Shown here piece by piece: positions 1-64,000 of a stretch of 64,000 nt of DNA. The position numbers were made by a program, and so were the translations under genes. The notes beneath the pieces are model-generated. The model was not told the DNA's origin. It searched no databases and saw only the letters and a list, made by a program, of their open reading frames with translations. The number at the start of each line of letters is the position of its first letter. Positions within the stretch are counted from its first letter, which is position 1. Origin of the DNA: Sphingomonas arvum (lineage in GTDB: Bacteria; Pseudomonadota; Alphaproteobacteria; Sphingomonadales; Sphingomonadaceae); NCBI RefSeq assembly GCF_026013565.1, contig NZ_JAPDOB010000002.1, positions 558,001-622,000 on the forward strand. The letters run 5' to 3'.

Positions 1-114
1 TCGGCCAAGGCTGTCGAGCTTGATCTGGTCGGGGCTCCAGCCCGGCGGCTTGGCGCAGGGTCCGGAAGAGAAATAGGGACGGGCAGGACGCACGTCCGGC
101 TTGGTGTTCGTCAC
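1..114 (-). CDS. serC: Phosphoserine aminotransferase, N-terminal fragment (cut by window edge)
   Basis: This is the first 38 codons of SerC, the PLP-dependent enzyme that makes phosphoserine in serine biosynthesis. The rest lies beyond the left edge. Read from a GTG at 114, the peptide contains RPYFSSGPCAKPPGW, which I recognise as the N-terminal signature of alphaproteobacterial SerC. An AAGGAG ribosome site (124-129 on this strand) sits about 9 bases before the GTG and fixes the start. That site is enclosed in a small hairpin, described with the leader. The identification rests on a short stretch but the motif is distinctive. Confidence 0.85.
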   Translation of the reverse strand, partial: MTNTKPDVRPARPYFSSGPCAKPPGWSPDQIKLDSLGR

Positions 115-506
115 GTTTGAACTCTCCTTACAGAGAGCGCGCGCCGCGTTGGGACGGCGTGGCCCGACGCCGGGTGTAACGGCTCGATGCCGCGGCGCAA
201 GCTGGCTCGTGTCGAATCGAGCAGGCCGGTGAATAACTCGCGCCGGCAGGGAACCTTTTTCCACGTCCTTGCTGCGACTGGGCTCGGTTCGTCGCCCTTC
301 GCCCGCAACTCGTCCCGGAGCGGGCAGCAATAGGTTGAATTGCTTAACCAACGGCGGTCTTTTCTCCCCGTCAGCACGGCCGTTGGGCAAATCGGGCGTG
401 TGGGCAACGGGGCTGGGGAGCTCCTTGTGGTGGACAAAACGAAGCGGGCGCGGCGCCTTGGTGCCGCCTTGCCCGCTCCGGAATGAGGTTTGGGAGCGAC
501 TACCCG
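115..506. other. Divergent intergenic region, serC leader and M23 peptidase upstream region
   Basis: This 392-base region has no credible gene. On the serC (minus) side three small hairpins crowd the leader: CTCTC/GAGAG at 122-137, which encloses the AAGGAG site; CGCCG/CGGCG at 142-159; and GGCGT/ACGCC at 156-171. The last two share bases 156-159 and cannot form together. On the plus side a strong hairpin (GCGGGC-GCGGC paired with GCCGC-GCCCGC) covers 444-476, just before the peptidase start. A cis-regulatory RNA motif upstream of serC is known in Alphaproteobacteria. Whether this leader is a member cannot be told by eye. Confidence 0.5.
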
Positions 507-1541
507 ATGGCTTATGCACTGACCGCGCCGACCGGCCTTCTGCGAAGCCGTGACCTGTTCGTCCATGATGGCGCACGGCTCCGCCGCATCCGCCTGTCGG
601 TTCCGGTTCAGGCTCTCTTCCTGGCGCTCGCTGTCGCCCTTGTCTGCTGGTCCGCGTTCGCCGCCACTCGCCTCCTCTCCGCCGCAACGCCGGCCCCGAC
701 CGGCCTGGAAGCGCGCGCCCGCCTCCTCGAACAGCGCCAGGCCCTGATCGAAGCCATGCTGGTCGGCGAGAAGGTCGACCCGGCCTTGCTCGCCGCCGCT
801 GCCCGCACCGCGGCCGCGCAGGCCGGCCCGCTCGCCCGCCTCGAGAGCAATCAGGTCGAGCAGGCGGCGCTGGTCGCCAAGGCGCTGGACGTCCGCTATC
901 AGGTCACCGCCGAGGAGCTGGCGAAGCTCGGCCTCACCCCCGCCAAGGTCGGCGGCGTCGGCGGCCCGCTTGACCCCGCGAGCAGCGCCGACCCGACGTT
1001 CAAGGCCCTGTTCAACAGCTGGAAGCGGCTCGACACTCTGCAGGACGGCGTGTTCGCCGTGCCCAGCGACAAGCCGGTCCGCACCGCCGCCTTCACGTCC
1101 AGCTACGGCGTGCGCTCCGACCCATTCCAGGGCCGCGCGGCAATGCACGCTGGTATCGACCTCGCCGGCCCGGTGGGCACACCGATCTACGCCACGGCCG
1201 ATGGCACGGTCAGCACCGCGGGCTGGAACAGCGGCGGCTACGGCAACCTCATCAAGATCGACCATGGCCGCGGCATCGAGACGCGCTTCGGCCACCTGTC
1301 GGCCATCATGGTCCGCGAAGGTCAGCGCGTGCACCGCGGCGACCTCATCGCCAAGATGGGCTCGACCGGTCGCTCCACGGGCAGCCACCTGCACTATGAA
1401 GTGCGGATCGACGGTCGGGCCGTGAACCCGATCCCGTTCATGAAGTCGACCGACTACATCCTCGCCCTGCGCGGCCATCAGGCCGGCTCGTCGATGGACC
1501 AGGTCGCACTCGGCGGTCCGGCCCTGCGCGCCGCCAAGTAA
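507..1541 (+). CDS. M23 family metallopeptidase (LytM-type), membrane-anchored
   Basis: A 344-residue zinc endopeptidase of the LytM/M23 family, expected to cut peptidoglycan cross-links or to regulate such enzymes. There is one N-terminal membrane segment at about residues 32-55, then a helical linker, then the C-terminal M23 domain. The zinc/catalytic residues look intact: H214 and D218 (HAGID) and H294-L-H296 (HLHYE). I chose ATG 507 because a GGGAG site (492-496) precedes it at good spacing; an ATG at 483 in the same frame is less well served. It is divergent from serC and followed 37 bases later by the Fe-S carrier gene. Confidence 0.9.
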   Translation: MAYALTAPTGLLRSRDLFVHDGARLRRIRLSVPVQALFLALAVALVCWSAFAATRLLSAATPAPTGLEARARLLEQRQALIEAMLVGEKVDPALLAAAARTAAAQAGPLARLESNQVEQAALVAKALDVRYQVTAEELAKLGLTPAKVGGVGGPLDPASSADPTFKALFNSWKRLDTLQDGVFAVPSDKPVRTAAFTSSYGVRSDPFQGRAAMHAGIDLAGPVGTPIYATADGTVSTAGWNSGGYGNLIKIDHGRGIETRFGHLSAIMVREGQRVHRGDLIAKMGSTGRSTGSHLHYEVRIDGRAVNPIPFMKSTDYILALRGHQAGSSMDQVALGGPALRAAK

Positions 1542-1578
1542 GCTTGGCGAAGGGGCCCTTGGCTCCTATCTCGCCTCC

Positions 1579-1905
1579 GTGACACAGCTTACCCTTACTC
1601 CGTCCGCCGCCCGCCGCGTGGCCTGGATCGCCGATCGCCAGGGCAAGCCGGCCGTGCTCCGCCTGGCCGTGGATGGCGGCGGCTGTGCTGGTTTCTCCTA
1701 CAAGTTCGGCTTGGCCGACGGCATCGACGCCGACGATGCGGTTGCGGAAACGGACGGCGTGAAGCTGGTGGTCGACAGCGTCAGCCTCGGCCTGCTCGAC
1801 GGCAGCCAGGTCGATTTCGTCGAGGACCTCGGCGGCTCGGCCTTCAAGGTCCAGAATCCCAACGCCGCCAGTGGTTGCGGTTGCGGGTCTTCCTTCTCGG
1901 TCTGA
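1579..1905 (+). CDS. A-type iron-sulfur cluster carrier (HesB/IscA/ErpA family)
   Basis: A 108-residue protein of the HesB/IscA family, which holds Fe-S clusters and passes them to target enzymes in the cytoplasm. The three conserved cysteines are present: C36 in GGGCAGF, and C100 and C102 in the C-terminal GCGCG. Length is typical of the family. The start is a GTG. It stands alone, without isc or suf partners in the window, so whether it is the ErpA, IscA or SufA equivalent is not decided by context. Confidence 0.9.
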   Translation: MTQLTLTPSAARRVAWIADRQGKPAVLRLAVDGGGCAGFSYKFGLADGIDADDAVAETDGVKLVVDSVSLGLLDGSQVDFVEDLGGSAFKVQNPNAASGCGCGSSFSV

Positions 1906-1926
1906 TCTGCGGCTAGGTGGCGGCCC

Positions 1927-2700
1927 ATGAAGATCGCCACCTTCAACATCAACGGTATCCGCGCCCGCCTCCCGCGCCTGCTCGAATGGTTGGAGCGCGA
2001 GGCCCCCGATGTCGCCTGCCTGCAGGAGCTCAAGTGCGCCGACGAAGCGCTCCCCATCGCCGACATCGAGGCGGCCGGCTATGGCGCGGTGTGGCATGGG
2101 CAGAAGGGCTTCAATGGAGTTGCGGTCCTGACCCGCGGCCGCTCGCCCGACCTGCGCCGCATCGGCCTACCCGGCGACCCCGACGACAGCCACAGCCGCT
2201 ACATCGAGGTGGAGGTGGGCGACCTCGTGATTGCTTCGCTCTACCTGCCCAACGGCAATCCGATCGGCACTGACAAGTTCAGCTACAAGCTCCGCTGGAT
2301 GGACCGCCTGCGCGCCCACGCGGCTGAGCTGCTTGGGGACGAACGGCCGGTGGTCCTCGCCGGCGACTACAATGTCGTGGCGGAAGACCGCGATGTCTGG
2401 TCAGCCAGCCGGATGGCCGGGGATGCCCTGCTCCAGCCGGAAACGCGCGCGGCCTGGCGCCGGCTGCTCTACCAGGGCTGGACGGACGCGCTGCGCGCGC
2501 TGCATCCCACGCAGGACAAGCTCTACACCTTCTGGGACTATACGGCCGGCTGCTGGCAGCGTGACGCCGGCTTTCGCATCGACCACCTGCTGCTCAGTCC
2601 GACCGCGGCCGACCGGCTGCAGGCCGCCGGGGTGGACCGCTGGGCCCGCGGCGAGGAGAAAGCGTCCGACCACGCGCCGACCTGGATCGTCCTCGATTGA
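1927..2700 (+). CDS. xth: Exodeoxyribonuclease III / AP endonuclease
   Basis: A 257-residue member of the exonuclease III (Xth/ExoA) family that cleaves DNA at abasic sites and trims 3' ends during base-excision repair. Family motifs are visible in order: NINGIRARL (7-15), LQELK near 36-40 with the metal-binding Glu, GDYN around 146, FRIDHLLL, and the C-terminal SDHAP with catalytic His249. Length is standard. It starts 21 bases after the Fe-S carrier and may be co-transcribed with it. Confidence 0.93.
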   Translation: MKIATFNINGIRARLPRLLEWLEREAPDVACLQELKCADEALPIADIEAAGYGAVWHGQKGFNGVAVLTRGRSPDLRRIGLPGDPDDSHSRYIEVEVGDLVIASLYLPNGNPIGTDKFSYKLRWMDRLRAHAAELLGDERPVVLAGDYNVVAEDRDVWSASRMAGDALLQPETRAAWRRLLYQGWTDALRALHPTQDKLYTFWDYTAGCWQRDAGFRIDHLLLSPTAADRLQAAGVDRWARGEEKASDHAPTWIVLD

Positions 2701-2780
2701 AGACAAGAAGGTGAAGCCGGCGGCAACCATCGCCGGAAACTCTCCGTTATTGACAGTTGGGCTAGGGTGGCGGCGGACCG

Positions 2781-3029
2781 ATGGACCCCACGAGCATTCT
2801 TGAACGCCGGCCGCGCCATGCGGTGCGGCTGACCGCCACCGTTCGCGTGGCCGACGGCGCCTGCCTACGGGCGCCGGTCAGCGACCTGTCGCTTAACGGC
2901 TGTTGCCTCGGCATCGAACTGCCTATCGGCGAGGGGTTGGAACTGGAACTGCCCGAACTCGAGAAATTGCGCGGGCAGGTTCGCTGGTCGGTGAACGGGC
3001 GCAGCGGAATCCGCTTCGCCGCCGCCTAG
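2781..3029 (+). CDS. Single-domain PilZ protein (c-di-GMP binding)
   Basis: An 82-residue stand-alone PilZ domain. The two c-di-GMP contact motifs are present: an Arg-rich N-terminal RRPRHAVR (9-16) and DLSLNG (35-40, the D/NxSxxG motif). It therefore probably binds cyclic di-GMP and acts as a small effector, with an unknown partner. Its 3' end overlaps the 3' end of the convergent Tam41-like gene by 4 bases. Confidence 0.85.
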   Translation: MDPTSILERRPRHAVRLTATVRVADGACLRAPVSDLSLNGCCLGIELPIGEGLELELPELEKLRGQVRWSVNGRSGIRFAAA

Positions 3030-3898
3030 CGTATAGCCTTGCTCCGCAGCAGCCGCGGCGCCAAGGTCAGCGCGGCCAGCAGTGGCCAGCGCCGCTGCCA
3101 CGGCCGCAGCTGGATGTCCGTTCCCGCGTGCCGATTGATCTTCCAGGCGATGTAATCCGCGCCCCCGGCGAAGGTCGCGCTGGCCTTGGCCAAGCGCAGC
3201 ACGGACAGGGCCTTGCCCTCGATCTTGCGCCGCCGCCAGCTCGAATGGCGCCGCCGTCCTTCCGCCCGCGCGGCAGCCAGGGCCGGCCCGGTGAAGCGGC
3301 GGTAGCGGTCGGGATCGGCGTCGACGACCGAGCCGCCCTTGTGCTTGCGCTCCGCCCGCAGTTCGGCGCCATAGGTCAGCGCGAAAGCGCCGCGCCACAG
3401 GTCCAACTCCGACTGCTCGTTCGGTAGTTCGGCCAGCGCGGCGGACAGCAGGGTAGGGGCGGCCCGTGCCACGGACGCGATCGCCCGGCCTTCCGCCGCC
3501 AGGTCGGACGACCACACCAGCCGGGCCGGCTGCGCAAACCGCGCCCACACGGACGGGTTGCGGGTCTCCGGCCCGTTCAGCCGATGAAAGTCGGCCTCGC
3601 TAAGCACGGCGTATTTCGCGCGCAGCCCGCCATGCTCGATCAGGAACACGTTAGGCGGGATCAGCCGGTTGGCGGCGGCCATCCACCGCTTGTCGTAGGC
3701 CGCGCGGTAATCCGACACGATCAGGTAGAAATCGAGCATAAGCCCGTCGAGCTGCCGCTCGCGCAGGCACGATCCGTAGAACAGCACCGCGCGGCTCGCC
3801 GGTCCGTGCTTGGCCGCGACCGCGGCGGCGAGCTCGCGCACCCGCGGATCGACCGGCTCGGTGAGCTCGGCCCTGACCAGATCGCGCAGCTGGCTCAA
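3026..3898 (-). CDS. Tam41/Mmp37-like nucleotidyltransferase, possible CDP-diacylglycerol synthase
   Basis: A 290-residue protein with a nucleotidyltransferase-type N-terminus: FYGSCLRER (40-48), then MLDFYLIVSDY (54-64), then ANRLIPPN and a segment reading LRAKYAVLS. The GS motif, the MLDF strand and the later AKY(A/G)V element follow the order I know from Tam41/Mmp37, the mitochondrial CDP-DAG synthase. That assignment is recognition by eye, not a search. Its start overlaps the stop of an upstream lipid kinase by 4 bases (ATGA), so the two are translationally coupled; kinase then cytidylyltransferase would turn diacylglycerol into CDP-DAG. The C-terminal 100 residues are very basic. It could instead be an unrelated nucleotidyltransferase. 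Confidence 0.6.
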   Translation of the reverse strand: MSQLRDLVRAELTEPVDPRVRELAAAVAAKHGPASRAVLFYGSCLRERQLDGLMLDFYLIVSDYRAAYDKRWMAAANRLIPPNVFLIEHGGLRAKYAVLSEADFHRLNGPETRNPSVWARFAQPARLVWSSDLAAEGRAIASVARAAPTLLSAALAELPNEQSELDLWRGAFALTYGAELRAERKHKGGSVVDADPDRYRRFTGPALAAARAEGRRRHSSWRRRKIEGKALSVLRLAKASATFAGGADYIAWKINRHAGTDIQLRPWQRRWPLLAALTLAPRLLRSKAIR

Positions 3899-4866
3899 GC
3901 GGCGAGGCGCACGAACGACAGCGGCGTCGCGCGCGTAAGAAAGATTGGGCGGCCAGTACGGGCTTCGAACGTCTCGCCATCCAGGATCACGCTCGACCGC
4001 TCGCCTTCGATCGAGATCTCGTCCGCATCCTCGACATGGACGCCGTTGAACTCGGTCCGCTGTCCGGCCCAGCCGGCAAGGACGCGCAAGCCGCGCAGCA
4101 TGGAAGCGGGCTTCTGCTCAATCGCGATCATCTTCAGCCGCCCGCCAGTGCCCGGGCGTAGCTCGCTGCCGAGCAGCAGCTTCTCCAACGTGGTCACCGC
4201 CAGTACGGCGAAGCGACCGCTGATCTTGCCATCCTTCGCAACCGACACCTGCAGCGGCGCCGGCTCGGGCGGCAGGAACTTCGCCTTCCAGCCCAGCAGC
4301 CCGCGCAGCAGCACGGCCACGGCGGTGATCGCATGACTAAGACCGTTTGGAAGACCCAGCGGATAGATGCGGTTGCGGCAATAGAGCATGGTGTCGGCCA
4401 GCCCCGCGCCGCCCAGAAACATGCCGATCACCGGCCGCTGCTCCTGCGCACCGCACCGCAGCGCGATCAGCTCCCGTGCCACCAGATGCTCTGACAAGTC
4501 GCTCCGGGCGATCTCCAGCAGGCGCGACAGCGCCGTCACCGGGTCGCCCTGCGCCCCAAGGTCCAGGGCAATAAGATTGGTCTTGCCGTTGGGCAGCACT
4601 GCCACGGGCGGAATATCCGTGCCGAAGTGCCCGCCATTGTGCAGTTCGGTCAGGGCGGCCTGGACCGTACCATCGCCGCCGTTGATCACCAGCAGCCGAG
4701 GCCGGATCTGAGCGAGGGTGCGCATCGCCTCGCCGATCTGGCTGGCCTGCTCCACCTCGTAATGAAAGATATCCGGATGCTCGGCGCAAAAGGCACGGAT
4801 GCGCGGCAGCTTGCTGACGTTACCGGTCGACTTGGGGTTCGACAGCAGCGCGATGCGAACGGGCAT
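3895..4866 (-). CDS. Diacylglycerol kinase family lipid kinase
   Basis: A 323-residue member of the DAGK/sphingosine-kinase/YegS catalytic family, which phosphorylates a lipid hydroxyl with ATP. The N-terminal nucleotide-binding part carries SNPKSTGN (9-16) and the signature GGDGTV (63-68); a glycine-rich LGGAGLAD follows in the middle. I chose ATG 4866 (MPVRIALLSNPKS) because family members begin there; an in-frame ATG at 4932 would add 22 unconvincing residues. It overlaps the downstream Tam41-like gene by 4 bases. The lipid substrate (diacylglycerol or a sphingoid base) cannot be told from sequence. Confidence 0.85.
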   Translation of the reverse strand: MPVRIALLSNPKSTGNVSKLPRIRAFCAEHPDIFHYEVEQASQIGEAMRTLAQIRPRLLVINGGDGTVQAALTELHNGGHFGTDIPPVAVLPNGKTNLIALDLGAQGDPVTALSRLLEIARSDLSEHLVARELIALRCGAQEQRPVIGMFLGGAGLADTMLYCRNRIYPLGLPNGLSHAITAVAVLLRGLLGWKAKFLPPEPAPLQVSVAKDGKISGRFAVLAVTTLEKLLLGSELRPGTGGRLKMIAIEQKPASMLRGLRVLAGWAGQRTEFNGVHVEDADEISIEGERSSVILDGETFEARTGRPIFLTRATPLSFVRLAA

Positions 4867-5056
4867 GGTCAAGCCTGCCCCCGCCACGGCGCATTGCGTC
4901 GTCCGCCAGGGCATTGCCGCCCGGCGTTCCAACTCCAGCTACCCTTTGTCGCATGATCCATTATAAGGTGGCGTTCAGACCGAGCCGGGAATAGCCCCAG
5001 CCTCCTTTGTTCTTCTTCGCCGCTCATTGCGGCCAAATCATGGTGTCCGGGCCCCA

Positions 5057-6277
5057 GTGCGCAGCTTGTCGCTGATCGACCGCTACATCGCCCGCTCGGT
5101 GGCCGTGCCGCTGCTCGGCACGCTGCTGCTCGCCGCCATGCTGCTGGTGCTCGACAAGATGCTCCGGCTGTTCGACTTCGTGGTCAACGCCGGCGGTCCG
5201 GTCAGCGTGGTGTGGCGCATGCTCGCCAACCTGCTGCCCGAATATTTCGCGCTCGGCATTCCCATCGGGCTAATGCTCGGCATCCTGCTCGCTTTCCGCA
5301 AACTTGCGACCAGTTCGGAACTGGACGCGCTGCGCGGCATCGGCGCCGGCTTTGGCCGCTTGCTCCGCGTGCCCTACGGCTACGCAGTCGCGCTGATGCT
5401 GTTGAACCTGTTCATTGTCGGTTGGCTGCAGCCTTGGACCCACTACGGCTACGAACGACTGCGCTTCGACCTGCGCTCCGGCGCACTGGGCGCCAGCCTT
5501 AAGGTCGGCGAGTTCAACACCCTGTCGCGCAGGTTCACGCTGCGGATCGACAAGTCGGAACGCAAGGGGACCCAGCTCCACGGCATCTTTGTCCAGGTCG
5601 ATGACAAGTCCGGCAACAACATCGTGGCGACGGCGGAACATGGCCGCTTCTTGGCCACGGACGACCCCGACGTGATCCTGTTCCGGCTCGACCGCGGCCG
5701 CCTGATCCAGGACAGCCCCAAGTTCACCACGCCGCGGACGCTTGCGTTCGAAAGCTACGACTTGCCGATCAACTTGCCTAAAGTGGACAGCTTCCGCGCC
5801 CGCGGCACGGCAGGAGACGAGGTCGACGAGAAGACCCTGCCGGAGCTGCTCACCAACGCTTATGGCGGCGGCGCCAGGGGAGAAGCGCAGCTCGCCGCCC
5901 GCGCCAACCTCCACTTCCGCCTGGTTGAAGTGGCGATGATGCTGCTCCTGCCGCTGCTGGCGGTTGCGCTGGCGGTTCCGCCCAAGCGCAGCGGCTCGGC
6001 GCTCGGCATCTTCATCGGCATCGTGATGGTGGTCGCCTACCACAAGATCAATCAATGGGCGGAAGCCACTGGTTCGCGCGGCAGCCTGGTGCCCGAAATC
6101 GCGCTGTGGCTGCCCTTCCTGCTGTTCGCCGTGCTGATCGTGTGGATGTACTGGACCTTGTCCCGTAAGCCGGGTGGCCAGCCGATCGGCGCGCTTGAAC
6201 GGGCCTTTGCAAGGACCGGCGCGGCCATCCGCCGCCTGCTGCCGCAATTCGGGCGCGAGGCGGAAGCGGGCGCATGA
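5057..6277 (+). CDS. lptF: LPS export permease LptF
   Basis: A YjgP/YjgQ-family inner-membrane permease of about 406 residues. With LptG it forms the membrane channel of the LptB2FG transporter that extracts lipopolysaccharide from the inner membrane. It shows the family layout: N-terminal LIDRYIARSV, three membrane helices, a periplasmic beta-jellyroll region (about 140-270), then three more helices. I prefer GTG 5057; a TTG at 5027 would also be possible. Its stop overlaps the start of lptG by 4 bases, so the two subunits are coupled. Confidence 0.92.
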   Translation: MRSLSLIDRYIARSVAVPLLGTLLLAAMLLVLDKMLRLFDFVVNAGGPVSVVWRMLANLLPEYFALGIPIGLMLGILLAFRKLATSSELDALRGIGAGFGRLLRVPYGYAVALMLLNLFIVGWLQPWTHYGYERLRFDLRSGALGASLKVGEFNTLSRRFTLRIDKSERKGTQLHGIFVQVDDKSGNNIVATAEHGRFLATDDPDVILFRLDRGRLIQDSPKFTTPRTLAFESYDLPINLPKVDSFRARGTAGDEVDEKTLPELLTNAYGGGARGEAQLAARANLHFRLVEVAMMLLLPLLAVALAVPPKRSGSALGIFIGIVMVVAYHKINQWAEATGSRGSLVPEIALWLPFLLFAVLIVWMYWTLSRKPGGQPIGALERAFARTGAAIRRLLPQFGREAEAGA

Positions 6278-7371
6278 TCAACTTCGACTTCTTCCCCTCG
6301 CGCCGGCTCGCCTGGTACACCGCCAAGCTGTTCCTCACGCGCGGCCTCGCCGTCATGTTCAGCCTCAGCCTGGTGCTGATGATGCTCAACCTGCTGAGCG
6401 AAAGCGGCAAGATCCTCGCCGTTCCGGGCAACGACAATGCCGACGTCTGGCACTACGTTGCCCTGCGCCTCCCGCAGATTGTCTCGTTCGCCTTCCCGTT
6501 CTCCTTCCTGCTCGGCACCCTGATCGTCTTCGTCACCCTCAACCAGAACAGCGAGATTATCGCGATGAAGGCGGCGGGCATGTCCGCGCACCAGCTGATC
6601 GCCCCGCTGATCTTGACCAGCCTTCTGCTGGCCGGCGTCAGCTTCGCCTTCAACGAAGGGGTCGTGACCAAGGCCAGCCGAGAATTGAGCGCGTGGGAGG
6701 GCAACGACTATCGGCCGGTGCCACCGGACAAGGCGGTGGTCAGCAACGTTTGGATCACCGCCGGCGACGACATGGTGCGCTCACGCCTGGTGATCGGACG
6801 CGGCGCGGCCACCCAGCTCGACCGGGTCACCATTTACGAGCGCCGAGCCAATGCGGTCACCCGGATCATCGACGCCGAGCATGCTGTGCAGGACGCAGGC
6901 GCCTGGCAGTTGCAGCGGGTGCGGGTATATGATGGAGCGATGAATTTCGTGCGGCGCGTGCCAACGTTGCGGGCGCTGGACGGGGTTGACCCGGGCCGCT
7001 TCACTTTGGCTAAGGTCGATCCGGAAGCGAAGAGCTTTTTTGCGCTCCGCCGGTCACTAGCCGAGCTACAAGCGGCAGGCCGCCAGACCGACGAGGTTGA
7101 GACCGGCCTGTGGCACAAGGTCTCCGAGCCGCTTTCAACTCTGCTGATGCCCCTGCTCGCTGCCGTCGCCGCCTTCGGCCTCGCGCGCTCGGGTAAGGTG
7201 TTGGTCCGTGCGGCGCTCGGCATGGGACTCGGCTTCACCTATTTCGTCGCCGACAACTTCAGCCTGGCGATGGGCAACGTCGGAGCTTACCCGCCATTGC
7301 TTGCCGCATGGGCGCCGTTCCTCCTGTTTCTGCTGATCGGCGAAACCGTGCTGGTCCGCTCCGAGGAGTAA
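6274..7371 (+). CDS. lptG: LPS export permease LptG
   Basis: The second YjgP/YjgQ permease (365 residues), partner of LptF in the LptB2FG complex. It starts with the same RLAWYTAKLFL-type helix, has a central periplasmic domain, and ends with three helices. It overlaps lptF by 4 bases. The order lptF-lptG is the usual one. The ATPase lptB and the rest of the Lpt bridge are not in the window. A DsbA-like gene follows after 4 bases and is probably in the same transcript; LptD folding depends on disulfide chemistry, which may explain the pairing, though that is inference. Confidence 0.92.
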   Translation: MINFDFFPSRRLAWYTAKLFLTRGLAVMFSLSLVLMMLNLLSESGKILAVPGNDNADVWHYVALRLPQIVSFAFPFSFLLGTLIVFVTLNQNSEIIAMKAAGMSAHQLIAPLILTSLLLAGVSFAFNEGVVTKASRELSAWEGNDYRPVPPDKAVVSNVWITAGDDMVRSRLVIGRGAATQLDRVTIYERRANAVTRIIDAEHAVQDAGAWQLQRVRVYDGAMNFVRRVPTLRALDGVDPGRFTLAKVDPEAKSFFALRRSLAELQAAGRQTDEVETGLWHKVSEPLSTLLMPLLAAVAAFGLARSGKVLVRAALGMGLGFTYFVADNFSLAMGNVGAYPPLLAAWAPFLLFLLIGETVLVRSEE

Positions 7372-7375
7372 GCTT

Positions 7376-7993
7376 GTGATCCTGACGCTGTTTGCCACTG
7401 CTGCCACGGTTTCCATGCCCGTTGCGGCCACCCCCACGGGGTGGGTGATCGGCAGCCCCAAGGCGCGGCAGTCGCTGGTCGAGTACGGCTCACTCAATTG
7501 TGGCCATTGTGCTGCCTTCAGCCGCGAGGCGACGCCAACCCTGATGGCCGCGGTCAAGGCCGGCCGCCTGCGGTTCGAGTACCGCCCGTTCCTGATCTTC
7601 CCGCACGACATCGCCGCGACCTTGATCGCCCGCTGCGTGCCGGTGTCGCGCCGCTTCAAGTTCGTGGAGCAATATTATGCGAACACCGCCACTTTCACCG
7701 AGAAGCTGCGAACGGCGGACGAGGCGACGCTCAACGCTGCAAAGGCGAAGGGCGAGGGCGACTACAACCGCGCGGTGGTGTCGGCTACCGGCATGAAGCC
7801 ACTCGCCGCGCGCTTCGGATTGACCGGTGCCGCAGTTGACCGCTGCGTCGCGGACCCCACGGGCACCGCCTGGCTCGACAGCGCCTACCAGAAGGCGCAG
7901 GCAGCCGGTATCAGCGGCACCCCGACTTTCTTCCTCAATGGCACGCGAGTGCAGTTCGGCAGCCTGGAAGAGGTCAAGGCCGCATTGAAGTAA
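7376..7993 (+). CDS. DsbA-like thioredoxin-fold protein, secreted
   Basis: A 205-residue thioredoxin-fold protein. A short hydrophobic signal peptide (about residues 1-18, ending VAATP) sends it to the periplasm. The active site is C42-G-H-C45, followed by the helical insert typical of the DsbA/Thioredoxin_4 group, and a cis-Pro region SGTPTFFLNG near 182-191. It should oxidise or isomerise protein disulfides. The start is a GTG 4 bases after the lptG stop, which makes it the last gene of the lptFG operon. Confidence 0.87.
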   Translation: MILTLFATAATVSMPVAATPTGWVIGSPKARQSLVEYGSLNCGHCAAFSREATPTLMAAVKAGRLRFEYRPFLIFPHDIAATLIARCVPVSRRFKFVEQYYANTATFTEKLRTADEATLNAAKAKGEGDYNRAVVSATGMKPLAARFGLTGAAVDRCVADPTGTAWLDSAYQKAQAAGISGTPTFFLNGTRVQFGSLEEVKAALK

Positions 7994-7996
7994 GCG

Positions 7997-9106
7997 CTAG
8001 CGCTGTGCCAGCGTCGAGCGGGCCAGCCGTGAGACCAGCGGCATCAGCCCGCGATGGTTCACCGCATGGAACGCGCTGCCCTCGTCCAGCGCCGCGGTCA
8101 GCCGCCGGTGCGCCTCGCCGAGATTGTGATAGGGCACGCCAGGCAACAGGTGGTGCAGCGCGTGGTAGCGCAGGCCCACCGGCGCCCACAGGGCCGGCAG
8201 GGTGGCGGGCGGCGGTACGTTGACGCTGTCGAGATACTGGGCCGTCACCGACATCGGCTCGCCCTCATTCTCCCATAAGTGCGCGACCAGCGTGCGGACC
8301 TGGTTCAGGAACATGACGCCACTGGTCACTGCCAGCAGGATCGCGAACTCGCGCAGGGGGACCACGCCGGTGACCGCCAGGCCGATGAGGGTCAGCGCCC
8401 AGGCCGCGCAAGCCGTCTCCAGTCTCGCCCAGCTGCGGGCGAACTCGCCTTCGGGCCGCTTGCGGCGGAAATGGGGATTGATCTGCAGGCCCGAGTAGCG
8501 GCCAACGACCAGTTCGCGCAGCCGCGGCGAGCACAGCGACAACGGGGCCAGCAGGCCGAACCGGATCAGCAAGCCGATCGGGGCCAGCGCGGCGACCACC
8601 AGAAAGACCGGCAGGGTCCATGGCTTCATCAGCGCGAGTGGCAGATACTCCGGGTCCTCGACCGTGCCATAGCGCGTCTTGGCATGGTGCTGGTTATGAA
8701 CACCTTCGTACAGGAACGAGGGCACCAGCAGCGGCACGCCAACCGTTAGGTTCCAAGCGGTACGGAAGCGCGGCAGCTGGCTGTGCTTGATGTGCGAGAT
8801 TTCGTGGATGAAGCTGCCCGCGCGGTAAAGCGCCAGCACGGCCACGACGCCGGAGGCTACCGCCTCCCAACCGCCGAGCAGCAGCGCGCCGGCCAGCGCG
8901 ACGTAGCCCAGCACCGCTGAGCCGATCAGGTCGGCCCAGTAGATGCGCGCGTCCGGGGTGTTGAGGTCGCGGGTAAGGTTCGCCGCAGCCCGCAGCATCT
9001 CCTTGTCGTCCGCCCCGCGCAGCGGGCGCGCGGGCGCCCTCGCGGACGTCGGCTCGACATCGGCGGCACGGCTGAAGCCACGGCGGGAGAGGGCTGCTTG
9101 GGTCAT
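7997..9106 (-). CDS. Fatty acid desaturase, membrane-bound
   Basis: A 369-residue membrane fatty acid desaturase/hydroxylase. The three di-iron histidine boxes are present: HEISH (101-105), HNQHH (137-141) and HALHH (315-319). Four or so membrane segments lie between them. I start it at ATG 9106 (MTQAALSRRG); the frame stays open far upstream but that stretch is antisense to the hydrolase gene. It converges with the lptFG-dsbA unit, with 3 bases between the stops. The acyl substrate and the double-bond position are not predictable. Confidence 0.87.
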   Translation of the reverse strand: MTQAALSRRGFSRAADVEPTSARAPARPLRGADDKEMLRAAANLTRDLNTPDARIYWADLIGSAVLGYVALAGALLLGGWEAVASGVVAVLALYRAGSFIHEISHIKHSQLPRFRTAWNLTVGVPLLVPSFLYEGVHNQHHAKTRYGTVEDPEYLPLALMKPWTLPVFLVVAALAPIGLLIRFGLLAPLSLCSPRLRELVVGRYSGLQINPHFRRKRPEGEFARSWARLETACAAWALTLIGLAVTGVVPLREFAILLAVTSGVMFLNQVRTLVAHLWENEGEPMSVTAQYLDSVNVPPPATLPALWAPVGLRYHALHHLLPGVPYHNLGEAHRRLTAALDEGSAFHAVNHRGLMPLVSRLARSTLAQR

Positions 9107-9184
9107 GGGATCCTTCGTCCAGGCTGGCGGACGTACGACCAGATAGTGGCGGCCGTATGGCGCGACAATGAACGTTGCGCCTCC

Positions 9185-10183
9185 GTGGCGGTTGGACTGT
9201 CGGTGACTCCGACGCTCCACCCGCACCTCGTCAACGGCCGTTCCGGCGATCCCGCCCTGTTCGTCGAGCGGCTGCACCGGCGTGAGGCTTTGCTGTTCGA
9301 CTGCGGCGACCTGACGGCGCTCAGCAACCGCGACCTGCTCCGCGTGCACCACCTGTTCGTGTCCCACCTTCACATGGACCATTGGATCGGCTTCGACCGG
9401 CTGCTTCGGGTGCACATCGGCCGCGACAAGCTCATCCGGGTGGTTGGCCCGCACGGGTTGATCGAGCGCCTGCACCATCGGCTGCAAGGCTACGAGTGGG
9501 ACTTGACGGAACGCTACAACGCCGATCTCGTGTTCGTCGCTACGGAGGCCGGCGCCGCCGGGCCAGAACGGAGTGCCCAGTTCCGTTTCCTCGCCCGTTT
9601 CGCCGTCGAGCCGTTGCCCGCGCCCGAGCCGCTCGCCGCCGACGACCTCGCCGTCACCTCCGCGCTGCTCGAGCACCATGGCCCGTGCCTTGGCTTCGCC
9701 GTGGCGGAACGCGCCCACGCCAACGTCTGGAAGGTCCGGCTTGCCGAGCGTGGCCTGGCTCCGGGTCCATGGCTGCAGGCGCTCAAGTCGGCGGTCCTCG
9801 CCGGTGCGCCGGACGGCATGCCTATCGAGCTTTCGGACAAAAGCCGCCTGCCGCTCGCTGCCCTGCGCGATCTCGTGACCGTCGGTCCTGGGCAGAGGCT
9901 CGCCTATGTCACGGATGTGGCCGACACGCCCGCGAACCGCACCGCCATCACCGCACTGGCTCATGGCGCCGACCTCCTGTTCCTGGAGGCACGCTTCGCT
10001 ACCAATCATGCGACTGAGGCGGCCGCCCGCGCCCATCTGACCACGGCGGCGTGCGGCGAGATCGGTCGGGCGGCCGGGGTGCGCCGGCTGGAGCCGTTCC
10101 ACTTCTCGCCGCGCTATGACGGGGAGGAGGATCGCATGCTGGCGGAGGTCGCGGCCGCGTTCGCGGGCGCGCCCGTGGTCTAG
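9185..10183 (+). CDS. Metallo-beta-lactamase fold protein, RNase Z-like
   Basis: An MBL-fold hydrolase of about 332 residues. The metal signature SHLHMDH (H61, H63, D65, H66) follows a strand ending FDCGD. Later elements match the RNase Z layout: YVTDVADT, LEARFATNH with the metal-binding residues, and a late His in EPFHFSPRY. It is annotated as RNase Z-like rather than RNase Z because the characteristic exosite arm is not obvious. GTG 9185 leads directly into the conserved fold. An ATG at 9098 would overlap the divergent desaturase and is less likely. Confidence 0.8.
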   Translation: MAVGLSVTPTLHPHLVNGRSGDPALFVERLHRREALLFDCGDLTALSNRDLLRVHHLFVSHLHMDHWIGFDRLLRVHIGRDKLIRVVGPHGLIERLHHRLQGYEWDLTERYNADLVFVATEAGAAGPERSAQFRFLARFAVEPLPAPEPLAADDLAVTSALLEHHGPCLGFAVAERAHANVWKVRLAERGLAPGPWLQALKSAVLAGAPDGMPIELSDKSRLPLAALRDLVTVGPGQRLAYVTDVADTPANRTAITALAHGADLLFLEARFATNHATEAAARAHLTTAACGEIGRAAGVRRLEPFHFSPRYDGEEDRMLAEVAAAFAGAPVV

Positions 10184-10365
10184 CTGCTGTCCGGTTGCGT
10201 TCGCAGTTGGCCGCTCGCGATCGCCGCCTGATCGATCAATCGAGCACCGGTCTCGGCGGCCGCTTCGGGCGTGAAGGCAAAGTGGACGTGATCGGGTCCG
10301 TCCACCAGCACCTTGCCCTCCTCAGCCACCACGTCGCTCGGCTTGCTATAGGTTTCGTCCGGCAT
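10180..10365 (-). CDS. Small hypothetical protein
   Basis: A 61-residue acidic protein from an ATG at 10365; a TTG at 10431 would add 22 residues. The peptide (KVLVDGPDHVHFAFTPEAAA around the middle) has balanced composition and does not read like a shadow frame. It converges with the RNase Z-like gene with a 4-base overlap. I do not recognise a family. There is no signal peptide or membrane segment. Confidence 0.5.
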   Translation of the reverse strand: MPDETYSKPSDVVAEEGKVLVDGPDHVHFAFTPEAAAETGARLIDQAAIASGQLRTQPDSS

Positions 10366-10487
10366 GAACGCACAAGGTCGCAGCGAACCGTGTGTTCCTA
10401 GGATTTCATCTTCGAATCGAACTGTCGGCAAGATGACGGAGCGCGGGCCGGGCTAGGCGTGCTGGCCGGGCAGGGCTAGGCAGGGGC

Positions 10488-11621
10488 ATGAGCCTCAACA
10501 TTCGCCGGGTCGAGACCCAGGCTGACCGCCGCCGCTTCGTTGACCTGCTGTGGGACATTTATGGGGACGACCCCAATTGGGTGCCGCCGCTGAAGAGCGA
10601 GGAACTGGGGCTGATCGATGCCAAGAGCAACCCTTGGTTTGAGCATGCCGAGGCGGCGCTGTGGTTGGCCGAGCGCGACGGCAAGGTGGTCGGTCGGATC
10701 AGCGCGCAGGTAGACCAGCTGGTGCTCGAGCACATGGGCGCGGGCACCGGTGAGATCGGCATGTACGAAACGCTTGAGCAGGAAGCGGGACGGGAGCTGC
10801 TCGCCGCCGCCGAGGCCTGGCTGCGCGACCGGAGCATGACCCGCGCGCTTGGCCCCATCAGCCTTTCGATCTGGGACCAGCCCGGCCTGCTGGTCGACGG
10901 CTATGATGAGCCGCCCACGGCCATGATGGGCCACCACCGGCTTGAATATCGCGGTTGGTGGGAAGCCGCTGGCTACGTCCGTGCAAAGGATCTGCTGACC
11001 TACGAGCTCGACATCCGGATCGAGCACGTCGCCATGATCCGCCGCCTGATCGAAAGCGGCCGGCGCAACCCGCGTATCCGTATTCGCCAGGTCGACAAGA
11101 GCCGCTTCGAAGATGAGGCGAAGCTCATTCTCAATCTCTTGAACGATGCCTGGTCGGACAATTGGGGCTTCGTGCCCCTGACCCCGGCCGAGATCGCCTA
11201 TGCCGGCAAGAAGTTAAAGCCGATCATCTTCGAGGACCTGGTTCTGGTGGCCGAGGTCGACGGCGAGCCCAAGGCGTTCATGATCACCATCCCCGACATC
11301 AACGAGCTGATCCGCGACCTCAACGGCAAGCTGTTTCCGTTTGGCTGGGCCAAACTGTTGTGGCGCCTGCGCAAGCCGCGCGTGAAGCGCATGCGGGTGC
11401 CCCTGATGGGCGTCACCAAGGACCTTCATGGCAGTCGCTTGGCTGGCCAGCTCGCCTTCATGATGATCGAGCAGTGTCGGCAGGTCAGCGTGGGCACCTA
11501 TGGCGCCACTCATGGCGAGTTCGGCTGGGTGCTGGAGGACAATGGCGGCATGATCTCCATCGCGCAGCTGCCCGGTGCTTCGGTCAACAAGACCTACCGG
11601 ATCTTCGAGAAAGCGCTCTGA
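10488..11621 (+). CDS. GNAT-fold acetyltransferase-like protein
   Basis: A 377-residue cytoplasmic protein. The N-terminal third has the GNAT beta-strand pattern, with AALWLAERDGKVVGRISAQ around 56-74. Later segments (WSDNWGFVPLTPAEIAYAG; LVAEVDGEPKAFMITIPD) repeat a GNAT-like core. It belongs to a family common in sphingomonads and annotated only as N-acetyltransferase-like; substrate and role are unknown. It stands alone between the small hypothetical gene and the convergent histidine kinase, 9 bases from that gene's stop. Confidence 0.65.
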   Translation: MSLNIRRVETQADRRRFVDLLWDIYGDDPNWVPPLKSEELGLIDAKSNPWFEHAEAALWLAERDGKVVGRISAQVDQLVLEHMGAGTGEIGMYETLEQEAGRELLAAAEAWLRDRSMTRALGPISLSIWDQPGLLVDGYDEPPTAMMGHHRLEYRGWWEAAGYVRAKDLLTYELDIRIEHVAMIRRLIESGRRNPRIRIRQVDKSRFEDEAKLILNLLNDAWSDNWGFVPLTPAEIAYAGKKLKPIIFEDLVLVAEVDGEPKAFMITIPDINELIRDLNGKLFPFGWAKLLWRLRKPRVKRMRVPLMGVTKDLHGSRLAGQLAFMMIEQCRQVSVGTYGATHGEFGWVLEDNGGMISIAQLPGASVNKTYRIFEKAL

Positions 11622-11630
11622 GCGCCTCGC

Positions 11631-13580
11631 CTAGGCGGCCTGACCCTGCTCGCCGCTGTCGCGGTGCAGGGCTGTCGCGACCGCGTGGGCCAGGGCGCTG
11701 ACGGTGAACGGCTTGCGCAGCAACTCGTAGCCGATCAGGTCGTCACCTTCGCCCTCGCCGACGTAGCCGGTGACGAACAGGATGGCGGTGTCCGGGTGCT
11801 TGGCTTTCAGCTCACGCACCATCTCCGGGCCGGTCATTTCCGGCATGATCACGTCGGAGATGACAAGGTCGAAGTCTTGCCGTTCGAACAACCGGATCGC
11901 GTCGGCACCAGATTCGCAGGCGACCGGATGATAGTCGAGGTCTTCAAGGGCGCCCACAGTGGCAGCGCGAACCCGGGGGTCGTCCTCGACCACCAGGATG
12001 CGAGCTCCGGGTACACTCGGTTCGGCCTGTTCGCGCTGGCTCATCACAGGGTGCATCCTCACCTCTGCCGTTTCCGCCTGTGCCCGTGGCAGGTAGATGG
12101 AAACGGTCGTGCCTACGCCTACTGTGCTGTCGATCCCGACTTCACCGCCCGACTGACGGGCAAAGCCAAAGATCTGCGACAATCCTAGTCCCGTACCCTT
12201 GCCAACTTCTTTCGTGGTGAAGAATGGCTCGAACGCGCGGTCCATGACCTCTTGCGGCATGCCGCAACCAGTGTCACTGACGCAAACCCTTACGTATTCC
12301 CCACCGCGCACATCTCCCACTTCGCCGGGCGCCAGCGTCACATTCTGCGTCCGGATCACCAGCTCGCCAACGCCCTCCATCGCGTCCCGGGCATTTACCG
12401 CCAGATTGAGAATCGCATTTTCCAGCTGGTGCGGATCGACGAACACCGCCCATGCGTCGGTCGCGGTGTCGACGCGGATGCGGATCCTTTCGCCGATTGT
12501 TCGATCCAGCAGTTCGGACATGCCCGCGACGAGCTCGCCCGGGGCGACACGCGCCGGAAGCAGCGGCTCGGATCGGGCGAAGGAAAGCAGGCGGCGGGTG
12601 AGCGCGGCGGCGCGGGTCGCGCCCTCCATCGCATTGTTGAGGTGCAACAGCACCTCCTGCCGTGGTCCGTTCAGCCGCCGCTGCGCGAGATCCAATCCGC
12701 CGACCACCACCGCAAGCATGTTGTTGAAGTCGTGCGCGATACCGCCGGTCAGCTGCCCTACGGCCTCCATCTTCTGCGCCTGCCTCAATTGCGCTTCGGC
12801 CGCCGCACGCTCGTAGGCTTCCTCTTTCAGCGCTTCATAGGCTTCGCTCAGCTCTACGGTGCGCAGCGCCACCGCCTGCTCCAGCGTCTCCGCCTCTCTG
12901 CGTGCCTGAACGTTCTGTCGCCAGATCTGCACGGCGATGAAGCCGAGCCCGAGCGCCATCAGCCCGACGATCACGCCCAGCCAGGACAGGTAGTCGGTCA
13001 GACGGTCCGCGCGCCCGGAGAAGAACCGCGTTTGGCGCATCGAAGCGCGCAGCAGCCGCCGCTCGGCCGAGGCAATCTGCGTGAGCTGGCTGCTGAGGTC
13101 TGGGCCGGTGTCGGTCCGGCTCGCCGCGTAATAGAGCGGCACGCCGCCCTGGCCCTGCTTGGCCATGGCGGCCTGTGCCGCGGCGCCCAGCTCCAGCCCG
13201 CGCTCATTGTACAGTCGCTCCAGCTCCGCGACCCGCGCGCGCTGCTGCGGGTCGCGCTGAACGAGTTTCTTCAATTGCCGCAGCTGGTAGCTCGCCAGTC
13301 GCCACTGGTCGGCGTAAATGGCGCCGCTGCCTTCCTTGCCCGTGTCCTCGTCCAGCACGAAGCGGCCAAGCGCCGCTTCGGACCGCGACAGGGTCGCGTC
13401 CAGCGAGCGCACCAGCAGGGTTACGTCGTAGGAATGCCGCTCCCGCTCCAGCGCCGTGTCGCGGGCCTGGCTCGCCAGCGTGACGAGCAGCACCATGCCG
13501 AGCAGCACGAGGGTTGCGATGAGAGCACCGGCCGCCGCCCCCCCGCGGCGCCAGTCGAAGCCTCTCTCTTCAGGCGTCAT
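11631..13580 (-). CDS. Hybrid sensor histidine kinase with C-terminal receiver
   Basis: A 649-residue membrane sensor kinase. One helix near residues 14-37 and a second near 196-218 bracket a periplasmic helical domain of about 155 residues (CHASE3-like). A short coiled coil leads to HisKA with GGIAHDFNNML (His about 282), an HATPase domain with DTGCGMP and GKGTGLGLSQ, and a receiver (about 520-640) with the phosphoacceptor Asp in VISDVIMP. The fused receiver probably receives phosphate from the same chain. There is no separate response regulator beside it. The signal is unknown. Confidence 0.9.
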   Translation of the reverse strand: MTPEERGFDWRRGGAAAGALIATLVLLGMVLLVTLASQARDTALERERHSYDVTLLVRSLDATLSRSEAALGRFVLDEDTGKEGSGAIYADQWRLASYQLRQLKKLVQRDPQQRARVAELERLYNERGLELGAAAQAAMAKQGQGGVPLYYAASRTDTGPDLSSQLTQIASAERRLLRASMRQTRFFSGRADRLTDYLSWLGVIVGLMALGLGFIAVQIWRQNVQARREAETLEQAVALRTVELSEAYEALKEEAYERAAAEAQLRQAQKMEAVGQLTGGIAHDFNNMLAVVVGGLDLAQRRLNGPRQEVLLHLNNAMEGATRAAALTRRLLSFARSEPLLPARVAPGELVAGMSELLDRTIGERIRIRVDTATDAWAVFVDPHQLENAILNLAVNARDAMEGVGELVIRTQNVTLAPGEVGDVRGGEYVRVCVSDTGCGMPQEVMDRAFEPFFTTKEVGKGTGLGLSQIFGFARQSGGEVGIDSTVGVGTTVSIYLPRAQAETAEVRMHPVMSQREQAEPSVPGARILVVEDDPRVRAATVGALEDLDYHPVACESGADAIRLFERQDFDLVISDVIMPEMTGPEMVRELKAKHPDTAILFVTGYVGEGEGDDLIGYELLRKPFTVSALAHAVATALHRDSGEQGQAA

Positions 13581-13651
13581 GCACCCGACTCTAGGCTCGC
13601 GCGCAAGCCGGCGCTACCCCTAGGTTCAGGTGGGTCGTGGTAGGAAGAGCC

Positions 13652-14881
13652 ATGCGACGCTTATTGCTCCTGTTAAGCATCTTTCTGGCCACGCCTGCCC
13701 TGGCGGCCGATCCCGCTGTCCAAGGCTCGAGCGAAGCGCTGGCTACCGACGCCGCTGCCTATGCTGCCGCGCACGGCGTCCCTCAGGCCGAAGCCCTGCA
13801 TCGCCTCCGCCTGCAGCTCGCCAGCGTCGGGATCGCCGACCGGCTCCGCGTCCAGTATGCCGGTCGCCTCGCCGGCCTCTTCATCGAACACACCCCCGAC
13901 TGGCGGCTCGTAGTGCTGCTGGCCGGAGAGGTGCCGACGCAGGACCTGCTGCTCGGCAGCGCCGACCTGCGGGTTCCCGTCCAGATCCGCGGCGGTGGTG
14001 CGGCGACCCGCACCGCGGTGCTGACAGCGATCGACGCGCACCGGCAGCAGCTCGCCGCCCTGGTGCCCGGGCTCCGCGGCATGGGCGCCGATCCGCGGGC
14101 CGGCGCCCTGCTGGTGTTCCAACGGGCGAGCGCGGCAGTTCGACCGACCGCCGAGGTCGAGGCCGAGCTGACGGGGGTGGCCGGCGTCCCCGTCCGGCTG
14201 CGCCTGATCTCCGCTAACTTCGACAATGCAACGGCGACCGGCGGGGGCCGGGTGGTTGGCGCGTCGGGCGGTCATAACTGGATCTGCACCACGGGCTTCG
14301 TCGTAACCGCCGGCAACAACCGCGGCATCACCACCGCCGCCCACTGCCCAGACGGACTGAGCTATCGTGGTCCCGACGGCGAGGAGCGGCTGCTGACCAT
14401 GGTTGGCAGCTGGGGCGCGGGCGCCCGCGATGTGCAGGTAATGGCGGGAGCAGGAAGCGGCCCGGCCCTGTTCTTCGCCGACACGGCCCGCGCGGTTGCT
14501 CGTCCCGTCACCGGCTGGCTGACCCGCCCCATGACCCGGTCGGGCGACTGGGTGTGCAAGCGTGGCGAAGCTTCGGGTGCGAGCTGTTCGGAAATTGAAC
14601 TGACCGATTTCGCCCCACCTGGTGAGCTGTGCGGCGGCTTGTGTTCGGCGAGCTGGGTGACGGTGAAGGGACCCACTTGTCGCCGCGGGGACAGCGGCGC
14701 CCCCGTGTTCATCGGCACCACTGCGCTCGGCCTGCTCAAGGGCGGCGCCTTTGTCGAGAACGACGGCTGCGCCTTCTACTACTACATGAGCCTAGACTAT
14801 TTGCCCGAGCAATGGCGTGTGGTCCGCACCGGCACGGATGTTCGCTCGGCGCCAGAACCGCTTGCCACCGACGCAGGCTAA
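13652..14881 (+). CDS. Secreted trypsin-like (S1/chymotrypsin) serine protease
   Basis: A 409-residue secreted protease. A signal peptide (MRRLLLLLSIFLATPALA, 1-18) is followed by a pro-region of about 180 residues and an S1 domain similar to alpha-lytic/streptogrisin enzymes. The triad reads H231 in TTAAHC, D260 in GARDVQV and S348 in GDSGAPVF. Several cysteine pairs suggest disulfides. ATG 13652 is chosen because it opens the signal peptide and has a GGAAG site before it. The long pro-region is typical of proteases that need an internal chaperone for folding. Confidence 0.85.
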   Translation: MRRLLLLLSIFLATPALAADPAVQGSSEALATDAAAYAAAHGVPQAEALHRLRLQLASVGIADRLRVQYAGRLAGLFIEHTPDWRLVVLLAGEVPTQDLLLGSADLRVPVQIRGGGAATRTAVLTAIDAHRQQLAALVPGLRGMGADPRAGALLVFQRASAAVRPTAEVEAELTGVAGVPVRLRLISANFDNATATGGGRVVGASGGHNWICTTGFVVTAGNNRGITTAAHCPDGLSYRGPDGEERLLTMVGSWGAGARDVQVMAGAGSGPALFFADTARAVARPVTGWLTRPMTRSGDWVCKRGEASGASCSEIELTDFAPPGELCGGLCSASWVTVKGPTCRRGDSGAPVFIGTTALGLLKGGAFVENDGCAFYYYMSLDYLPEQWRVVRTGTDVRSAPEPLATDAG

Positions 14882-14889
14882 CGGCCGCG

Positions 14890-15888
14890 CTACAAGTCCT
14901 GCGCCGAGTTCCTGCCGAACCTCCACCTGCCGTTGGGATTGCCCCTGCCGCTCCACAATTCGAGCAGCCGGCGCTGGACCGGCTTCTCGAAGTACCGGTG
15001 CAATGCGATCGAAAGTGCCACGGCGCCGAGCGCGGTTGGCAGGGGCGGCGCCAGCTCCAATCGAAGCAGCGGAAAGTGCACCATGTACAAGGCGAAGCTG
15101 GCCTCACCCAAAAGGACGGCCCAGCCTTGTGACAGAAGGCGGGCGAGGGGACCTCGGCTGGTGGCGAACGTCCGCACCAGCGCGACTGCGCCAGGCCAGA
15201 AGATCATGGCGGAAGCGAGCGAGCCGGGCAGGTCGGCATAGACCAGCGCGAGCCCGGCAGCGGCGAGTGCAAGCGCCATCGCCTCCTCACGCCAGCCCGC
15301 CGATCGGGCGGCCGGCAGCAAGCCCAGGCCGATCCCGAAGGCGAATTCGATCAGCCGCGCTGGCGGCAGGATGTAGAACAACCAATGCGTCGGCTCGCCG
15401 GCCAGCGGCTGCGGGCTCAGGACCGCGGCGCCCACCGCAACGGTCGCGAACGTGGCCGCCCACCATGCCAGGCGCCGCAGCGGGCGCGGGCGGAGCCAGG
15501 CGAGCAAGAGCGGGAACACGGCGTAGAACATCGCCTCGTCGCTGATCGACCAGCTCGGCGCATTGAAGCTGAAGTAGACCGGGCCGAGCGGAACGAAGCT
15601 CTGGAGCAAGGTGAGGTTGAACGGGAGGGCAACCAGGTCGACGCCCAGCGGCAGCGCCAGCACGAAGGTCAGGAGGTGGAGGGGGTAGATGCGGGCGAAG
15701 CGTTTCCACCAGAACTGCCGCCGCTGCTCGGCGGTCCCGATCTTGCCCGCATAGTTGATGGTCAGCACGTAACCGGACAGGACGAAGAAGAACGACACCC
15801 CCGCGTAGCCGGCTCGGAAGCCGAAAAAATGATGCGCGACGACCAATAGGGCCGCGACGAAGCGCAGCGACGTCAACGGGCGGATCAT
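14890..15888 (-). CDS. Acyltransferase 3 family membrane protein (OafA/YrhL-like)
   Basis: A 332-residue multi-spanning membrane acyltransferase (Acyltransferase_3). The N-terminus has the family signature: SLRFVAALLVVAHHFFGF (catalytic-type His pair at about 18-19) followed by GVSFFFVLSGYVLT. About ten membrane helices follow, and the tail ends in a basic cytoplasmic segment. Such enzymes O-acylate surface sugars. No polysaccharide genes sit next to it, so the acceptor is unknown. Confidence 0.88.
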   Translation of the reverse strand: MIRPLTSLRFVAALLVVAHHFFGFRAGYAGVSFFFVLSGYVLTINYAGKIGTAEQRRQFWWKRFARIYPLHLLTFVLALPLGVDLVALPFNLTLLQSFVPLGPVYFSFNAPSWSISDEAMFYAVFPLLLAWLRPRPLRRLAWWAATFATVAVGAAVLSPQPLAGEPTHWLFYILPPARLIEFAFGIGLGLLPAARSAGWREEAMALALAAAGLALVYADLPGSLASAMIFWPGAVALVRTFATSRGPLARLLSQGWAVLLGEASFALYMVHFPLLRLELAPPLPTALGAVALSIALHRYFEKPVQRRLLELWSGRGNPNGRWRFGRNSAQDL

Positions 15889-16005
15889 GCAGCTATGGCG
15901 GGGAGGAGCGACATGCGCCGACCGTGGTCGGGTTCGTCCAAACGTTCAACCGCTTGCGCCCGCTGTGGGCGGCAGCTAACACCCGCGACGCCCATTTCGA
16001 TGTTG

Positions 16006-16073
16006 GCTCGCCCGACATCGAGAGATCGGAAAAGCCTCCTCCAAGAGGAAATTGCACGATGTCGGGCGCGAGC
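16006..16073. repeat. Inverted repeat abutting the tRNA-Gly 5' end
   Basis: The left arm (16006-16020, GCTCGCCCGACATCG) pairs with the right arm (16057-16073), with a 12-bp perfect core and a 2-base bulge. The 36-base loop holds a small CCTC/GAGG hairpin. The last two bases of the right arm are the first two of the tRNA, so in a precursor transcript this stem would compete with or abut the acceptor stem. Confidence 0.6.
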
Positions 16074-16145
16074 GGGTGTAGCTCAATGGTAGAGCAGAAG
16101 CCTTCCAAGCTTACGACGAGGGTTCGATTCCCTTCACCCGCTCCA
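16072..16145 (+). tRNA. tRNA-Gly (anticodon TCC)
   Basis: A complete cloverleaf can be drawn: acceptor GCGGGTG paired with CACCCGC, D-arm with AGCTCAATGGTAGAGC, anticodon loop CTTCCAA giving anticodon TCC, and T-arm GGGTTCGATTCCC. The CCA end is encoded (16143-16145). It reads glycine GGA/GGG codons. Confidence 0.95.
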
Positions 16146-16185
16146 GCCGAGTAGCGACCTGCCAGGAGCAGGTCGCAGGCTGGAG
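16141..16185. repeat. Long hairpin overlapping the tRNA-Gly 3' end
   Basis: CTCCAGCC (16141-16148) pairs with GGCTGGAG (16178-16185). Inside it GCGACCTGC (16154-16162) pairs with GCAGGTCGC (16168-16176) around a 5-base loop. The outer left arm includes the tRNA discriminator and CCA. No T-run follows on the plus strand, so it is not a classic terminator, but it may end tRNA transcription or protect the precursor. It also lies 3' of the receptor gene on the other strand. Confidence 0.6.
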
Positions 16186-16271
16186 CGCGGTCCCGCTGTG
16201 CCGAACCGGCTTAGCCCGCGCGAGTCAAAATGCTTGCTAGGGTAGGTCGCCCACGGGTGCCGTCCTCCGAG

Positions 16272-18278
16272 CTAACGCAGCCGCAGCCCAACCCACAACG
16301 TGCGGGGGGTGATCCGCTCACGCACGCCATCCGAACTGGTCGCTGCCAGGATGTTCGCGTCGAGCAGGTTCTCGACCCGTGTCGTCAGCTGGAGGCGCGA
16401 GCTCAGCGGCAATCCGGCGGCGAGGTCCACCTGGGTTCCTCCTGCGAGGCGAAGGCTGTTGAGATCGTCCTCGAACTGCGCCCCGGTACTCCGCACCGAC
16501 AAGTTCCCGAAGGTGCCGTCCTGGCTCCACCCAAGCGAGCCTCCGACCGAAGTGCGCGGGGTCTGCGCCGGGCGAAGGCCGTCCAATGCCGCCGCTGCCC
16601 GCGAGGCGCTGACCTCGGCGGCGGCGAGGCTCGCCGACAACCGCGCCCGCCACGGCCCTCGGCGCCACTCGCTCGCCAGCTCTAGGCCGCGGCTAGTGAC
16701 CGCGTCCAGATTCTGGCGCTGCCGATAGCTGCCGCCCGCCCCGACGAAGCCAATTTGCGCGAAGCTGCCAGGACCGCTCGCCAACGTCACGTTGACGACC
16801 GGATCGATCAGCCGATTGGCAAAGGCAGTCGCCGACAGCGACCAGGGTCCAGTGGCCCACGCGAGGGTCGCCTCGGCCCCGCGCAGCCGCTCGGGCTTGA
16901 GCAACGGGTTGGCGGCCGTAGCGTCGCTGCCGGCCCGAAAGGGACGGAACAGCTCGTTGAGCGTAGGCAGGCGCCAGCCAAGATAAGCCGCCCCGCTGAC
17001 CGACCAGCCGCCGGTCAGGTCCAAGGCCGCGCCGGCCCGCCCCGTCGGCCGCCAACCGTGGCGCGCCGGGTAGCGCAGGTCCTGCAGCGCGGCTCCGCTC
17101 AGCAGGTTCCGCTCGGCGTAGACGCCGTTGCCGATCCACCAACGGTCGAGCCGCGCGGCGACGCTCAGTACCAGGGGACCTTCGGTGCGGGTCGCTTCGA
17201 CGAACAGCCCGGCCTGGCCACTGCGTCCGCCCGAGCGCCGGTCGCGGGTCGGTGCACCCGAAGCATAGCTGCCGAATTCGTTGGAGAAGCCACGCATGGC
17301 GCGCATATCGCCACCGATCCGCAGCTCTACACCGCTCGCTACCAATGGGCGCAACTCGGCGCTGCTCCCAAAGGCGCGCGACGGCACGTCATATTGCAGG
17401 GCGCTACGCCGCGCTTCAGTGCGCCCGGCGGTCACACTGGCCGAGCTGTTCTCGAACCCGCGCCACTGGCCGTAGGCGAGCAGCGCAAAGGGCAGGGCAC
17501 CTCTTCCGACCAGGCGAAGCGACGCATCGGCGCCGTCCGCCTTGTTGCCGGTAAACGCCAACCCGCGGGTGCGGTGGTCGGTGAAGGCCGACAAGCCGGC
17601 CTGAAGCTCCGCCTCCCCGCCGACCGGCGCCACCCAACGCAGCCGTGCGGCGGCGTTGCGGTAGGGTGCGCGGCGGTCGGCCGGTCCGCGATCTTCCGCC
17701 ACTACCGGCATGAAACCATCGCCACGCGCCGCCTGGGCCGAAACGGTCAACAGCCCGCCTCCTGTCTTCATGCCGGCACCCACCGCAGCGTTGAACGACT
17801 CGCGGCTACCCGCTTCTGCTTCACCCCGCAGGCCAAGATCGGCACGGCTAGTCAGCTCGACCACCCCGGCCAGGGCACCCGGCCCCGCTGTCACGCTACC
17901 GCCGCCGCGGGTCACCCGGACCTCCGCGAGGCCCGCCGGATCGTAGGCCGGCCACGGCACCCAGCCGCCGAACGGATCAACCTGCGGCACGCCGTCCAAA
18001 ACCAGCAGTGTTCGGCTAGCCGCGTTGCCGCCGAGCGCCCGCAGGGTCACGCCCTGGCTTGTCGGATTGGCCGATCGTGCGTCCGAGCGGCGGAACAGCT
18101 GCACGCCCGCGAGGCCTGTCAACAGTTGGTCCAGCCCGGTCGCCGGCGTCTCGGCCAGCTCACGCGCGTCGATCACCATCGGCCGGAGCAGGCGCTCGCC
18201 CGCGCTGGTGCCAAGCGCGCGTCCCGTCACGACGATCTCGGTTGCCGCCGGCGAGGACGGCGGGGGCAGGTCGATCAA
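16272..18278 (-). CDS. TonB-dependent receptor (BtuB-like)
   Basis: A 668-residue outer-membrane receptor. The plug domain is clear near the N-terminus (EIVVTGR, then TSQGVTLRALGG, LVLDGVPQVDPFGG and VRVTRGGG), followed by a long beta-barrel. Two things are odd. The only start is a TTG overlapping the upstream stop by 4 bases, so no signal peptide is encoded in this frame. The chain ends LWVGLRLR rather than with the usual aromatic residue. The preceding frame ends in a hydrophobic segment exactly where a signal peptide would be expected. The ligand is unknown; no cobalamin or iron genes adjoin it. Confidence 0.85.
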   Translation of the reverse strand: MIDLPPPSSPAATEIVVTGRALGTSAGERLLRPMVIDARELAETPATGLDQLLTGLAGVQLFRRSDARSANPTSQGVTLRALGGNAASRTLLVLDGVPQVDPFGGWVPWPAYDPAGLAEVRVTRGGGSVTAGPGALAGVVELTSRADLGLRGEAEAGSRESFNAAVGAGMKTGGGLLTVSAQAARGDGFMPVVAEDRGPADRRAPYRNAAARLRWVAPVGGEAELQAGLSAFTDHRTRGLAFTGNKADGADASLRLVGRGALPFALLAYGQWRGFENSSASVTAGRTEARRSALQYDVPSRAFGSSAELRPLVASGVELRIGGDMRAMRGFSNEFGSYASGAPTRDRRSGGRSGQAGLFVEATRTEGPLVLSVAARLDRWWIGNGVYAERNLLSGAALQDLRYPARHGWRPTGRAGAALDLTGGWSVSGAAYLGWRLPTLNELFRPFRAGSDATAANPLLKPERLRGAEATLAWATGPWSLSATAFANRLIDPVVNVTLASGPGSFAQIGFVGAGGSYRQRQNLDAVTSRGLELASEWRRGPWRARLSASLAAAEVSASRAAAALDGLRPAQTPRTSVGGSLGWSQDGTFGNLSVRSTGAQFEDDLNSLRLAGGTQVDLAAGLPLSSRLQLTTRVENLLDANILAATSSDGVRERITPRTLWVGLRLR

Positions 18279-18598
18279 AGTGCGGTGAGCGCGATGACCG
18301 AGGCCATGGCGCTCGCCACGCCCAGCATGATCACCAGGGCGACCCAGCCCTGCTGCGCCGCCCGCTCCTTTTGCCGCTCACGATCGAGATAATAGCGTCC
18401 CGAGCCTAACGGCCGTACGATCGCCAGGCCGACCAGCTCGGTCAGCGCCGATGCTTCCGCGCCGTCCAGGTCCAGGCTCATGGCCGTACTCGGCTCGTAC
18501 GCTTCAGCTTTCTTCAGCTTCTGCAGCACCGCCTGCTGCGCAGTCTGGCTGTTGGCCGCCGATGCGATCAGCGCTGCGTTGATTGCCGGGTTCACCAT
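18275..18598 (-). CDS. Small winged-helix-like protein with C-terminal membrane segment
   Basis: A 107-residue protein from an ATG with a strong AGGGAGG site. The middle (ALTELVGLAIVRPLGSGRYYLD, about 51-72) reads like the recognition helix and wing of a winged helix. After a charged RERQKERAAQQ linker the last 25 residues are hydrophobic and should insert as a tail anchor. It has the same plan as the 98-residue protein at 53735-54031. It overlaps the TonB receptor by 4 bases. Function unknown. Confidence 0.6.
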   Translation of the reverse strand: MVNPAINAALIASAANSQTAQQAVLQKLKKAEAYEPSTAMSLDLDGAEASALTELVGLAIVRPLGSGRYYLDRERQKERAAQQGWVALVIMLGVASAMASVIALTAL

Positions 18599-18674
18599 GA
18601 CCTCCCTCTAGTCGGAACGACTCTCGCGCCAAAGGATTGAATCGCTCCAGCATCGTAACGAGCAGGAGCCCCCG

Positions 18675-19589
18675 ATGGCCGCACGTCCCGCGTGGCGCGG
18701 ACAGATCAAGTTGGCGCTGGTATCGATCCCGGTCGAAATCTATCCGGCGACGAAGTCCGGCGCGGCCATCGCCTTTCACCAAATCCATGAACCGAGTGGC
18801 AAACGGATCAAATATGAGAAGGTGGTGCCCGGCATAGGGCCGGTGAATACGGACGACATCGTCAAGGGCTTCGAGGTTACCAAGGGCGAGTACGTCCTGC
18901 TCGAACCCGAGGAAATCGAGAGCGTGAAGCTGGAGAGCCGCAAGACGCTCGACCTCGTCCAGTTCGTCGACATGGCCGAAGTCGACGCCATCTACTACGA
19001 CAAGCCCTACTTCGTGGTCCCGGCCGACGACCTCGCCGAGGAAGCGTATATCGTCGTCCGTGACGCGCTCCGGGCCGCGCGCAAGATCGGTATCGGCCAG
19101 CTCGCCATGCGCGGCCAGGAGTATGTCGTCGCCCTCAAGCCCTGCGGTCGTGGCATGCTGCTCGAAACGCTGCGCTACTCGGACGAGGTCAACAAGGCGG
19201 CGAGCTACTTCCGCGAGATCGAGGATGCGGAGCCCGATGCAGATCTGCTCGACCTCGCCGGCACCCTCATCGAGAAGAAGAGCGGAAAGTTCGAGCCACA
19301 GGAGTTCCACAACCGCTACGTCGATGCGCTGAAAGGCCTCATCGAGGAGAAGCGCAAGAGCAAGGGCGAACTGGTTATCCAGGACCCCGGCGACGACAAG
19401 CCGGCGAAGAGCAACGTCATCGACCTCATGGCCGCGCTCAAGAAGAGCCTGGGCGACGATGCCGGCAACGACAACAACGGCACTGCGGCCAAGCCGGCAG
19501 CGAAGAGGCCCGCCGCCCGCAAGCCTGCCGCCGCCAAGAAGGCTGACGCCACAGCGAAGAAGACCGCGGCGGCCGGGCGCAAGCGCTAG
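18675..19589 (+). CDS. ku: Ku protein, NHEJ end-binding
   Basis: A 304-residue bacterial Ku, the homodimeric ring that binds DNA double-strand ends and recruits LigD. The core starts RPAWRGQIKLALVSIPVEIY and runs through the Ku barrel (about 1-250). The last 35 residues form a lysine/alanine-rich tail that in other Ku proteins aids DNA binding. An AGGAG site precedes the ATG. Its partner ligD lies 5 kb downstream on the same strand, with a secretion module between them. Confidence 0.95.
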   Translation: MAARPAWRGQIKLALVSIPVEIYPATKSGAAIAFHQIHEPSGKRIKYEKVVPGIGPVNTDDIVKGFEVTKGEYVLLEPEEIESVKLESRKTLDLVQFVDMAEVDAIYYDKPYFVVPADDLAEEAYIVVRDALRAARKIGIGQLAMRGQEYVVALKPCGRGMLLETLRYSDEVNKAASYFREIEDAEPDADLLDLAGTLIEKKSGKFEPQEFHNRYVDALKGLIEEKRKSKGELVIQDPGDDKPAKSNVIDLMAALKKSLGDDAGNDNNGTAAKPAAKRPAARKPAAAKKADATAKKTAAAGRKR

Positions 19590-19604
19590 GCCGGCCCCCC
19601 GCTC

Positions 19605-20981
19605 CTAGTGCTCCGTCAGCGACCGGCGGAACGGGGCTGTCAGCGGCTCGATCATGTATTGTAGCGCCGTGCGCTTGCGGAGCGGAATCTGCACTGACAC
19701 GGGCATGCCCGCGCGCAGCTCGAAATCCTTGCCGCGCACGGCCTTGAGTTCGCTGAGCTCGCTTTGCGGCACGTCGACCGTCGCGGTGAAGAAGCTCTCG
19801 CCCGTCCGCTCGTCCGTGAAGCTGTCGGCCGATACCCGGGTGACATGCCCTTCGAGCGGCCGCAGTGAACGCTCGTGCATCGCATCGAACCTGACATAGG
19901 CCAGCTGCCCCGGATTGAGGTCGTCGGCATCGTTAGGCGACACCTTGGCCTCGATGGTCAGCGGCGTCCGGTCCGGTACCACATCCATCAGCTTCTGCCC
20001 CGCCGCGATCACACCGCCGGGTGTGAACACCTGTAGGCCAACCACCGTGCCAGTCGCCGGCGAGCGGATCTCGGTCCGCGCCAGCTGGTCGCGGGCCGCG
20101 TTCAGTTTCGGCAGCACCTCATTCAGCGATGCCTCGATGTCGCGCAGCTCGGTCGCAGCCCGCTCGAGGTAGGAGCTCTGCGCTTCCAGCGACTGCAGCC
20201 GGGCTTCGCCGCCCAAGTCGCGTGAGGATGCGACAGTGGCGGTATACTGGCCCTTTTGTCCGATCAGCTCGGCCCGGGCCCGCTCCAGCGCACGCAGCCG
20301 GTTCTTGGCCACGAAGCCCTTCTCCGCGACGGAGCGAAGGCTGTTCAGCTCTTCGTCCAGCAATCGCACCTGTTCATCGATGGCGGCGATCTGGCTGCGA
20401 TAACCGGTGCCCTGGTTCGCCGCCTGGCTGCCACGCTGGCCAAAGGTGCCGCGCTGGGCAGACAGCACCGCCAGACGCTGGCGCAGCTGCTCGTTCTGAA
20501 TACGCAGCGCTTCGCGCGCCGCCGGCTGGTCCTCGGGCGACAGCGAGGCGAATTCGCGCGGGGTGACGATGGTGGCTGACCGCTGCTGCTCGGCCATCGC
20601 CCGCGCCCGCTGCGCGAGGAGAGTGATCGCCTGCGCAGTCAGCGCCCGCTCCTGCGCCCGCACGTCGGCGGCGGCAAGGCGGATCAGTACCTGGTTCTTC
20701 TGCACTTTCTGACCTTCGCGGACCAGGATGGCGCCGACCACGCCGCCGTCGCGATGCTGCACGGTCTGGCGCTGGCCGGTAACAACCAGACGTCCCGGGG
20801 CATTGGCGGCCGCGTCGAGGCGGGCGAACGCCGCCCATCCCAAGAACAGCACGAAGAACAAGGCAGCGACCATTGCGCCGATGCGGATATCGACGGAAGG
20901 ATCATCGTTGCCGCCGGCCTGCTGCGGGCCGGGGAGAAATGGCATCTGACCCGGTGCCAGGGCGAGGCTGTGTTCGTTCAT
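19605..20981 (-). CDS. Type I secretion periplasmic adaptor (HlyD/PrtE family)
   Basis: A 458-residue membrane fusion protein. A single N-terminal helix (about 32-52) is followed by a split lipoyl/barrel region (LVVTGQRQTVQHRDGGVVGAI... and SPATGTVVGLQVFTPGGVI) and a long coiled coil (about 130-310). It links the inner-membrane ABC transporter to a TolC-type outer-membrane channel. It overlaps the upstream ABC gene by 4 bases. The TolC partner is not in the window. Confidence 0.92.
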   Translation of the reverse strand: MNEHSLALAPGQMPFLPGPQQAGGNDDPSVDIRIGAMVAALFFVLFLGWAAFARLDAAANAPGRLVVTGQRQTVQHRDGGVVGAILVREGQKVQKNQVLIRLAAADVRAQERALTAQAITLLAQRARAMAEQQRSATIVTPREFASLSPEDQPAAREALRIQNEQLRQRLAVLSAQRGTFGQRGSQAANQGTGYRSQIAAIDEQVRLLDEELNSLRSVAEKGFVAKNRLRALERARAELIGQKGQYTATVASSRDLGGEARLQSLEAQSSYLERAATELRDIEASLNEVLPKLNAARDQLARTEIRSPATGTVVGLQVFTPGGVIAAGQKLMDVVPDRTPLTIEAKVSPNDADDLNPGQLAYVRFDAMHERSLRPLEGHVTRVSADSFTDERTGESFFTATVDVPQSELSELKAVRGKDFELRAGMPVSVQIPLRKRTALQYMIEPLTAPFRRSLTEH

Positions 20982-22729
20982 GACGTCGCTTCCGTCGTTC
21001 GGGCGGGAACCCGGCGGCGCTCGGGCGCGCCGGCCGCCAATTGCTTCAGCACCTCGTCGCGGGGCCCGACCGTCGCCACCCGCCCGTCGCGGATCACCAT
21101 CAGCGTATCAACCACTTCAAGGATGCTCATCCGGTGCGCCACCACCAGAATGGTCGCGCCACGGTTCTTAGCGGCCCGCAACGTCTCAGTTAGTTGCTGC
21201 TCGCCTTCCGCATCCAGGCTCGAGTTCGGCTCGTCCAGGATCAGGTAGCGCGGATCGCGGAACAGCGCGCGGGCCAGCGCCACCCGCTGCGCCTGCCCGG
21301 CCGACAGCCCGCGGCCGCCAAGACCCAACTGGGTGTCGTAGCCCTGCGGCAGCCGCAGGATCATCTCGTGCGCGCCGGCCAGCCTGGCCGCGGCGATCAC
21401 GTCGGCGTCGATTGCGTCGGACGCATCGCCGAGCCGGCCGCGGAAGCGGGAAATGTTGTCGCGGATCGAGCCGGCAAACAGCGCCGAGTCCTGCGGCATG
21501 AAGCCGACATGCTCCGCCAACCGCTCCGGGCTCCAATTGCGCTGGTCCGCCCCGTCGAAGCGGATGATGCCGGCAGCGGGCAGCATGGCCCCGGCCAACG
21601 TCCGCACCAAGGTCGACTTGCCCGCGCCACTCGGGCCGACGATCGCGACCACCTGGCCCGACGGCACGTCAAAGCCGACGTTGAGCAGAATCGGGCGCTG
21701 GTTGGGGTCGGTCACCGTCAGGCCCTGCACCTCCAGCCGGCCTTCCGGCGCTGGCAGGCGGGTCAGCGCAATCTCAGGCGGCCGCTCGTTGAGTAGGTCA
21801 TTGAGGGCGGCATAGGCAGTGCGCGCCTGAATAATGGTCTTCCAGCTGCCCACCAGCTGATCGATCGGCTGCAGTGCGCGACCGATGATGAACATTGAGG
21901 CGAAGACGGAGCCGGGGCTGATCTTGCCGTCGATCGCCAGTAGGGCGCCGAGGCCTAGTGCCAGTGACTGGATCAGCTGCCGGGTGAAGCGCGACAAGGC
22001 GGTCAGCCCGCCGCCCGCCAGGCTGGCGTCCGTCTGCAGCCGCAGCATCTCGTCCCGGTCAGCCAGGTGCCCGCGCACCACTGCTTCGCGCATCCCGAGT
22101 GCACGGACCACGTCGGACGACGCGACGGTAGAGTCGAACTCGGCATAGCTGCGGCCGGCGGCGGCGTTGGCGCGCTCCATCCGAGCCCGGGTGGCCACCT
22201 CGTTGCGCCATGCGAGGAACAGGCTGAGGCCCGCGCCGACGATGCACAACACGCCGATCCACGGATGAATGAGAAAACCGATCAGGATGTAAATCGGGAC
22301 CCACGGCGCATCGAGCGCGGCCAGGACCGCCGGTCCAGTCAGCGCCTGCCGCAGCGTGTCGAATTCGCGCACCGCCTGCCGCGACAAGCGGCGAGTCGCG
22401 CCGTCAGGGCGGACCAGCGTGGCGTCGATTACTTCAGGTGCCAGAATCCGGTTCAGCCGGATGCCGGCGCGCACCAGCAGGCGGGTACGGATGGCGTCCA
22501 GCCCGGCGAACGTCATCAAGGCGAAGGCCAGCACTACCGTCAGCAACAGCAGTGTCGCTCCGCCCAGCGTCGGGATTACCCGGTCGTAGACCTGCAGCAT
22601 GTACAGCATGGGGGCGATGAACAGCAGGTTCACCAGCGCGCTGAATAGCAGGGCGTAGGTGAAATGGCGGCGGCACGCCCGAAGCGCGGCCATGATCCGC
22701 TCGTTGCCGCTGACCGTCGGGATTCGCAC
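20978..22729 (-). CDS. Type I secretion ABC transporter (PrtD family)
   Basis: A 583-residue half-transporter with six membrane helices (about 20-310) and an ATPase domain. The nucleotide-binding motifs are intact: Walker A GPSGAGKST (about 363-371), signature LSAGQAQRVALARAL, Walker B YLILDEPNSSLD. It lacks an N-terminal C39-like peptidase domain, as expected for exporters of RTX proteases. It is coupled to the HlyD-like gene, and its substrate gene lies 92 bases upstream in the same direction. Confidence 0.93.
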   Translation of the reverse strand: MRIPTVSGNERIMAALRACRRHFTYALLFSALVNLLFIAPMLYMLQVYDRVIPTLGGATLLLLTVVLAFALMTFAGLDAIRTRLLVRAGIRLNRILAPEVIDATLVRPDGATRRLSRQAVREFDTLRQALTGPAVLAALDAPWVPIYILIGFLIHPWIGVLCIVGAGLSLFLAWRNEVATRARMERANAAAGRSYAEFDSTVASSDVVRALGMREAVVRGHLADRDEMLRLQTDASLAGGGLTALSRFTRQLIQSLALGLGALLAIDGKISPGSVFASMFIIGRALQPIDQLVGSWKTIIQARTAYAALNDLLNERPPEIALTRLPAPEGRLEVQGLTVTDPNQRPILLNVGFDVPSGQVVAIVGPSGAGKSTLVRTLAGAMLPAAGIIRFDGADQRNWSPERLAEHVGFMPQDSALFAGSIRDNISRFRGRLGDASDAIDADVIAAARLAGAHEMILRLPQGYDTQLGLGGRGLSAGQAQRVALARALFRDPRYLILDEPNSSLDAEGEQQLTETLRAAKNRGATILVVAHRMSILEVVDTLMVIRDGRVATVGPRDEVLKQLAAGAPERRRVPARTTEATS

Positions 22730-22750
22730 GATGGATCGTTCTCCGATGAG

Positions 22751-22803
22751 CGCTGTCTAACCCCCAGACAGCGAAACGCCCCCGCGCAACCGCGGGGGCG
22801 TCT
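22751..22803 (-). terminator. Tandem hairpins between protease and transporter genes
   Basis: Two hairpins fill the gap. ACGCCCCCGCG (22776-22786) pairs perfectly with 22791-22801 around a CAAC loop, and CGCTGTCT (22751-22758) pairs with AGACAGCG (22766-22773). No T-run follows on the minus strand, so termination is probably partial, which would leave the protease mRNA in excess over the transporter mRNA. Confidence 0.6.
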
Positions 22804-22821
22804 CTCTTAAGCCATTTCTAC

Positions 22822-24387
22822 TTAAAGGAGAATGTCGGAACTTGTAAGATGGACCTGGCCCAGGTTGACGACGAAATCGGCCACTCCGTCGCCGTCCAGG
22901 TCGCCGGCGACGATATTCATGCCGGTGCCATCGACATAGGTCCGGACCTCGCCGGCGTGCTTGCCGAACGCCGCGTCGCCGATGAAGGTCATCGCCTGAT
23001 CGCCCTTGGCCGAGCTTGGGTCAAACGCCGTGAAGTCCAGCTTGTCCTGGCCACGAACGAAGTCGGTGATCTTGTCGGTGCCACCAGCATTCGCGATGAT
23101 GAAGATGTCGTTGCCCAAGCCACCGGTGTAGGTGTCGTTGCCGGCACCGCCGTTCAGCTTGTTGGCGACATTGTTGCCCTGAAGGACATCGTCGCCAGCG
23201 CCGGTCACACCGTTCTCGATGATCGTGTTGTACGCGATCCCGATGTTTTCGCTCAGGAAGCCTGGATTGCTGGTCCGACCATCGTAGATGGCGTTCCAGA
23301 ACGCCTGGTCGAAGTCGGTGCCCCAAACCTCGTTGAGCTGCGCCGCATCACCGTAGGTGTAGCCGGTGCTGAACGCACCCGGCCGCAGGTCCAGCACCGT
23401 CGGTGCCACGAAGCCGCTGAGGTCCAGCGTGTCGTTGTTGCCACCGGCGTCGTAGATGCTGAGGAACGGGTTCTGGTTAAGCGAGAAATCGTACACGCCG
23501 CCCTTGAGGCTGGCACTGGCATTGAAGCCGTACGTCGTATCGCCCGTGCGGGTGGTCAGGTCGGCGCCGTACACTTCCTGAACCGCTGCAATGTCGTGGA
23601 TCATCGGCGTCTGCGGCGTCTGGTAGTAACCACCGGTCGCCCAGTTCACATAGCCCGTCGCGCCCGAGTTCGCGTGGCTGAAGTAGGACATGATCGAATA
23701 CTGATAAGTGTCCTGGAAGAACTCGGCGTCGTTGGCATAGGTGATCGGGTCCGGCTTGCCGTCACCGTTATTGTCGTCGCTGGCGTTGTAGTCGCCAGTG
23801 TGGCTAAGGCCGATGGCGTGGCCAATCTCGTGGGTCAGTGCGGTCTGCCCATAGCCGCCATAGTACAGGTCGAAGTTATCGTCCTGGCCGGCGTTGACGT
23901 ACACGTCCCCGTTGATCTTGCCGTACTTGCCCTTGTAGTCGGGGATGAAGGCGGCCGCCTGGCCCGGGCCACCTTCGCCGGTGTTCATGAACAGGATGTC
24001 GGCGCCGCGTCCGTTCTTCTCCACGAACTTGGGCGCGATCAGGTCGTCCCACAGCTGGATGGAGGCCCGCGCGGCGTCGCGCTGCTCGGCGTTGAACGGC
24101 GAGAACTCCGCGGTCAGCCCGACCAGGTAAGGATCGCTGTTGTACTGGCCGGTCGGCGCACGATCGAGGAAGCTGTAGGTGATCGTGTTGTCGCCATGGA
24201 CCTGCCACATGCCGCCGGTGCGGGTCAGGTTGTCGACCGCGCCGTCCAGCGTCAGATACTTCTTCCCATTGTACGCCGTTCCCGTCTGGTCCGGGGCGAC
24301 GTAACGAAGATCGTTTATGGTCGGCAGGTCGCCCTCGGCACGAGGGGTCAGATCGGCTGCGGTGGATAGAAGACGCTGTTGATTCAC
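22822..24387 (-). CDS. Serralysin-family metalloprotease (M10B) with RTX C-terminus
   Basis: A 521-residue secreted zinc protease. The zinc site HEIGHAIGLSH gives H186, E187, H190 and H196, and the Met-turn is YSIMSYFSH (M233 or so). The C-terminal part carries one clear RTX calcium-binding block (GGAGNDTYTGGLGND) and ends in the uncleaved C-terminal secretion region used by type I systems. A GTG at 24387 with GAAGGAG 7-8 bases before it is a better start than an in-frame TTG at 24402. There is no N-terminal signal peptide. The cognate transporter genes are directly downstream. No serralysin inhibitor gene is seen. Confidence 0.93.
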   Translation of the reverse strand: MNQQRLLSTAADLTPRAEGDLPTINDLRYVAPDQTGTAYNGKKYLTLDGAVDNLTRTGGMWQVHGDNTITYSFLDRAPTGQYNSDPYLVGLTAEFSPFNAEQRDAARASIQLWDDLIAPKFVEKNGRGADILFMNTGEGGPGQAAAFIPDYKGKYGKINGDVYVNAGQDDNFDLYYGGYGQTALTHEIGHAIGLSHTGDYNASDDNNGDGKPDPITYANDAEFFQDTYQYSIMSYFSHANSGATGYVNWATGGYYQTPQTPMIHDIAAVQEVYGADLTTRTGDTTYGFNASASLKGGVYDFSLNQNPFLSIYDAGGNNDTLDLSGFVAPTVLDLRPGAFSTGYTYGDAAQLNEVWGTDFDQAFWNAIYDGRTSNPGFLSENIGIAYNTIIENGVTGAGDDVLQGNNVANKLNGGAGNDTYTGGLGNDIFIIANAGGTDKITDFVRGQDKLDFTAFDPSSAKGDQAMTFIGDAAFGKHAGEVRTYVDGTGMNIVAGDLDGDGVADFVVNLGQVHLTSSDILL

Positions 24388-24666
24388 TACGCACTCCTTC
24401 AAGACTTCACCCCCGACCGGACGGGCCGGAGCCCCGCGTTAACCATGCGAGGGGGGCGGACGGGTGATGAGTTCGTCTTTATGGGTCAACCACTTAGCTT
24501 GGCTTTTCGACCAACGGCTGAACCGCTGCGCAGACGTAATGGAACCATTCGCCGGTTCGGATCATTGCTGCTCGCGACTTGAGCGAGCGGAGCCATTGAC
24601 CTTGCCACAACCGTATCTGCGCTGGCCTAGGTCCGCTCCATTCGTCGCACACGCCGACCGCCGCTG
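24388..24666. other. Divergent promoter region, protease and ligD
   Basis: This 279-base region lies between the protease and ligD, which are transcribed away from each other. It is less GC-rich than the flanking genes and must hold both promoters. I could not identify a convincing operator or -35/-10 pair, and no gene is supported in it. Confidence 0.4.
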
Positions 24667-28151
<3,485 letters not shown>

Positions 28152-28300
28152 CTACCCTCGATCGCCAATAGGCACTGTGTCTCAGGTGCAACAGGTTGAG
28201 AGTTTGTCCCCGAAGGAACGCCGTGCTCGCAACCGCAGCATGGGCTCGGGACTTAGACGGGCATCCAAGTAACGCGTATCAACAACGAAAGGGGAAACCC

Positions 28301-29296
<996 letters not shown>

Positions 29297-29317
29297 GGCT
29301 CAAGCCGGAAGGGAAGA

Positions 29318-29345
29318 GGGTCGCTCCACGGAGCGGCCCTTTTTC
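29318..29345 (+). terminator. Rho-independent terminator after the outer-membrane protein
   Basis: GGGTCGCTCC (29318-29327) pairs with GGAGCGGCCC (29330-29339) with one G-U pair, and TTTTTC follows directly. Typical intrinsic terminator, 21 bases after the stop. Confidence 0.85.
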
Positions 29346-29492
29346 TTGACTCGCGCGCCCGCATCCGCTTGAGAGCGCATCACATCGGCGGGCTTCGGCT
29401 CGCCGTTTGCTTTGGGGCTTGGGCAGCGCCCCTTACTGCTGCCTGGCTGGGGATACCTCGCACGGTCCCCCGACGAACGAAAGGAAAGACCT

Positions 29493-29915
29493 ATGCGCCA
29501 TCGTGTTGGCGGCCGTAAGCTTCAGCGCACCTCGGCCCACCGTGCAGCCCTGTTCCGCAACATGGCCGCTGCCCTCATCAAGCACGAGCAGATCACCACC
29601 ACGCTGGCCAAGGCTAAGGAGCTCCGCCCCTATACCGAGAAGCTGGTGACCCTGGCCAAGAAGGGCGGCCTGTCCAACCGCCGCCTGGCGCACGCCCGCC
29701 TGCTCGACGACGCGCAACTTGTGAAGCTGTTTGACACGCTTGCCGCGCGTTACGCGGGCCGCAACGGCGGCTACACTCGCGTGATCAAGGCTGGCATCCG
29801 TCAGTCGGACGCGGCGCCGATGGCGATCATCGAGTTCGTCGACCGGGACGTCAGCGCCAAGGGCCAGGACTCCGGTCCGATGATGACGGACGAGGATTTG
29901 GACGAAGCGGCCTGA
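29493..29915 (+). CDS. rplQ: 50S ribosomal protein L17
   Basis: A 140-residue L17, with the invariant N-terminus [20 protein letters not shown] and the core [23 protein letters not shown]. It binds 23S rRNA in the large subunit. ATG 29493 is preceded by GAAAGGAAAG. It usually ends the alpha operon behind rpoA. Here an outer-membrane gene and its terminator lie upstream, so it has its own promoter. Confidence 0.97.
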
Positions 29916-29941
29916 TTACGGGCAGCCCATTCGATCCCACG

Positions 29942-29971
29942 AAGGCCGCTCCATTCGGGGCGGCCTTTTTC
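29942..29971 (+). terminator. Rho-independent terminator after rplQ
   Basis: AAGGCCGC (29942-29949) pairs with GCGGCCTT (29960-29967), followed by TTTC, 27 bases after the rplQ stop. Confidence 0.85.
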
Positions 29972-29974
29972 GCG

Positions 29975-30184
29975 TCAGGCGGCGGCGCGGCCTGGAAGGC
30001 CGAGCATCTCGGTTTCGAGGTCGGCTTGGCTGAACGGGATCGGCGCGCCCATGTGGCCCAGCCGCTCCAGATAGAGCCGTGCGAAATGATGGTGTCTCTC
30101 GCGCGCTTGCGCGGTCAGGGAGCGGCGGGCCGCTCCAAGTTCCTCGACGGCACGGCGCCAGTAGTAACGAGCGTCAGCTTCCAT
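29975..30184 (-). CDS. Small hypothetical protein
   Basis: A 69-residue protein from an ATG at 30184. The first half is a charged helix (WRRAVEELGAARRSLTAQAR), the second reads FARLYLERLGHMGAP. Composition looks genuine and it resembles the short helical proteins often seen in sphingomonad genomes, but I know no function. It lies about 200 bases downstream of nusG on the same strand; that gap holds no gene. Confidence 0.55.
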   Translation of the reverse strand: MEADARYYWRRAVEELGAARRSLTAQARERHHHFARLYLERLGHMGAPIPFSQADLETEMLGLPGRAAA

Positions 30185-30382
30185 GCGACTGCATCCCCCC
30201 AGAGGTGCTTGGCACTGGTGCGGCGCGGAACCACCCCAATGGCCCGAGTCGCACAGCCAAGGTAACGCAAGCGCAGCCGATGGTGGAGTCCCCAGCCTCG
30301 GCTTGAGCCGCGCACCCGGAAGGTGTTGAAGAAGCGTTAACGTCAGAAAGGGCGTGTCGCGCGCCCGCCTGAGCCCCAGACC

Positions 30383-30922
30383 TTACTTTACCAGTTCGAC
30401 CTGCTCGAACTCGAGCTCGACCGGAGTCGCACGGCCAAAAATCGACACGCCGACCTTCACCCGGCCGCGATCGAAATCGAGTTCCTCGACCACCCCGTTG
30501 AAGCTGGCAAACGGGCCGTCCAACACCTTCACGGCGTCGCCGATCTCGTAATCGACGCTGACCTTCTGCTTGGGCGCGGCAGCGGCGGCCTCTTCCTTGG
30601 TGTTGAGGATGCGTGCAGCCTCCGCCTCACTGATGGCCTGCGGCTTGCCGTTGGGGCCCAGGAAGCCGGTCACCTTGGGCGTATTCTTGACGAGGTGGTA
30701 GACGTCGTCGTTCATGCCCAGCTTCGCCAGCACGTAGCCCGGGAAAAACTTGCGGTCGCTGGTCACCTTCTTCCCGCGCCGGACCTCCGTCACCTTCTCG
30801 GTCGGAACCTCGACGTTCTCAACCAGCTGCTCAAGTCCCAGTCGCTTGGCCTCGCTCAGGATCGACTCGCGGACCTTGTTCTCGAAGCCGGAATAGGCGT
30901 GGATGATGTACCAGCGGGACAT
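30383..30922 (-). CDS. nusG: Transcription termination/antitermination factor NusG
   Basis: A 179-residue NusG, which binds RNA polymerase to suppress pausing and links it to Rho or the ribosome. The NGN domain starts MSRWYIIHAYSGFE and includes the PGYVLA segment (about 61-66). The C-terminal KOW domain carries GDAVKVLDGPFASFNGVVEE. It lies 25 bases after secE in the usual tRNA-Trp-secE-nusG order. The rplK-rplA genes that normally follow nusG are not here. Confidence 0.97.
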   Translation of the reverse strand: MSRWYIIHAYSGFENKVRESILSEAKRLGLEQLVENVEVPTEKVTEVRRGKKVTSDRKFFPGYVLAKLGMNDDVYHLVKNTPKVTGFLGPNGKPQAISEAEAARILNTKEEAAAAAPKQKVSVDYEIGDAVKVLDGPFASFNGVVEELDFDRGRVKVGVSIFGRATPVELEFEQVELVK

Positions 30923-30947
30923 GAGTGGTGGTCCTTGTTCGAGGGCG

Positions 30948-31145
30948 TCAGCCGAGCAGGCCGAGCAGCCACTGGACGATGGCGGCGAAGAAGCTGTCGA
31001 CGCCGAAGAAGAAGAGGGCGAGCAGGCTGGTCATGATGAACACCATGACGGCGGTCATCCACGTCTCTCGGCCGGTCGGCCACACGACCTTGCGAGCCTC
31101 GGTTCGCACCTGGCGCGCGAACTCTCCGGGAGACGTCTTGGCCAC
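30948..31145 (-). CDS. secE: Preprotein translocase subunit SecE
   Basis: A 65-residue single-span SecE, an essential part of the SecYEG channel. The start is GTG 31145 (VAKTSPGEFARQVRTEARKV); the family signature VVWPTGRETWMTAVMVF is present, followed by one membrane helix. It sits between tRNA-Trp and nusG, as in most proteobacteria. The frame is open further upstream but that part does not belong to the family. Confidence 0.93.
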   Translation of the reverse strand: MAKTSPGEFARQVRTEARKVVWPTGRETWMTAVMVFIMTSLLALFFFGVDSFFAAIVQWLLGLLG

Positions 31146-31364
31146 GGGTCTCTGCTTCCTCTTCGCGATAGAAAAACGAGGTCCGCGGGCATCCCCGCCG
31201 GACCTCGATCGACAGGCGATGTAGCGGCAACCGTGCCTGCCTTCAAGCGGGCCGTCACCGAAGTAACGTCCATCACGTCCGTCGTGACTTCGCGCGCCGG
31301 CCGGCGTTTCGCGCCCGCCAGGCGCACCAATCAAGAAGCTCCCGCTTCTTCGCTCGCTCCGGCC

Positions 31365-31440
31365 TGGCAGGGGCAGAGGGACTCGAACCCACGACCCTCG
31401 GTTTTGGAGACCGATGCTCTACCAACTGAGCTATACCCCT
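31365..31440 (-). tRNA. tRNA-Trp (anticodon CCA)
   Basis: On the minus strand the acceptor AGGGGTA pairs with TGCCCCT, the D-arm has TAGCTCAGTTGGTAGAGC, the anticodon loop CTCCAAA gives CCA, and the T-loop GGTTCGAGTCC is normal. The terminal CCA is encoded at 31365-31367. It precedes secE and nusG. Confidence 0.95.
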
Positions 31441-31506
31441 AGGCCGGTCGGACCCTTGCAGGACCGGCGCGCGAAGTAGCCGTGAAGCGGTCCGCGCGCA
31501 AGGCGC

Positions 31507-33294
31507 TCAGGCAGCGATGTCGAAGGGCACGATCTCGCCCGAAAGATACAGGTTCCGGGCCTTGGTCCGCGACAGCTTTCCCGAGCTCGTGCGCGGCAGG
31601 CTGCGCGGCGGGACCAGCTCCACGACCGGCGTGATGCCGGTAATCGCCCGGACCCGCTCGCGGATGTCGTCGCGCAGGCGCCCACGCTCTTCCGGGTCGG
31701 ATACCCGGCAGTGAACCAGCACCGCCGGCTGCTCCTCGCCGCTCGGGCCGGTGATTGCGAATGCGGCGATGTCTCCGGACTTGAAGCCGGGTAGCTGCTC
31801 CACCGCCCACTCGATGTCCTGCGGCCAGTGATTGCGGCCATTGATGATGATCATGTCCTTGGCCCGGCCGACGATGAAGATGTAGCCGCTCGACAGATAG
31901 CCCATGTCGCCGGTGTCCAGCCACCCGTCCTTCATGCAGGCGTCGGTCGATTCCTGGTCACGATAATAGCCGACCATCAGGCTGGCGCCCTTGACCCACA
32001 CCTTGCCGATCTGCCGGTCGGCCATGACGCTGCCGTCCGCGTCGCGGATCTCGATGGTCATGCCCTGCACGGGCTTGCCGCAGTTGACGATCGCCCGGTA
32101 GCGGCGGGGTCGTTCCTGCGCGGGGGTGCCGGCGCCGCTCAGCTCGCTTTCCTCAACCAGCTCGACCCGGATGCCCTCACCCGGCGGCATCAGGCTGACT
32201 GCCAGCGTCGCTTCGGCCAGGCCATAGCTCGGGCAAAAAGCATGTGCCTTGAAGCCGGCGTCGGCGAACGCATCCACGAACGCCTGCATTACGTCCGGCC
32301 GGATCATGTCGGCGCCGTTGCCCGCCACCCGCCAGCGCGACAAGTCGAACCGGTCGGACGCGCGGGTCTGCGACGAGATGCGCCGGGCGCAGATGTCGTA
32401 GCCGAACGTCGGCGAATAGCTGACGGTGGTGCCCGGGTTGCGGCTGATTAGGTCGAGCCAGGCAAGCGGCCGGCGAGCGAAATCCTCCGTCTTCATGTAA
32501 TCAACCGAAATCTGCTGCGACAGCGGTGACAGCAAGCAGCCGACCAGCCCCATGTCATGGTACCACGGCAGCCAGCTGACGCAGCGGTCGCTGTCGCGCA
32601 CCTGCAAGCCCACGCCATGCGCCTTGAGGTTGTCGAGCAAGGCATGGTGCGTCACGGCCACGCCATGCGGGAAGCGGGTCGAGCCGCTGCTATATTGCAG
32701 GTAGGCGATCTCCTGCGGGTCGGCTGCGGGCAGGGCAGCCGCCTCGTCCGGCACTACGTCGGCAAGGCTTTCCCAGCTGCGGCCCTCGACGCCGCGCTGC
32801 TCAGCTGCGGCAGCCGCGAAATCCTCCAGCTCGGCCGGATACAGGAACAGCTTGGGGTCGCAGCTCTGCAGCATGACCTTCAGTTGTTCGACATAAGCTT
32901 CGCGCCCACCGAAGCTGGTCGGCAGCGGCAGCGGCACCGGCCACAAGCCAGCGTAGATCGCGCCGAAGAAGCAGGCGGCGAACTCCGGTCCGGTCTCCGC
33001 CACAAGCGCCAGCCGGTCGCCCTTGGCGAGACCGAGCGCCATGAACCGACGCGCATGCGCCAGCGCGTCGCGGCGCAGTTCGGCATAAGGATAAGCCTGC
33101 GCCAGATTGCCGCGCGCATCGTGGAAGTTCAGCCCGCGCCGACCACCAGCGGCATAATCGAGCGCCTCGCCCAAGGTGGCGAAATCGGCAATCCGACGCG
33201 GCAGCGGATCTAGGGTCGGGGTAGCGCCTGGGGGAGCAAGGTGGGTCGATGCGGAGTGACGGTCGAGCACGCCTATGTCCTGTTCTGATCGCAT
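31507..33294 (-). CDS. Fatty acyl-AMP ligase (FadD32/FAAL-like)
   Basis: A protein of about 595 residues from the adenylate-forming superfamily. Motifs: P-loop YSSGSTRFPHGV, CPSYGLAEA, LDTGDMGYL and GRAKDMIIINGRNHWPQDIE. The last is typical of FAALs, which activate fatty acids as acyl-AMP for polyketide or lipopeptide enzymes instead of making acyl-CoA. No carrier protein or synthase is nearby, so its product is unknown. Start choice among ATGs at 33294, 33327 and 33336 is not settled. It is divergent from recX. Confidence 0.87.
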   Translation of the reverse strand: MRSEQDIGVLDRHSASTHLAPPGATPTLDPLPRRIADFATLGEALDYAAGGRRGLNFHDARGNLAQAYPYAELRRDALAHARRFMALGLAKGDRLALVAETGPEFAACFFGAIYAGLWPVPLPLPTSFGGREAYVEQLKVMLQSCDPKLFLYPAELEDFAAAAAEQRGVEGRSWESLADVVPDEAAALPAADPQEIAYLQYSSGSTRFPHGVAVTHHALLDNLKAHGVGLQVRDSDRCVSWLPWYHDMGLVGCLLSPLSQQISVDYMKTEDFARRPLAWLDLISRNPGTTVSYSPTFGYDICARRISSQTRASDRFDLSRWRVAGNGADMIRPDVMQAFVDAFADAGFKAHAFCPSYGLAEATLAVSLMPPGEGIRVELVEESELSGAGTPAQERPRRYRAIVNCGKPVQGMTIEIRDADGSVMADRQIGKVWVKGASLMVGYYRDQESTDACMKDGWLDTGDMGYLSSGYIFIVGRAKDMIIINGRNHWPQDIEWAVEQLPGFKSGDIAAFAITGPSGEEQPAVLVHCRVSDPEERGRLRDDIRERVRAITGITPVVELVPPRSLPRTSSGKLSRTKARNLYLSGEIVPFDIAA

Positions 33295-33353
33295 GGCTGG
33301 GTGCCGCAGGGTTCGCCCACGCCACATGGTTAGCATTTTCTTGAAGCTCCATA

Positions 33354-33923
33354 GTGTGGCACAAACAAGGCGTGGGCCGGGGAACAGAGGACAGTGATGG
33401 GCCGGCAAGGGGCCGCCGGGCGCCGCGGCCGCTCGATGAGGAGCGCCTGCGCGAGCTCGCGCTCCATTACGTTGGTCGCTTCGCTACCACTCGCGCCAAG
33501 CTAGCGGCCTATCTCAATCGCAAGCTGCGGGAGCGCGGCTGGGCGGGGGAGGGGGCGCCCGACCTCCACGTACTTGTCGAACGTCTGGCCGAGCTCGGTT
33601 ATATCGACGATCGCGCCTTCGGCGTCGCCAAGGCGGGCTCGCTGACGGCGCGCGGTTACGGCACGCGCCGGGTGCACCAAGCGCTGAAACTGGCCGGCGT
33701 CACCGACGAGGACGCAGTCGATGGCGCTGCGGTGGCAGAGGAGCGCGCAGCCGACGCTGCCCTGCGCTACGCCTCGCGCCGGCGGATTGGGCCGTTCGCG
33801 CTGGAGCCGCACGACCCAGTCCAGCGCGAGAAGGCCCTTGCCGCGATGATAAGGGCAGGTCACGACTTCGCGCTCGCGCGGGCCATCGTCGATGCAAAGC
33901 CCGGAATTCCGCCAGACCTGTAA
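33354..33923 (+). CDS. recX: Regulatory protein RecX
   Basis: A 189-residue RecX-family protein, which binds and limits RecA filaments. Three-helix repeats are visible, with ALHYVGRFATTRAKLAAYLNRKL and LAELGYIDDRAFGVAKAGSL as the best-conserved parts. The start is a GTG. It lies alone, away from recA, and is divergent from the FAAL gene. Confidence 0.85.
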   Translation: MWHKQGVGRGTEDSDGPARGRRAPRPLDEERLRELALHYVGRFATTRAKLAAYLNRKLRERGWAGEGAPDLHVLVERLAELGYIDDRAFGVAKAGSLTARGYGTRRVHQALKLAGVTDEDAVDGAAVAEERAADAALRYASRRRIGPFALEPHDPVQREKALAAMIRAGHDFALARAIVDAKPGIPPDL

Positions 33924-33965
33924 CCCGCTCGTTTTATTGGGATTCATAACCGTTCCGTTACGGTT

Positions 33966-33995
33966 TTGCTAACGGCCCGGTGACCATGCTATAGT
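33966..33995 (+). promoter_or_regulatory. Promoter of the cold-shock-domain gene, probably leaderless
   Basis: TTGCTA (33966-33971) and TATAGT (33990-33995) are separated by 18 bases. The start codon GTG is only 6 bases after the -10 box and no ribosome site lies between, so transcription would begin at or next to the start codon. Confidence 0.55.
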
Positions 33996-34001
33996 TGCGT
34001 C

Positions 34002-34577
34002 GTGCAACCGGAACGCGCGTACTCAGCGGGAAACGACTCGGCGGCGGAGGCACCCTCCGACGCTCCTGCCTTGCGAACTGCTGCCCGGATCAAGTGGTTC
34101 GATGCCACCCGCGGCTTCGGCTTTGCGGTGGCCGACGATGTCGACGGCGACATCCTGCTGCATTTTTCAGCGCTCAAGGAGCATAACAGGCGCAGCCTGC
34201 CGGAAGGGGCGCTTGTGGAAGTGGAAGTGGTGCGGCAGAACCGCGGCCTGCAGGCGAGCCGCGTGCTGTCGATCGATCTGAGCCAGGCGCTGGTGCAACG
34301 GGTGCAGCCCGTTGGCAATCCGGCCGATCGGGCCGACCGCCAGGCGCTGCTCGACGAGGCAGGCCCGTTCGAGCTGGTGGAGGTCAAGTGGTTCAATCGC
34401 GTAAAAGGCTACGGCTTTGTCAATCGCGCCGGGGACCCTGCGAACGACATCTTCCTGCACATGGAGACCGTGCGCCGGGCGGGCCTTGGCGAATTGGAAC
34501 CGGGCCAGCGGCTGGATGCTCGGATCGCGAACGGCAAGAAGGGTCTCACTGCCGTCGACCTGCAACCTGTGGGTTGA
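34002..34577 (+). CDS. Double cold-shock-domain protein
   Basis: A 191-residue protein with two cold-shock domains. The first begins [17 protein letters not shown] (about 29-45) and the second [20 protein letters not shown] (about 127-146); each keeps the aromatic RNA-binding face (KWF, GFGF/GYGF). Such tandem CSD proteins bind single-stranded RNA or DNA and are common in Alphaproteobacteria. The start is a GTG with no ribosome site. Its stop overlaps the TTG start of the next gene (TTGA). Confidence 0.88.
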
Positions 34578-35068
34578 GATTTTCGGCGGCGGCCCTGCTG
34601 TTGCCGCTGTCGGTCGCCGCTTGTCAGCCGGGCTCCGTGCAGCAGGCGCTGGGATCTGAGTCGGGCACCACGGGGCAGGCGCTGGAACGCGCCCCCTCCG
34701 GGCTTGAGCAGAAGGTCCTCACCGTCCGCACCACCGCCGGCCAGCTACATCGCTTTACCGTGGAGGTCGCCCGCAGCCCGCAGGAGCAGGAGCAGGGCCT
34801 GATGAACCGCCAGAGCCTGGCGCCCGATCGCGGCATGATCTTTCCCTACGCCCCGCCGCAACCGGTCAGCTTCTGGATGAAGAACACCTACATTCCCCTC
34901 GACATGCTGTTCATCCGCCCGGACAATTCGATCGCCCGGGTCGAAACCGCCGTCCCGCTCAACCTGGACCCGGTGCCAAGCCTCGAGCCGATCTCCGCGG
35001 TCCTGGAGATTCCAGGCGGCCGCGCGGCCGAGCTCGGGATCAAGCCGGGCGACCGGGTCAGCTGGTAG
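34574..35068 (+). CDS. DUF192 family lipoprotein
   Basis: A 164-residue DUF192 protein. It starts at a TTG overlapping the stop of the cold-shock gene by 4 bases, and this choice gives a good lipoprotein signal with lipobox VAAC near residue 18. The domain has the usual [13 protein letters not shown] and [15 protein letters not shown] segments. Its function is not known. Overlap implies translational coupling. Confidence 0.87.
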
Positions 35069-35124
35069 GAATCGGTCACGGCTGGCGCTTGCGCTTGCCG
35101 TTACGAGCGGGCAGGGACGCCCCC

Positions 35125-35508
35125 ATGGGACTCCTCGGCAGCATCTTCACCTGGTGGAATGGGGCGACACTTGGCACGTCGCTGTTCACACGCCGGTTCG
35201 GCAACCAGGTCGGCAAGGACGCGCTCGGTAACCTCTACTTCGTCCACGCCAAGAACCCGGCTCGTCGCTGGGTCATCTACAACGGCAGCAACGACGCCAG
35301 CCGCACCCCGCCGGAGTGGCAGAGCTGGCTGCGCGGCCAGATCGACGACGTGCCTGACAAGGCGCTGCCCCCGCGCCGTCCATTCCAGAAGCCCGCCGTG
35401 CCCAACCTCACTGGCACCGGGGAGACGTACCGGCCTTCCGGCTCGCTCAGCCGCGGCGGGCAGCGTCCGGCGGCCACGGGCGACTACCAGGCCTGGACTC
35501 CCGAATAA
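35125..35508 (+). CDS. NADH-ubiquinone oxidoreductase subunit NDUFA12 family
   Basis: A 127-residue homologue of the mitochondrial complex I subunit NDUFA12 (B17.2), found as an accessory subunit in alphaproteobacterial NADH dehydrogenase. Signature segments: TRRFGNQVGKDALGNLYFVH, RRWVIYNGSNDASRTPPEW and the basic C-terminal tail. ATG 35125 is chosen since it begins MGLLGSIFTWWNG. The nuo operon itself is elsewhere; the gene is next to DUF2155, as often in this class. Confidence 0.92.
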   Translation: MGLLGSIFTWWNGATLGTSLFTRRFGNQVGKDALGNLYFVHAKNPARRWVIYNGSNDASRTPPEWQSWLRGQIDDVPDKALPPRRPFQKPAVPNLTGTGETYRPSGSLSRGGQRPAATGDYQAWTPE

Positions 35509-35509
35509 G

Positions 35510-36115
35510 GTGGCGGCCAAGCGCCTGACCGGACTGCTGCTGCTTGGCCTTGCCCTGGCCGGCTGCGACCGGCTGCCCGGCAGTGGCAACCGCCAGGAGG
35601 CGCAGCCCGCCGCCGGCCAGCCGCAAATTGCGCCCGTTGCTGCCCAGCAATCCACACAGGTGCCCGGCGCAACTCCGATGGCGGAGCGAGTGGCGGTGAT
35701 CGGCATCCTCAACAAGCGCAATGGCATTTCCCGCGATCTCCGGATGCGGCCCGGCCAGGCTGCCAGGGGCAACGACATCATCGTCCGCCTCGGCGCGTGC
35801 GAGACCACTCCGCCGTGGGAGTTCGACAAGCTCACCGGCGCCTTTGTGCAGGTCGATGTGCAGCAGCCGGGCGGCCAATGGCGCCGCGTCTTCTCTGGCT
35901 GGCTGTACAAGGAATCGCCGTCGCTGAACGTGGTCGAGCACCCGGTCTACGACGTCTGGGTCAAGAGCTGCGCGATGACCTTCCCTGCCGGTCCGTCCGC
36001 CCCGGCCGCTCCGCGCGCCGACAGCAGCTCGTCCAATGCGGCGAACGAGGCTCGCCCGTCTCGCCGCGCCAGGTCAGCGCCGCCGCCCAGCGCCGAGCCC
36101 AGCAACGCCGAGTAG
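35510..36115 (+). CDS. DUF2155 lipoprotein
   Basis: A 201-residue lipoprotein (lipobox LALAGC near residue 16 from GTG 35510) with a DUF2155 domain: RLGACETTPPWEFDKLTGAFVQVD, FSGWLYKESPSLNVVEHPVYDVWVKSC. Its function is unknown. It starts one base after the NDUFA12 stop. The last 45 residues are low-complexity (Pro, Ala, Ser, Arg) and the 3' end runs 169 bases into the oppositely directed aat gene. Confidence 0.85.
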   Translation: MAAKRLTGLLLLGLALAGCDRLPGSGNRQEAQPAAGQPQIAPVAAQQSTQVPGATPMAERVAVIGILNKRNGISRDLRMRPGQAARGNDIIVRLGACETTPPWEFDKLTGAFVQVDVQQPGGQWRRVFSGWLYKESPSLNVVEHPVYDVWVKSCAMTFPAGPSAPAAPRADSSSSNAANEARPSRRARSAPPPSAEPSNAE

Positions 36116-36645
36116 AGCGTCCGCGGCACCACAATCGCGCCCAGCGACGCCAGGTGATCGGTGATGAATTGGCAGTCTAGCAGGGTGAACCGGCCGACCT
36201 TCAGCCGCGCTACCAGCCACGCCAGCGCCACCTTGGACGCATCCGTCTCCCGGCTGAACATGCTTTCGCCGAAGAAGGCACGGCCGAGCTTCACGCCGTA
36301 TATGCCGCCGACCAGCCTGCTTCCACGCCATACCTCGACGCTATGCGCCGCGCCTTGCGCGTGGAGGTCGTGCATGGCCTGTTCGATCGGACCGTTGATC
36401 CAGGTCTCGGGCCGGTCGGCGCAGCCGAGGATCACGCCGGCGAAGTCGCGATCACGGGTGACGTGGAAGCGCCCGGACCGCAGCCGCTTCGCCAGGGAGC
36501 GCGACAGGTGGAAGCCGTCGATCGGCAGGATCGCGCGCTCGCGCGGCTCGACCCAGAACAGCTCGTCCGTGTCGCGGGTTTCCGCCATAGGGAAGATGCC
36601 GCTGGCATAGCCCTGCAGTACCAGCCGAGGATCGAGCCGGATCAC
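35947..36645 (-). CDS. aat: Leucyl/phenylalanyl-tRNA-protein transferase
   Basis: A 232-residue Aat enzyme of the N-degron pathway; it adds Leu or Phe from tRNA to N-terminal Arg/Lys of proteins so that ClpS/ClpA destroys them. Motifs: GYASGIFPMAE, FWVEPRERAILP, GGIYGVKLGRAFFGESMFS and LLDCQFITDHLASLGA. The start is GTG 36645. The tail VIAQLLTQTS seems authentic, so the 169-base overlap with the DUF2155 gene is real at the DNA level. Confidence 0.92.
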   Translation of the reverse strand: MIRLDPRLVLQGYASGIFPMAETRDTDELFWVEPRERAILPIDGFHLSRSLAKRLRSGRFHVTRDRDFAGVILGCADRPETWINGPIEQAMHDLHAQGAAHSVEVWRGSRLVGGIYGVKLGRAFFGESMFSRETDASKVALAWLVARLKVGRFTLLDCQFITDHLASLGAIVVPRTLYSALLGSALGGGADLARRDGRASFAALDELLSARGAAGADGPAGKVIAQLLTQTS

Positions 36646-36682
36646 GTGGCTCGCCCGACAAGGCCCGCCGCGTCCGCGCCGC

Positions 36683-37024
36683 TCAGAGTATGTCCCGGAC
36701 CGCGTCCTGCGGCCGGCACAGGCGGACACCCTTCTCGGTCCTGACCAACGGTCGCTCGACCAGTACCGGGTGCGCCGCCATCGCCTGCAACACTGCCTCG
36801 TCGTCCGCGCCGGCCAACCCCAGCTCCATTGCCAGCTCCTCCTTGGCGCGCAGGCCGTCGCGGGGCCGCATTCCGGCTTCGGCATACAATCCGGCCAATT
36901 CGTCGCGGGTCAGCGGCTGCTTCAAATACTCGACCACCGTCACCTCCGCGCCATGCTCGCGCAGGATGTCGAGCGTCTTACGCGACGTGCCGCACGCCGG
37001 ATTGTGGTAGATGGTCGCCTTCAT
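36683..37024 (-). CDS. arsC: Arsenate reductase (ArsC, Spx/ArsC family)
   Basis: A 113-residue glutaredoxin-dependent arsenate reductase. The N-terminal IYHNPACGTSRKTLDIL carries the catalytic Cys11, and ERPLVRTEKGVRLCRP matches the C-terminal anion-binding part. No other ars genes are nearby, so it may act alone or on another oxyanion. Its start overlaps the stop of the upstream sensor kinase by 4 bases. Confidence 0.88.
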   Translation of the reverse strand: MKATIYHNPACGTSRKTLDILREHGAEVTVVEYLKQPLTRDELAGLYAEAGMRPRDGLRAKEELAMELGLAGADDEAVLQAMAAHPVLVERPLVRTEKGVRLCRPQDAVRDIL

Positions 37025-39375
37025 GCAGCTGCCCCTGCCGCATCCGCGTCCGGTTCGGCAAGCCGGCTCACATGGTCCTGCGGGATCGCCAGTCGGACCT
37101 GCAGCCCGTCGTCGGCCCAGGTGTAAGCGACGGAGCCGCGCAGCTGCCGCTCCACGCTGTTGCGGATCACCTTGGACCCGAACCCGGCGCGGCCGGGTGG
37201 CGTCCCGCCCGGGCAGCCGTACTCGTGCCATTGAAGAATCGCCTGTCCATCGCGCACGGACCAGCTCAGGTCCACCCGGCCGCCGATCCGCGACAGCGCG
37301 CCATATTTGGCGGCGTTGGTGGCTAGCTCGTGCAGCACCAGCGCCAGGCTCTGGGCCGCTGCCGGCTTGAGTCGGAGGTGCGGCCCGTCGATCGTGACTC
37401 GCGCACTGTCCCGCTCAGCGTACGGCGCGAGCTCCTCGTGCGCGAGCGGCATCAAGTCCACTCCGGACCAGCGCGAACTGGCCAGCAGGCTGTGCGCCCG
37501 TGCCAGCGACTGGATGCGTCCCGTGATGGCATCCTTGAGCGCATCCGCGTCATCGGCGCGGGTGAGCTGCACAACCGACTGCACCACCGCCAGCAGGTTC
37601 TTCGCGCGGTGATCGACTTCGCGGGCTAGCAGCTGCTCCCGCTCCTCCGCAACCTTGCGCTCAGTTACGTCCATCACCAACCCGATCACCCGCGTCGGCC
37701 TGCCGTCCGCGCCGCGTTCGATCTGACCCGTATCCGCCAGCCAAATGTGACGTCCGTCGGCGGCCACCGCGCGATATTCCATCGCGAATCGCTCGAATCG
37801 CTCGAGGGCGACCCGGACGGTGTTGCGGAACGCCGGCACGTCATCAGGGTGGATGTGCTGCTCCCACCCGTGCTGGGTCGGCACGATCCGGTCGGGCGCG
37901 AGGCCGCACAGCTCCGCGATCAGCGGATCGCGGCTGATCAGGCCCGTCGCCACGTCGATCTCGTACAGCGACGAGCGCGCCGCCCGCTGCGCCGTCTCGG
38001 CCCGCTGCGCCATCCGGACCAGCTCCTCCCGCCGCTGGTGCCGCTCGGTTACGTCCGTGCTGGTGCCGACGATGCCGATTACCTGCCCGCCCTGGTTGCG
38101 CAGCGGTGCCTTGACCGACAGGAAGATGCGGGTGCCGCTATCGCCCGTTACCTGTTCCTCCAGTTCCTCGGCCTTGCCCGTGCTCATGATGCGGCGATCG
38201 TTGCGGCGGAACTCGGCAGCATCCTCCGGGCCGGCGAAGTCGGCGTCCGTCCGCCCGATCAGTTCGGCCACATCACAGCCGTAGAGTTCCAGCACCGCCT
38301 GGTTGGCGTAGATGAACCGGCCCTCCCGGTCCTTGGCGTAGATGAGGCTCGGCGCTGCATCGCCGATTACGTTGAGCAGAGACGTCGTCCGCTGCAGCTC
38401 CTCGCGTGCCGACAGCTCCTTGCCGATTGCGTCGGTCAGGCGCAGCTGGCTGTCGCGTTCGTGGACTGCGGCCGCGAGCAGTAGCTTGGTCAAGCTGGTC
38501 ACCGTGAGGAACTGCTGCAGCAGGACCAAGTCGGCGCTGGCTGGCCCGCCCAGCACAAACGGGCCGTGACCCATGCTGGTCCCGGCACTCGCCACCAGCG
38601 ACACGATCACCAGGCCAGCCGCCGCGCCCGGCACCCGGTACAGCAAGGCGATACAGGCCAAGATCGGAAAGACCAGCCAGGCCCTCGGCACCTGCCCCCC
38701 GAAGAACACGGCGGCCGTGATCGCCGCCAGCATCACCAGCGAAACGGCCAGGCCAACCTGCCGCCGCGTCACCAGGGCGTCGCTCCGGAGGCCGGCCAGA
38801 CTCAAGATCAGCGCGCCCACCGACAGGATGCCGACCGCGTCGCCGAAGAACCAGGTTTCCAGCACGCCACCAGCCGCCGCAAGCGGAACTACGTCACGCA
38901 CCAGCAGGATGCCGACCCCGGCTGTCGCGGCCATGGCGGACGAAACGGCGGCGGCAGCAACCAGAACAAGGACCTCCCGCACACAGGTGAGCGCAAGCGG
39001 ACCCGGCTGCAGCCGGCGGACCAGGGTCGCTGCGACCAGCGCAGCCAGGCCGTTGCTCAACCCGATCGCCGCCTGGGCAACCAGCGGTTGATCCGCGCCC
39101 GTCAACTGCGCCGCGAGGACGAAGCCGAGCGCCACGGCCGGCCACAACCGCCGGCCGCCCAGCAACAAGGCGGCGAAGGCGACCCCCGCGGCCGGCCAGA
39201 TCGGCGAAGCAACCCCACTCACGGTGGCCCAGCGCAGGCCAGCGGCCGCGGTCAGCGCATAAACAAGCAGCAGCAACACGAAGAACAGGGGAAAGGAAGC
39301 GCGCCGCTCCTCCTGTCCCATCTGCCCCGTCGCGTTCTTCGCAGCTGTAGCCGCCAGCGAAGACTGCTCGTTCAT
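37021..39375 (-). CDS. MASE1-PAS-PAS-HWE sensor histidine kinase
   Basis: A 784-residue membrane kinase. About eight helices at the N-terminus form a MASE1-type sensor (GLRWATVSGVASPIWPAAGV; through about 315). Two PAS domains follow (about 340-460 with IYAKDREGRFIYANQAVLELYG; about 470-590). The kinase core is of the HWE type, with His in EVDHRAKNLLAVVQS, ELATNAAKYGAL as N-box and the diagnostic W-H-E in QWHEYG. Such kinases serve general stress or light responses in Alphaproteobacteria. No response regulator is adjacent. Confidence 0.88.
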   Translation of the reverse strand: MNEQSSLAATAAKNATGQMGQEERRASFPLFFVLLLLVYALTAAAGLRWATVSGVASPIWPAAGVAFAALLLGGRRLWPAVALGFVLAAQLTGADQPLVAQAAIGLSNGLAALVAATLVRRLQPGPLALTCVREVLVLVAAAAVSSAMAATAGVGILLVRDVVPLAAAGGVLETWFFGDAVGILSVGALILSLAGLRSDALVTRRQVGLAVSLVMLAAITAAVFFGGQVPRAWLVFPILACIALLYRVPGAAAGLVIVSLVASAGTSMGHGPFVLGGPASADLVLLQQFLTVTSLTKLLLAAAVHERDSQLRLTDAIGKELSAREELQRTTSLLNVIGDAAPSLIYAKDREGRFIYANQAVLELYGCDVAELIGRTDADFAGPEDAAEFRRNDRRIMSTGKAEELEEQVTGDSGTRIFLSVKAPLRNQGGQVIGIVGTSTDVTERHQRREELVRMAQRAETAQRAARSSLYEIDVATGLISRDPLIAELCGLAPDRIVPTQHGWEQHIHPDDVPAFRNTVRVALERFERFAMEYRAVAADGRHIWLADTGQIERGADGRPTRVIGLVMDVTERKVAEEREQLLAREVDHRAKNLLAVVQSVVQLTRADDADALKDAITGRIQSLARAHSLLASSRWSGVDLMPLAHEELAPYAERDSARVTIDGPHLRLKPAAAQSLALVLHELATNAAKYGALSRIGGRVDLSWSVRDGQAILQWHEYGCPGGTPPGRAGFGSKVIRNSVERQLRGSVAYTWADDGLQVRLAIPQDHVSRLAEPDADAAGAAA

Positions 39376-39491
39376 GAATGCGAAACTATTCGCCGACGCG
39401 ACGCACGCAAGGATTCATTGCTTAATGTGGGTTTATGCTGGACCAAAGACCTAATCGACAACCGCGCTGGCTGCTTTCCGGCCAAGCGCCA

Positions 39492-40844
39492 TTATGAACG
39501 CTGTTCTTCCAGCCAGCGCTCCAGCCACTTGATCGTATAATTGCCGTCCATGAACTCGGGCGTATCGATCACCCGCTGGTGGAGTGGAACGGTGGTTTTC
39601 ATGCCTTCGACCACGAACTCCTCCAGGGCTCGCCGCAAGCGGCGTATGCATTCCTCGCGGTCCGCGCCATAGACGATCAGCTTGCCGATCATGCTGTCGT
39701 AGTAGGGCGGCACCCGGTAGCCGGCGTACAGCCCGCTATCGACCCGCACGTGCATGCCGCCCGGCGCAACATAGTTCTTCACCAGCCCTGGCGACGGCAC
39801 AAAGGTTTCCGGGTCTTCCGCATTGATCCGGCATTCGATCGCATGACCGGTCAGCTGCACCCTTTCCTGCGGCACTGTCAGTCCTTCGCCCTGCGCGATA
39901 CGGATTTGCTCACGCACAAGGTCGAGGCCGCTGATCATCTCCGTCACTGGGTGCTCGACCTGCAGCCGGGTGTTCATCTCGATGAAGTAGAACTGCCCGT
40001 CCTCGTACAGGAACTCGATCGTGCCCGCGCCGCGATAGCCCATGGCCGCCATCGCATTGGCGACGATCCCGCCCATCTTTGCGCGCTGCTCGGCGCTGAT
40101 CACCGGCGACGGCGCTTCCTCAATCACCTTCTGGTGACGGCGCTGGATGGAACAGTCGCGCTCTCCCAGATGGATCGCCGCGCCCTCGCCGTCGCCGAAC
40201 ACCTGGAACTCGATGTGCTTGGGGTCGCCGAGGTACTTTTCCATATAGACGGTCGCGTCGCCGAACGCCGCCTTGGCCTCCGACGAGGCCTGCATCATCA
40301 GGCTTTCCAGCTGCTCCGGCGCCGGCACCACCTTCATGCCGCGTCCACCGCCGCCCGATGCGGCCTTGATCAGCACCGGATAGCCGATCTCCTCGGCCAC
40401 CTGCATTGCTTCTTCAATCGTTTCCAGCGGCCCCGGCGAGCCCGGCACCAGCGGCAAGCCGAGCTTCGCCGCCGTGCGCTTGGCCTCGACCTTGTCGCCC
40501 ATCACCCGGATGTGCTCGGGCTTGGGCCCGACCCAGATGATGTTGTGCAGTTCCACGATCTCCGCGAACTGCGCGTTCTCGGAAAGGAAGCCGTAGCCCG
40601 GGTGGATCGCGTCGGCGTGCGTGATCTCCGCGGCCGAGATGATGTTGGCGATGTTGAGATAGCTGTCGGTTGCGGCGGGCGGCCCGATGCACACCGCTTC
40701 GTCGGCGAGGCGCACGTGCATCGCATCTGCGTCGGCGGTCGAATGCACCGCCACCGTCTTGATGCCCAGTTCGTGGCACGCGCGGTGGATGCGCAGCGCG
40801 ATCTCGCCGCGATTGGCGATCAGCAGCTTGGTAATCTTGGCCAT
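39492..40844 (-). CDS. accC: Acetyl-CoA carboxylase, biotin carboxylase subunit
   Basis: A 450-residue biotin carboxylase that carboxylates biotin on AccB with ATP and bicarbonate. Motifs: [12 protein letters not shown] at the N-terminus, the glycine-rich GGGGRGMKV, and [16 protein letters not shown]. Length is normal. It follows accB after 4 bases. The carboxyltransferase genes accA and accD are elsewhere. Confidence 0.97.
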
Positions 40845-40848
40845 CGGG

Positions 40849-41340
40849 TTAAGCGATCACGACCAGCGGCTGGTCGAACTCCACCGGCTGCGCGTTGGCG
40901 ACCATCACCTGCACCACCTTACCGGCGCGCGGTGCGAGTATCGGGTTCATTACCTTCATCGCTTCCACGATCAGCAGCGTGTCGCCCTCGCGCACCGTGT
41001 CGCCCGGCCCAACGAACGGCTTGGACCCTGGTTCGGCCGACAGGTAGGCGGTACCGACCATCGGCGACTTGACCGCTTCACCGGCCGGCAGCGCATCGCC
41101 AACGGGAGCAGCTTCGGTCGGAGCGGCAATCGGAGCCGTGGCTAGCACCGGCGCGGCGGCAACCATCGTGGCGGGCGCGGCGGCCACCGTCAGCTCGCGC
41201 TTCACGCGGATCTTGCGGTCGCCATCCTCGACCTCGATCTCGCTCAGCTCGTTGGCGGCAAGCAGTTCGGCCAGTTCGCGCACCAGCGCGCTGTCCACGC
41301 GCATCTGCCTCGAGCTGTCGGCGCTCGTCTCTTCAGCCAT
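40849..41340 (-). CDS. accB: Acetyl-CoA carboxylase biotin carboxyl carrier protein
   Basis: A 163-residue BCCP. The N-terminal helical part is followed by an Ala/Pro/Val-rich linker (about 51-90) and the biotinyl domain, with Lys129 in EAMKVMN as the biotin site. It is carboxylated by AccC to start fatty acid synthesis. It is the middle gene of aroQ-accB-accC. Confidence 0.96.
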
Positions 41341-41374
41341 GATCCGTTCCCTGTGCTTTTGCGCGGGCGCTCTG

Positions 41375-41806
41375 TCAGAGCCGGGCGGCGGCGTCCAGTG
41401 CCAGCCGGTAGGACAGGGCGCCGAAGCCGCTGATCGAACCTGTGCAAACGCCCGAGATCAGGCTTCGGTGGCGAAAGGATTCGCGGGCCTGCGGATTGCT
41501 GAGATGCACTTCGATCACCGGGGTAGTGATCGCCGCCACCGCGTCGCGCAGGGCCACCGACGTGTGCGTGAACCCGCCCGCGTTCAGTATGACGGCGTGC
41601 ACCTTGTCCGCCTGCGCTTCGTGGAGCCAATCGATCAGGTGGCCCTCATGGTTCGACTGGCGCACATCCACTTCCAGCCCGAGCTCGCCGGCGCGTCCGA
41701 GCAGTTCGCCCGCGATGTCGTCGAGCGTCTGCGAGCCGTAGATCGCCGGCTCGCGCGTGCCGAGCAGGTTAAGATTGGGACCGTTCAGGACAAGCACCTT
41801 GCGCAT
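41375..41806 (-). CDS. aroQ: 3-Dehydroquinate dehydratase, type II
   Basis: A 143-residue type II dehydroquinase (shikimate pathway). Motifs: VLNGPNLNLLGTREPAIYG with the catalytic Tyr, VDVRQSNHEG, ILNAGGFTHTSVALRDA and the His in EVHLSNPQAREXFR-type segment (EVHLSNPQARESFRH). ATG 41806 (MRKVLVLNG) is preferred to 41827. It leads the aroQ-accB-accC operon. Confidence 0.95.
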   Translation of the reverse strand: MRKVLVLNGPNLNLLGTREPAIYGSQTLDDIAGELLGRAGELGLEVDVRQSNHEGHLIDWLHEAQADKVHAVILNAGGFTHTSVALRDAVAAITTPVIEVHLSNPQARESFRHRSLISGVCTGSISGFGALSYRLALDAAARL

Positions 41807-41843
41807 TGCCGCCCTGCCTTCCGCCACCTAAGTGCACCAGTCA

Positions 41844-42062
41844 ATGAGCGAGACCGAAACCTGTTCGATCAGCGTCAATGGCCAGCACCGCCGAGTGCCG
41901 GCCGGAACCACCGTCGCGGGCCTGGTGCAGGAGATCGGCCTGAACCCCGCGCGGGTTGCCGTTGAACGCAATCTTGAAATCGTTCCACGCTCCACGCTGG
42001 CGCAGGTGCAGGTCGAGGATGGCGACGATTACGAGATCGTGCACTTCGTTGGTGGCGGTTGA
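41844..42062 (+). CDS. thiS: Sulfur carrier protein ThiS
   Basis: A 72-residue beta-grasp protein ending in the required Gly-Gly tail (HFVGGG). Its C-terminal thiocarboxylate donates sulfur to the thiazole of thiamine through ThiG. Start ATG 41844. It is divergent from aroQ. ThiG follows on the same strand, but an antisense gene sits between them. Confidence 0.92.
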   Translation: MSETETCSISVNGQHRRVPAGTTVAGLVQEIGLNPARVAVERNLEIVPRSTLAQVQVEDGDDYEIVHFVGGG

Positions 42063-42488
42063 TCAGAGCCGCGTCGGCGTGCGCGGCGGCCACGCGCCGT
42101 AGCGTTTCGCGATCGTTTTCACGGCATCGAAAGTCCGGTTGATCCGTCCGCGTGCATCCGCAATCGCGCGTCCATCTACTTGCCCGTCGGGGTCGCCCGC
42201 AGCTGCCGAGCGGGCGCGTGCCTTCGCGGCCGCATAGTCCTGCCATGCCCGCACATGCGCCTGGTAGGCTGCCCAGAACTCAGCCGGCGCCGCACCGCGC
42301 GTGATCTCCGCCATTCGCGCGGCCACCTCGTCAGCGGGCAGCTGTTCGACGTCGAGATTGTCCGCCTGCAGGATGCGCTCGATCGCCGGCTTGGCAGCGC
42401 TGCCCTGCACCACCACTTGCTGCGCCGGCGCTGACTCGAGTTGAGCGTTGGCGATCGCCGCCGCGACACAGAGGAGCTTTGCGATCAT
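42063..42488 (-). CDS. Hypothetical exported protein
   Basis: A 141-residue protein with a short signal peptide ([15 protein letters not shown]) and a helical, Ala-rich body; [16 protein letters not shown] is near the end. I do not recognise a family. It lies antisense between thiS and thiG, its stop codon abutting the thiS stop. Its start is 51 bases from the thiG GTG. Codon pattern and signal peptide suggest a true gene but this is not certain. Confidence 0.55.
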
Positions 42489-42539
42489 GGCCGAACTCCC
42501 ATATCAGCGCGCTCCTCTATTCGCCTCGGGAAACTGGCC

Positions 42540-43331
42540 GTGAACGCACCGCAGAACATCGACGCCGACAGCTGGACCGTTGCCGGCCGCACCTTCCGCT
42601 CGCGGCTGATCGTCGGCACCGGCAAGTACAAGAGCCTCGAGCAGAACGCGGCCACCGTCGCGGCGTCCGGCGCGGAGATCGTCACGGTGGCCGTGCGCCG
42701 GGTCAACATCTCCGATCCCAACGCGCCGATGCTGACCGACCACATCGACCCCAAGAAGGTCACCTACCTTCCGAACACCGCCGGCTGCTTCACCGCCGAG
42801 GACGCCATCCGCACCCTGCGCCTGGCGCGGGAGGCGGGCGGTTGGAAGCTGGTCAAGCTGGAGGTGCTGGCCGAGGCCAAGACCCTCTACCCCGACATGA
42901 TCGAGACCGTCCGCGCGACGGAGCTCCTCACGAAAGAGGGCTTCGAGGTGATGGTCTACTGCACCGACGATCCGATCATGGCCCGCCGCTGCGAGGACGC
43001 CGGCGCGGTGGCGATCATGCCCTTGGGCGCGCCGATCGGTTCGGGTCTAGGCGTGCAAAACCCGGTCACCATCCGCCTGATCGTCGAGGGGGCGAAAGTG
43101 CCCGTGCTGGTCGATGCCGGTGTCGGCACCGCCAGCGATGCGGCGGCGGCGATGGAGCTCGGCTGCGACGGTGTGCTGATGAACACTGCCATTGCCGAGG
43201 CGAAGGACCCGATTCTGATGGCCCGTGCCATGAAGGCGGCGGTCGAATCTGGCCGGCTCGCCTATCGCGCCGGGCGCATGGCCAAGCGCCGCTACGCCGA
43301 CCCGTCGAGTCCGCTGGCCGGCCTTATCTGA
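42540..43331 (+). CDS. thiG: Thiazole synthase ThiG
   Basis: A 263-residue TIM-barrel enzyme that joins deoxyxylulose phosphate, dehydroglycine and ThiS-borne sulfur into thiazole phosphate. Motifs: [35 protein letters not shown], and [20 protein letters not shown]. The start is GTG 42540. No thiC, thiD, thiE or thiO is in the window. Confidence 0.96.
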
Positions 43332-44127
43332 TTGCCGTCACCACGTGCGCCGACAGGGCGCGCGGGAAGTCGTGCGACAAGGCGGCACGCACCGCTTCCT
43401 CTGCCCGCTCCAGCATGAACGGCCCGTGCGCTTCTATCTCCCCCCGCAGCGGCGTGCCTTCCACCATGCCGAGCGACGCGTCCTCCGGCCCGGCCGTGGG
43501 CAGGCTTTCCAGTGCTACCGTTTCGAGCTCGATGTCGGTGAAGCCGGCCGCCAGCAGATCCTGTTCGATCTGCGCCTCGTCGGCATAGCCGAACGGAGTC
43601 CGTGCCAGGAACTGCGGCGGGTTGTCGGCCAGGAATGTGGCCAGAGCCTGGTGCACCCGGTGGGTCGCCGGGTTGCGCTCCAGCCGGTCCCAGATCGCCA
43701 TCAGGTAACGCCCGCCGTCCCGCAACACGCGGCGTGCTTCGGCGTTGGCCCGCACCTTGTCGGGAACGAACATCAGCCCGAATGAACAGACCACCAGGTC
43801 GAATTCGCCATCCGCGAACGGCAGCTCCTGCGCGTCGGCCTGCTGCACCCGGACGTGCTCGCGAAGGTTGGTCGTGCGCCGCTTGGCCACGTCCAGCATC
43901 GCCGGATTGAGGTCGGTAGCGACCAGGACCTCAGCTTGCGGGCAGGCATGGGCCAGCGCCGCGGTCACCAGCCCGGTGCCGGCCGCCGTCTCCAGGATGC
44001 GCCGGGGCTCCCACGCCTGCACGCGCCGGGCGACTTCCGCGGCATAGGGCTGAAACAGCAGGGGCCCCAGATGCTGGTCGTAGATGCCCGGGATGGAACC
44101 GCTGAACGCGCTGTCGCTGGTGCTCAT
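43324..44127 (-). CDS. Class I SAM-dependent methyltransferase
   Basis: A 267-residue Rossmann-fold methyltransferase. SAM-binding motif I is [14 protein letters not shown] (about 43-56), followed by [15 protein letters not shown] and [21 protein letters not shown]. It resembles UbiE/small-molecule methyltransferases; the acceptor is unknown. It converges with thiG (8-base overlap) and is divergent from pcm. Confidence 0.85.
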
Positions 44128-44157
44128 GGAACGCTCGTCCCTCTGCGGCTTTGAGCG

Positions 44158-44793
44158 GTGACAATGACAGATTTCCGCGACTTGTGCGAGCGGATGATTC
44201 AGCGCGACCTTGTGCGCCGCGGCATCAACGATCCGCGCCTTCTCCGCGCCTTCGTCGCCGTCCCGCGGGAGCTGTTCGTTTCGCCCGAGCTAAAGTCTCG
44301 GGCGTACGACGACCGCCCCCTTCCCATCGCGGCCGGGCAGACCATCAGCCAGCCGTTCATCGTCGCCCGGATGATCGAGCTCGCCGGCCTGTCCGAGCAC
44401 GACCATGTGCTCGAGGTCGGCGCCGGCTCCGGCTATGCGGCGGCGATCATGGCTCAGCTGGCCCGTTCGGTCGTCGCGATCGAACGGCACGGGGAGCTGG
44501 CGGCCCAGGCACAGGACCGCGTGCAACGCCTGCGCTTACGCAACCTCCGCATCGTCCACGGCGACGGCACCCGCGGCTGGCCGCCGGACGCTCCCTACGA
44601 TGCCATCCTCTGCGCCGCCGCCGGCCTTGCCGTTCCGCCTGCCTGGTGGGAGCAGCTGGCACCCGGTGGCCAGATCGTCATGCCGCTCGGGCCCGCAGGC
44701 GGCGAACAGGTGCTGACCGTGCTGACGACAAGCGGGCAGCAGGAGCTAGACCCAGTCCGCTTCGTTCCCCTGATCGATGGACCAGCTGACTGA
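44158..44793 (+). CDS. pcm: Protein-L-isoaspartate O-methyltransferase
   Basis: A 211-residue PCMT that methylates isoaspartate in aged proteins to start their repair. Motifs: VPRELFVSPELKSRAYDDRPLPI, GQTISQPFIVARM, and the SAM loop VLEVGAGSGYAAAIMAQL. GTG 44158 or ATG 44164 could be the start. Its end overlaps the next gene by 17 bases. Confidence 0.94.
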   Translation: MTMTDFRDLCERMIQRDLVRRGINDPRLLRAFVAVPRELFVSPELKSRAYDDRPLPIAAGQTISQPFIVARMIELAGLSEHDHVLEVGAGSGYAAAIMAQLARSVVAIERHGELAAQAQDRVQRLRLRNLRIVHGDGTRGWPPDAPYDAILCAAAGLAVPPAWWEQLAPGGQIVMPLGPAGGEQVLTVLTTSGQQELDPVRFVPLIDGPAD

Positions 44794-46075
44794 CACAAGC
44801 GCGGCCGAGCAGCTGCGCGCCGCCGCGGAGCCGCTCCCCGACATCGACAATCCTGCCTTCGCGGCCGCGTTCGACCGCTTCGGCGACGCCCGAGTCGTCC
44901 TGCTCGGCGAAGCCAGCCACGGCACCGCCGACTTCTATCGCGCCCGCGTCGCCATCACCCGGCGCTTGGTCGAGCGCCACGGCTTCACGATCGTCGCGCT
45001 GGAAGCCGACTGGCCCGACGCCGCTGCCCTCGACCGCTTCGTCCGCCACCGCGGCCGCCGTGAAGGTGAGGAAGCTGCCTTCGGACGATTCCCCAGCTGG
45101 ATGTGGCGCAACCTCGAGTTCGACGGTTTCGTCCGCTGGTTGCACGAGCACAACCGGCTGCTCGGCGACGGTGCGCAGGCCGGTCTCTACGGCCTCGACC
45201 TCTACAATCTTCACGGCTCGATGCAGGCGGTGATCGCATTCCTGGAGGAGACTGATCCCGCCCTCGCCGCCGAAGCGCGCCAGCGTTATTCCTGTCTCGC
45301 GCCGTTCAGCCGCGATCCCGCTCAATATGGCGCGATGGCGCGCTCGGCCGGCTACGCCTTCTGCGCGGAAGGGGCGATCTCGGTCCTCACCGACCTGCTC
45401 GAACGCCAGTGCCTCGGCGGCGATTGTGACGAGTGGCTCGACGCCGCCGCCAACGCCCGTCTCGTGAAGAATGCGGAGAGTTATTACCGCGCCATGTTCC
45501 ACTCGAACGAGGACAGCTGGAATCGCCGCGACACCCACATGTTCGAGACCTTGTGCCAGCTGCTCGACGCCAAGGGCCCGAACGCCAAGGCGGTCGTCTG
45601 GGCGCACAACAGCCACATCGGTGACGCGCGTGCCACGGACATGGGCCGCGAGCGGGGCGAGCTCAACATCGGCCAGCTCGCGAAGGAGAAGTTCGGCGCC
45701 GCGGCCCGCCTGATCGGCTTCGGCACGCACACCGGCACGGTCGCGGCCGCCGACGACTGGGACGGCCCGATGAAGATCAAGCAGGTCCGGCCCAGCCGCC
45801 CGGACAGCCACGAGGCGCTCAGCCACGCCACCGGCCTGCCGCGCTTCCTGCTCGACCTGCGGGACGGCGGGCCTACCCCAGCCCATGAAGAGCGCCTCGA
45901 ACGCTTCATCGGGGTGATCTATCGCCCAGACACCGAACGCTGGTCGCATTACAGCGAAGCGGTGCTCGCCGAGCAATTCGACGCCTGGGCGTGGTTCGAC
46001 GAGACTTCCGCCGTCACCCCGCTTGCCGACCTCCACGACGAACGCGAGGCGGAGCTGTGGCCGTTCGGCTTGTGA
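44777..46075 (+). CDS. Erythromycin esterase family protein
   Basis: A 432-residue protein of the EreA/ChaN-like family. Key segments: VVLLGEASHGTADFYRAR (catalytic His about 44), VALEADWPD, and VWAHNSHIGDARATDM with the second conserved His. In EreA/EreB this fold opens macrolide rings, but most chromosomal members have no proven substrate, so resistance should not be assumed. It overlaps pcm by 17 bases, pointing to translational coupling. Confidence 0.87.
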   Translation: MDQLTDTSAAEQLRAAAEPLPDIDNPAFAAAFDRFGDARVVLLGEASHGTADFYRARVAITRRLVERHGFTIVALEADWPDAAALDRFVRHRGRREGEEAAFGRFPSWMWRNLEFDGFVRWLHEHNRLLGDGAQAGLYGLDLYNLHGSMQAVIAFLEETDPALAAEARQRYSCLAPFSRDPAQYGAMARSAGYAFCAEGAISVLTDLLERQCLGGDCDEWLDAAANARLVKNAESYYRAMFHSNEDSWNRRDTHMFETLCQLLDAKGPNAKAVVWAHNSHIGDARATDMGRERGELNIGQLAKEKFGAAARLIGFGTHTGTVAAADDWDGPMKIKQVRPSRPDSHEALSHATGLPRFLLDLRDGGPTPAHEERLERFIGVIYRPDTERWSHYSEAVLAEQFDAWAWFDETSAVTPLADLHDEREAELWPFGL

Positions 46076-46081
46076 TCGGCG

Positions 46082-46276
46082 TCAGTGCCGCACGGGGCAG
46101 GTATTGAACCCGAACAGCCGATACAGCGGGCAGGTCCCCACCAATCCGGTGACCAGCGGCACCAGCCCGAGATAGCCCCAGTTCGTCTTCGGACCGACGA
46201 ACACCAGAGATAGCATGGCGAAGCCAAGGATCACCCGTAGCGTCCGGTCGAGCGGGCCTTCATTGCGCGCAAGCAT
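46082..46276 (-). CDS. DUF2892 (YgaP-type) small membrane protein
   Basis: A 64-residue protein starting MLARNEGPLDRTLRVILGF with two membrane helices and the ending TCPLYRLFGFNTCPV, which matches DUF2892, the membrane half of YgaP-like rhodanese proteins. ATG 46276 has a GGAGA ribosome site. No rhodanese domain is attached. It converges with the erythromycin-esterase gene. Confidence 0.87.
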   Translation of the reverse strand: MLARNEGPLDRTLRVILGFAMLSLVFVGPKTNWGYLGLVPLVTGLVGTCPLYRLFGFNTCPVRH

Positions 46277-46347
46277 GGCAATTCTCCTGCCTTGAAGCAC
46301 CCAGGTCCGTGCGCCTCCGCATTCTCGTTGGTTATCCGTTATGTTCC

Positions 46348-48021
46348 TTAGGTACGCGCCCGTTCCCGTAGCTTGGTGATCGTGCTTGCATGGCTGATCA
46401 CCTCCACGTCCGTCTTCACGTGAAGGAGCCGAATACCGCTCCCGCTCAGCGCCTCGTCCAGCGCGGGCCCGAACTCTTCCGTCCGCGCGACGGTCGCGGC
46501 CCAGCCGCCGTACGCCCGTGCCAGCGCCGCAAAATCTGGGTTCCTGAGCTCGGTCGCCGACAGCCGCTCCGGATACTCGCGCTCCTGGTGCATGCGGATG
46601 GTGCCATAGCTTGAGTTGTCGACCACTATGACCAGCAGATCCGCGCCATATTGCGCGGCGGTCGCCAGCTCCTGTCCGTTCATCAGGAAGTCGCCGTCAC
46701 CCGCGACGCACAGCACCTGCCGACCACGAAACCGCACCGCCGCAGCAACGGCCGCGGGCAGGCCATAACCCATGGTTCCGCTGGTCGGCGCCAGCTGCGT
46801 CGGACAGTCGGAGTAACGCCAGTACCGATGTACCCAGCCCGAGAAGTTGCCCGCCCCGTTGCACACGATCGTGTCCGCCGGCAGCCGCTCGCGCAGCAGC
46901 TTCATGCATGGTCCCAGGTCCATCGCCACACCGTCCCGCGGCCTGGGCTCGCTCCATTCCAGCCACTCTGCATGCGCCTCGTCGCCGGCGCCGAACCGCA
47001 CCAGTTCCGGATCGTCCCACGCATCAACGATCTCGGCGAACTCGCCCATGTCGGCGGCGATCGGCAAGTCGGCATGGTAGACGCGGCCAAGCTCCGTCGG
47101 ATCGGGATGGACGTGCACCAAGGTCTGTCCCGGATGGTCTGGCGTAATCAACGTATAGCCGTCGGTGGTCGCCTCACCTAGGCGCGCGCCGACCACCAGC
47201 AGCAGGTCGGCGTCCCTGATCCGTTGCTGCAGCTTCGGATTCGGCCCGTAACCAAGGTTGCCGGCATAGACGGGGCAGTCGTTGGCGACCGAGTCCTGCC
47301 GCCGGAACGCCGCCGCGACGGGCAAGCCGTGGCGTGCGGCGAAGCTGGCGAAGTGGTGTGCCGCGCGCGGGCTCCAGTCGGCTCCGCCGACGATCGCCAC
47401 CGGCGCCGCGGCTTCCTTCAACAGCTCGAACAGCGCCGCTACCGCGCCCGGCTCGGGGCTTTCCACCACGACCGGCACCGGCATCCGGTCGGGCACCGCC
47501 ACTTCGTCCCGCAGCATGTCCTCCGGCAGCGCCAGCACAACCGGCCCGGGCCGCCCGCTGGTCGCCACCCGCCACGCCCGTGCGACATATTCCGGAATGC
47601 GCCGCGCATCGTCGATCCGCGCCGCCCACTTGGCGATCGGAGCGAAGAAGGCGGTCAAGTCTACCTCCTGGAACCCTTCGCGATCCTTGTCGCGCCGGTC
47701 GAGGTCGCCGACGAACAGGATCATCGGCGTCGAATCCTGAAATGCCACGTGCACGCCCGCGCTGGCGTTGGTCGCGCCGGGTCCGCGAGTCACGAACGCC
47801 ACCCCCGGTCGCCCGGTCAGCTTGCCGTCCGCGTCGGCCATGTAGGCGACGCCGCCCTCCTGCCGGCACACCACCGTCTCTATTTCGGGCGTGTCGTGCA
47901 GCGCGTCGAGCACGGCCAGAAAGCTCTCGCCCGGCACGGTGAAGATCCTGTCGCAGCCATTGAGGACCAGCTGGTCGACGAGCACGCGCCCGCCGGAACG
48001 AAGGGGAGGGGTGTCGGTCAT
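46348..48021 (-). CDS. Thiamine diphosphate-binding enzyme, acetolactate-synthase-like
   Basis: A 557-residue ThDP enzyme with the three-domain plan of acetolactate synthase and benzoylformate decarboxylase. The catalytic Glu lies in VVCRQEGGVAYMADADG (about 48-51), and the cofactor motif is GDGDFLMNGQELATAA ... VDNSSYG. No regulatory small subunit (ilvN/ilvH) accompanies it, so it is probably catabolic or of unknown substrate rather than a valine/isoleucine enzyme. It lies 10 bases after cmk on the same strand. Confidence 0.85.
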   Translation of the reverse strand: MTDTPPLRSGGRVLVDQLVLNGCDRIFTVPGESFLAVLDALHDTPEIETVVCRQEGGVAYMADADGKLTGRPGVAFVTRGPGATNASAGVHVAFQDSTPMILFVGDLDRRDKDREGFQEVDLTAFFAPIAKWAARIDDARRIPEYVARAWRVATSGRPGPVVLALPEDMLRDEVAVPDRMPVPVVVESPEPGAVAALFELLKEAAAPVAIVGGADWSPRAAHHFASFAARHGLPVAAAFRRQDSVANDCPVYAGNLGYGPNPKLQQRIRDADLLLVVGARLGEATTDGYTLITPDHPGQTLVHVHPDPTELGRVYHADLPIAADMGEFAEIVDAWDDPELVRFGAGDEAHAEWLEWSEPRPRDGVAMDLGPCMKLLRERLPADTIVCNGAGNFSGWVHRYWRYSDCPTQLAPTSGTMGYGLPAAVAAAVRFRGRQVLCVAGDGDFLMNGQELATAAQYGADLLVIVVDNSSYGTIRMHQEREYPERLSATELRNPDFAALARAYGGWAATVARTEEFGPALDEALSGSGIRLLHVKTDVEVISHASTITKLRERART

Positions 48022-48031
48022 GGCCGCGGCT

Positions 48032-48676
48032 CTAGACCGCCGCCAGCCTCGCCTCAACCAGCCGGATCGCCTCGGCTACCGCGGCCTCGCGATCAAGCAT
48101 GCTGGTGTCGAGCAGCAGCGCGTCGGCCGCCTGCTTAAGCGGCGCCGCTGAACGATGGCTATCGCGCTCGTCGCGCGCCCGAATGTCCAGCAGTACGTCG
48201 GGATAGTGCACCGGCATGCCTCGCGCCTGAAGCTCCGCCACCCGCCGCTCCGCCCTGACTTCGGGCGAGGCGGTGACGAACAGCTTGGCCGTGGCGCCCG
48301 GCGCGATCACCGTCCCAATGTCCCGCCCGTCAAGCACCGCGCCGTCCGGCTGCCCGGCAAACTCCTGTTGCCGCTCCAACAAGGCCTGCCGCACCGCCGG
48401 GTAGGCCGAAATCCGGCTTGCGACCCCGCCTACCGTTTCGCTGCGGAGCTCGGCGTCATCTATCAGAGACCCGATCGCGTCGCATGCCCGCAAGGCCGCG
48501 AACTCACTGTCAGGATCCCCGCCCCATCGCAGCAGGCTAAGGGCCACGGCCCGGTACAACATGCCGGTATCCATGTGCGGCAGACCGAAGCGGGCGGCCA
48601 ATGCACGGGCGACCGTGCCCTTGCCGCTGGCGGCCGGGCCGTCCACGGCAATGACGAGGGAAGGGGGGGTGGGCAC
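48032..48676 (-). CDS. cmk: Cytidylate kinase
   Basis: A 214-residue (d)CMP kinase. The P-loop DGPAASGKGT (12-21) is followed by HMDTGMLYRAVAL, and DGRDIGTVIAPGATAKLFVTAS holds the NMP-binding residues; RDERDSHRSAAPL is the conserved lid. The start is GTG 48676. In many relatives it lies between aroA and rpsA; here neither is present and a ThDP enzyme follows. Confidence 0.94.
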   Translation of the reverse strand: MPTPPSLVIAVDGPAASGKGTVARALAARFGLPHMDTGMLYRAVALSLLRWGGDPDSEFAALRACDAIGSLIDDAELRSETVGGVASRISAYPAVRQALLERQQEFAGQPDGAVLDGRDIGTVIAPGATAKLFVTASPEVRAERRVAELQARGMPVHYPDVLLDIRARDERDSHRSAAPLKQAADALLLDTSMLDREAAVAEAIRLVEARLAAV

Positions 48677-48775
48677 GGCTCGCGGCTTTGACAGCCACCC
48701 CCCGCTATGGCAAGGCGCCGGCCGATTTGGTCCGGGCTGCCGCCCACGGGCCCGTGTGACAATTGGAGTTTTCCC

Positions 48776-49105
48776 ATGGTGAAGCCCGAGTGGGGCCACA
48801 AGCGCACCTGCCCCAAGTGCTCGACGCGTTTCTACGACCTCGGCAAGGATGACCCGGTCACCTGCATCGAGTGCGGCAACACGTTCGTGCCCGAGCCGGT
48901 GCTCAAGTCCAAGCAGCCGATGCCGTTCGAAGCAGCGCCCGTCGCCGCCGCGCCCGAAGCCAATGCGGATCAGGACCTCGGTGCCGAGGACCTGGCCCTG
49001 CCCGACGAGGACGAGGAGCCCAGCGCCGACGACGAAGTCGACATCGGCACGGGCGACGACGACCTGGGCGTCGAAGCCGCGGACGACGACGAGGAAAATC
49101 TCTAA
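48776..49105 (+). CDS. TIGR02300 (FYDLN acid) family protein
   Basis: A 109-residue acidic protein. The N-terminus WGHKRTCPKCSTRFYDLGKDDP has a CPxC pair matched by CIEC downstream (a small zinc ribbon), and the last 60 residues are almost all Asp, Glu, Ala and Pro. This is the FYDLN family, found only in Alphaproteobacteria, of unknown function. ATG 48776 follows TTGGAG. It is next to cmk and a tRNA-Ala. Confidence 0.9.
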   Translation: MVKPEWGHKRTCPKCSTRFYDLGKDDPVTCIECGNTFVPEPVLKSKQPMPFEAAPVAAAPEANADQDLGAEDLALPDEDEEPSADDEVDIGTGDDDLGVEAADDDEENL

Positions 49106-49150
49106 CAGGGGGTTTGACCCGCGCCGTGAATTCCCTAAAGGCGCGGGGAC

Positions 49151-49226
49151 GGGGCCGTAGCTCAGCTGGGAGAGCGTCGCAATGGCATTGCGAAGGTCAG
49201 GGGTTCGATCCCCCTCGGCTCCACCA
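49151..49226 (+). tRNA. tRNA-Ala (anticodon GGC)
   Basis: Acceptor GGGGCCG pairs with CGGCTCC, the D-arm holds TAGCTCAGCTGGGAGAGC, the anticodon loop ATGGCAT gives GGC, and the T-loop is GGGTTCGATCCCC. CCA is encoded at 49224-49226. It reads alanine GCC/GCU. Confidence 0.95.
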
Positions 49227-49244
49227 ATTCTCTGAATTAAAAAC

Positions 49245-49272
49245 AAGGCCGTCCGGAAGGGCGGCCTTTTTT
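49245..49272 (+). terminator. Rho-independent terminator after tRNA-Ala
   Basis: A 10-bp stem (49245-49254 with 49259-49268) closed by a GGAA tetraloop and followed by TTTTC. Confidence 0.88.
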
Positions 49273-49311
49273 CTTGTGTCACGTACAGGCGGCTCTGTTC
49301 CGTTCGACAGG

Positions 49312-49347
49312 CAAAAGAAAAGCGGCGGCGCCTTTCGACGCCGCCGC
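49312..49347 (-). terminator. Rho-independent terminator after the Flp pilin gene
   Basis: On the minus strand GCGGCGGCG pairs with CGCCGCCGC (49322-49330 with 49339-49347), followed by TTTTCTTTTG. It lies 24 bases after the pilin stop. Confidence 0.82.
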
Positions 49348-49370
49348 CAATCCTTGCCTAGCTGGCTCGC

Positions 49371-49559
49371 TTACGCGGTCGGCGTGACGTTCGCGCCGCT
49401 CAGCTTGTTCGACACGCTGCCGAAGGTCGTGCTCAGCTGGTTGCCAACGGCACCCAGGGCGGCGATGCAGGCGACGGCGATCAGCGCGGCGATCAGGCCG
49501 TACTCGATCGCGGTGGCGCCGTCTTCGTTCTTGATGAACTGCTTGATGAAAGTCGACAT
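49371..49559 (-). CDS. Flp/Fap-type pilin
   Basis: A 62-residue Flp pilin. The short basic leader is cut by a prepilin peptidase before the hydrophobic segment; GATAIEYGLIAALIAVACIAAL is the pilin signature with the conserved E and Y (ATAIEYGLIA). It forms tad-type adhesive pili. AGGAGA precedes the ATG. No tad/cpa assembly genes are nearby, so it depends on a locus elsewhere. Confidence 0.93.
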   Translation of the reverse strand: MSTFIKQFIKNEDGATAIEYGLIAALIAVACIAALGAVGNQLSTTFGSVSNKLSGANVTPTA

Positions 49560-49713
49560 GTCCGGTCTCCTAGTTCCACACTTTGGGCTTGAGGCCCGAC
49601 CGGCGTCCGCATCAGAACGGCGTCGGTTGAGTGCAGTCCTACGAGTCGTTGGTTGAGAAGCGGTTAAAGCCGAACCCTAACGGCTGTTCACGAATGGACG
49701 ACCGAAACTCTCA

Positions 49714-51711
49714 TCATAGACGATCCAGCAGCTTTCCGGCCTCGCGCAGCACATCGTCGACCCACTCCGGCCGCGGCCCGTCCCAGTCGGCCGGCAGCGG
49801 GCTTTTGCGCGATGGCGGCGGTAGGGGCCGCGGCGGCTGGTAATCGCCCGGCAGGCTGGTGGCGTTGCGTCCGTCGATGCTCAGGGCCGGGGCCATGAAC
49901 GAGCGCCAGATCTGCGCCGGCGCGGTGCCACCGCTCATGCTCCGCGACATCGGCTGGTTGTCGTCGCGTCCAACCCATACGCCGACCACCAGGTCGCCGG
50001 CGAAGCCGACGAACAGCGCGTCGCGATTATCCTGGCTGGTGCCGGTTTTGCCGAACGTCGGCGTGCTGAGCGCCGCGCGGCGGCCCGTGCCCTCGTTCGC
50101 CGCCGCCCACAGCAGGTCCAGCATCGGCTTCCAGTCGCGTCGCCGATCCAGTGTTCCGCCGCGCCCGAAAAAGACGGAGGACAGTCCCTCGTCCTGCTTG
50201 ATGGCTTCCGGCGGCAGGCCGGCGGCGCGGACCGGGTAGTGCCCGCTTGCCACCGCCGCATAGGCGGTGGTCAGCTCCAGCAGGCTTACCCCCGCCGTGC
50301 CGAGTGCCACGCTTGGCGTACTGGGCAGCGGCGTGCTGATCCCGAGGTCCCGCGCGGCCCGCAGCACATTGGCCCGTCCAACGGCTTCGGACAGCCGCAC
50401 CGTTGCCGCGTTGCTCGATCGCGCGAACGCCTCCTTCATCGTGATCTCGCCGCGATACACGCCGTCGCTGTTGGCCGGCTTCCAGCCATCGATGGTGATT
50501 GGTGTGTCCGACAGCTTGCTGTCCGGGGTCCACCCGGCGCGCAGCGCGGCGAGATAGACGAACAGCTTGAACGCGCTGCCTGGCTGCCGCCGCGCCTGGG
50601 TGGCCCGGTTAAACGGCGAGCTCTTGTAGCTTGTGCCGCCGACCATCGCGACCACCCGGCCGTCTGGCCGCATCGCCACTAGCGCCGCCTGCGCCCCGTT
50701 CAGCTTGGCACTGGACACCGCCCGCACCGCCAGCCGCTGCAGGTCCGCATCCAACGTCGTGCGCACCTGCACTTCGCCGAAGTCGGCTTGGAAGGCATCG
50801 GCCGCCTGCGGCGCGACCCAGTCGGCGAAGTAGGTCCCGGTCGGTACCTTGCGCGCGTTCGCGATCGGCCGCGCCGAGCGGGTTGCGCGCGCGCGCGACA
50901 TGCTGATTACGCCCGTGTCGGCCATCTCCTGCAGCACCAGCCGCGAGCGCTTCTGGGCGGCCGGGAGGTTGCGCGTCGGCGCCAGCCGGGAGGGCGCCTG
51001 CACCATGCCCGCCAGCATCGCCGACTGCGCCAGCGACAGGTTCTCCGGCGAGCGACCGAAATAATGGTGGGCGGCCGCCCGGAGCCCGTACACGCCGTCA
51101 CCAAAATAGACCGACGACAGGTAGCGCGACAGGATCTCGTCCTTGCTCAGCCAGGCCTCCAGCCAGAAGGCGATGATCACCTCCTGCGCCTTGCGCTTGA
51201 GGTTGCGGTCGGCGCTGAGGAAGCTGGTCTTGGCCAGCTGCTGGGTGATCGTGCTGCCGCCCTGTCGAACGCCGCCGGACGAGAAGTTCGCCACCATCGC
51301 CCGCCCGATCGCGCGCGGGTCCACGCCCCAATGCCGGTAGAAGCGGCGGTCTTCGATCGCCACGAAGGCAGCCGGGGTGAGTGGATTCAACCGCGTCACG
51401 TCCACCGGCGCTTCCTTGATCGCCCCGCGCCGGGCGATCGGCTGCCCCTCGGCCGACACCATCAGCATGGCCGGATCGGGCAGCGGCTCCAACGCACGGC
51501 CCAGCGGGGCGGTGAAGATCAGCCACAGGATGACAACCAGCAGCGCGGCGAAGAAGCCGGTCACCCCCCATCGCAGCCAGCGCCGGCGGCGGCGCGGCGG
51601 CGGCGCCTCGACCTCGTACTCATAGGGCGGCGGCGGCGGCGCGAATGGATCCGGCAGCTCCTCCATCGGCCGGCCGTCGCGTCGAATCCAGGGTGAGTCG
51701 CGGTCGGCCAT
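49714..51711 (-). CDS. Class A penicillin-binding protein (transglycosylase/transpeptidase)
   Basis: A 665-residue bifunctional peptidoglycan synthase. A proline-rich cytoplasmic N-terminus is followed by one membrane helix (about 50-70). The glycosyltransferase domain has EDRRFYRHWGVD and GGSTITQQLAKTSFL; the transpeptidase has SxxK at S379-AFK, SSN in FARSSNAATVRL and KTGTS at K555. It lacks the OB-fold insert of PBP1A. The tail is Pro/Arg-rich. Confidence 0.92.
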   Translation of the reverse strand: MADRDSPWIRRDGRPMEELPDPFAPPPPPYEYEVEAPPPRRRRRWLRWGVTGFFAALLVVILWLIFTAPLGRALEPLPDPAMLMVSAEGQPIARRGAIKEAPVDVTRLNPLTPAAFVAIEDRRFYRHWGVDPRAIGRAMVANFSSGGVRQGGSTITQQLAKTSFLSADRNLKRKAQEVIIAFWLEAWLSKDEILSRYLSSVYFGDGVYGLRAAAHHYFGRSPENLSLAQSAMLAGMVQAPSRLAPTRNLPAAQKRSRLVLQEMADTGVISMSRARATRSARPIANARKVPTGTYFADWVAPQAADAFQADFGEVQVRTTLDADLQRLAVRAVSSAKLNGAQAALVAMRPDGRVVAMVGGTSYKSSPFNRATQARRQPGSAFKLFVYLAALRAGWTPDSKLSDTPITIDGWKPANSDGVYRGEITMKEAFARSSNAATVRLSEAVGRANVLRAARDLGISTPLPSTPSVALGTAGVSLLELTTAYAAVASGHYPVRAAGLPPEAIKQDEGLSSVFFGRGGTLDRRRDWKPMLDLLWAAANEGTGRRAALSTPTFGKTGTSQDNRDALFVGFAGDLVVGVWVGRDDNQPMSRSMSGGTAPAQIWRSFMAPALSIDGRNATSLPGDYQPPRPLPPPSRKSPLPADWDGPRPEWVDDVLREAGKLLDRL

Positions 51712-51811
51712 ACGCTTGCGAACCCTTGTTGAACTGGCTTAGCCGCCTAATACAGTGCGCGCGCCTTGTGAAGGCTTGGGATTGAACGGGCTGAACGCTA
51801 AAGCAAGGCAG

Positions 51812-53260
51812 ATGAATGCACGCCGACTTGTCCTGCTCGCCGCCGCGCTGCTCGCCGCGGGCTGTCGCAAGCAGGAGGAGGGGGCGGTCCGTGTGACGGT
51901 GATTGGCGAGCCGCCCGCGATCGTTGATCCTGCCGCTGCCCCGCTGACCGAGCCGCAGGCCGTGCTCCTCGCCAACACGGCGCAGGGGCTGGTCCGGTTC
52001 GATGCCGCCGGCAACATCGTCGCTGGCCTCGCCGAGCGCTGGAACGTGTCGGACGACGGCCTCAGCTACATCTTCCGGCTGCAGACCGGCACCTGGCCTT
52101 CAGGCCGCAAGATCAGCGCCCAGGACGTCGCCCGCCTGCTCCGCCGGCAGACGGCGCGGGCCAGCCGCAACCCGGTCAAGGACACGGTTGGCGCTATCAA
52201 GCAGATCGTCGCCATGACCGACCGCGTGCTGGCCATCGAGCTGTCGGCGCCGCGGCCCAACCTGCTGCAGCTGCTCGCCCAACCGGAATTCGCACTGGTC
52301 CGAAGCGGGCAGGGGACCGGCCCATTCATCGCCACCCCGTCTGGGGATGGCCTGCGGCTCGTCCGCGAGCTGCCGGTAGGCGAGGAGGAGCAGCCCCGGC
52401 GCGAGACCGTCCAGCTGACCGCCGCCAATGTCGAAGCCGCCGTCCGCGCCTTCGCCGGTGACCGCACCGACCTGGTCCTTGGCGGGCGTTTCAGCGACCT
52501 GGGCGTCGCGCTCGGCACCCGCCTGCCGCGCGGCGTGCTGCGTTTCGATCCCGCCTCCGGCCTGTTCGGCCTCGTCCCCGCCCGCGCTACCGGCCCCGCC
52601 GCCGACAAGGCGGTTCGCGTCCTCCTTGATCAGGCGCTTGACCGTGATGCGCTGGTCGCCGCGTTGGGTGTTGCCGACCTTGTGGCCCGCGCCTCGATCC
52701 TAGAGCCCGGGCTCGACGGCGGCCTCCCCCCAGCCGTGCCGCCCTGGACCGCCCAGCCGTTGGCGGATCGCCAGGCAGCCTTGTCCGCTGAGGCCGCCCG
52801 TTTGTTGCCGCGCGAAGAAGGCCAACCGCAGCCAACGATTCGCGTGGTCCTGCCGGAGGGGCCCGGCGCCGCCATCCTGCTCCAGCGGCTGCGCACTGAT
52901 TGGGGCGCCCTCGGCCTTGCGGTCGAGCTCGCCGGCAAGGGCGCTCCGGCCGACTTCCGCCTCCTAGACCAGGTCGCCCCATCGACCTCCCCGGCCTGGT
53001 TCCTGCGCACGTTCCGCTGCGACGCCGTTCCGGTCTGCTCCGCGCCAGCGGACGAACGGCTCGAAGCGGCGCGGGCCACCCTGGACCCGCGCCAGCGCGC
53101 CCAGTTCTTGTTCGAAGCCGAGCGACTGATGCGAGACGATGTGTTGTTCCTGCCGCTGAGCGCCCCCGTTCGCTGGTCACTCAACCGCAACCTGCCCGGC
53201 TTTGTCGAGAACCGTTTCGCGCGCCATTCGCTTATCGATCTGCGCAATCGACCGGAGTAG
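51812..53260 (+). CDS. Peptide/nickel-type ABC substrate-binding lipoprotein (SBP family 5)
   Basis: A 482-residue lipoprotein (lipobox LLAAGC near residue 17; ATG 51812 preceded by AAGGCAG). The fold follows the DppA/OppA family: LVRFDAAGNIVAGLAERWNVSDDGLSYIFRL and later VRVLLDQALDRDALVAAL. No permease or ATPase genes adjoin, so it is an orphan binding protein or works with a distant transporter. Confidence 0.85.
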   Translation: MNARRLVLLAAALLAAGCRKQEEGAVRVTVIGEPPAIVDPAAAPLTEPQAVLLANTAQGLVRFDAAGNIVAGLAERWNVSDDGLSYIFRLQTGTWPSGRKISAQDVARLLRRQTARASRNPVKDTVGAIKQIVAMTDRVLAIELSAPRPNLLQLLAQPEFALVRSGQGTGPFIATPSGDGLRLVRELPVGEEEQPRRETVQLTAANVEAAVRAFAGDRTDLVLGGRFSDLGVALGTRLPRGVLRFDPASGLFGLVPARATGPAADKAVRVLLDQALDRDALVAALGVADLVARASILEPGLDGGLPPAVPPWTAQPLADRQAALSAEAARLLPREEGQPQPTIRVVLPEGPGAAILLQRLRTDWGALGLAVELAGKGAPADFRLLDQVAPSTSPAWFLRTFRCDAVPVCSAPADERLEAARATLDPRQRAQFLFEAERLMRDDVLFLPLSAPVRWSLNRNLPGFVENRFARHSLIDLRNRPE

Positions 53261-53267
53261 CTCACGA

Positions 53268-53702
53268 ATGGCCGTCCGCCCCGACAAGTTCACCCGTCCC
53301 GTCCTGCCGCCCCTCGGCCGCGAGCCGCAGGACGTGCGCGAGCGGATGGAGGCGCTGGAAAAGCTGCTCGAGCGGATGGTCGTCATCCCCGGCATCAACC
53401 GTCCGGTCGGACTCGACGTGCTGCTCGATTTTATCCCGGGCGTGGGGCCGACGATTGCCGCGGGGCTGGGCGCCTATCTTGCCTGGGAAGCGAAGAATCT
53501 CGGCATGTCGAAATGGCAGCTGACCCGCATGGGCGGCAACATCGGCGTCGACTGGCTGCTCGGCCTGATCCCGTTCGTCGGCGCCGTCCCCGACTTCTTC
53601 TTCCGCTCCAACACCCGCAACCTGCGCATGATCAAGCGCCACCTCGACAAGCACCACCCCAGCACCAGGATCGTCGACGTGGACGCGAGGCGCGAGAGCT
53701 AG
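53268..53702 (+). CDS. DUF4112 family membrane protein
   Basis: A 144-residue protein with the DUF4112 pattern: VVIPGINRPVGLDVLLDFIPGVGPTIAAGLGAYL followed by IGVDWLLGLIPFVGAVPDFFFRSNTRNL. Two hydrophobic hairpins probably sit in the membrane. Function is unknown. It begins 7 bases after the binding-protein gene and is likely co-transcribed. Confidence 0.87.
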   Translation: MAVRPDKFTRPVLPPLGREPQDVRERMEALEKLLERMVVIPGINRPVGLDVLLDFIPGVGPTIAAGLGAYLAWEAKNLGMSKWQLTRMGGNIGVDWLLGLIPFVGAVPDFFFRSNTRNLRMIKRHLDKHHPSTRIVDVDARRES

Positions 53703-53734
53703 CGGCGGCGGCGCACTGGATAAGGAGAACGTGA

Positions 53735-54031
53735 GTGGCGACAGCAGCAGCGGCCGTGGTGGCGAAGGCGCGCCGGGACGTCATCTCCCACTTCATGCAG
53801 GCCCGCGCGGTGGACGCGGCCTCCGCCTCCCGCTGGGTGCCCGATCGCCGGGTCCAGCGCCGGATGCTCGCCCGCCTGGTCCGCCAGGGCGTGCTGATCG
53901 AGACAGCCGCCGACGCCTACTTTCTCGACCTGCCCGCCTATGACGACTGGAAGCGAACCCTCCGCCGCCGCATCGCCCTCCTGACCGGCTCCGCCGCGCT
54001 GATCGCCGCACTCGCGGGCATCTTCGCGTAA
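53735..54031 (+). CDS. Small winged-helix-like protein with C-terminal membrane segment
   Basis: A 98-residue protein from a GTG with AAGGAG 8 bases before it. Residues about 20-65 (RRMLARLVRQGVLIETAADAYFLDL) look like a recognition helix and wing; a charged DDWKRTLRRR linker leads to a C-terminal membrane helix (ALLTGSAALIAALAGIFA). The plan matches the protein at 18275-18598. It may be a membrane-tethered DNA-binding or adaptor protein, which is inference. Confidence 0.6.
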   Translation: MATAAAAVVAKARRDVISHFMQARAVDAASASRWVPDRRVQRRMLARLVRQGVLIETAADAYFLDLPAYDDWKRTLRRRIALLTGSAALIAALAGIFA

Positions 54032-54062
54032 AAACCGCCGGATAAGCAGCCACCATCGAGGT

Positions 54063-54089
54063 CCGCTCACGACCCAAGGCAGGCTTAAG
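54063..54089. repeat. Left copy of a degenerate direct repeat
   Basis: The sequence CCGCTCACGACCCAAGGCAG (54063-54082) with the following GCTTA recurs in altered form at 54486-54512; 17 of the first 22 bases agree. It lies upstream of the RraB-like gene. Confidence 0.55.
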
Positions 54090-54144
54090 ACTCTCGATAC
54101 TAAAATCTCTGCTTTGGTAAGCATCAGCAAGGAAGAGGGATAAG

Positions 54145-54468
54145 TTGTCACTCCATGATGAGAATGCCGAAGTGCTGCGTCACATGGCAGCTGCCGGCGA
54201 CGACCTCAGGCGGCCGCGGCCGATGGATTTTAATCACATTTTCCCGACGCGAGAGGGAGCTATTGCCTTTGCGCGCCGCGTGGATGCCGAAGGGTTCTCG
54301 CCCGTGGTCCGGCCCTATGACAAACCCGGCTTCCCATTTGACGTGACAGTCACAACGGAAATGGTGGTTCCAACTTGTGATCTCATCACGGCAACCGAGC
54401 AGCGCTTGCAGGCACTCGCCGCTGAGTATGACGGGCGGGCCGACGGCTGGGGCTGCATGGAACCTTGA
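54145..54468 (+). CDS. RraB-like (RNase E inhibitor B) domain protein
   Basis: A 107-residue protein starting at a TTG with AGAGGG before it. The body (IFPTREGAIAFARRVDAEGFSPVVRPYDKPGF; ... LAAEYDGRADGWGCMEP) resembles the RraB/RNase E inhibitor domain, including the terminal YDGWGC-type ending. RraB restrains RNase E, but many RraB-like proteins are untested. Its base composition is less GC-rich than its neighbours and degenerate direct repeats flank it, suggesting acquisition. Confidence 0.72.
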   Translation: MSLHDENAEVLRHMAAAGDDLRRPRPMDFNHIFPTREGAIAFARRVDAEGFSPVVRPYDKPGFPFDVTVTTEMVVPTCDLITATEQRLQALAAEYDGRADGWGCMEP

Positions 54469-54485
54469 TTTGATTGCCCGGATGC

Positions 54486-54512
54486 CCGCTTTCCACCCAA
54501 AGCAGACCTTAG
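54486..54512. repeat. Right copy of a degenerate direct repeat
   Basis: CCGCTTTCCACCCAAAGCAG (54486-54505) and the next ACCTTA correspond to the repeat at 54063. Same orientation. Confidence 0.55.
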
Positions 54513-54534
54513 CTCAGAGCCCGTAACAGCTGCG

Positions 54535-55563
54535 CTAATCCCGCAGGGGCACCACGCTCTCGTGGCTGCCCGTGATCACCGGTCGGCCGACGTCGCCTTG
54601 GCCTACCGTCCGCCCGGCCATCTCCAGCATCCGTTCCAGCGGCACCCCTGCCTGGTCCATCAACTCGGGGCTGAGATCGACCCGCGGGGAGAGATCGCGC
54701 AGCGCTACGTACAGCTTCTCCAGCGTGTTCAGCGCCATGTACGGGCACATGTTGCAATTGCAGTTGCCGTCGCCGCCTGGCACCCCGATGAAGGTCTTGC
54801 CCGGCGCCGCTTTCTCCATCTGGTGGATGATGTGCGGCTCGGTCGCGACCAGGATCACGTCGCTGGGCGAGTTCACAGCAAAGTCCAGGATCGCGCGCGT
54901 CGACCCGACATGGTCGGCATGATCGACGATGTGCGGCGGACATTCGGGATGGGCCGCGACCGGAGCGCCCGGATACTCGGCCTTCAGCTTCAGCAGTTCG
55001 GTCTCGCTGAACGCCTGGTGGACGATACAGATGCCCGGCCACAGCAGCATCTCGCGCCCGGTCTTGCGCGCCAGATAGCCACCCAGGTGCCGGTCGGGCC
55101 CGAAGATGATCTTCTGCTCCTTCGGGATCTGCGACAGGATCACGTCCGCGCTCGACGAGGTGACGATGATGTCCGACAGGGCTTTCACCGCCGCCGAGCA
55201 GTTGATGTAGGTGAGCGCGATATGATCCGGATGGGCCGCCCGGAACGCCGCGAACTGATCGGGCGGGCAGCTGTCCTCGAGTGAGCAGCCCGCGTCCATG
55301 TCGGGCAGGATCACCGTCTTTTCCGGGCTCAGTATCTTGGCCGTCTCGGCCATGAACCGCACGCCGCAAAAGGCGATCACGTCCGCGTCCGTCGCCGCTG
55401 CCTTGCGGCTGAGGTCCAGGCTGTCGCCGACGAAATCGGCCAGGTCCTGGATCTCCGGCTTCTGATAATAATGCGCCAGGATGACCGCATTGCGCTCTTC
55501 CTTCAGGCGCTTGATCTCGGCCAGCAGGTCGACGCCCTTCAGGCTGTTGGTTTGGGCGGTCAC
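54535..55563 (-). CDS. nadA: Quinolinate synthase
   Basis: A 342-residue [4Fe-4S] enzyme that condenses iminoaspartate with dihydroxyacetone phosphate in NAD synthesis. The iron-sulfur cysteines are in IAFCGVRFMAETAK, in the YINCSA segment and in NCNCNMCPYMALN. Other motifs: ILAHYYQKPEIQD and HPECPPHIVDHADHVGST. GTG 55563 with GGAGA is chosen. nadB and nadC are not in the window. Confidence 0.96.
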   Translation of the reverse strand: MTAQTNSLKGVDLLAEIKRLKEERNAVILAHYYQKPEIQDLADFVGDSLDLSRKAAATDADVIAFCGVRFMAETAKILSPEKTVILPDMDAGCSLEDSCPPDQFAAFRAAHPDHIALTYINCSAAVKALSDIIVTSSSADVILSQIPKEQKIIFGPDRHLGGYLARKTGREMLLWPGICIVHQAFSETELLKLKAEYPGAPVAAHPECPPHIVDHADHVGSTRAILDFAVNSPSDVILVATEPHIIHQMEKAAPGKTFIGVPGGDGNCNCNMCPYMALNTLEKLYVALRDLSPRVDLSPELMDQAGVPLERMLEMAGRTVGQGDVGRPVITGSHESVVPLRD

Positions 55564-55621
55564 TCGATTTCTCCAGGCGCGGGGCAGGGGAGCCCGCTTC
55601 GCACCCGAGATATGCGCGGCG

Positions 55622-56377
55622 TCAGCCGGCCGCAATGCTCGCGGCGAGCGTCGCGGTCAGCGGCAGCCGCGACGCCAGCTCAACGGCCAGGTGGGTGCCG
55701 ACCAGCACCGCCGCTACCGTCAGCGTCGCCGGGTGCACCTGGCCGAGCACCTTGCGGTCGTGCCTGGCAATCACCGCCACCATGCCCAGCTGGACCGCCA
55801 TGGCGAGCAGTTCGCCCCAGGTTTGCCCGAGGATCGGCATCGGCAGCAGCCGGCCCAGCGCCGGCTCGGTGATCAGGATGCCCGAACCGACCATCAGCCG
55901 CCGGTGCCATTGCACCTGCCGGCGGAACACGACTGCCATGATCACCACCAGCGCGAAGGCGGCGAGGCCGAGCTGATTCAGCGCCAGGAAGAAGGCGGGC
56001 GTGAAGAAGGGCGGGACCCGCCCAATGGCGATGGCGTGCAGCCCGGTGTAGCTGCCCACCACAACTACGGCGACCGCCACCCCGAGGGACAGCCAGCCGG
56101 TCTTGCGATGGTCCACCACCTGCCCGCGACTGATCAGCACCCCCTGCAGCACGAACAGGCTCAGCCAACTTAGCATCAGTGCGCCGTGCAGGTGGAGGAA
56201 CGCCGGTGCCGTGCGGAAGTTGGCATAACCGCGCAGCTGGAACTGCGCGAAGCCGAGGACGATGAACATCGCCAGTCCGGCCGCGAACAAGGTGAAGAAC
56301 CGCTGGTCGGCCATGAAGCCGCGCGCCGGTGCCCGACCTTCTGCCCTCCTCGCCGCCACCCGAGTCGCCATGACCAT
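55622..56377 (-). CDS. Seven-helix integral membrane protein, unknown function
   Basis: A 251-residue protein with about seven membrane helices. Notable polar residues inside helices are HLHGALMLSW, GSYTGLHAIAIG and WHRRLMVGSG, with repeated histidines that could bind heme or metal. I do not know a characterised relative. ATG 56371 (two codons in) is an equal start. It lies upstream of nadA on the same strand. Confidence 0.75.
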   Translation of the reverse strand: MVMATRVAARRAEGRAPARGFMADQRFFTLFAAGLAMFIVLGFAQFQLRGYANFRTAPAFLHLHGALMLSWLSLFVLQGVLISRGQVVDHRKTGWLSLGVAVAVVVVGSYTGLHAIAIGRVPPFFTPAFFLALNQLGLAAFALVVIMAVVFRRQVQWHRRLMVGSGILITEPALGRLLPMPILGQTWGELLAMAVQLGMVAVIARHDRKVLGQVHPATLTVAAVLVGTHLAVELASRLPLTATLAASIAAG

Positions 56378-56439
56378 ACCCCCTGTTAACCCGGCGCGAT
56401 CATAGCGTTAACGGCGACTAATGGCAAAGTTCCGCCGTT

Positions 56440-57168
56440 TCAGCGGCCCGCCCGCTCCGCAAGAACGTCCGCGATCGAGCGGCTGACATCCCATCGTTCG
56501 GAGTCCTGCCGGCCGCGATCCGGCCCGCGCACCTCCACGTGCACTTTGCCCAGCCCGGCCGCCGCCAGCGGCGCCTGCAGGTTGCGGGCGATCGCCGCCC
56601 GCGCAGCCTCCGTCGCTGCCGCCACATTCTCCGGCTTGGCCGCTTCCGCCGCCGCCTGCTGCCGCGCGCCGACCGCCACTCCGCCGCGCAGCCGCGTCTG
56701 CATGTCGCGGGTGATCAGCGGACCGTTGTAGGCGACCACCTGCCGGCTTTCGTCGATGTTGGGGGCTTCCGGCCGCACGGTCGGCGCCCGAACCAGCAAG
56801 GTCCGCGTCCGCTCGTCCCACACATAATCGTCTAGCCCGATCGCGCCCATGTCCACGAAATAAGCCACCGACCAGGGCTGCTTGACGGTCATGGTCCCCT
56901 GGAGAATGCCGCCCGGACCGCCCGTCGTCTCCCGCTTGGTCGTGACGCTCCCCGACAGCCGATAAACCTGCAGCCGGTTGCGGTTCTCGCGCAGGGCGAC
57001 GACCAGCTGGTCGATGCTGCTATGCTCGACCTTCACCTGCTCCTGTCGGTCGAAGTAGCGGGCCAGCAGGTAGCCGGCGCTCACCAGTAGCGCCGCGACC
57101 AGCAGCGTCTTGACCATGCCGGTTAGCGGCAGTCGGTTCGGGGCGGTGCTCACGCTGTCGCGCTCCAT
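56440..57168 (-). CDS. DUF4230 membrane-anchored protein
   Basis: A 242-residue protein with one N-terminal helix (about 18-38) and an extracytoplasmic DUF4230 domain: RLSGSVTTKRET, MTVKQPWSVAYFVDMG, LDDYVWDERTRTLLVRAPT. The later part (AAATEAARAAIARNLQAPLAAAGL) is helical. Its role is unknown. It overlaps the MBL hydrolase gene upstream by 19 bases. Confidence 0.83.
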   Translation of the reverse strand: MERDSVSTAPNRLPLTGMVKTLLVAALLVSAGYLLARYFDRQEQVKVEHSSIDQLVVALRENRNRLQVYRLSGSVTTKRETTGGPGGILQGTMTVKQPWSVAYFVDMGAIGLDDYVWDERTRTLLVRAPTVRPEAPNIDESRQVVAYNGPLITRDMQTRLRGGVAVGARQQAAAEAAKPENVAAATEAARAAIARNLQAPLAAAGLGKVHVEVRGPDRGRQDSERWDVSRSIADVLAERAGR

Positions 57169-57998
57169 TGCTCGTCCGCATGGCTGACCAGCCCGCGTTT
57201 CGCCAGCTCCAGCAGGTGCGCCAGCACCGACGCGCCCGCCGCCGGCACCAGCCGCGGGTCGAGCCCTGGGTAGGCGGCAGCGACGATGCGCTCCACTGTC
57301 CGATCCCCAGCCTCGACCCGCCGCAGGATCTGCCGCTCACGCTGCAACCGGTGGCCGATCATCCCCCGCACCAGTCGCTGCGGCTCCGCCACCGGCTCGC
57401 CATGCGCTGGGTAATAGATGCGGTCCTGCGTCCGCCCGCGCAGCTTTTCCAGGCTGCGGACATAATCGCCCATGTCGCCGTCCGGCGGAATAACCACGCT
57501 GGTCGACCAGCCCATCACATGGTCGCCGCTGAACAGGATGCCCGCGGCCTCGTCGGCGAAGCACAGGTGGTTGGACGTGTGCCCCGGCGTGTGCACGGCG
57601 GTCAGCGTCCGCGAGTCCACGACCACGCTCTCGCCGTCGGCCAGCACCCGGTCGGGTGCATATAGGTGGTCGAAGCCGGCCTCCGTCCCACCCTCAATCA
57701 CCAGCGGCGCGCACCCGACTACCGGCGCGCCGGTGGTCGCGCTGAGCGGCCGTGCGCCCGGCGAATGGTCCTTGTGTGTGTGCGTCACCAGAATCGCGGC
57801 GACCGGCCGCCCGCCGATCGCCCGGACCAGCGCGTCGATGTGCGCCGCGTCGGCCGGCCCCGGATCGATCACCGCCAGCTCGTCGCGGCCGACCAGGTGC
57901 ACCTGCGTACCGGTGAACGTATAGGGCGTCGGATTGGGCGCCAGCAGCCGCGCCACGCCCGGCTCCGCCTCGATCAGCTGTCCGTAGGGTGCGTCCAC
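57150..57998 (-). CDS. MBL-fold hydrolase, LACTB2-like
   Basis: A 282-residue metallo-beta-lactamase-fold enzyme. The metal motif is THTHKDHSPG (about 72-81), with later HTPGHTSNHLCF and SGDHVMGW. The C-terminal HLLELAKRGLVSH is the small winged helix seen in LACTB2-type endoribonucleases. RNA or a small ester could be the substrate. Confidence 0.85.
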   Translation of the reverse strand: MDAPYGQLIEAEPGVARLLAPNPTPYTFTGTQVHLVGRDELAVIDPGPADAAHIDALVRAIGGRPVAAILVTHTHKDHSPGARPLSATTGAPVVGCAPLVIEGGTEAGFDHLYAPDRVLADGESVVVDSRTLTAVHTPGHTSNHLCFADEAAGILFSGDHVMGWSTSVVIPPDGDMGDYVRSLEKLRGRTQDRIYYPAHGEPVAEPQRLVRGMIGHRLQRERQILRRVEAGDRTVERIVAAAYPGLDPRLVPAAGASVLAHLLELAKRGLVSHADEQWSATA

Positions 57999-58004
57999 GT
58001 CGGG

Positions 58005-59249
58005 TCAGGCGGGCAGGGCGGCAAGCCCGGCCTGCGCACCTGTCAGCGCCGCGCCGCGCCGCGCCAGCGCCGCCGGTACGATCTGGTTCAGCAACACGTC
58101 CATGCTGTGGGTCCAGGTGAACTCGCCCGCCACATAGTCGCGTGCCAGCCGGGCCATTGCCGCCCGGTCGCCGCGCCACACCTCCAGGATGTTGGCCGCC
58201 ATGGCCGCGCTGTCGCCGGCCGGTCCCAGCAGGCCCATGCCCGGCCGCACCCGCTCCGGCATCGCGCCGCCCGCGACGCCGACCACGGGCAGCCCGGACG
58301 CCTGCGCCTCGATGACCGACACGCCGAACGTCTCGTTGGGCATGGCCGACACGTACAGGTCGCTCGACGCCAGCCAGCGCGCCAGCTCCGCCCGGTCCGT
58401 GACAAACCCGGGGGTGACGATCCGCGGATCGCCCAGCTTCGCGACCTGCTCGCGGATCGGTCCCTGGCCCAGCAGCACCAGCTTCGCGCCCAGCTCGGCC
58501 GGCAGCCGGCGGAACGCCTCCACCACGATGTCCGGCCGTTTCTCGATGTCCATCCGCCCGACGTAGATCAGGAGCGGCTGGTCCTCGCCCATGTCCAGTT
58601 CACGCCGCAGCGCCGGATCCCGCCGGTCCGGCCCGAACGCGTCCAGCTCCACGCCCAACGGCAGGATGTGCACCGGGTCGACGCCCAGCTCGTTCAGTTT
58701 GGTGCCCCCGCCGGCATGCGACAGCGCGTAGACCGCGTCGAACTGGCGATAGAGCCGGCGGCAATAACGGTAGCATAGGCGCGCCGCGGCCTCGCCGGCC
58801 GCGCGCCCGAATGCCTTGGAGAATGGCCGCCCAGCATAGACTTCCGGAAAGTCGGTCATGTAGCCGGCCACCAGCGCCGTTTCGGGGTGCCGCTCGCGAT
58901 GGCGCAGCGCCGCCCACGGTAGGTTGTAGGCGTCCTGGCACTCGATCACGTCGGGCGCGAACCGCTCCAGCACGCTCCGCACCGCGCCATTCCTCAGCAG
59001 CAGCCGGTAGTGCGGGCTGAACGGCACGTGCGGGCTCTTCACCCAGGCCGTGATCGCCCGCCCGCCGTCACTCTCCTCCACCGCGTCCTCGGCACCCGGC
59101 AAGATCATCAGGTGGCGGTGCGGGGTATTGGCGATCAGGTGCGCGCGCTTGGCCCGCAGGTAGGTGCCGACGCCGCCGCCGACTGACGACCAGCTCTGGG
59201 TCAGGTCGCACAACAGACGCGGTCGAGAGGCGAGCGGCGCGTGCATCAT
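58005..59249 (-). CDS. Glycosyltransferase family 4 protein
   Basis: A 414-residue GT-B retaining glycosyltransferase. The acceptor domain contains LSHAGGGTKLNELGVDP. The donor domain has IYVGRMDIEKRPDIVVEAF, the Glu-rich ETFGVSVIEAQASGLPVVG (EX7E motif) and GLLGPAGDSAAMA. Sugar and acceptor are unknown. ATG 59249 is preferred. Upstream lies the sigma-54-type region. Confidence 0.9.
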   Translation of the reverse strand: MMHAPLASRPRLLCDLTQSWSSVGGGVGTYLRAKRAHLIANTPHRHLMILPGAEDAVEESDGGRAITAWVKSPHVPFSPHYRLLLRNGAVRSVLERFAPDVIECQDAYNLPWAALRHRERHPETALVAGYMTDFPEVYAGRPFSKAFGRAAGEAAARLCYRYCRRLYRQFDAVYALSHAGGGTKLNELGVDPVHILPLGVELDAFGPDRRDPALRRELDMGEDQPLLIYVGRMDIEKRPDIVVEAFRRLPAELGAKLVLLGQGPIREQVAKLGDPRIVTPGFVTDRAELARWLASSDLYVSAMPNETFGVSVIEAQASGLPVVGVAGGAMPERVRPGMGLLGPAGDSAAMAANILEVWRGDRAAMARLARDYVAGEFTWTHSMDVLLNQIVPAALARRGAALTGAQAGLAALPA

Positions 59250-59291
59250 CGGCAGCAACAACTCACCTGCGCGTTAGTGCCCCGCGCAACC

Positions 59292-59308
59292 TGTCGGAAA
59301 AGCTGACA
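59292..59308. promoter_or_regulatory. Possible activator-binding palindrome upstream of the sigma-54 promoter
   Basis: TGTCGG-N5-CTGACA forms an imperfect inverted repeat with one mismatch, 65-80 bases upstream of the -24 element. The spacing suits an enhancer-binding protein. The activator is unknown. Confidence 0.4.
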
Positions 59309-59372
59309 CTCGGCCATCGGCTGCTGCGGGCTGAAAAGATCAAAAGCCCGGAAAACAGACACTCTCCCAGAA

Positions 59373-59389
59373 TTGGCACGGCCGTTGCA
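59373..59389 (+). promoter_or_regulatory. Sigma-54 (RpoN) promoter, full consensus
   Basis: TTGGCACGGCCGTTGCA matches the -24/-12 consensus YTGGCACGrNNNTTGCW at every position. GG of the -24 is at 59375-59376 and GC of the -12 at 59387-59388, so transcription should begin near 59400 and run rightwards. No plus-strand gene follows. Confidence 0.75.
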
Positions 59390-59399
59390 CCATCATTGC

Positions 59400-59475
59400 C
59401 GTCCACATTGGTTCCACGCCAATCGGAAGGGACGGCGCCGCGGTTCTCTGGTCCCGCGACTGCCGTCCCTTCTTC
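59400..59475 (+). ncRNA. Candidate sigma-54-dependent small RNA
   Basis: The DNA just after the sigma-54 promoter folds into two hairpins. ATTGG/CCAAT spans about 59407-59423. GAAGGGACGGC (59426-59436) pairs perfectly with 59462-59472 and encloses an inner CGCGG/CCGCG stem. No plausible protein is encoded. The weak TTCTTCG run after the long stem is a poor terminator, and the same stem could serve as the terminator of grxD on the other strand, so existence of the RNA is inferred. Confidence 0.45.
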
Positions 59476-59485
59476 GTTGGGGCTA

Positions 59486-59809
59486 TCAGGCCTGCGCTTC
59501 GCCGCTCACCAGCTGCTGCAGCTCGCCGCTCTCGTACATCTCCATCATGATGTCCGACCCGCCGACGAACTCGCCGTTGACGTACAGCTGCGGAATGGTC
59601 GGCCAGTCCGAATATTCCTTGATGCCCTGCCGGATCTCCTGGTCCTGCAGCACGTCGACAGTGTCATAGTCAGCGCCGACCCGGTCCAAGATGGCGATCG
59701 CCCGGCTGGAAAAGCCGCACTGCGGGAACAGCTGCGTGCCCTTCATGAACAGCACCACCGGCTTGGCCTTGACCAGTTGTTCGATCCGGCTCGTTGCGTC
59801 ACTCATCAC
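59486..59809 (-). CDS. grxD: Monothiol glutaredoxin Grx4 type
   Basis: A 107-residue CGFS glutaredoxin. The active site QCGFSSRA (Cys about 32), [32 protein letters not shown] and the GGSDI element bind glutathione and a shared [2Fe-2S] cluster. It works with BolA in Fe-S delivery. It overlaps bolA by 4 bases. Confidence 0.96.
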
Positions 59810-60051
59810 TCATTCTCCGTCTGGGGCGCGGCAGTCTCAAGCTGCAGCGCGTGAAGCTCGCCCCCCATGCGCCCCCCGAGCGCGCGATAGACCAGTTGGT
59901 GCTGGCGGACCCGCGGCATTCCCGCGAACGCCCCGCTCACCACCCGTGCGGCATAATGGTCGCCGTCGCCGGCCAGGTCGCGGATGGTCACCTCCGCGTC
60001 TGGCAGCGCCGCCTTGATCAGGCCCGCGATCTCGTCCGCCGCCATCGGCAT
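59806..60051 (-). CDS. BolA family protein
   Basis: An 81-residue BolA-like protein with [21 protein letters not shown] and the conserved [16 protein letters not shown] segment. BolA proteins bind monothiol glutaredoxins through a shared cluster, and the gene lies directly upstream of grxD, with overlap. The start may be M1 or M3. Confidence 0.93.
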
Positions 60052-60053
60052 CG

Positions 60054-60377
60054 TTACTGCCCGTCCACTAATTGGCGCTTGGCCTCGAGCGTCTGCCCGG
60101 CCAGCGCTTCACGGATCTGCGCCTCGTCCGTGTCGACGCCCGCGCTCGTCAGGTCGCCCAGCAGCTTGCGGATCACGTCCTCGTCACCGGCTTCCTCGAA
60201 ATCGGCCCGGACCACGTCCTTGGCATAGGCCTCGGCCTCGACGTCCGACAGCCCCATCAGCCGCGCCGCCCACAGGCCCAGCAGCTTGTTGCGCCGTGCC
60301 GCCAGCCGGAACTTCATTTCCTCGTCATGCGCGAACTTGGTTTCGAAGGCGCGCTCGCGGTCGTCGAAGGTGGTCAT
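60054..60377 (-). CDS. DUF1476 / ATP synthase zeta-subunit-like protein
   Basis: A 107-residue helical protein beginning MTTFDDRERAFETKFAHDEE, the diagnostic start of DUF1476. In Paracoccus the family member (zeta) inhibits F1-ATPase by its N-terminal helix. It stands first in the DUF1476-bolA-grxD group. Confidence 0.93.
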   Translation of the reverse strand: MTTFDDRERAFETKFAHDEEMKFRLAARRNKLLGLWAARLMGLSDVEAEAYAKDVVRADFEEAGDEDVIRKLLGDLTSAGVDTDEAQIREALAGQTLEAKRQLVDGQ

Positions 60378-60445
60378 TGGCTCCCCTTGGGTTCTGCGTT
60401 GCCTCGCAGATAGGCGGGGAGCGCCCGCGACTCAACCGAAGCCGG

Positions 60446-60934
60446 TCAGGCCGGCGCGAAGCTCAGCGCCAGTCCGTTCATGCAGTAACGCTTGCCGGTC
60501 GGCCGCGGTCCGTCGTCGAACACATGGCCCAGATGCCCGCCGCAGCGCGCGCACAGCACTTCGGTGCGCGCCATCAGCAGGCTGCGATCACTGCGCGTCG
60601 TGACCGCGCCCGGCAGCGGCCGGAAGAAGCTTGGCCAGCCCGTGCCGCTGTCGAACTTGGTCGTCGACGCGAACAGCGGCAGCCCGCAGCCCGCGCAATG
60701 GAAGGTGCCGCGGCGATGCTCCGCATTGAGCGGGCTGGAGAACGGCCGCTCCGTGCTCGCCTCGCGCAGCACGGCGTAGCGCTTCGGACCCAGCTTGCGC
60801 TTCCAATCCGGCTCGGACAGCCGCAGCGGATTGGGCAATTGCGCCGCATCGACCCGCGGCGGCCATGCGACCAGCGCTGCGCCGGATGGGCCGAGCAGGC
60901 CAAGCATGGTGCGGCGATCCAGGGTTGCGCTCAT
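60446..60934 (-). CDS. msrB: Peptide-methionine (R)-S-oxide reductase, Tat-exported
   Basis: A 162-residue MsrB. The N-terminus LDRRTMLGLLG followed by a hydrophobic stretch is a twin-arginine signal. The domain has the two zinc CxxC pairs (CAGCG and CARCG), GTGWPSF, GGHLGHVFDDGP and the catalytic RYCMNG (Cys about 153). It should repair oxidised methionine in the periplasm. Confidence 0.92.
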   Translation of the reverse strand: MSATLDRRTMLGLLGPSGAALVAWPPRVDAAQLPNPLRLSEPDWKRKLGPKRYAVLREASTERPFSSPLNAEHRRGTFHCAGCGLPLFASTTKFDSGTGWPSFFRPLPGAVTTRSDRSLLMARTEVLCARCGGHLGHVFDDGPRPTGKRYCMNGLALSFAPA

Positions 60935-60975
60935 GGCGGTGTAACTCTGCCTAGCGCATTGAACCCGCCGTGAAT

Positions 60976-61003
60976 GGGGGAGCGATGCACCGCTCGCTCC
61001 CCC
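60976..61003 (-). terminator. Hairpin after the fasciclin gene
   Basis: GGGGGAGCGA (60976-60985) pairs with TCGCTCCCCC (60994-61003), a 10-bp stem. There is no T-run, so it is a likely but weak terminator or mRNA stabiliser. Confidence 0.5.
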
Positions 61004-61013
61004 GCCACACGGG

Positions 61014-61547
61014 TCAGGGCATGACCACCGTGTCAATCACGTGGATGACGCCGTTCGACGCCTTGACGTCAGTCGCCGTGACGCGCGACGTGCCGCCCTT
61101 GGCATCGGTCAGCACCACGTCGCTGCCGTCCAGCTTGGCGGTCAGGGTCCCGCCCTGCACGGTGGTCAGCGTCGTGCTCCCGCCGCCCTGGCGGATGGCC
61201 GCCAGGATCCGGCTCGCCGGATAGCGACCGGACACCACGTGGTAGGTCAGGATGCCGGCAAGCGTCGCCTTGTTGGCGGGCTGCAGCAGCGTGTCCACCG
61301 TCCCCGCGGGCAGCTTGCCAAACGCGGCGTTGGTCGGCGCGAACACCGTATAGGGCCCCGGCTTGCTCAGGGTGGTGGCGAGGTCGGCGGCCTGCACCGC
61401 GCTGACCAGGGTCGAGAAGTCGGGATTAGCAGACGCCACGGAAACGATGTTGTTCGCCGGCGATGCCTGCACGACGGCCGTGGCCGGAACGGCGGCGGCC
61501 ATGCCGGCAAGACCTGCGGCAGCGGTCAGAAGTCGAATGACGTTCAT
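61014..61547 (-). CDS. Secreted fasciclin-domain protein
   Basis: A 177-residue protein with a signal peptide (MNVIRLLTAAAGLAGMAAAVPATA) and one FAS1 domain: FSTLVSAVQAADLATTLSKPGPYTVFAPTNAAFGKLP, LTYHVVSGRY, and NGVIHVIDTVVMP. Such proteins mediate adhesion outside the cell. ATG 61547 has an AGGGAG site. Confidence 0.92.
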   Translation of the reverse strand: MNVIRLLTAAAGLAGMAAAVPATAVVQASPANNIVSVASANPDFSTLVSAVQAADLATTLSKPGPYTVFAPTNAAFGKLPAGTVDTLLQPANKATLAGILTYHVVSGRYPASRILAAIRQGGGSTTLTTVQGGTLTAKLDGSDVVLTDAKGGTSRVTATDVKASNGVIHVIDTVVMP

Positions 61548-61790
61548 AATGCACTCCCTTGCTGTGGCACGCGGCACGCGCCCGCCACCAAGCGAGCAGC
61601 GGACCGACAGCACAGGTCGGGAGCGGCGAACCGAAAGTCAGATGGACTTTGGGCCGTGCCGAACCGCTGCTTGGAAGCCGCGGGGGTGCAATTGGCGGCA
61701 TGCGACCCCATATGTAACCAATCGCCGGCGCACGATGAGCGCCGGTGGCGGGACGGCGCATGTGCTTTCCCCGCCTGCGGGAGCTGCCAT

Positions 61791-62078
61791 TTGACCGACC
61801 CAGTAATTACCCTCGACGAACCCGCCGCCGCCACCCCGGCCAAGCCGCGGATGGCTTTTCGCCGCTCCGCGCCCAAGATCCGCATGACCCCGGACGACGC
61901 CCGCCGGCAATCCTCGATCGTTCAGGCCGCGTGGAAGTCGTTCGGCGAGCGTGAACCCGCCATGGCCTTTCTCAACACGCACCAGGACGGTCTTGAGGGC
62001 CGCCCGCTCGACATCGCCACCAGCAGCGACGAGGGCCTCGCCGCCGTGCAGCAGATGTTGGCGGAGCGCGGAGTCTAG
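61791..62078 (+). CDS. ParS/MbcA-like antitoxin-domain protein, no toxin seen
   Basis: A 95-residue protein starting at a TTG with GGGAG 7 bases before it. The C-terminal part (AAWKSFGEREPAMAFLNTHQDGLEGRPLDIATSSDEGLAAVQQML) follows the ParS/MbcA toxin-binding pattern (FLNT ... GRPLD ...). No RES-domain toxin sits beside it and the N-terminus is short and disordered. It could be a solitary regulator. Confidence 0.68.
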   Translation: MTDPVITLDEPAAATPAKPRMAFRRSAPKIRMTPDDARRQSSIVQAAWKSFGEREPAMAFLNTHQDGLEGRPLDIATSSDEGLAAVQQMLAERGV

Positions 62079-63070
62079 AGCTCCACCACCAGCTTGCCGA
62101 TCACTGCCCGCGCCGCCATCGCGGCGATCGCCTCGCCTGCGCGCTCCAGCGGGTAGGTAGCGCTGACCCGCGGGCTGATCTGCTGCGCGTCCCACAGCTC
62201 GAACAGCTCGGCGACGTGGCGCTGGTTGGCCGCCGGATCGCGCATCGCGAACGCGCCCCAGAACACCCCGCACACGTCGCAGCTCTTCAATAGCGTCAGG
62301 TTGAGCGGCAGCTTGGGGATGCCCGCCGGGAAGCCGACCACCAGGTAGCGGCCTTCCCACGCGATGCTCCGCAGCGCCGGCTCGGCATAGTCGCCGCCGA
62401 CCGGATCGTAGATCACGTCCGCGCCCGCCGGCCCGACCGCACCCTTGAATTGCTCCGCGAGCGCTTTCTGCCCGTTCCGGTCGAACGGTCCGCGCGGATA
62501 GACGATCGCCTCGTCCGCGCCGGCCTCCCGCGCCGCCTGCGCCTTGTCCTCGCTCGACACAGCCGCGATCACCCGCGCGCCGCGGGCCTTGCCCAGCTCC
62601 ACCGCTGCCAGCCCGACGCCGCCCGCCGCACCCAGCACCAGCAGCGTCTGCCCGGCCTGCAGCCGCCCTCGATCCCACAGCGCGTGGATGCTGGTCGCAT
62701 AAGTCAGCAGCAGCGCCGCTCCGTCGGTGAAGCTGCGTCCTTCCGGCAGCCGGAACGCCGAGCGCGCCGGGATCACCATCTCCTCGACCAGCCCGCCATA
62801 GCCCGGCACCGCGATCAGCCGGTCACCGGGCGACCAGCCCTCGACGCCTTCACCGACCCCGATCACCTCGCCGGCGATCTCGCCACCGGGCGCGAACGGC
62901 CGGGGCGGCTTCAGCTGATACTTGTCCTCGATGATCAGCACGTCGGGATAGTTGATCGCGCTCGCCCGCACCCGCACGTGCAGCTCGCCCTTGCCGGGGG
63001 TGGGGGAGGGGACGTCGGTGATCCGCAGCGTGTCGGGCCCGCCCGGCTCATGGCTCAGCAGCGCCCTCAT
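62075..63070 (-). CDS. NADPH:quinone oxidoreductase-like MDR protein
   Basis: A 331-residue zinc-free medium-chain reductase. N-terminal GroES-like part includes INYPDVLIIEDKYQLKPPRPFAPGGEIAG; the cofactor loop is LGAAGGVGLAAVELGKARGA. It probably reduces a quinone or enoyl compound with NADPH. It overlaps the MBL lipoprotein gene upstream by 4 bases and meets the ParS-like gene with 4 bases of overlap. Confidence 0.9.
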   Translation of the reverse strand: MRALLSHEPGGPDTLRITDVPSPTPGKGELHVRVRASAINYPDVLIIEDKYQLKPPRPFAPGGEIAGEVIGVGEGVEGWSPGDRLIAVPGYGGLVEEMVIPARSAFRLPEGRSFTDGAALLLTYATSIHALWDRGRLQAGQTLLVLGAAGGVGLAAVELGKARGARVIAAVSSEDKAQAAREAGADEAIVYPRGPFDRNGQKALAEQFKGAVGPAGADVIYDPVGGDYAEPALRSIAWEGRYLVVGFPAGIPKLPLNLTLLKSCDVCGVFWGAFAMRDPAANQRHVAELFELWDAQQISPRVSATYPLERAGEAIAAMAARAVIGKLVVEL

Positions 63071-63978
63071 CGCGCCGCCTCCGGGAAGGCGGGGACTTTG
63101 GCGATATCGGCCGGCTCATGCTGGATCACCACGGTTGCTCCCATCTGCTTGGCCAGCGCCTCGAACTTGTCCATCGATTCCAGCGTCTGCGCCTTGTCGG
63201 TGTTGAACGGCGGCATCCCGCGCTTCGTCCGCGCGGGGGCGCCATGGTACAGGTCGCCGCTCAGCAGCACGTTCCCCGACGCGAGCTTGACCAGCAGTGA
63301 GTGGTGCCCCGGCGTATGCCCCGGCAGGTCGAGCATGACGACGCTTCCGTCGCCGAACACGTCCTTGTTGCCCTGGACGGCTTCAACCTGGCGGCCGCCG
63401 GTCAGCCATGGCTTCAGCGCGGACTGTGACATCTGGAAGAACGGGTCCTTCTTCGGCCCCTTCAGCGCGGCAAGGTCCGCCGCGCCGATCAGCAGCGTCG
63501 CGTCGGGAAACGCGTGCGCCTGGCCGACATGGTCTGCATGGTAATGGCTGATGCCGATCAGCCCGACCTGCTCGGGCCGCACCCCGCCGGCGGCCAGCTG
63601 GTCGACCAGCGAGCGGTCGAGCGTGGCCGTCTGCTGCCCCGGCTCGGTATAGGGATGCCCGACCATTGCGTCGGGAAAGCCGGTATCCCAGATCATCATG
63701 CGGTCGCCGTGCCGGATCAGGTAGCAGCTGTCGGTCAGGTCGTAGGCGCCGGGCGGGTAGACGCCGGCGCCGCTCGCAAAGCTCTTGTCCATGTTCAACA
63801 CGTGGATCTTGCCGCAGTCGAGCCGGCTAAGGCTGACCGGCGCGGCCGCCTTCGTGGCGGCAGGCGCCGCAGCGGCAGGCGCCGCCGCGTTGGCCGCCGC
63901 CTCGTTCGCCGGCGTCGCCGCCTTCTCTCCGCAGCCGGCCAGCGCCAGCACCGCCAGGGGCACAAGGAACGACTTCAT
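63067..63978 (-). CDS. MBL-fold lipoprotein, AHL-lactonase-like
   Basis: A 303-residue metallo-beta-lactamase-fold protein. ATG 63978 opens a lipoprotein signal with lipobox LALAGC (Cys16), then an Ala-rich linker. The metal motif is SHYHADHVGQ, with later LLSGDLYHG and the conserved PGHTPGHHS. This is the pattern of the N-acyl-homoserine-lactone lactonase family, though related proteins cleave other lactones. AGGAGGAG lies 8 bases before the ATG. No luxI/luxR genes are in the window. Confidence 0.87.
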   Translation of the reverse strand: MKSFLVPLAVLALAGCGEKAATPANEAAANAAAPAAAAPAATKAAAPVSLSRLDCGKIHVLNMDKSFASGAGVYPPGAYDLTDSCYLIRHGDRMMIWDTGFPDAMVGHPYTEPGQQTATLDRSLVDQLAAGGVRPEQVGLIGISHYHADHVGQAHAFPDATLLIGAADLAALKGPKKDPFFQMSQSALKPWLTGGRQVEAVQGNKDVFGDGSVVMLDLPGHTPGHHSLLVKLASGNVLLSGDLYHGAPARTKRGMPPFNTDKAQTLESMDKFEALAKQMGATVVIQHEPADIAKVPAFPEAAR

Positions 63979-64000
63979 GGGCGGCACTCCTCCTGTTCGC

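Follow-up and report, generated by a model that had tools for sequence, protein, structure and literature searches.

In the window analysed here (the whole stretch of 64,000 nucleotides, from a Sphingomonas arvum genome of three contigs and 2.75 Mb), a stretch convergent to grxD quite likely encodes a non-coding RNA that is driven by sigma-54 and, most likely, by the response regulator PrsR. Comparison with related genomes shows that a putative unit of upstream box, promoter and RNA is conserved and that the long stem of the RNA covaries. The same pair of box and predicted promoter also stands in front of genes that encode PEP-CTERM-like proteins, and the window's genome carries prsK-prsR as well as rpoN.

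We argue that PrsR would bind the box at 59292-59308 and, from there, contact the sigma-54 RNA polymerase at 59373-59389. The transcript of about 78 nt would run from 59400-59401 to hairpin 2. The C-rich sites that it exposes (5' GUCCAC, loop UCCAC and loop CUGGUC) could pair with Shine-Dalgarno regions, and such pairing by a trans-acting RNA would block translation of the mRNA; in relatives, mRNAs of DUF4402 surface proteins resemble one such target. The features of the locus are as follows.

58005-59261, minus strand: glycosyltransferase gene, the divergent upstream neighbour (open reading frame; Glycos_transf_1)
59292-59308, plus strand: upstream activating box TGTCGG-N5-CTGACA, a predicted PrsR site that fits 'motif 1' in the accessible part of Haft 2006
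59373-59389, plus strand: sigma-54 promoter (-24/-12) TTGGCACGGCCGTTGCA, the sole perfect match in the window
59400-59401, plus strand: predicted transcription start, 12-13 nt past the -12 C, at the GTCCAC block
59401-59478, plus strand: predicted small RNA of about 78 nt (36 aligned genus copies; z -3.8; Rfam match absent)
59401-59406, plus strand: single-stranded 5' end GUCCAC, six invariant columns in 36 copies
59407-59423, plus strand: hairpin 1 with loop UCCAC (59413-59417), from single folds, nearly invariant
59425-59473, plus strand: hairpin 2, terminator-like, with loop UUCUCUGGUC (59444-59453), from covariation and fold
59486-59809, minus strand: grxD (monothiol glutaredoxin), the convergent neighbour (open reading frame; Glutaredoxin PF00462)

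The promoter, its box and the predicted RNA

The initial annotation had read a full sigma-54 consensus at 59373-59389, and this reading is borne out, as TGGCAC-N5-TTGCW has a single perfect match in the 64 kb. Allowing up to two mismatches gave 28 matches in the window against 29.8 expected, so that the loose sites are chance-like and the perfect one alone stands out. The promoter had been said to drive a gene-free stretch, and our reading of the open reading frames in the window found no gene of its own downstream on the plus strand. Frames through the element are not conserved among relatives: those started by UUG are missing or stop early in several of them, an ATG lies inside the RNA in only 5 of 36, and no conserved small protein was found in the element among these genomes.

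A DNA search with positions 59260-59500 gave a match in 36 of 61 genomes, 34 of which are among the same-genus genomes, 37 in number with that of the window; in these 34 the match spans the RNA fully or partly and often the promoter too. The remaining three were found via the box-promoter pattern and then read, the pattern being stricter than reading by locus and missing some loci, such as that of G007. The palindrome that had been noticed upstream of the promoter is present at 59292-59308 and corresponds to a box conserved in all 37 same-genus loci, where TGTCGG-N5-TTTAC(A/G) ends 64-66 bp upstream of TGGCA. The GTCG and AC columns of the box and the TGGCA and TGC columns of the promoter are invariant; the box varies in having TT or TG ahead of AC and A or G behind it, and the window carries CTGACA. 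The full TGGCAC-N5-TTGCW is retained in 21 of the 37 loci, while TGGCA(C/T)-N6-TGC, and likewise GG at -24 separated by 10 bases from GC at -12, occur in all. Since the GTCCAC block starts 12-13 nt past the -12 C in 37/37 loci, the start of the conserved RNA coincides with that expected for a sigma-54 transcript. With near-fixed spacing in every same-genus locus, the putative box-promoter-RNA unit is more than a chance arrangement. A covariance model of the RNA (R1) also found it in each of the 11 genomes that represent the genus in the family draw. Several same-genus loci (e.g. L005, L025, L058 and L123) showed no glycosyltransferase next to the RNA, and promoter, box and RNA persist there, which answers a comparison that the initial annotation had suggested.

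The two-hairpin fold that had been noticed in the letters also held, with hairpins at 59407-59423 and 59425-59473. The predicted RNA folds at -37.4 kcal/mol (z -3.8), and none of 200 shuffles was equally good; the stem of hairpin 2 comprises 13 outer and 5 inner pairs, G-U counted. Ten single folds, five from the genus and five from other genera, gave z from -1.9 to -7.9 with two of the ten inputs cut 1-2 nt late, and for three of the ten, between 2 and 5 of the 200 shuffles folded equally well. Covariation was assessed in an alignment of 36 genus copies (A3), from which L034, whose contig end falls within the RNA, was omitted. In hairpin 2, 12 pairs were scored; 96.9% of their cells are paired, and 7 of the 12 have changes on both sides. 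The cells changed on both sides number 38, compared with 11.9 +/- 4.9 in shuffles (0/500 as high) and at most 13 when the structure was slid by 1-3 columns, so the pairs of the long stem do covary, as the initial annotation had proposed to examine. 'Further pair types' in hairpin 2 showed no excess over shuffles (183 of 500). Hairpin 1 and the 5' end give no covariation signal because they are nearly invariant.

Rfam gave no match with E up to 1 in positions 58000-61000; across 10 loci, with E up to 0.5, it gave three matches, and the RNA itself was unmatched. Literature searches, in a collection with few subscription journals, turned up nothing about this RNA or about an RNA under PrsR control. 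Taken together, the comparison supports the proposal that an enhancer box and a small RNA form a regulated unit converging on grxD.

Candidate target mRNAs

How the predicted RNA may act is suggested by the start regions of DUF4402 genes. In G021, the loop 2 complement GGGACCAGAAA stands immediately upstream of the start codon (ATG) of a gene for a DUF4402 protein (PF14352, 59 bits). At E up to 1e-8, 47 of 61 same-genus genomes have a relative of this protein, and that of the window has none. Start regions of DUF4402 genes frequently read GTGGGGAACCAAG-ATG, and GGAACCAAG complements CUUGGUUCC, a sequence that most RNA copies have close to their 5' end.

The pairing was tested with 22 group-1 start regions retained from 70 rows, using the genome's own RNA in 13 and the consensus RNA in 9. 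The longest perfect pairing had a mean of 7.2, compared with 4.7 in shuffles and 5.3 in the highest of 200 shuffled-set means; these shuffles were single-base, and several of the start regions, being related by descent, are near-identical. In a post hoc test, a run of at least 7 pairs was present in 11/22 DUF4402 start regions versus 6/140 in a background of grxD, bolA, DUF1476 and glycosyltransferase start regions. Such runs were found in 6 of the 13 regions paired with their own RNA and in 5 of the 9 paired with the consensus; the other 11 of the 22 stayed below 7 pairs. The predicted pairing site is loop 2 in G021 and the 5' part and loop 1 in most of the other start regions. Duplex energies over 48 rows (one start region twice) were mixed, with z from -3.3 to +1.4, and many second genes of tandem pairs were without pairing. 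GUGGGG is itself partly Shine-Dalgarno.

Among L280-L349, an unusual GTGGGGA precedes the start codon of many DUF4402 genes of the genus, in the forms GTGGGGAACCAAG and AAGTGGGGATTT, and some of these genes form tandem pairs. The G021 site came from a search of 8 genomes for the loop 2 complement before a start codon (GGACCAGA-N0-14-ATG), which gave 123 matches and 34 in the reversed control. In the 30 loci and 9 further stretches that were read, most sites appear to fall within longer frames or to precede very short ones, and the G021 site alone was carried further. The recurrent GGACCAGAAGGAAGGCATG site was rejected as a target because it sits within a gene, and a site in G004 before a prohead-protease-like frame (L252) was dismissed as chance.

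Our results would suggest that the sphingomonad RNA probably acts on translation starts. That it does so by pairing with Shine-Dalgarno regions we hold to be an even matter, and that the mRNAs of DUF4402 surface proteins are its target in relatives is a tentative assignment, to which we give slightly less than even chances. The repeated loop motifs (UCCAC and, in other genera, GGUC-like) could instead be protein sites, so that the RNA would serve as a protein decoy or a short cis element and dispense with mRNA pairing. We consider this unlikely, as the complementarity of DUF4402 start regions is above background and the plus strand offers no downstream gene for action in cis.

The PEP-CTERM regulon and PrsR

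That the predicted activator is PrsR is suggested by the box and its spacing. In the accessible part of its text, Haft 2006 (PMC1569441) describes a motif 1 of 17 nt ending in TTTACA, followed by a spacer of 62.8 +/- 10.6 and a -24/-12 element; this layout precedes 99 of 167 proteobacterial PEP-CTERM genes, and a few motif 1 sites also precede other genes. An RpoN-dependent PEP-CTERM gene is reported in the part of PMC9850573 that was available. The box in all 37 same-genus loci fits the description of motif 1, the comparison being with the wording of the paper and not with its logo, and the spacer from TxAC to TGGCA is 64-66 nt in all 37, within the published value of about 63 nt (SD 10.6) as given there.

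Beyond the family, the box pattern gave 15 loci from other families of the order; seven of the 15, first picked by eye for TTTACA-like boxes, precede genes whose products have PEP-CTERM-like tails. The remaining eight sit in frames of at least 150 codons and look like chance, with the possible exception of L042. At L042, a 148-codon frame with no PEP-CTERM-like tail follows a TGGCACGCGCCTTGC promoter and a good box. Together with L171, L185 and L186 from other genera of the family (see below), the seven loci give ten protein genes behind the box-promoter pair, all with PEP-CTERM-like tails. PEP-CTERM, PEPxxWA-CTERM or Xrt-dependent families of NCBIfam are among the matches of eight of the ten proteins, and five (L038, L040, L043, L171 and L185) exceed the family cut-off; in the same search L037 had no match and L044 matched MYXO-CTERM only.

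The window's genome has prsK adjacent to prsR, with PrsK at 451 bits for TIGR02916 (cut-off 300) and PrsR at 670 bits for TIGR02915 (cut-off 502.6). RpoN is present as well, and is above the cut-off in 21 of the 23 same-genus genomes of the draw that was scanned for it. PrsR is above the cut-off in 35/37 same-genus genomes, whereas an exosortase was detected in 12/37, and PrsR is present in 24 of the 25 with no detected exosortase. In the family draw, PrsR has a match (E up to 1e-130) in 336 of 397 genomes, 335 of them above the cut-off. Genomes positive for the RNA pattern have such a match in 44 of 46 cases and negative ones in 292 of 351; the two positive genomes lacking it, G202 and G337, are both at 90% completeness. 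This co-occurrence of PrsR and the predicted RNA discriminates weakly and is weak evidence.

Alternatively, the predicted RNA could be a sigma-54 small RNA activated by an enhancer-binding protein other than PrsR. Another activator is possible given the six Sigma54_activat matches that the window's genome contains, the window's box reads CTGACA, which differs from TTTACA, and co-occurrence with PrsR says little. We regard this as quite unlikely: PrsR, which is nearly always present in the genus, is indicated by the box, by the spacing, and by the fact that PEP-CTERM-like genes share this box.

We would like to point out some further observations on this regulon. In the window's genome, prsK-prsR (L125:7193-10665, C1) lies ~171 kb from C1:375604-376362, where the sole exosortase detected in that genome is located; inspection by eye of the 20 kb around prsK-prsR revealed no exopolysaccharide cluster. 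In G010 the exosortase (G010:C1:2626616-2627384) is in three pieces, one with two in-frame stops, and is either a decayed gene or a product of sequencing errors. A relaxed box pattern gave 19 matches in 6 same-genus genomes; six of the seven loci read lie inside frames, and L235 resembles a second target. This locus (window's genome, C1:623287-623352, minus strand) has a second box and TGGCAC-N6-TGC with a shorter spacer, directly upstream of a short membrane-protein-like reading frame (MAMLRRLGRLFVIRTRWEAW...), and is a possible further PrsR target.

Other genera and known systems

A pattern of box, 55-80 bp, TGGCAC-N6-TG, 12-16 nt and GTCC was found in 46 of 397 family genomes and 12 of 96 genera, and its reversed control had 0 among the matches listed. 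Of 30 pattern loci that were read, 27 lead to hairpin RNAs, including one within the genus, and the other three (L171, L185 and L186) to genes for PEP-CTERM-like proteins. With L156 counted, a divergent RNA-like element is present in at least eight further genera (g75, g28, g63, g117, g99, g97, g98 and g111). Because the pattern itself demands GTCC, the GUCC start is not independent there; the covariance-model matches L141, L142, L144, L145, L148 and L156 have box, promoter and GUCC start independently of it. GGUC was seen by eye in the loop of 18/27 hairpin RNAs. Model R1 matched 42/397 family genomes with E up to 0.001, and many of its weak matches in other genera are hairpins with no promoter.

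In genus g99 (L177-L182), a second strong hairpin lies downstream of the RNA, and its loop mostly carries GUCCC, like a repeated motif. A search of named genomes for the RNA pattern gave 37 records, 20 from Sphingomonas/Sphingomicrobium and 17 from other groups, the latter probably chance. Six records of Massilia, Pseudoduganella and Telluria (L197, L198, L214, L215, L219 and L224) have in common a 23-base match to the RNA-like pattern, possibly conserved coding sequence.

At six loci in other genera (L160, L162, L163, L164, L183 and L184) grxD is not the neighbour, having either no match or a fragment about 1.4-1.5 kb off, and promoter, box and RNA persist there, a second comparison that the initial annotation had called for. 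It had also allowed that the long stem could be the grxD terminator. The stem may indeed end grxD, which converges on it with a stop codon 12 nt past the long stem, and in some relatives the stem has T-rich flanks on both sides; that the hairpin is only this terminator or a shared bidirectional one, and the promoter a relic or a driver of read-through, is very improbable, as it leaves unexplained the conserved box, promoter and 5' GUCCAC, the invariant 5' part and loop CUGGUC that are useless to a terminator, and a unit kept where grxD is not the neighbour.

To our knowledge, few small RNAs have been studied so far in sphingomonads. The unit proposed here would represent a sphingomonad small RNA family with a sigma-54 promoter, most likely under the control of PrsR. 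The proposed mode of action is a familiar one. What appears to be new, within the literature covered, is the family and its position in the PEP-CTERM regulon. If this is true, an RNA joins a regulon so far described via protein genes, PrsK-PrsR gains a task in bacteria with no detected exosortase, and the RNA family offers a candidate target along with an on-switch that is clear and testable. It is conceivable, if rather doubtful, that sphingomonad PrsK-PrsR is mainly a riboregulatory switch, with the small RNA as a core retained output that shuts off DUF4402-type translation when the PEP-CTERM/exopolysaccharide programme is on and that outlives a lost exosortase. Such a switch would explain why many same-genus genomes with no detected exosortase have a 'PEP-CTERM' two-component system.

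Several known RNAs invite comparison. Exposed C-rich loops have been proposed to cover Shine-Dalgarno sites in small RNAs of alphaproteobacteria and Gram-positives; the likeness is in mode only, as sequence and control differ. GlmY acts through RapZ, whereas start-region pairing is proposed here. The name of the sphingomonad RNA SuhB presumably derives from an Rfam family, and the RNA described here matches none. In the accessible text of PMC6563040, SuhB of Sphingopyxis granuli is 61 nt, Hfq-dependent and growth-rate-controlled, and represses translation via binding to a 5' UTR. It is thus like the present RNA a sphingomonad small RNA; that the two are the same finds no support in that description, by which, and not by sequence, we tentatively set them apart. 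GlmY of enterobacteria is activated by QseF and sigma-54 in the part of PMC6075780 available, and resembles the predicted RNA as a sigma-54 small RNA with upstream activating sites and a two-component activator; activator and bacteria differ, and the likeness is one of description and not of sequence. Dv_sRNA2 of Desulfovibrio is, in the accessible part of PMC3333781, a target of the sigma-54 regulator DVU0679, so that there too an enhancer-binding response regulator targets a small RNA. DVU0679 is, however, not the PEP-CTERM regulator; for that of D. vulgaris, DVUA0057, the same part of the source describes protein targets.

The closest match is the PrsK-PrsR regulon itself as worded in Haft 2006 (PMC1569441), to which the box, the -24/-12 element, the spacer and the adjacency of prsK and prsR all correspond. 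It differs in that the predicted output here is an RNA and not a PEP-CTERM protein, and in that this RNA is kept in same-genus genomes with no detected exosortase.
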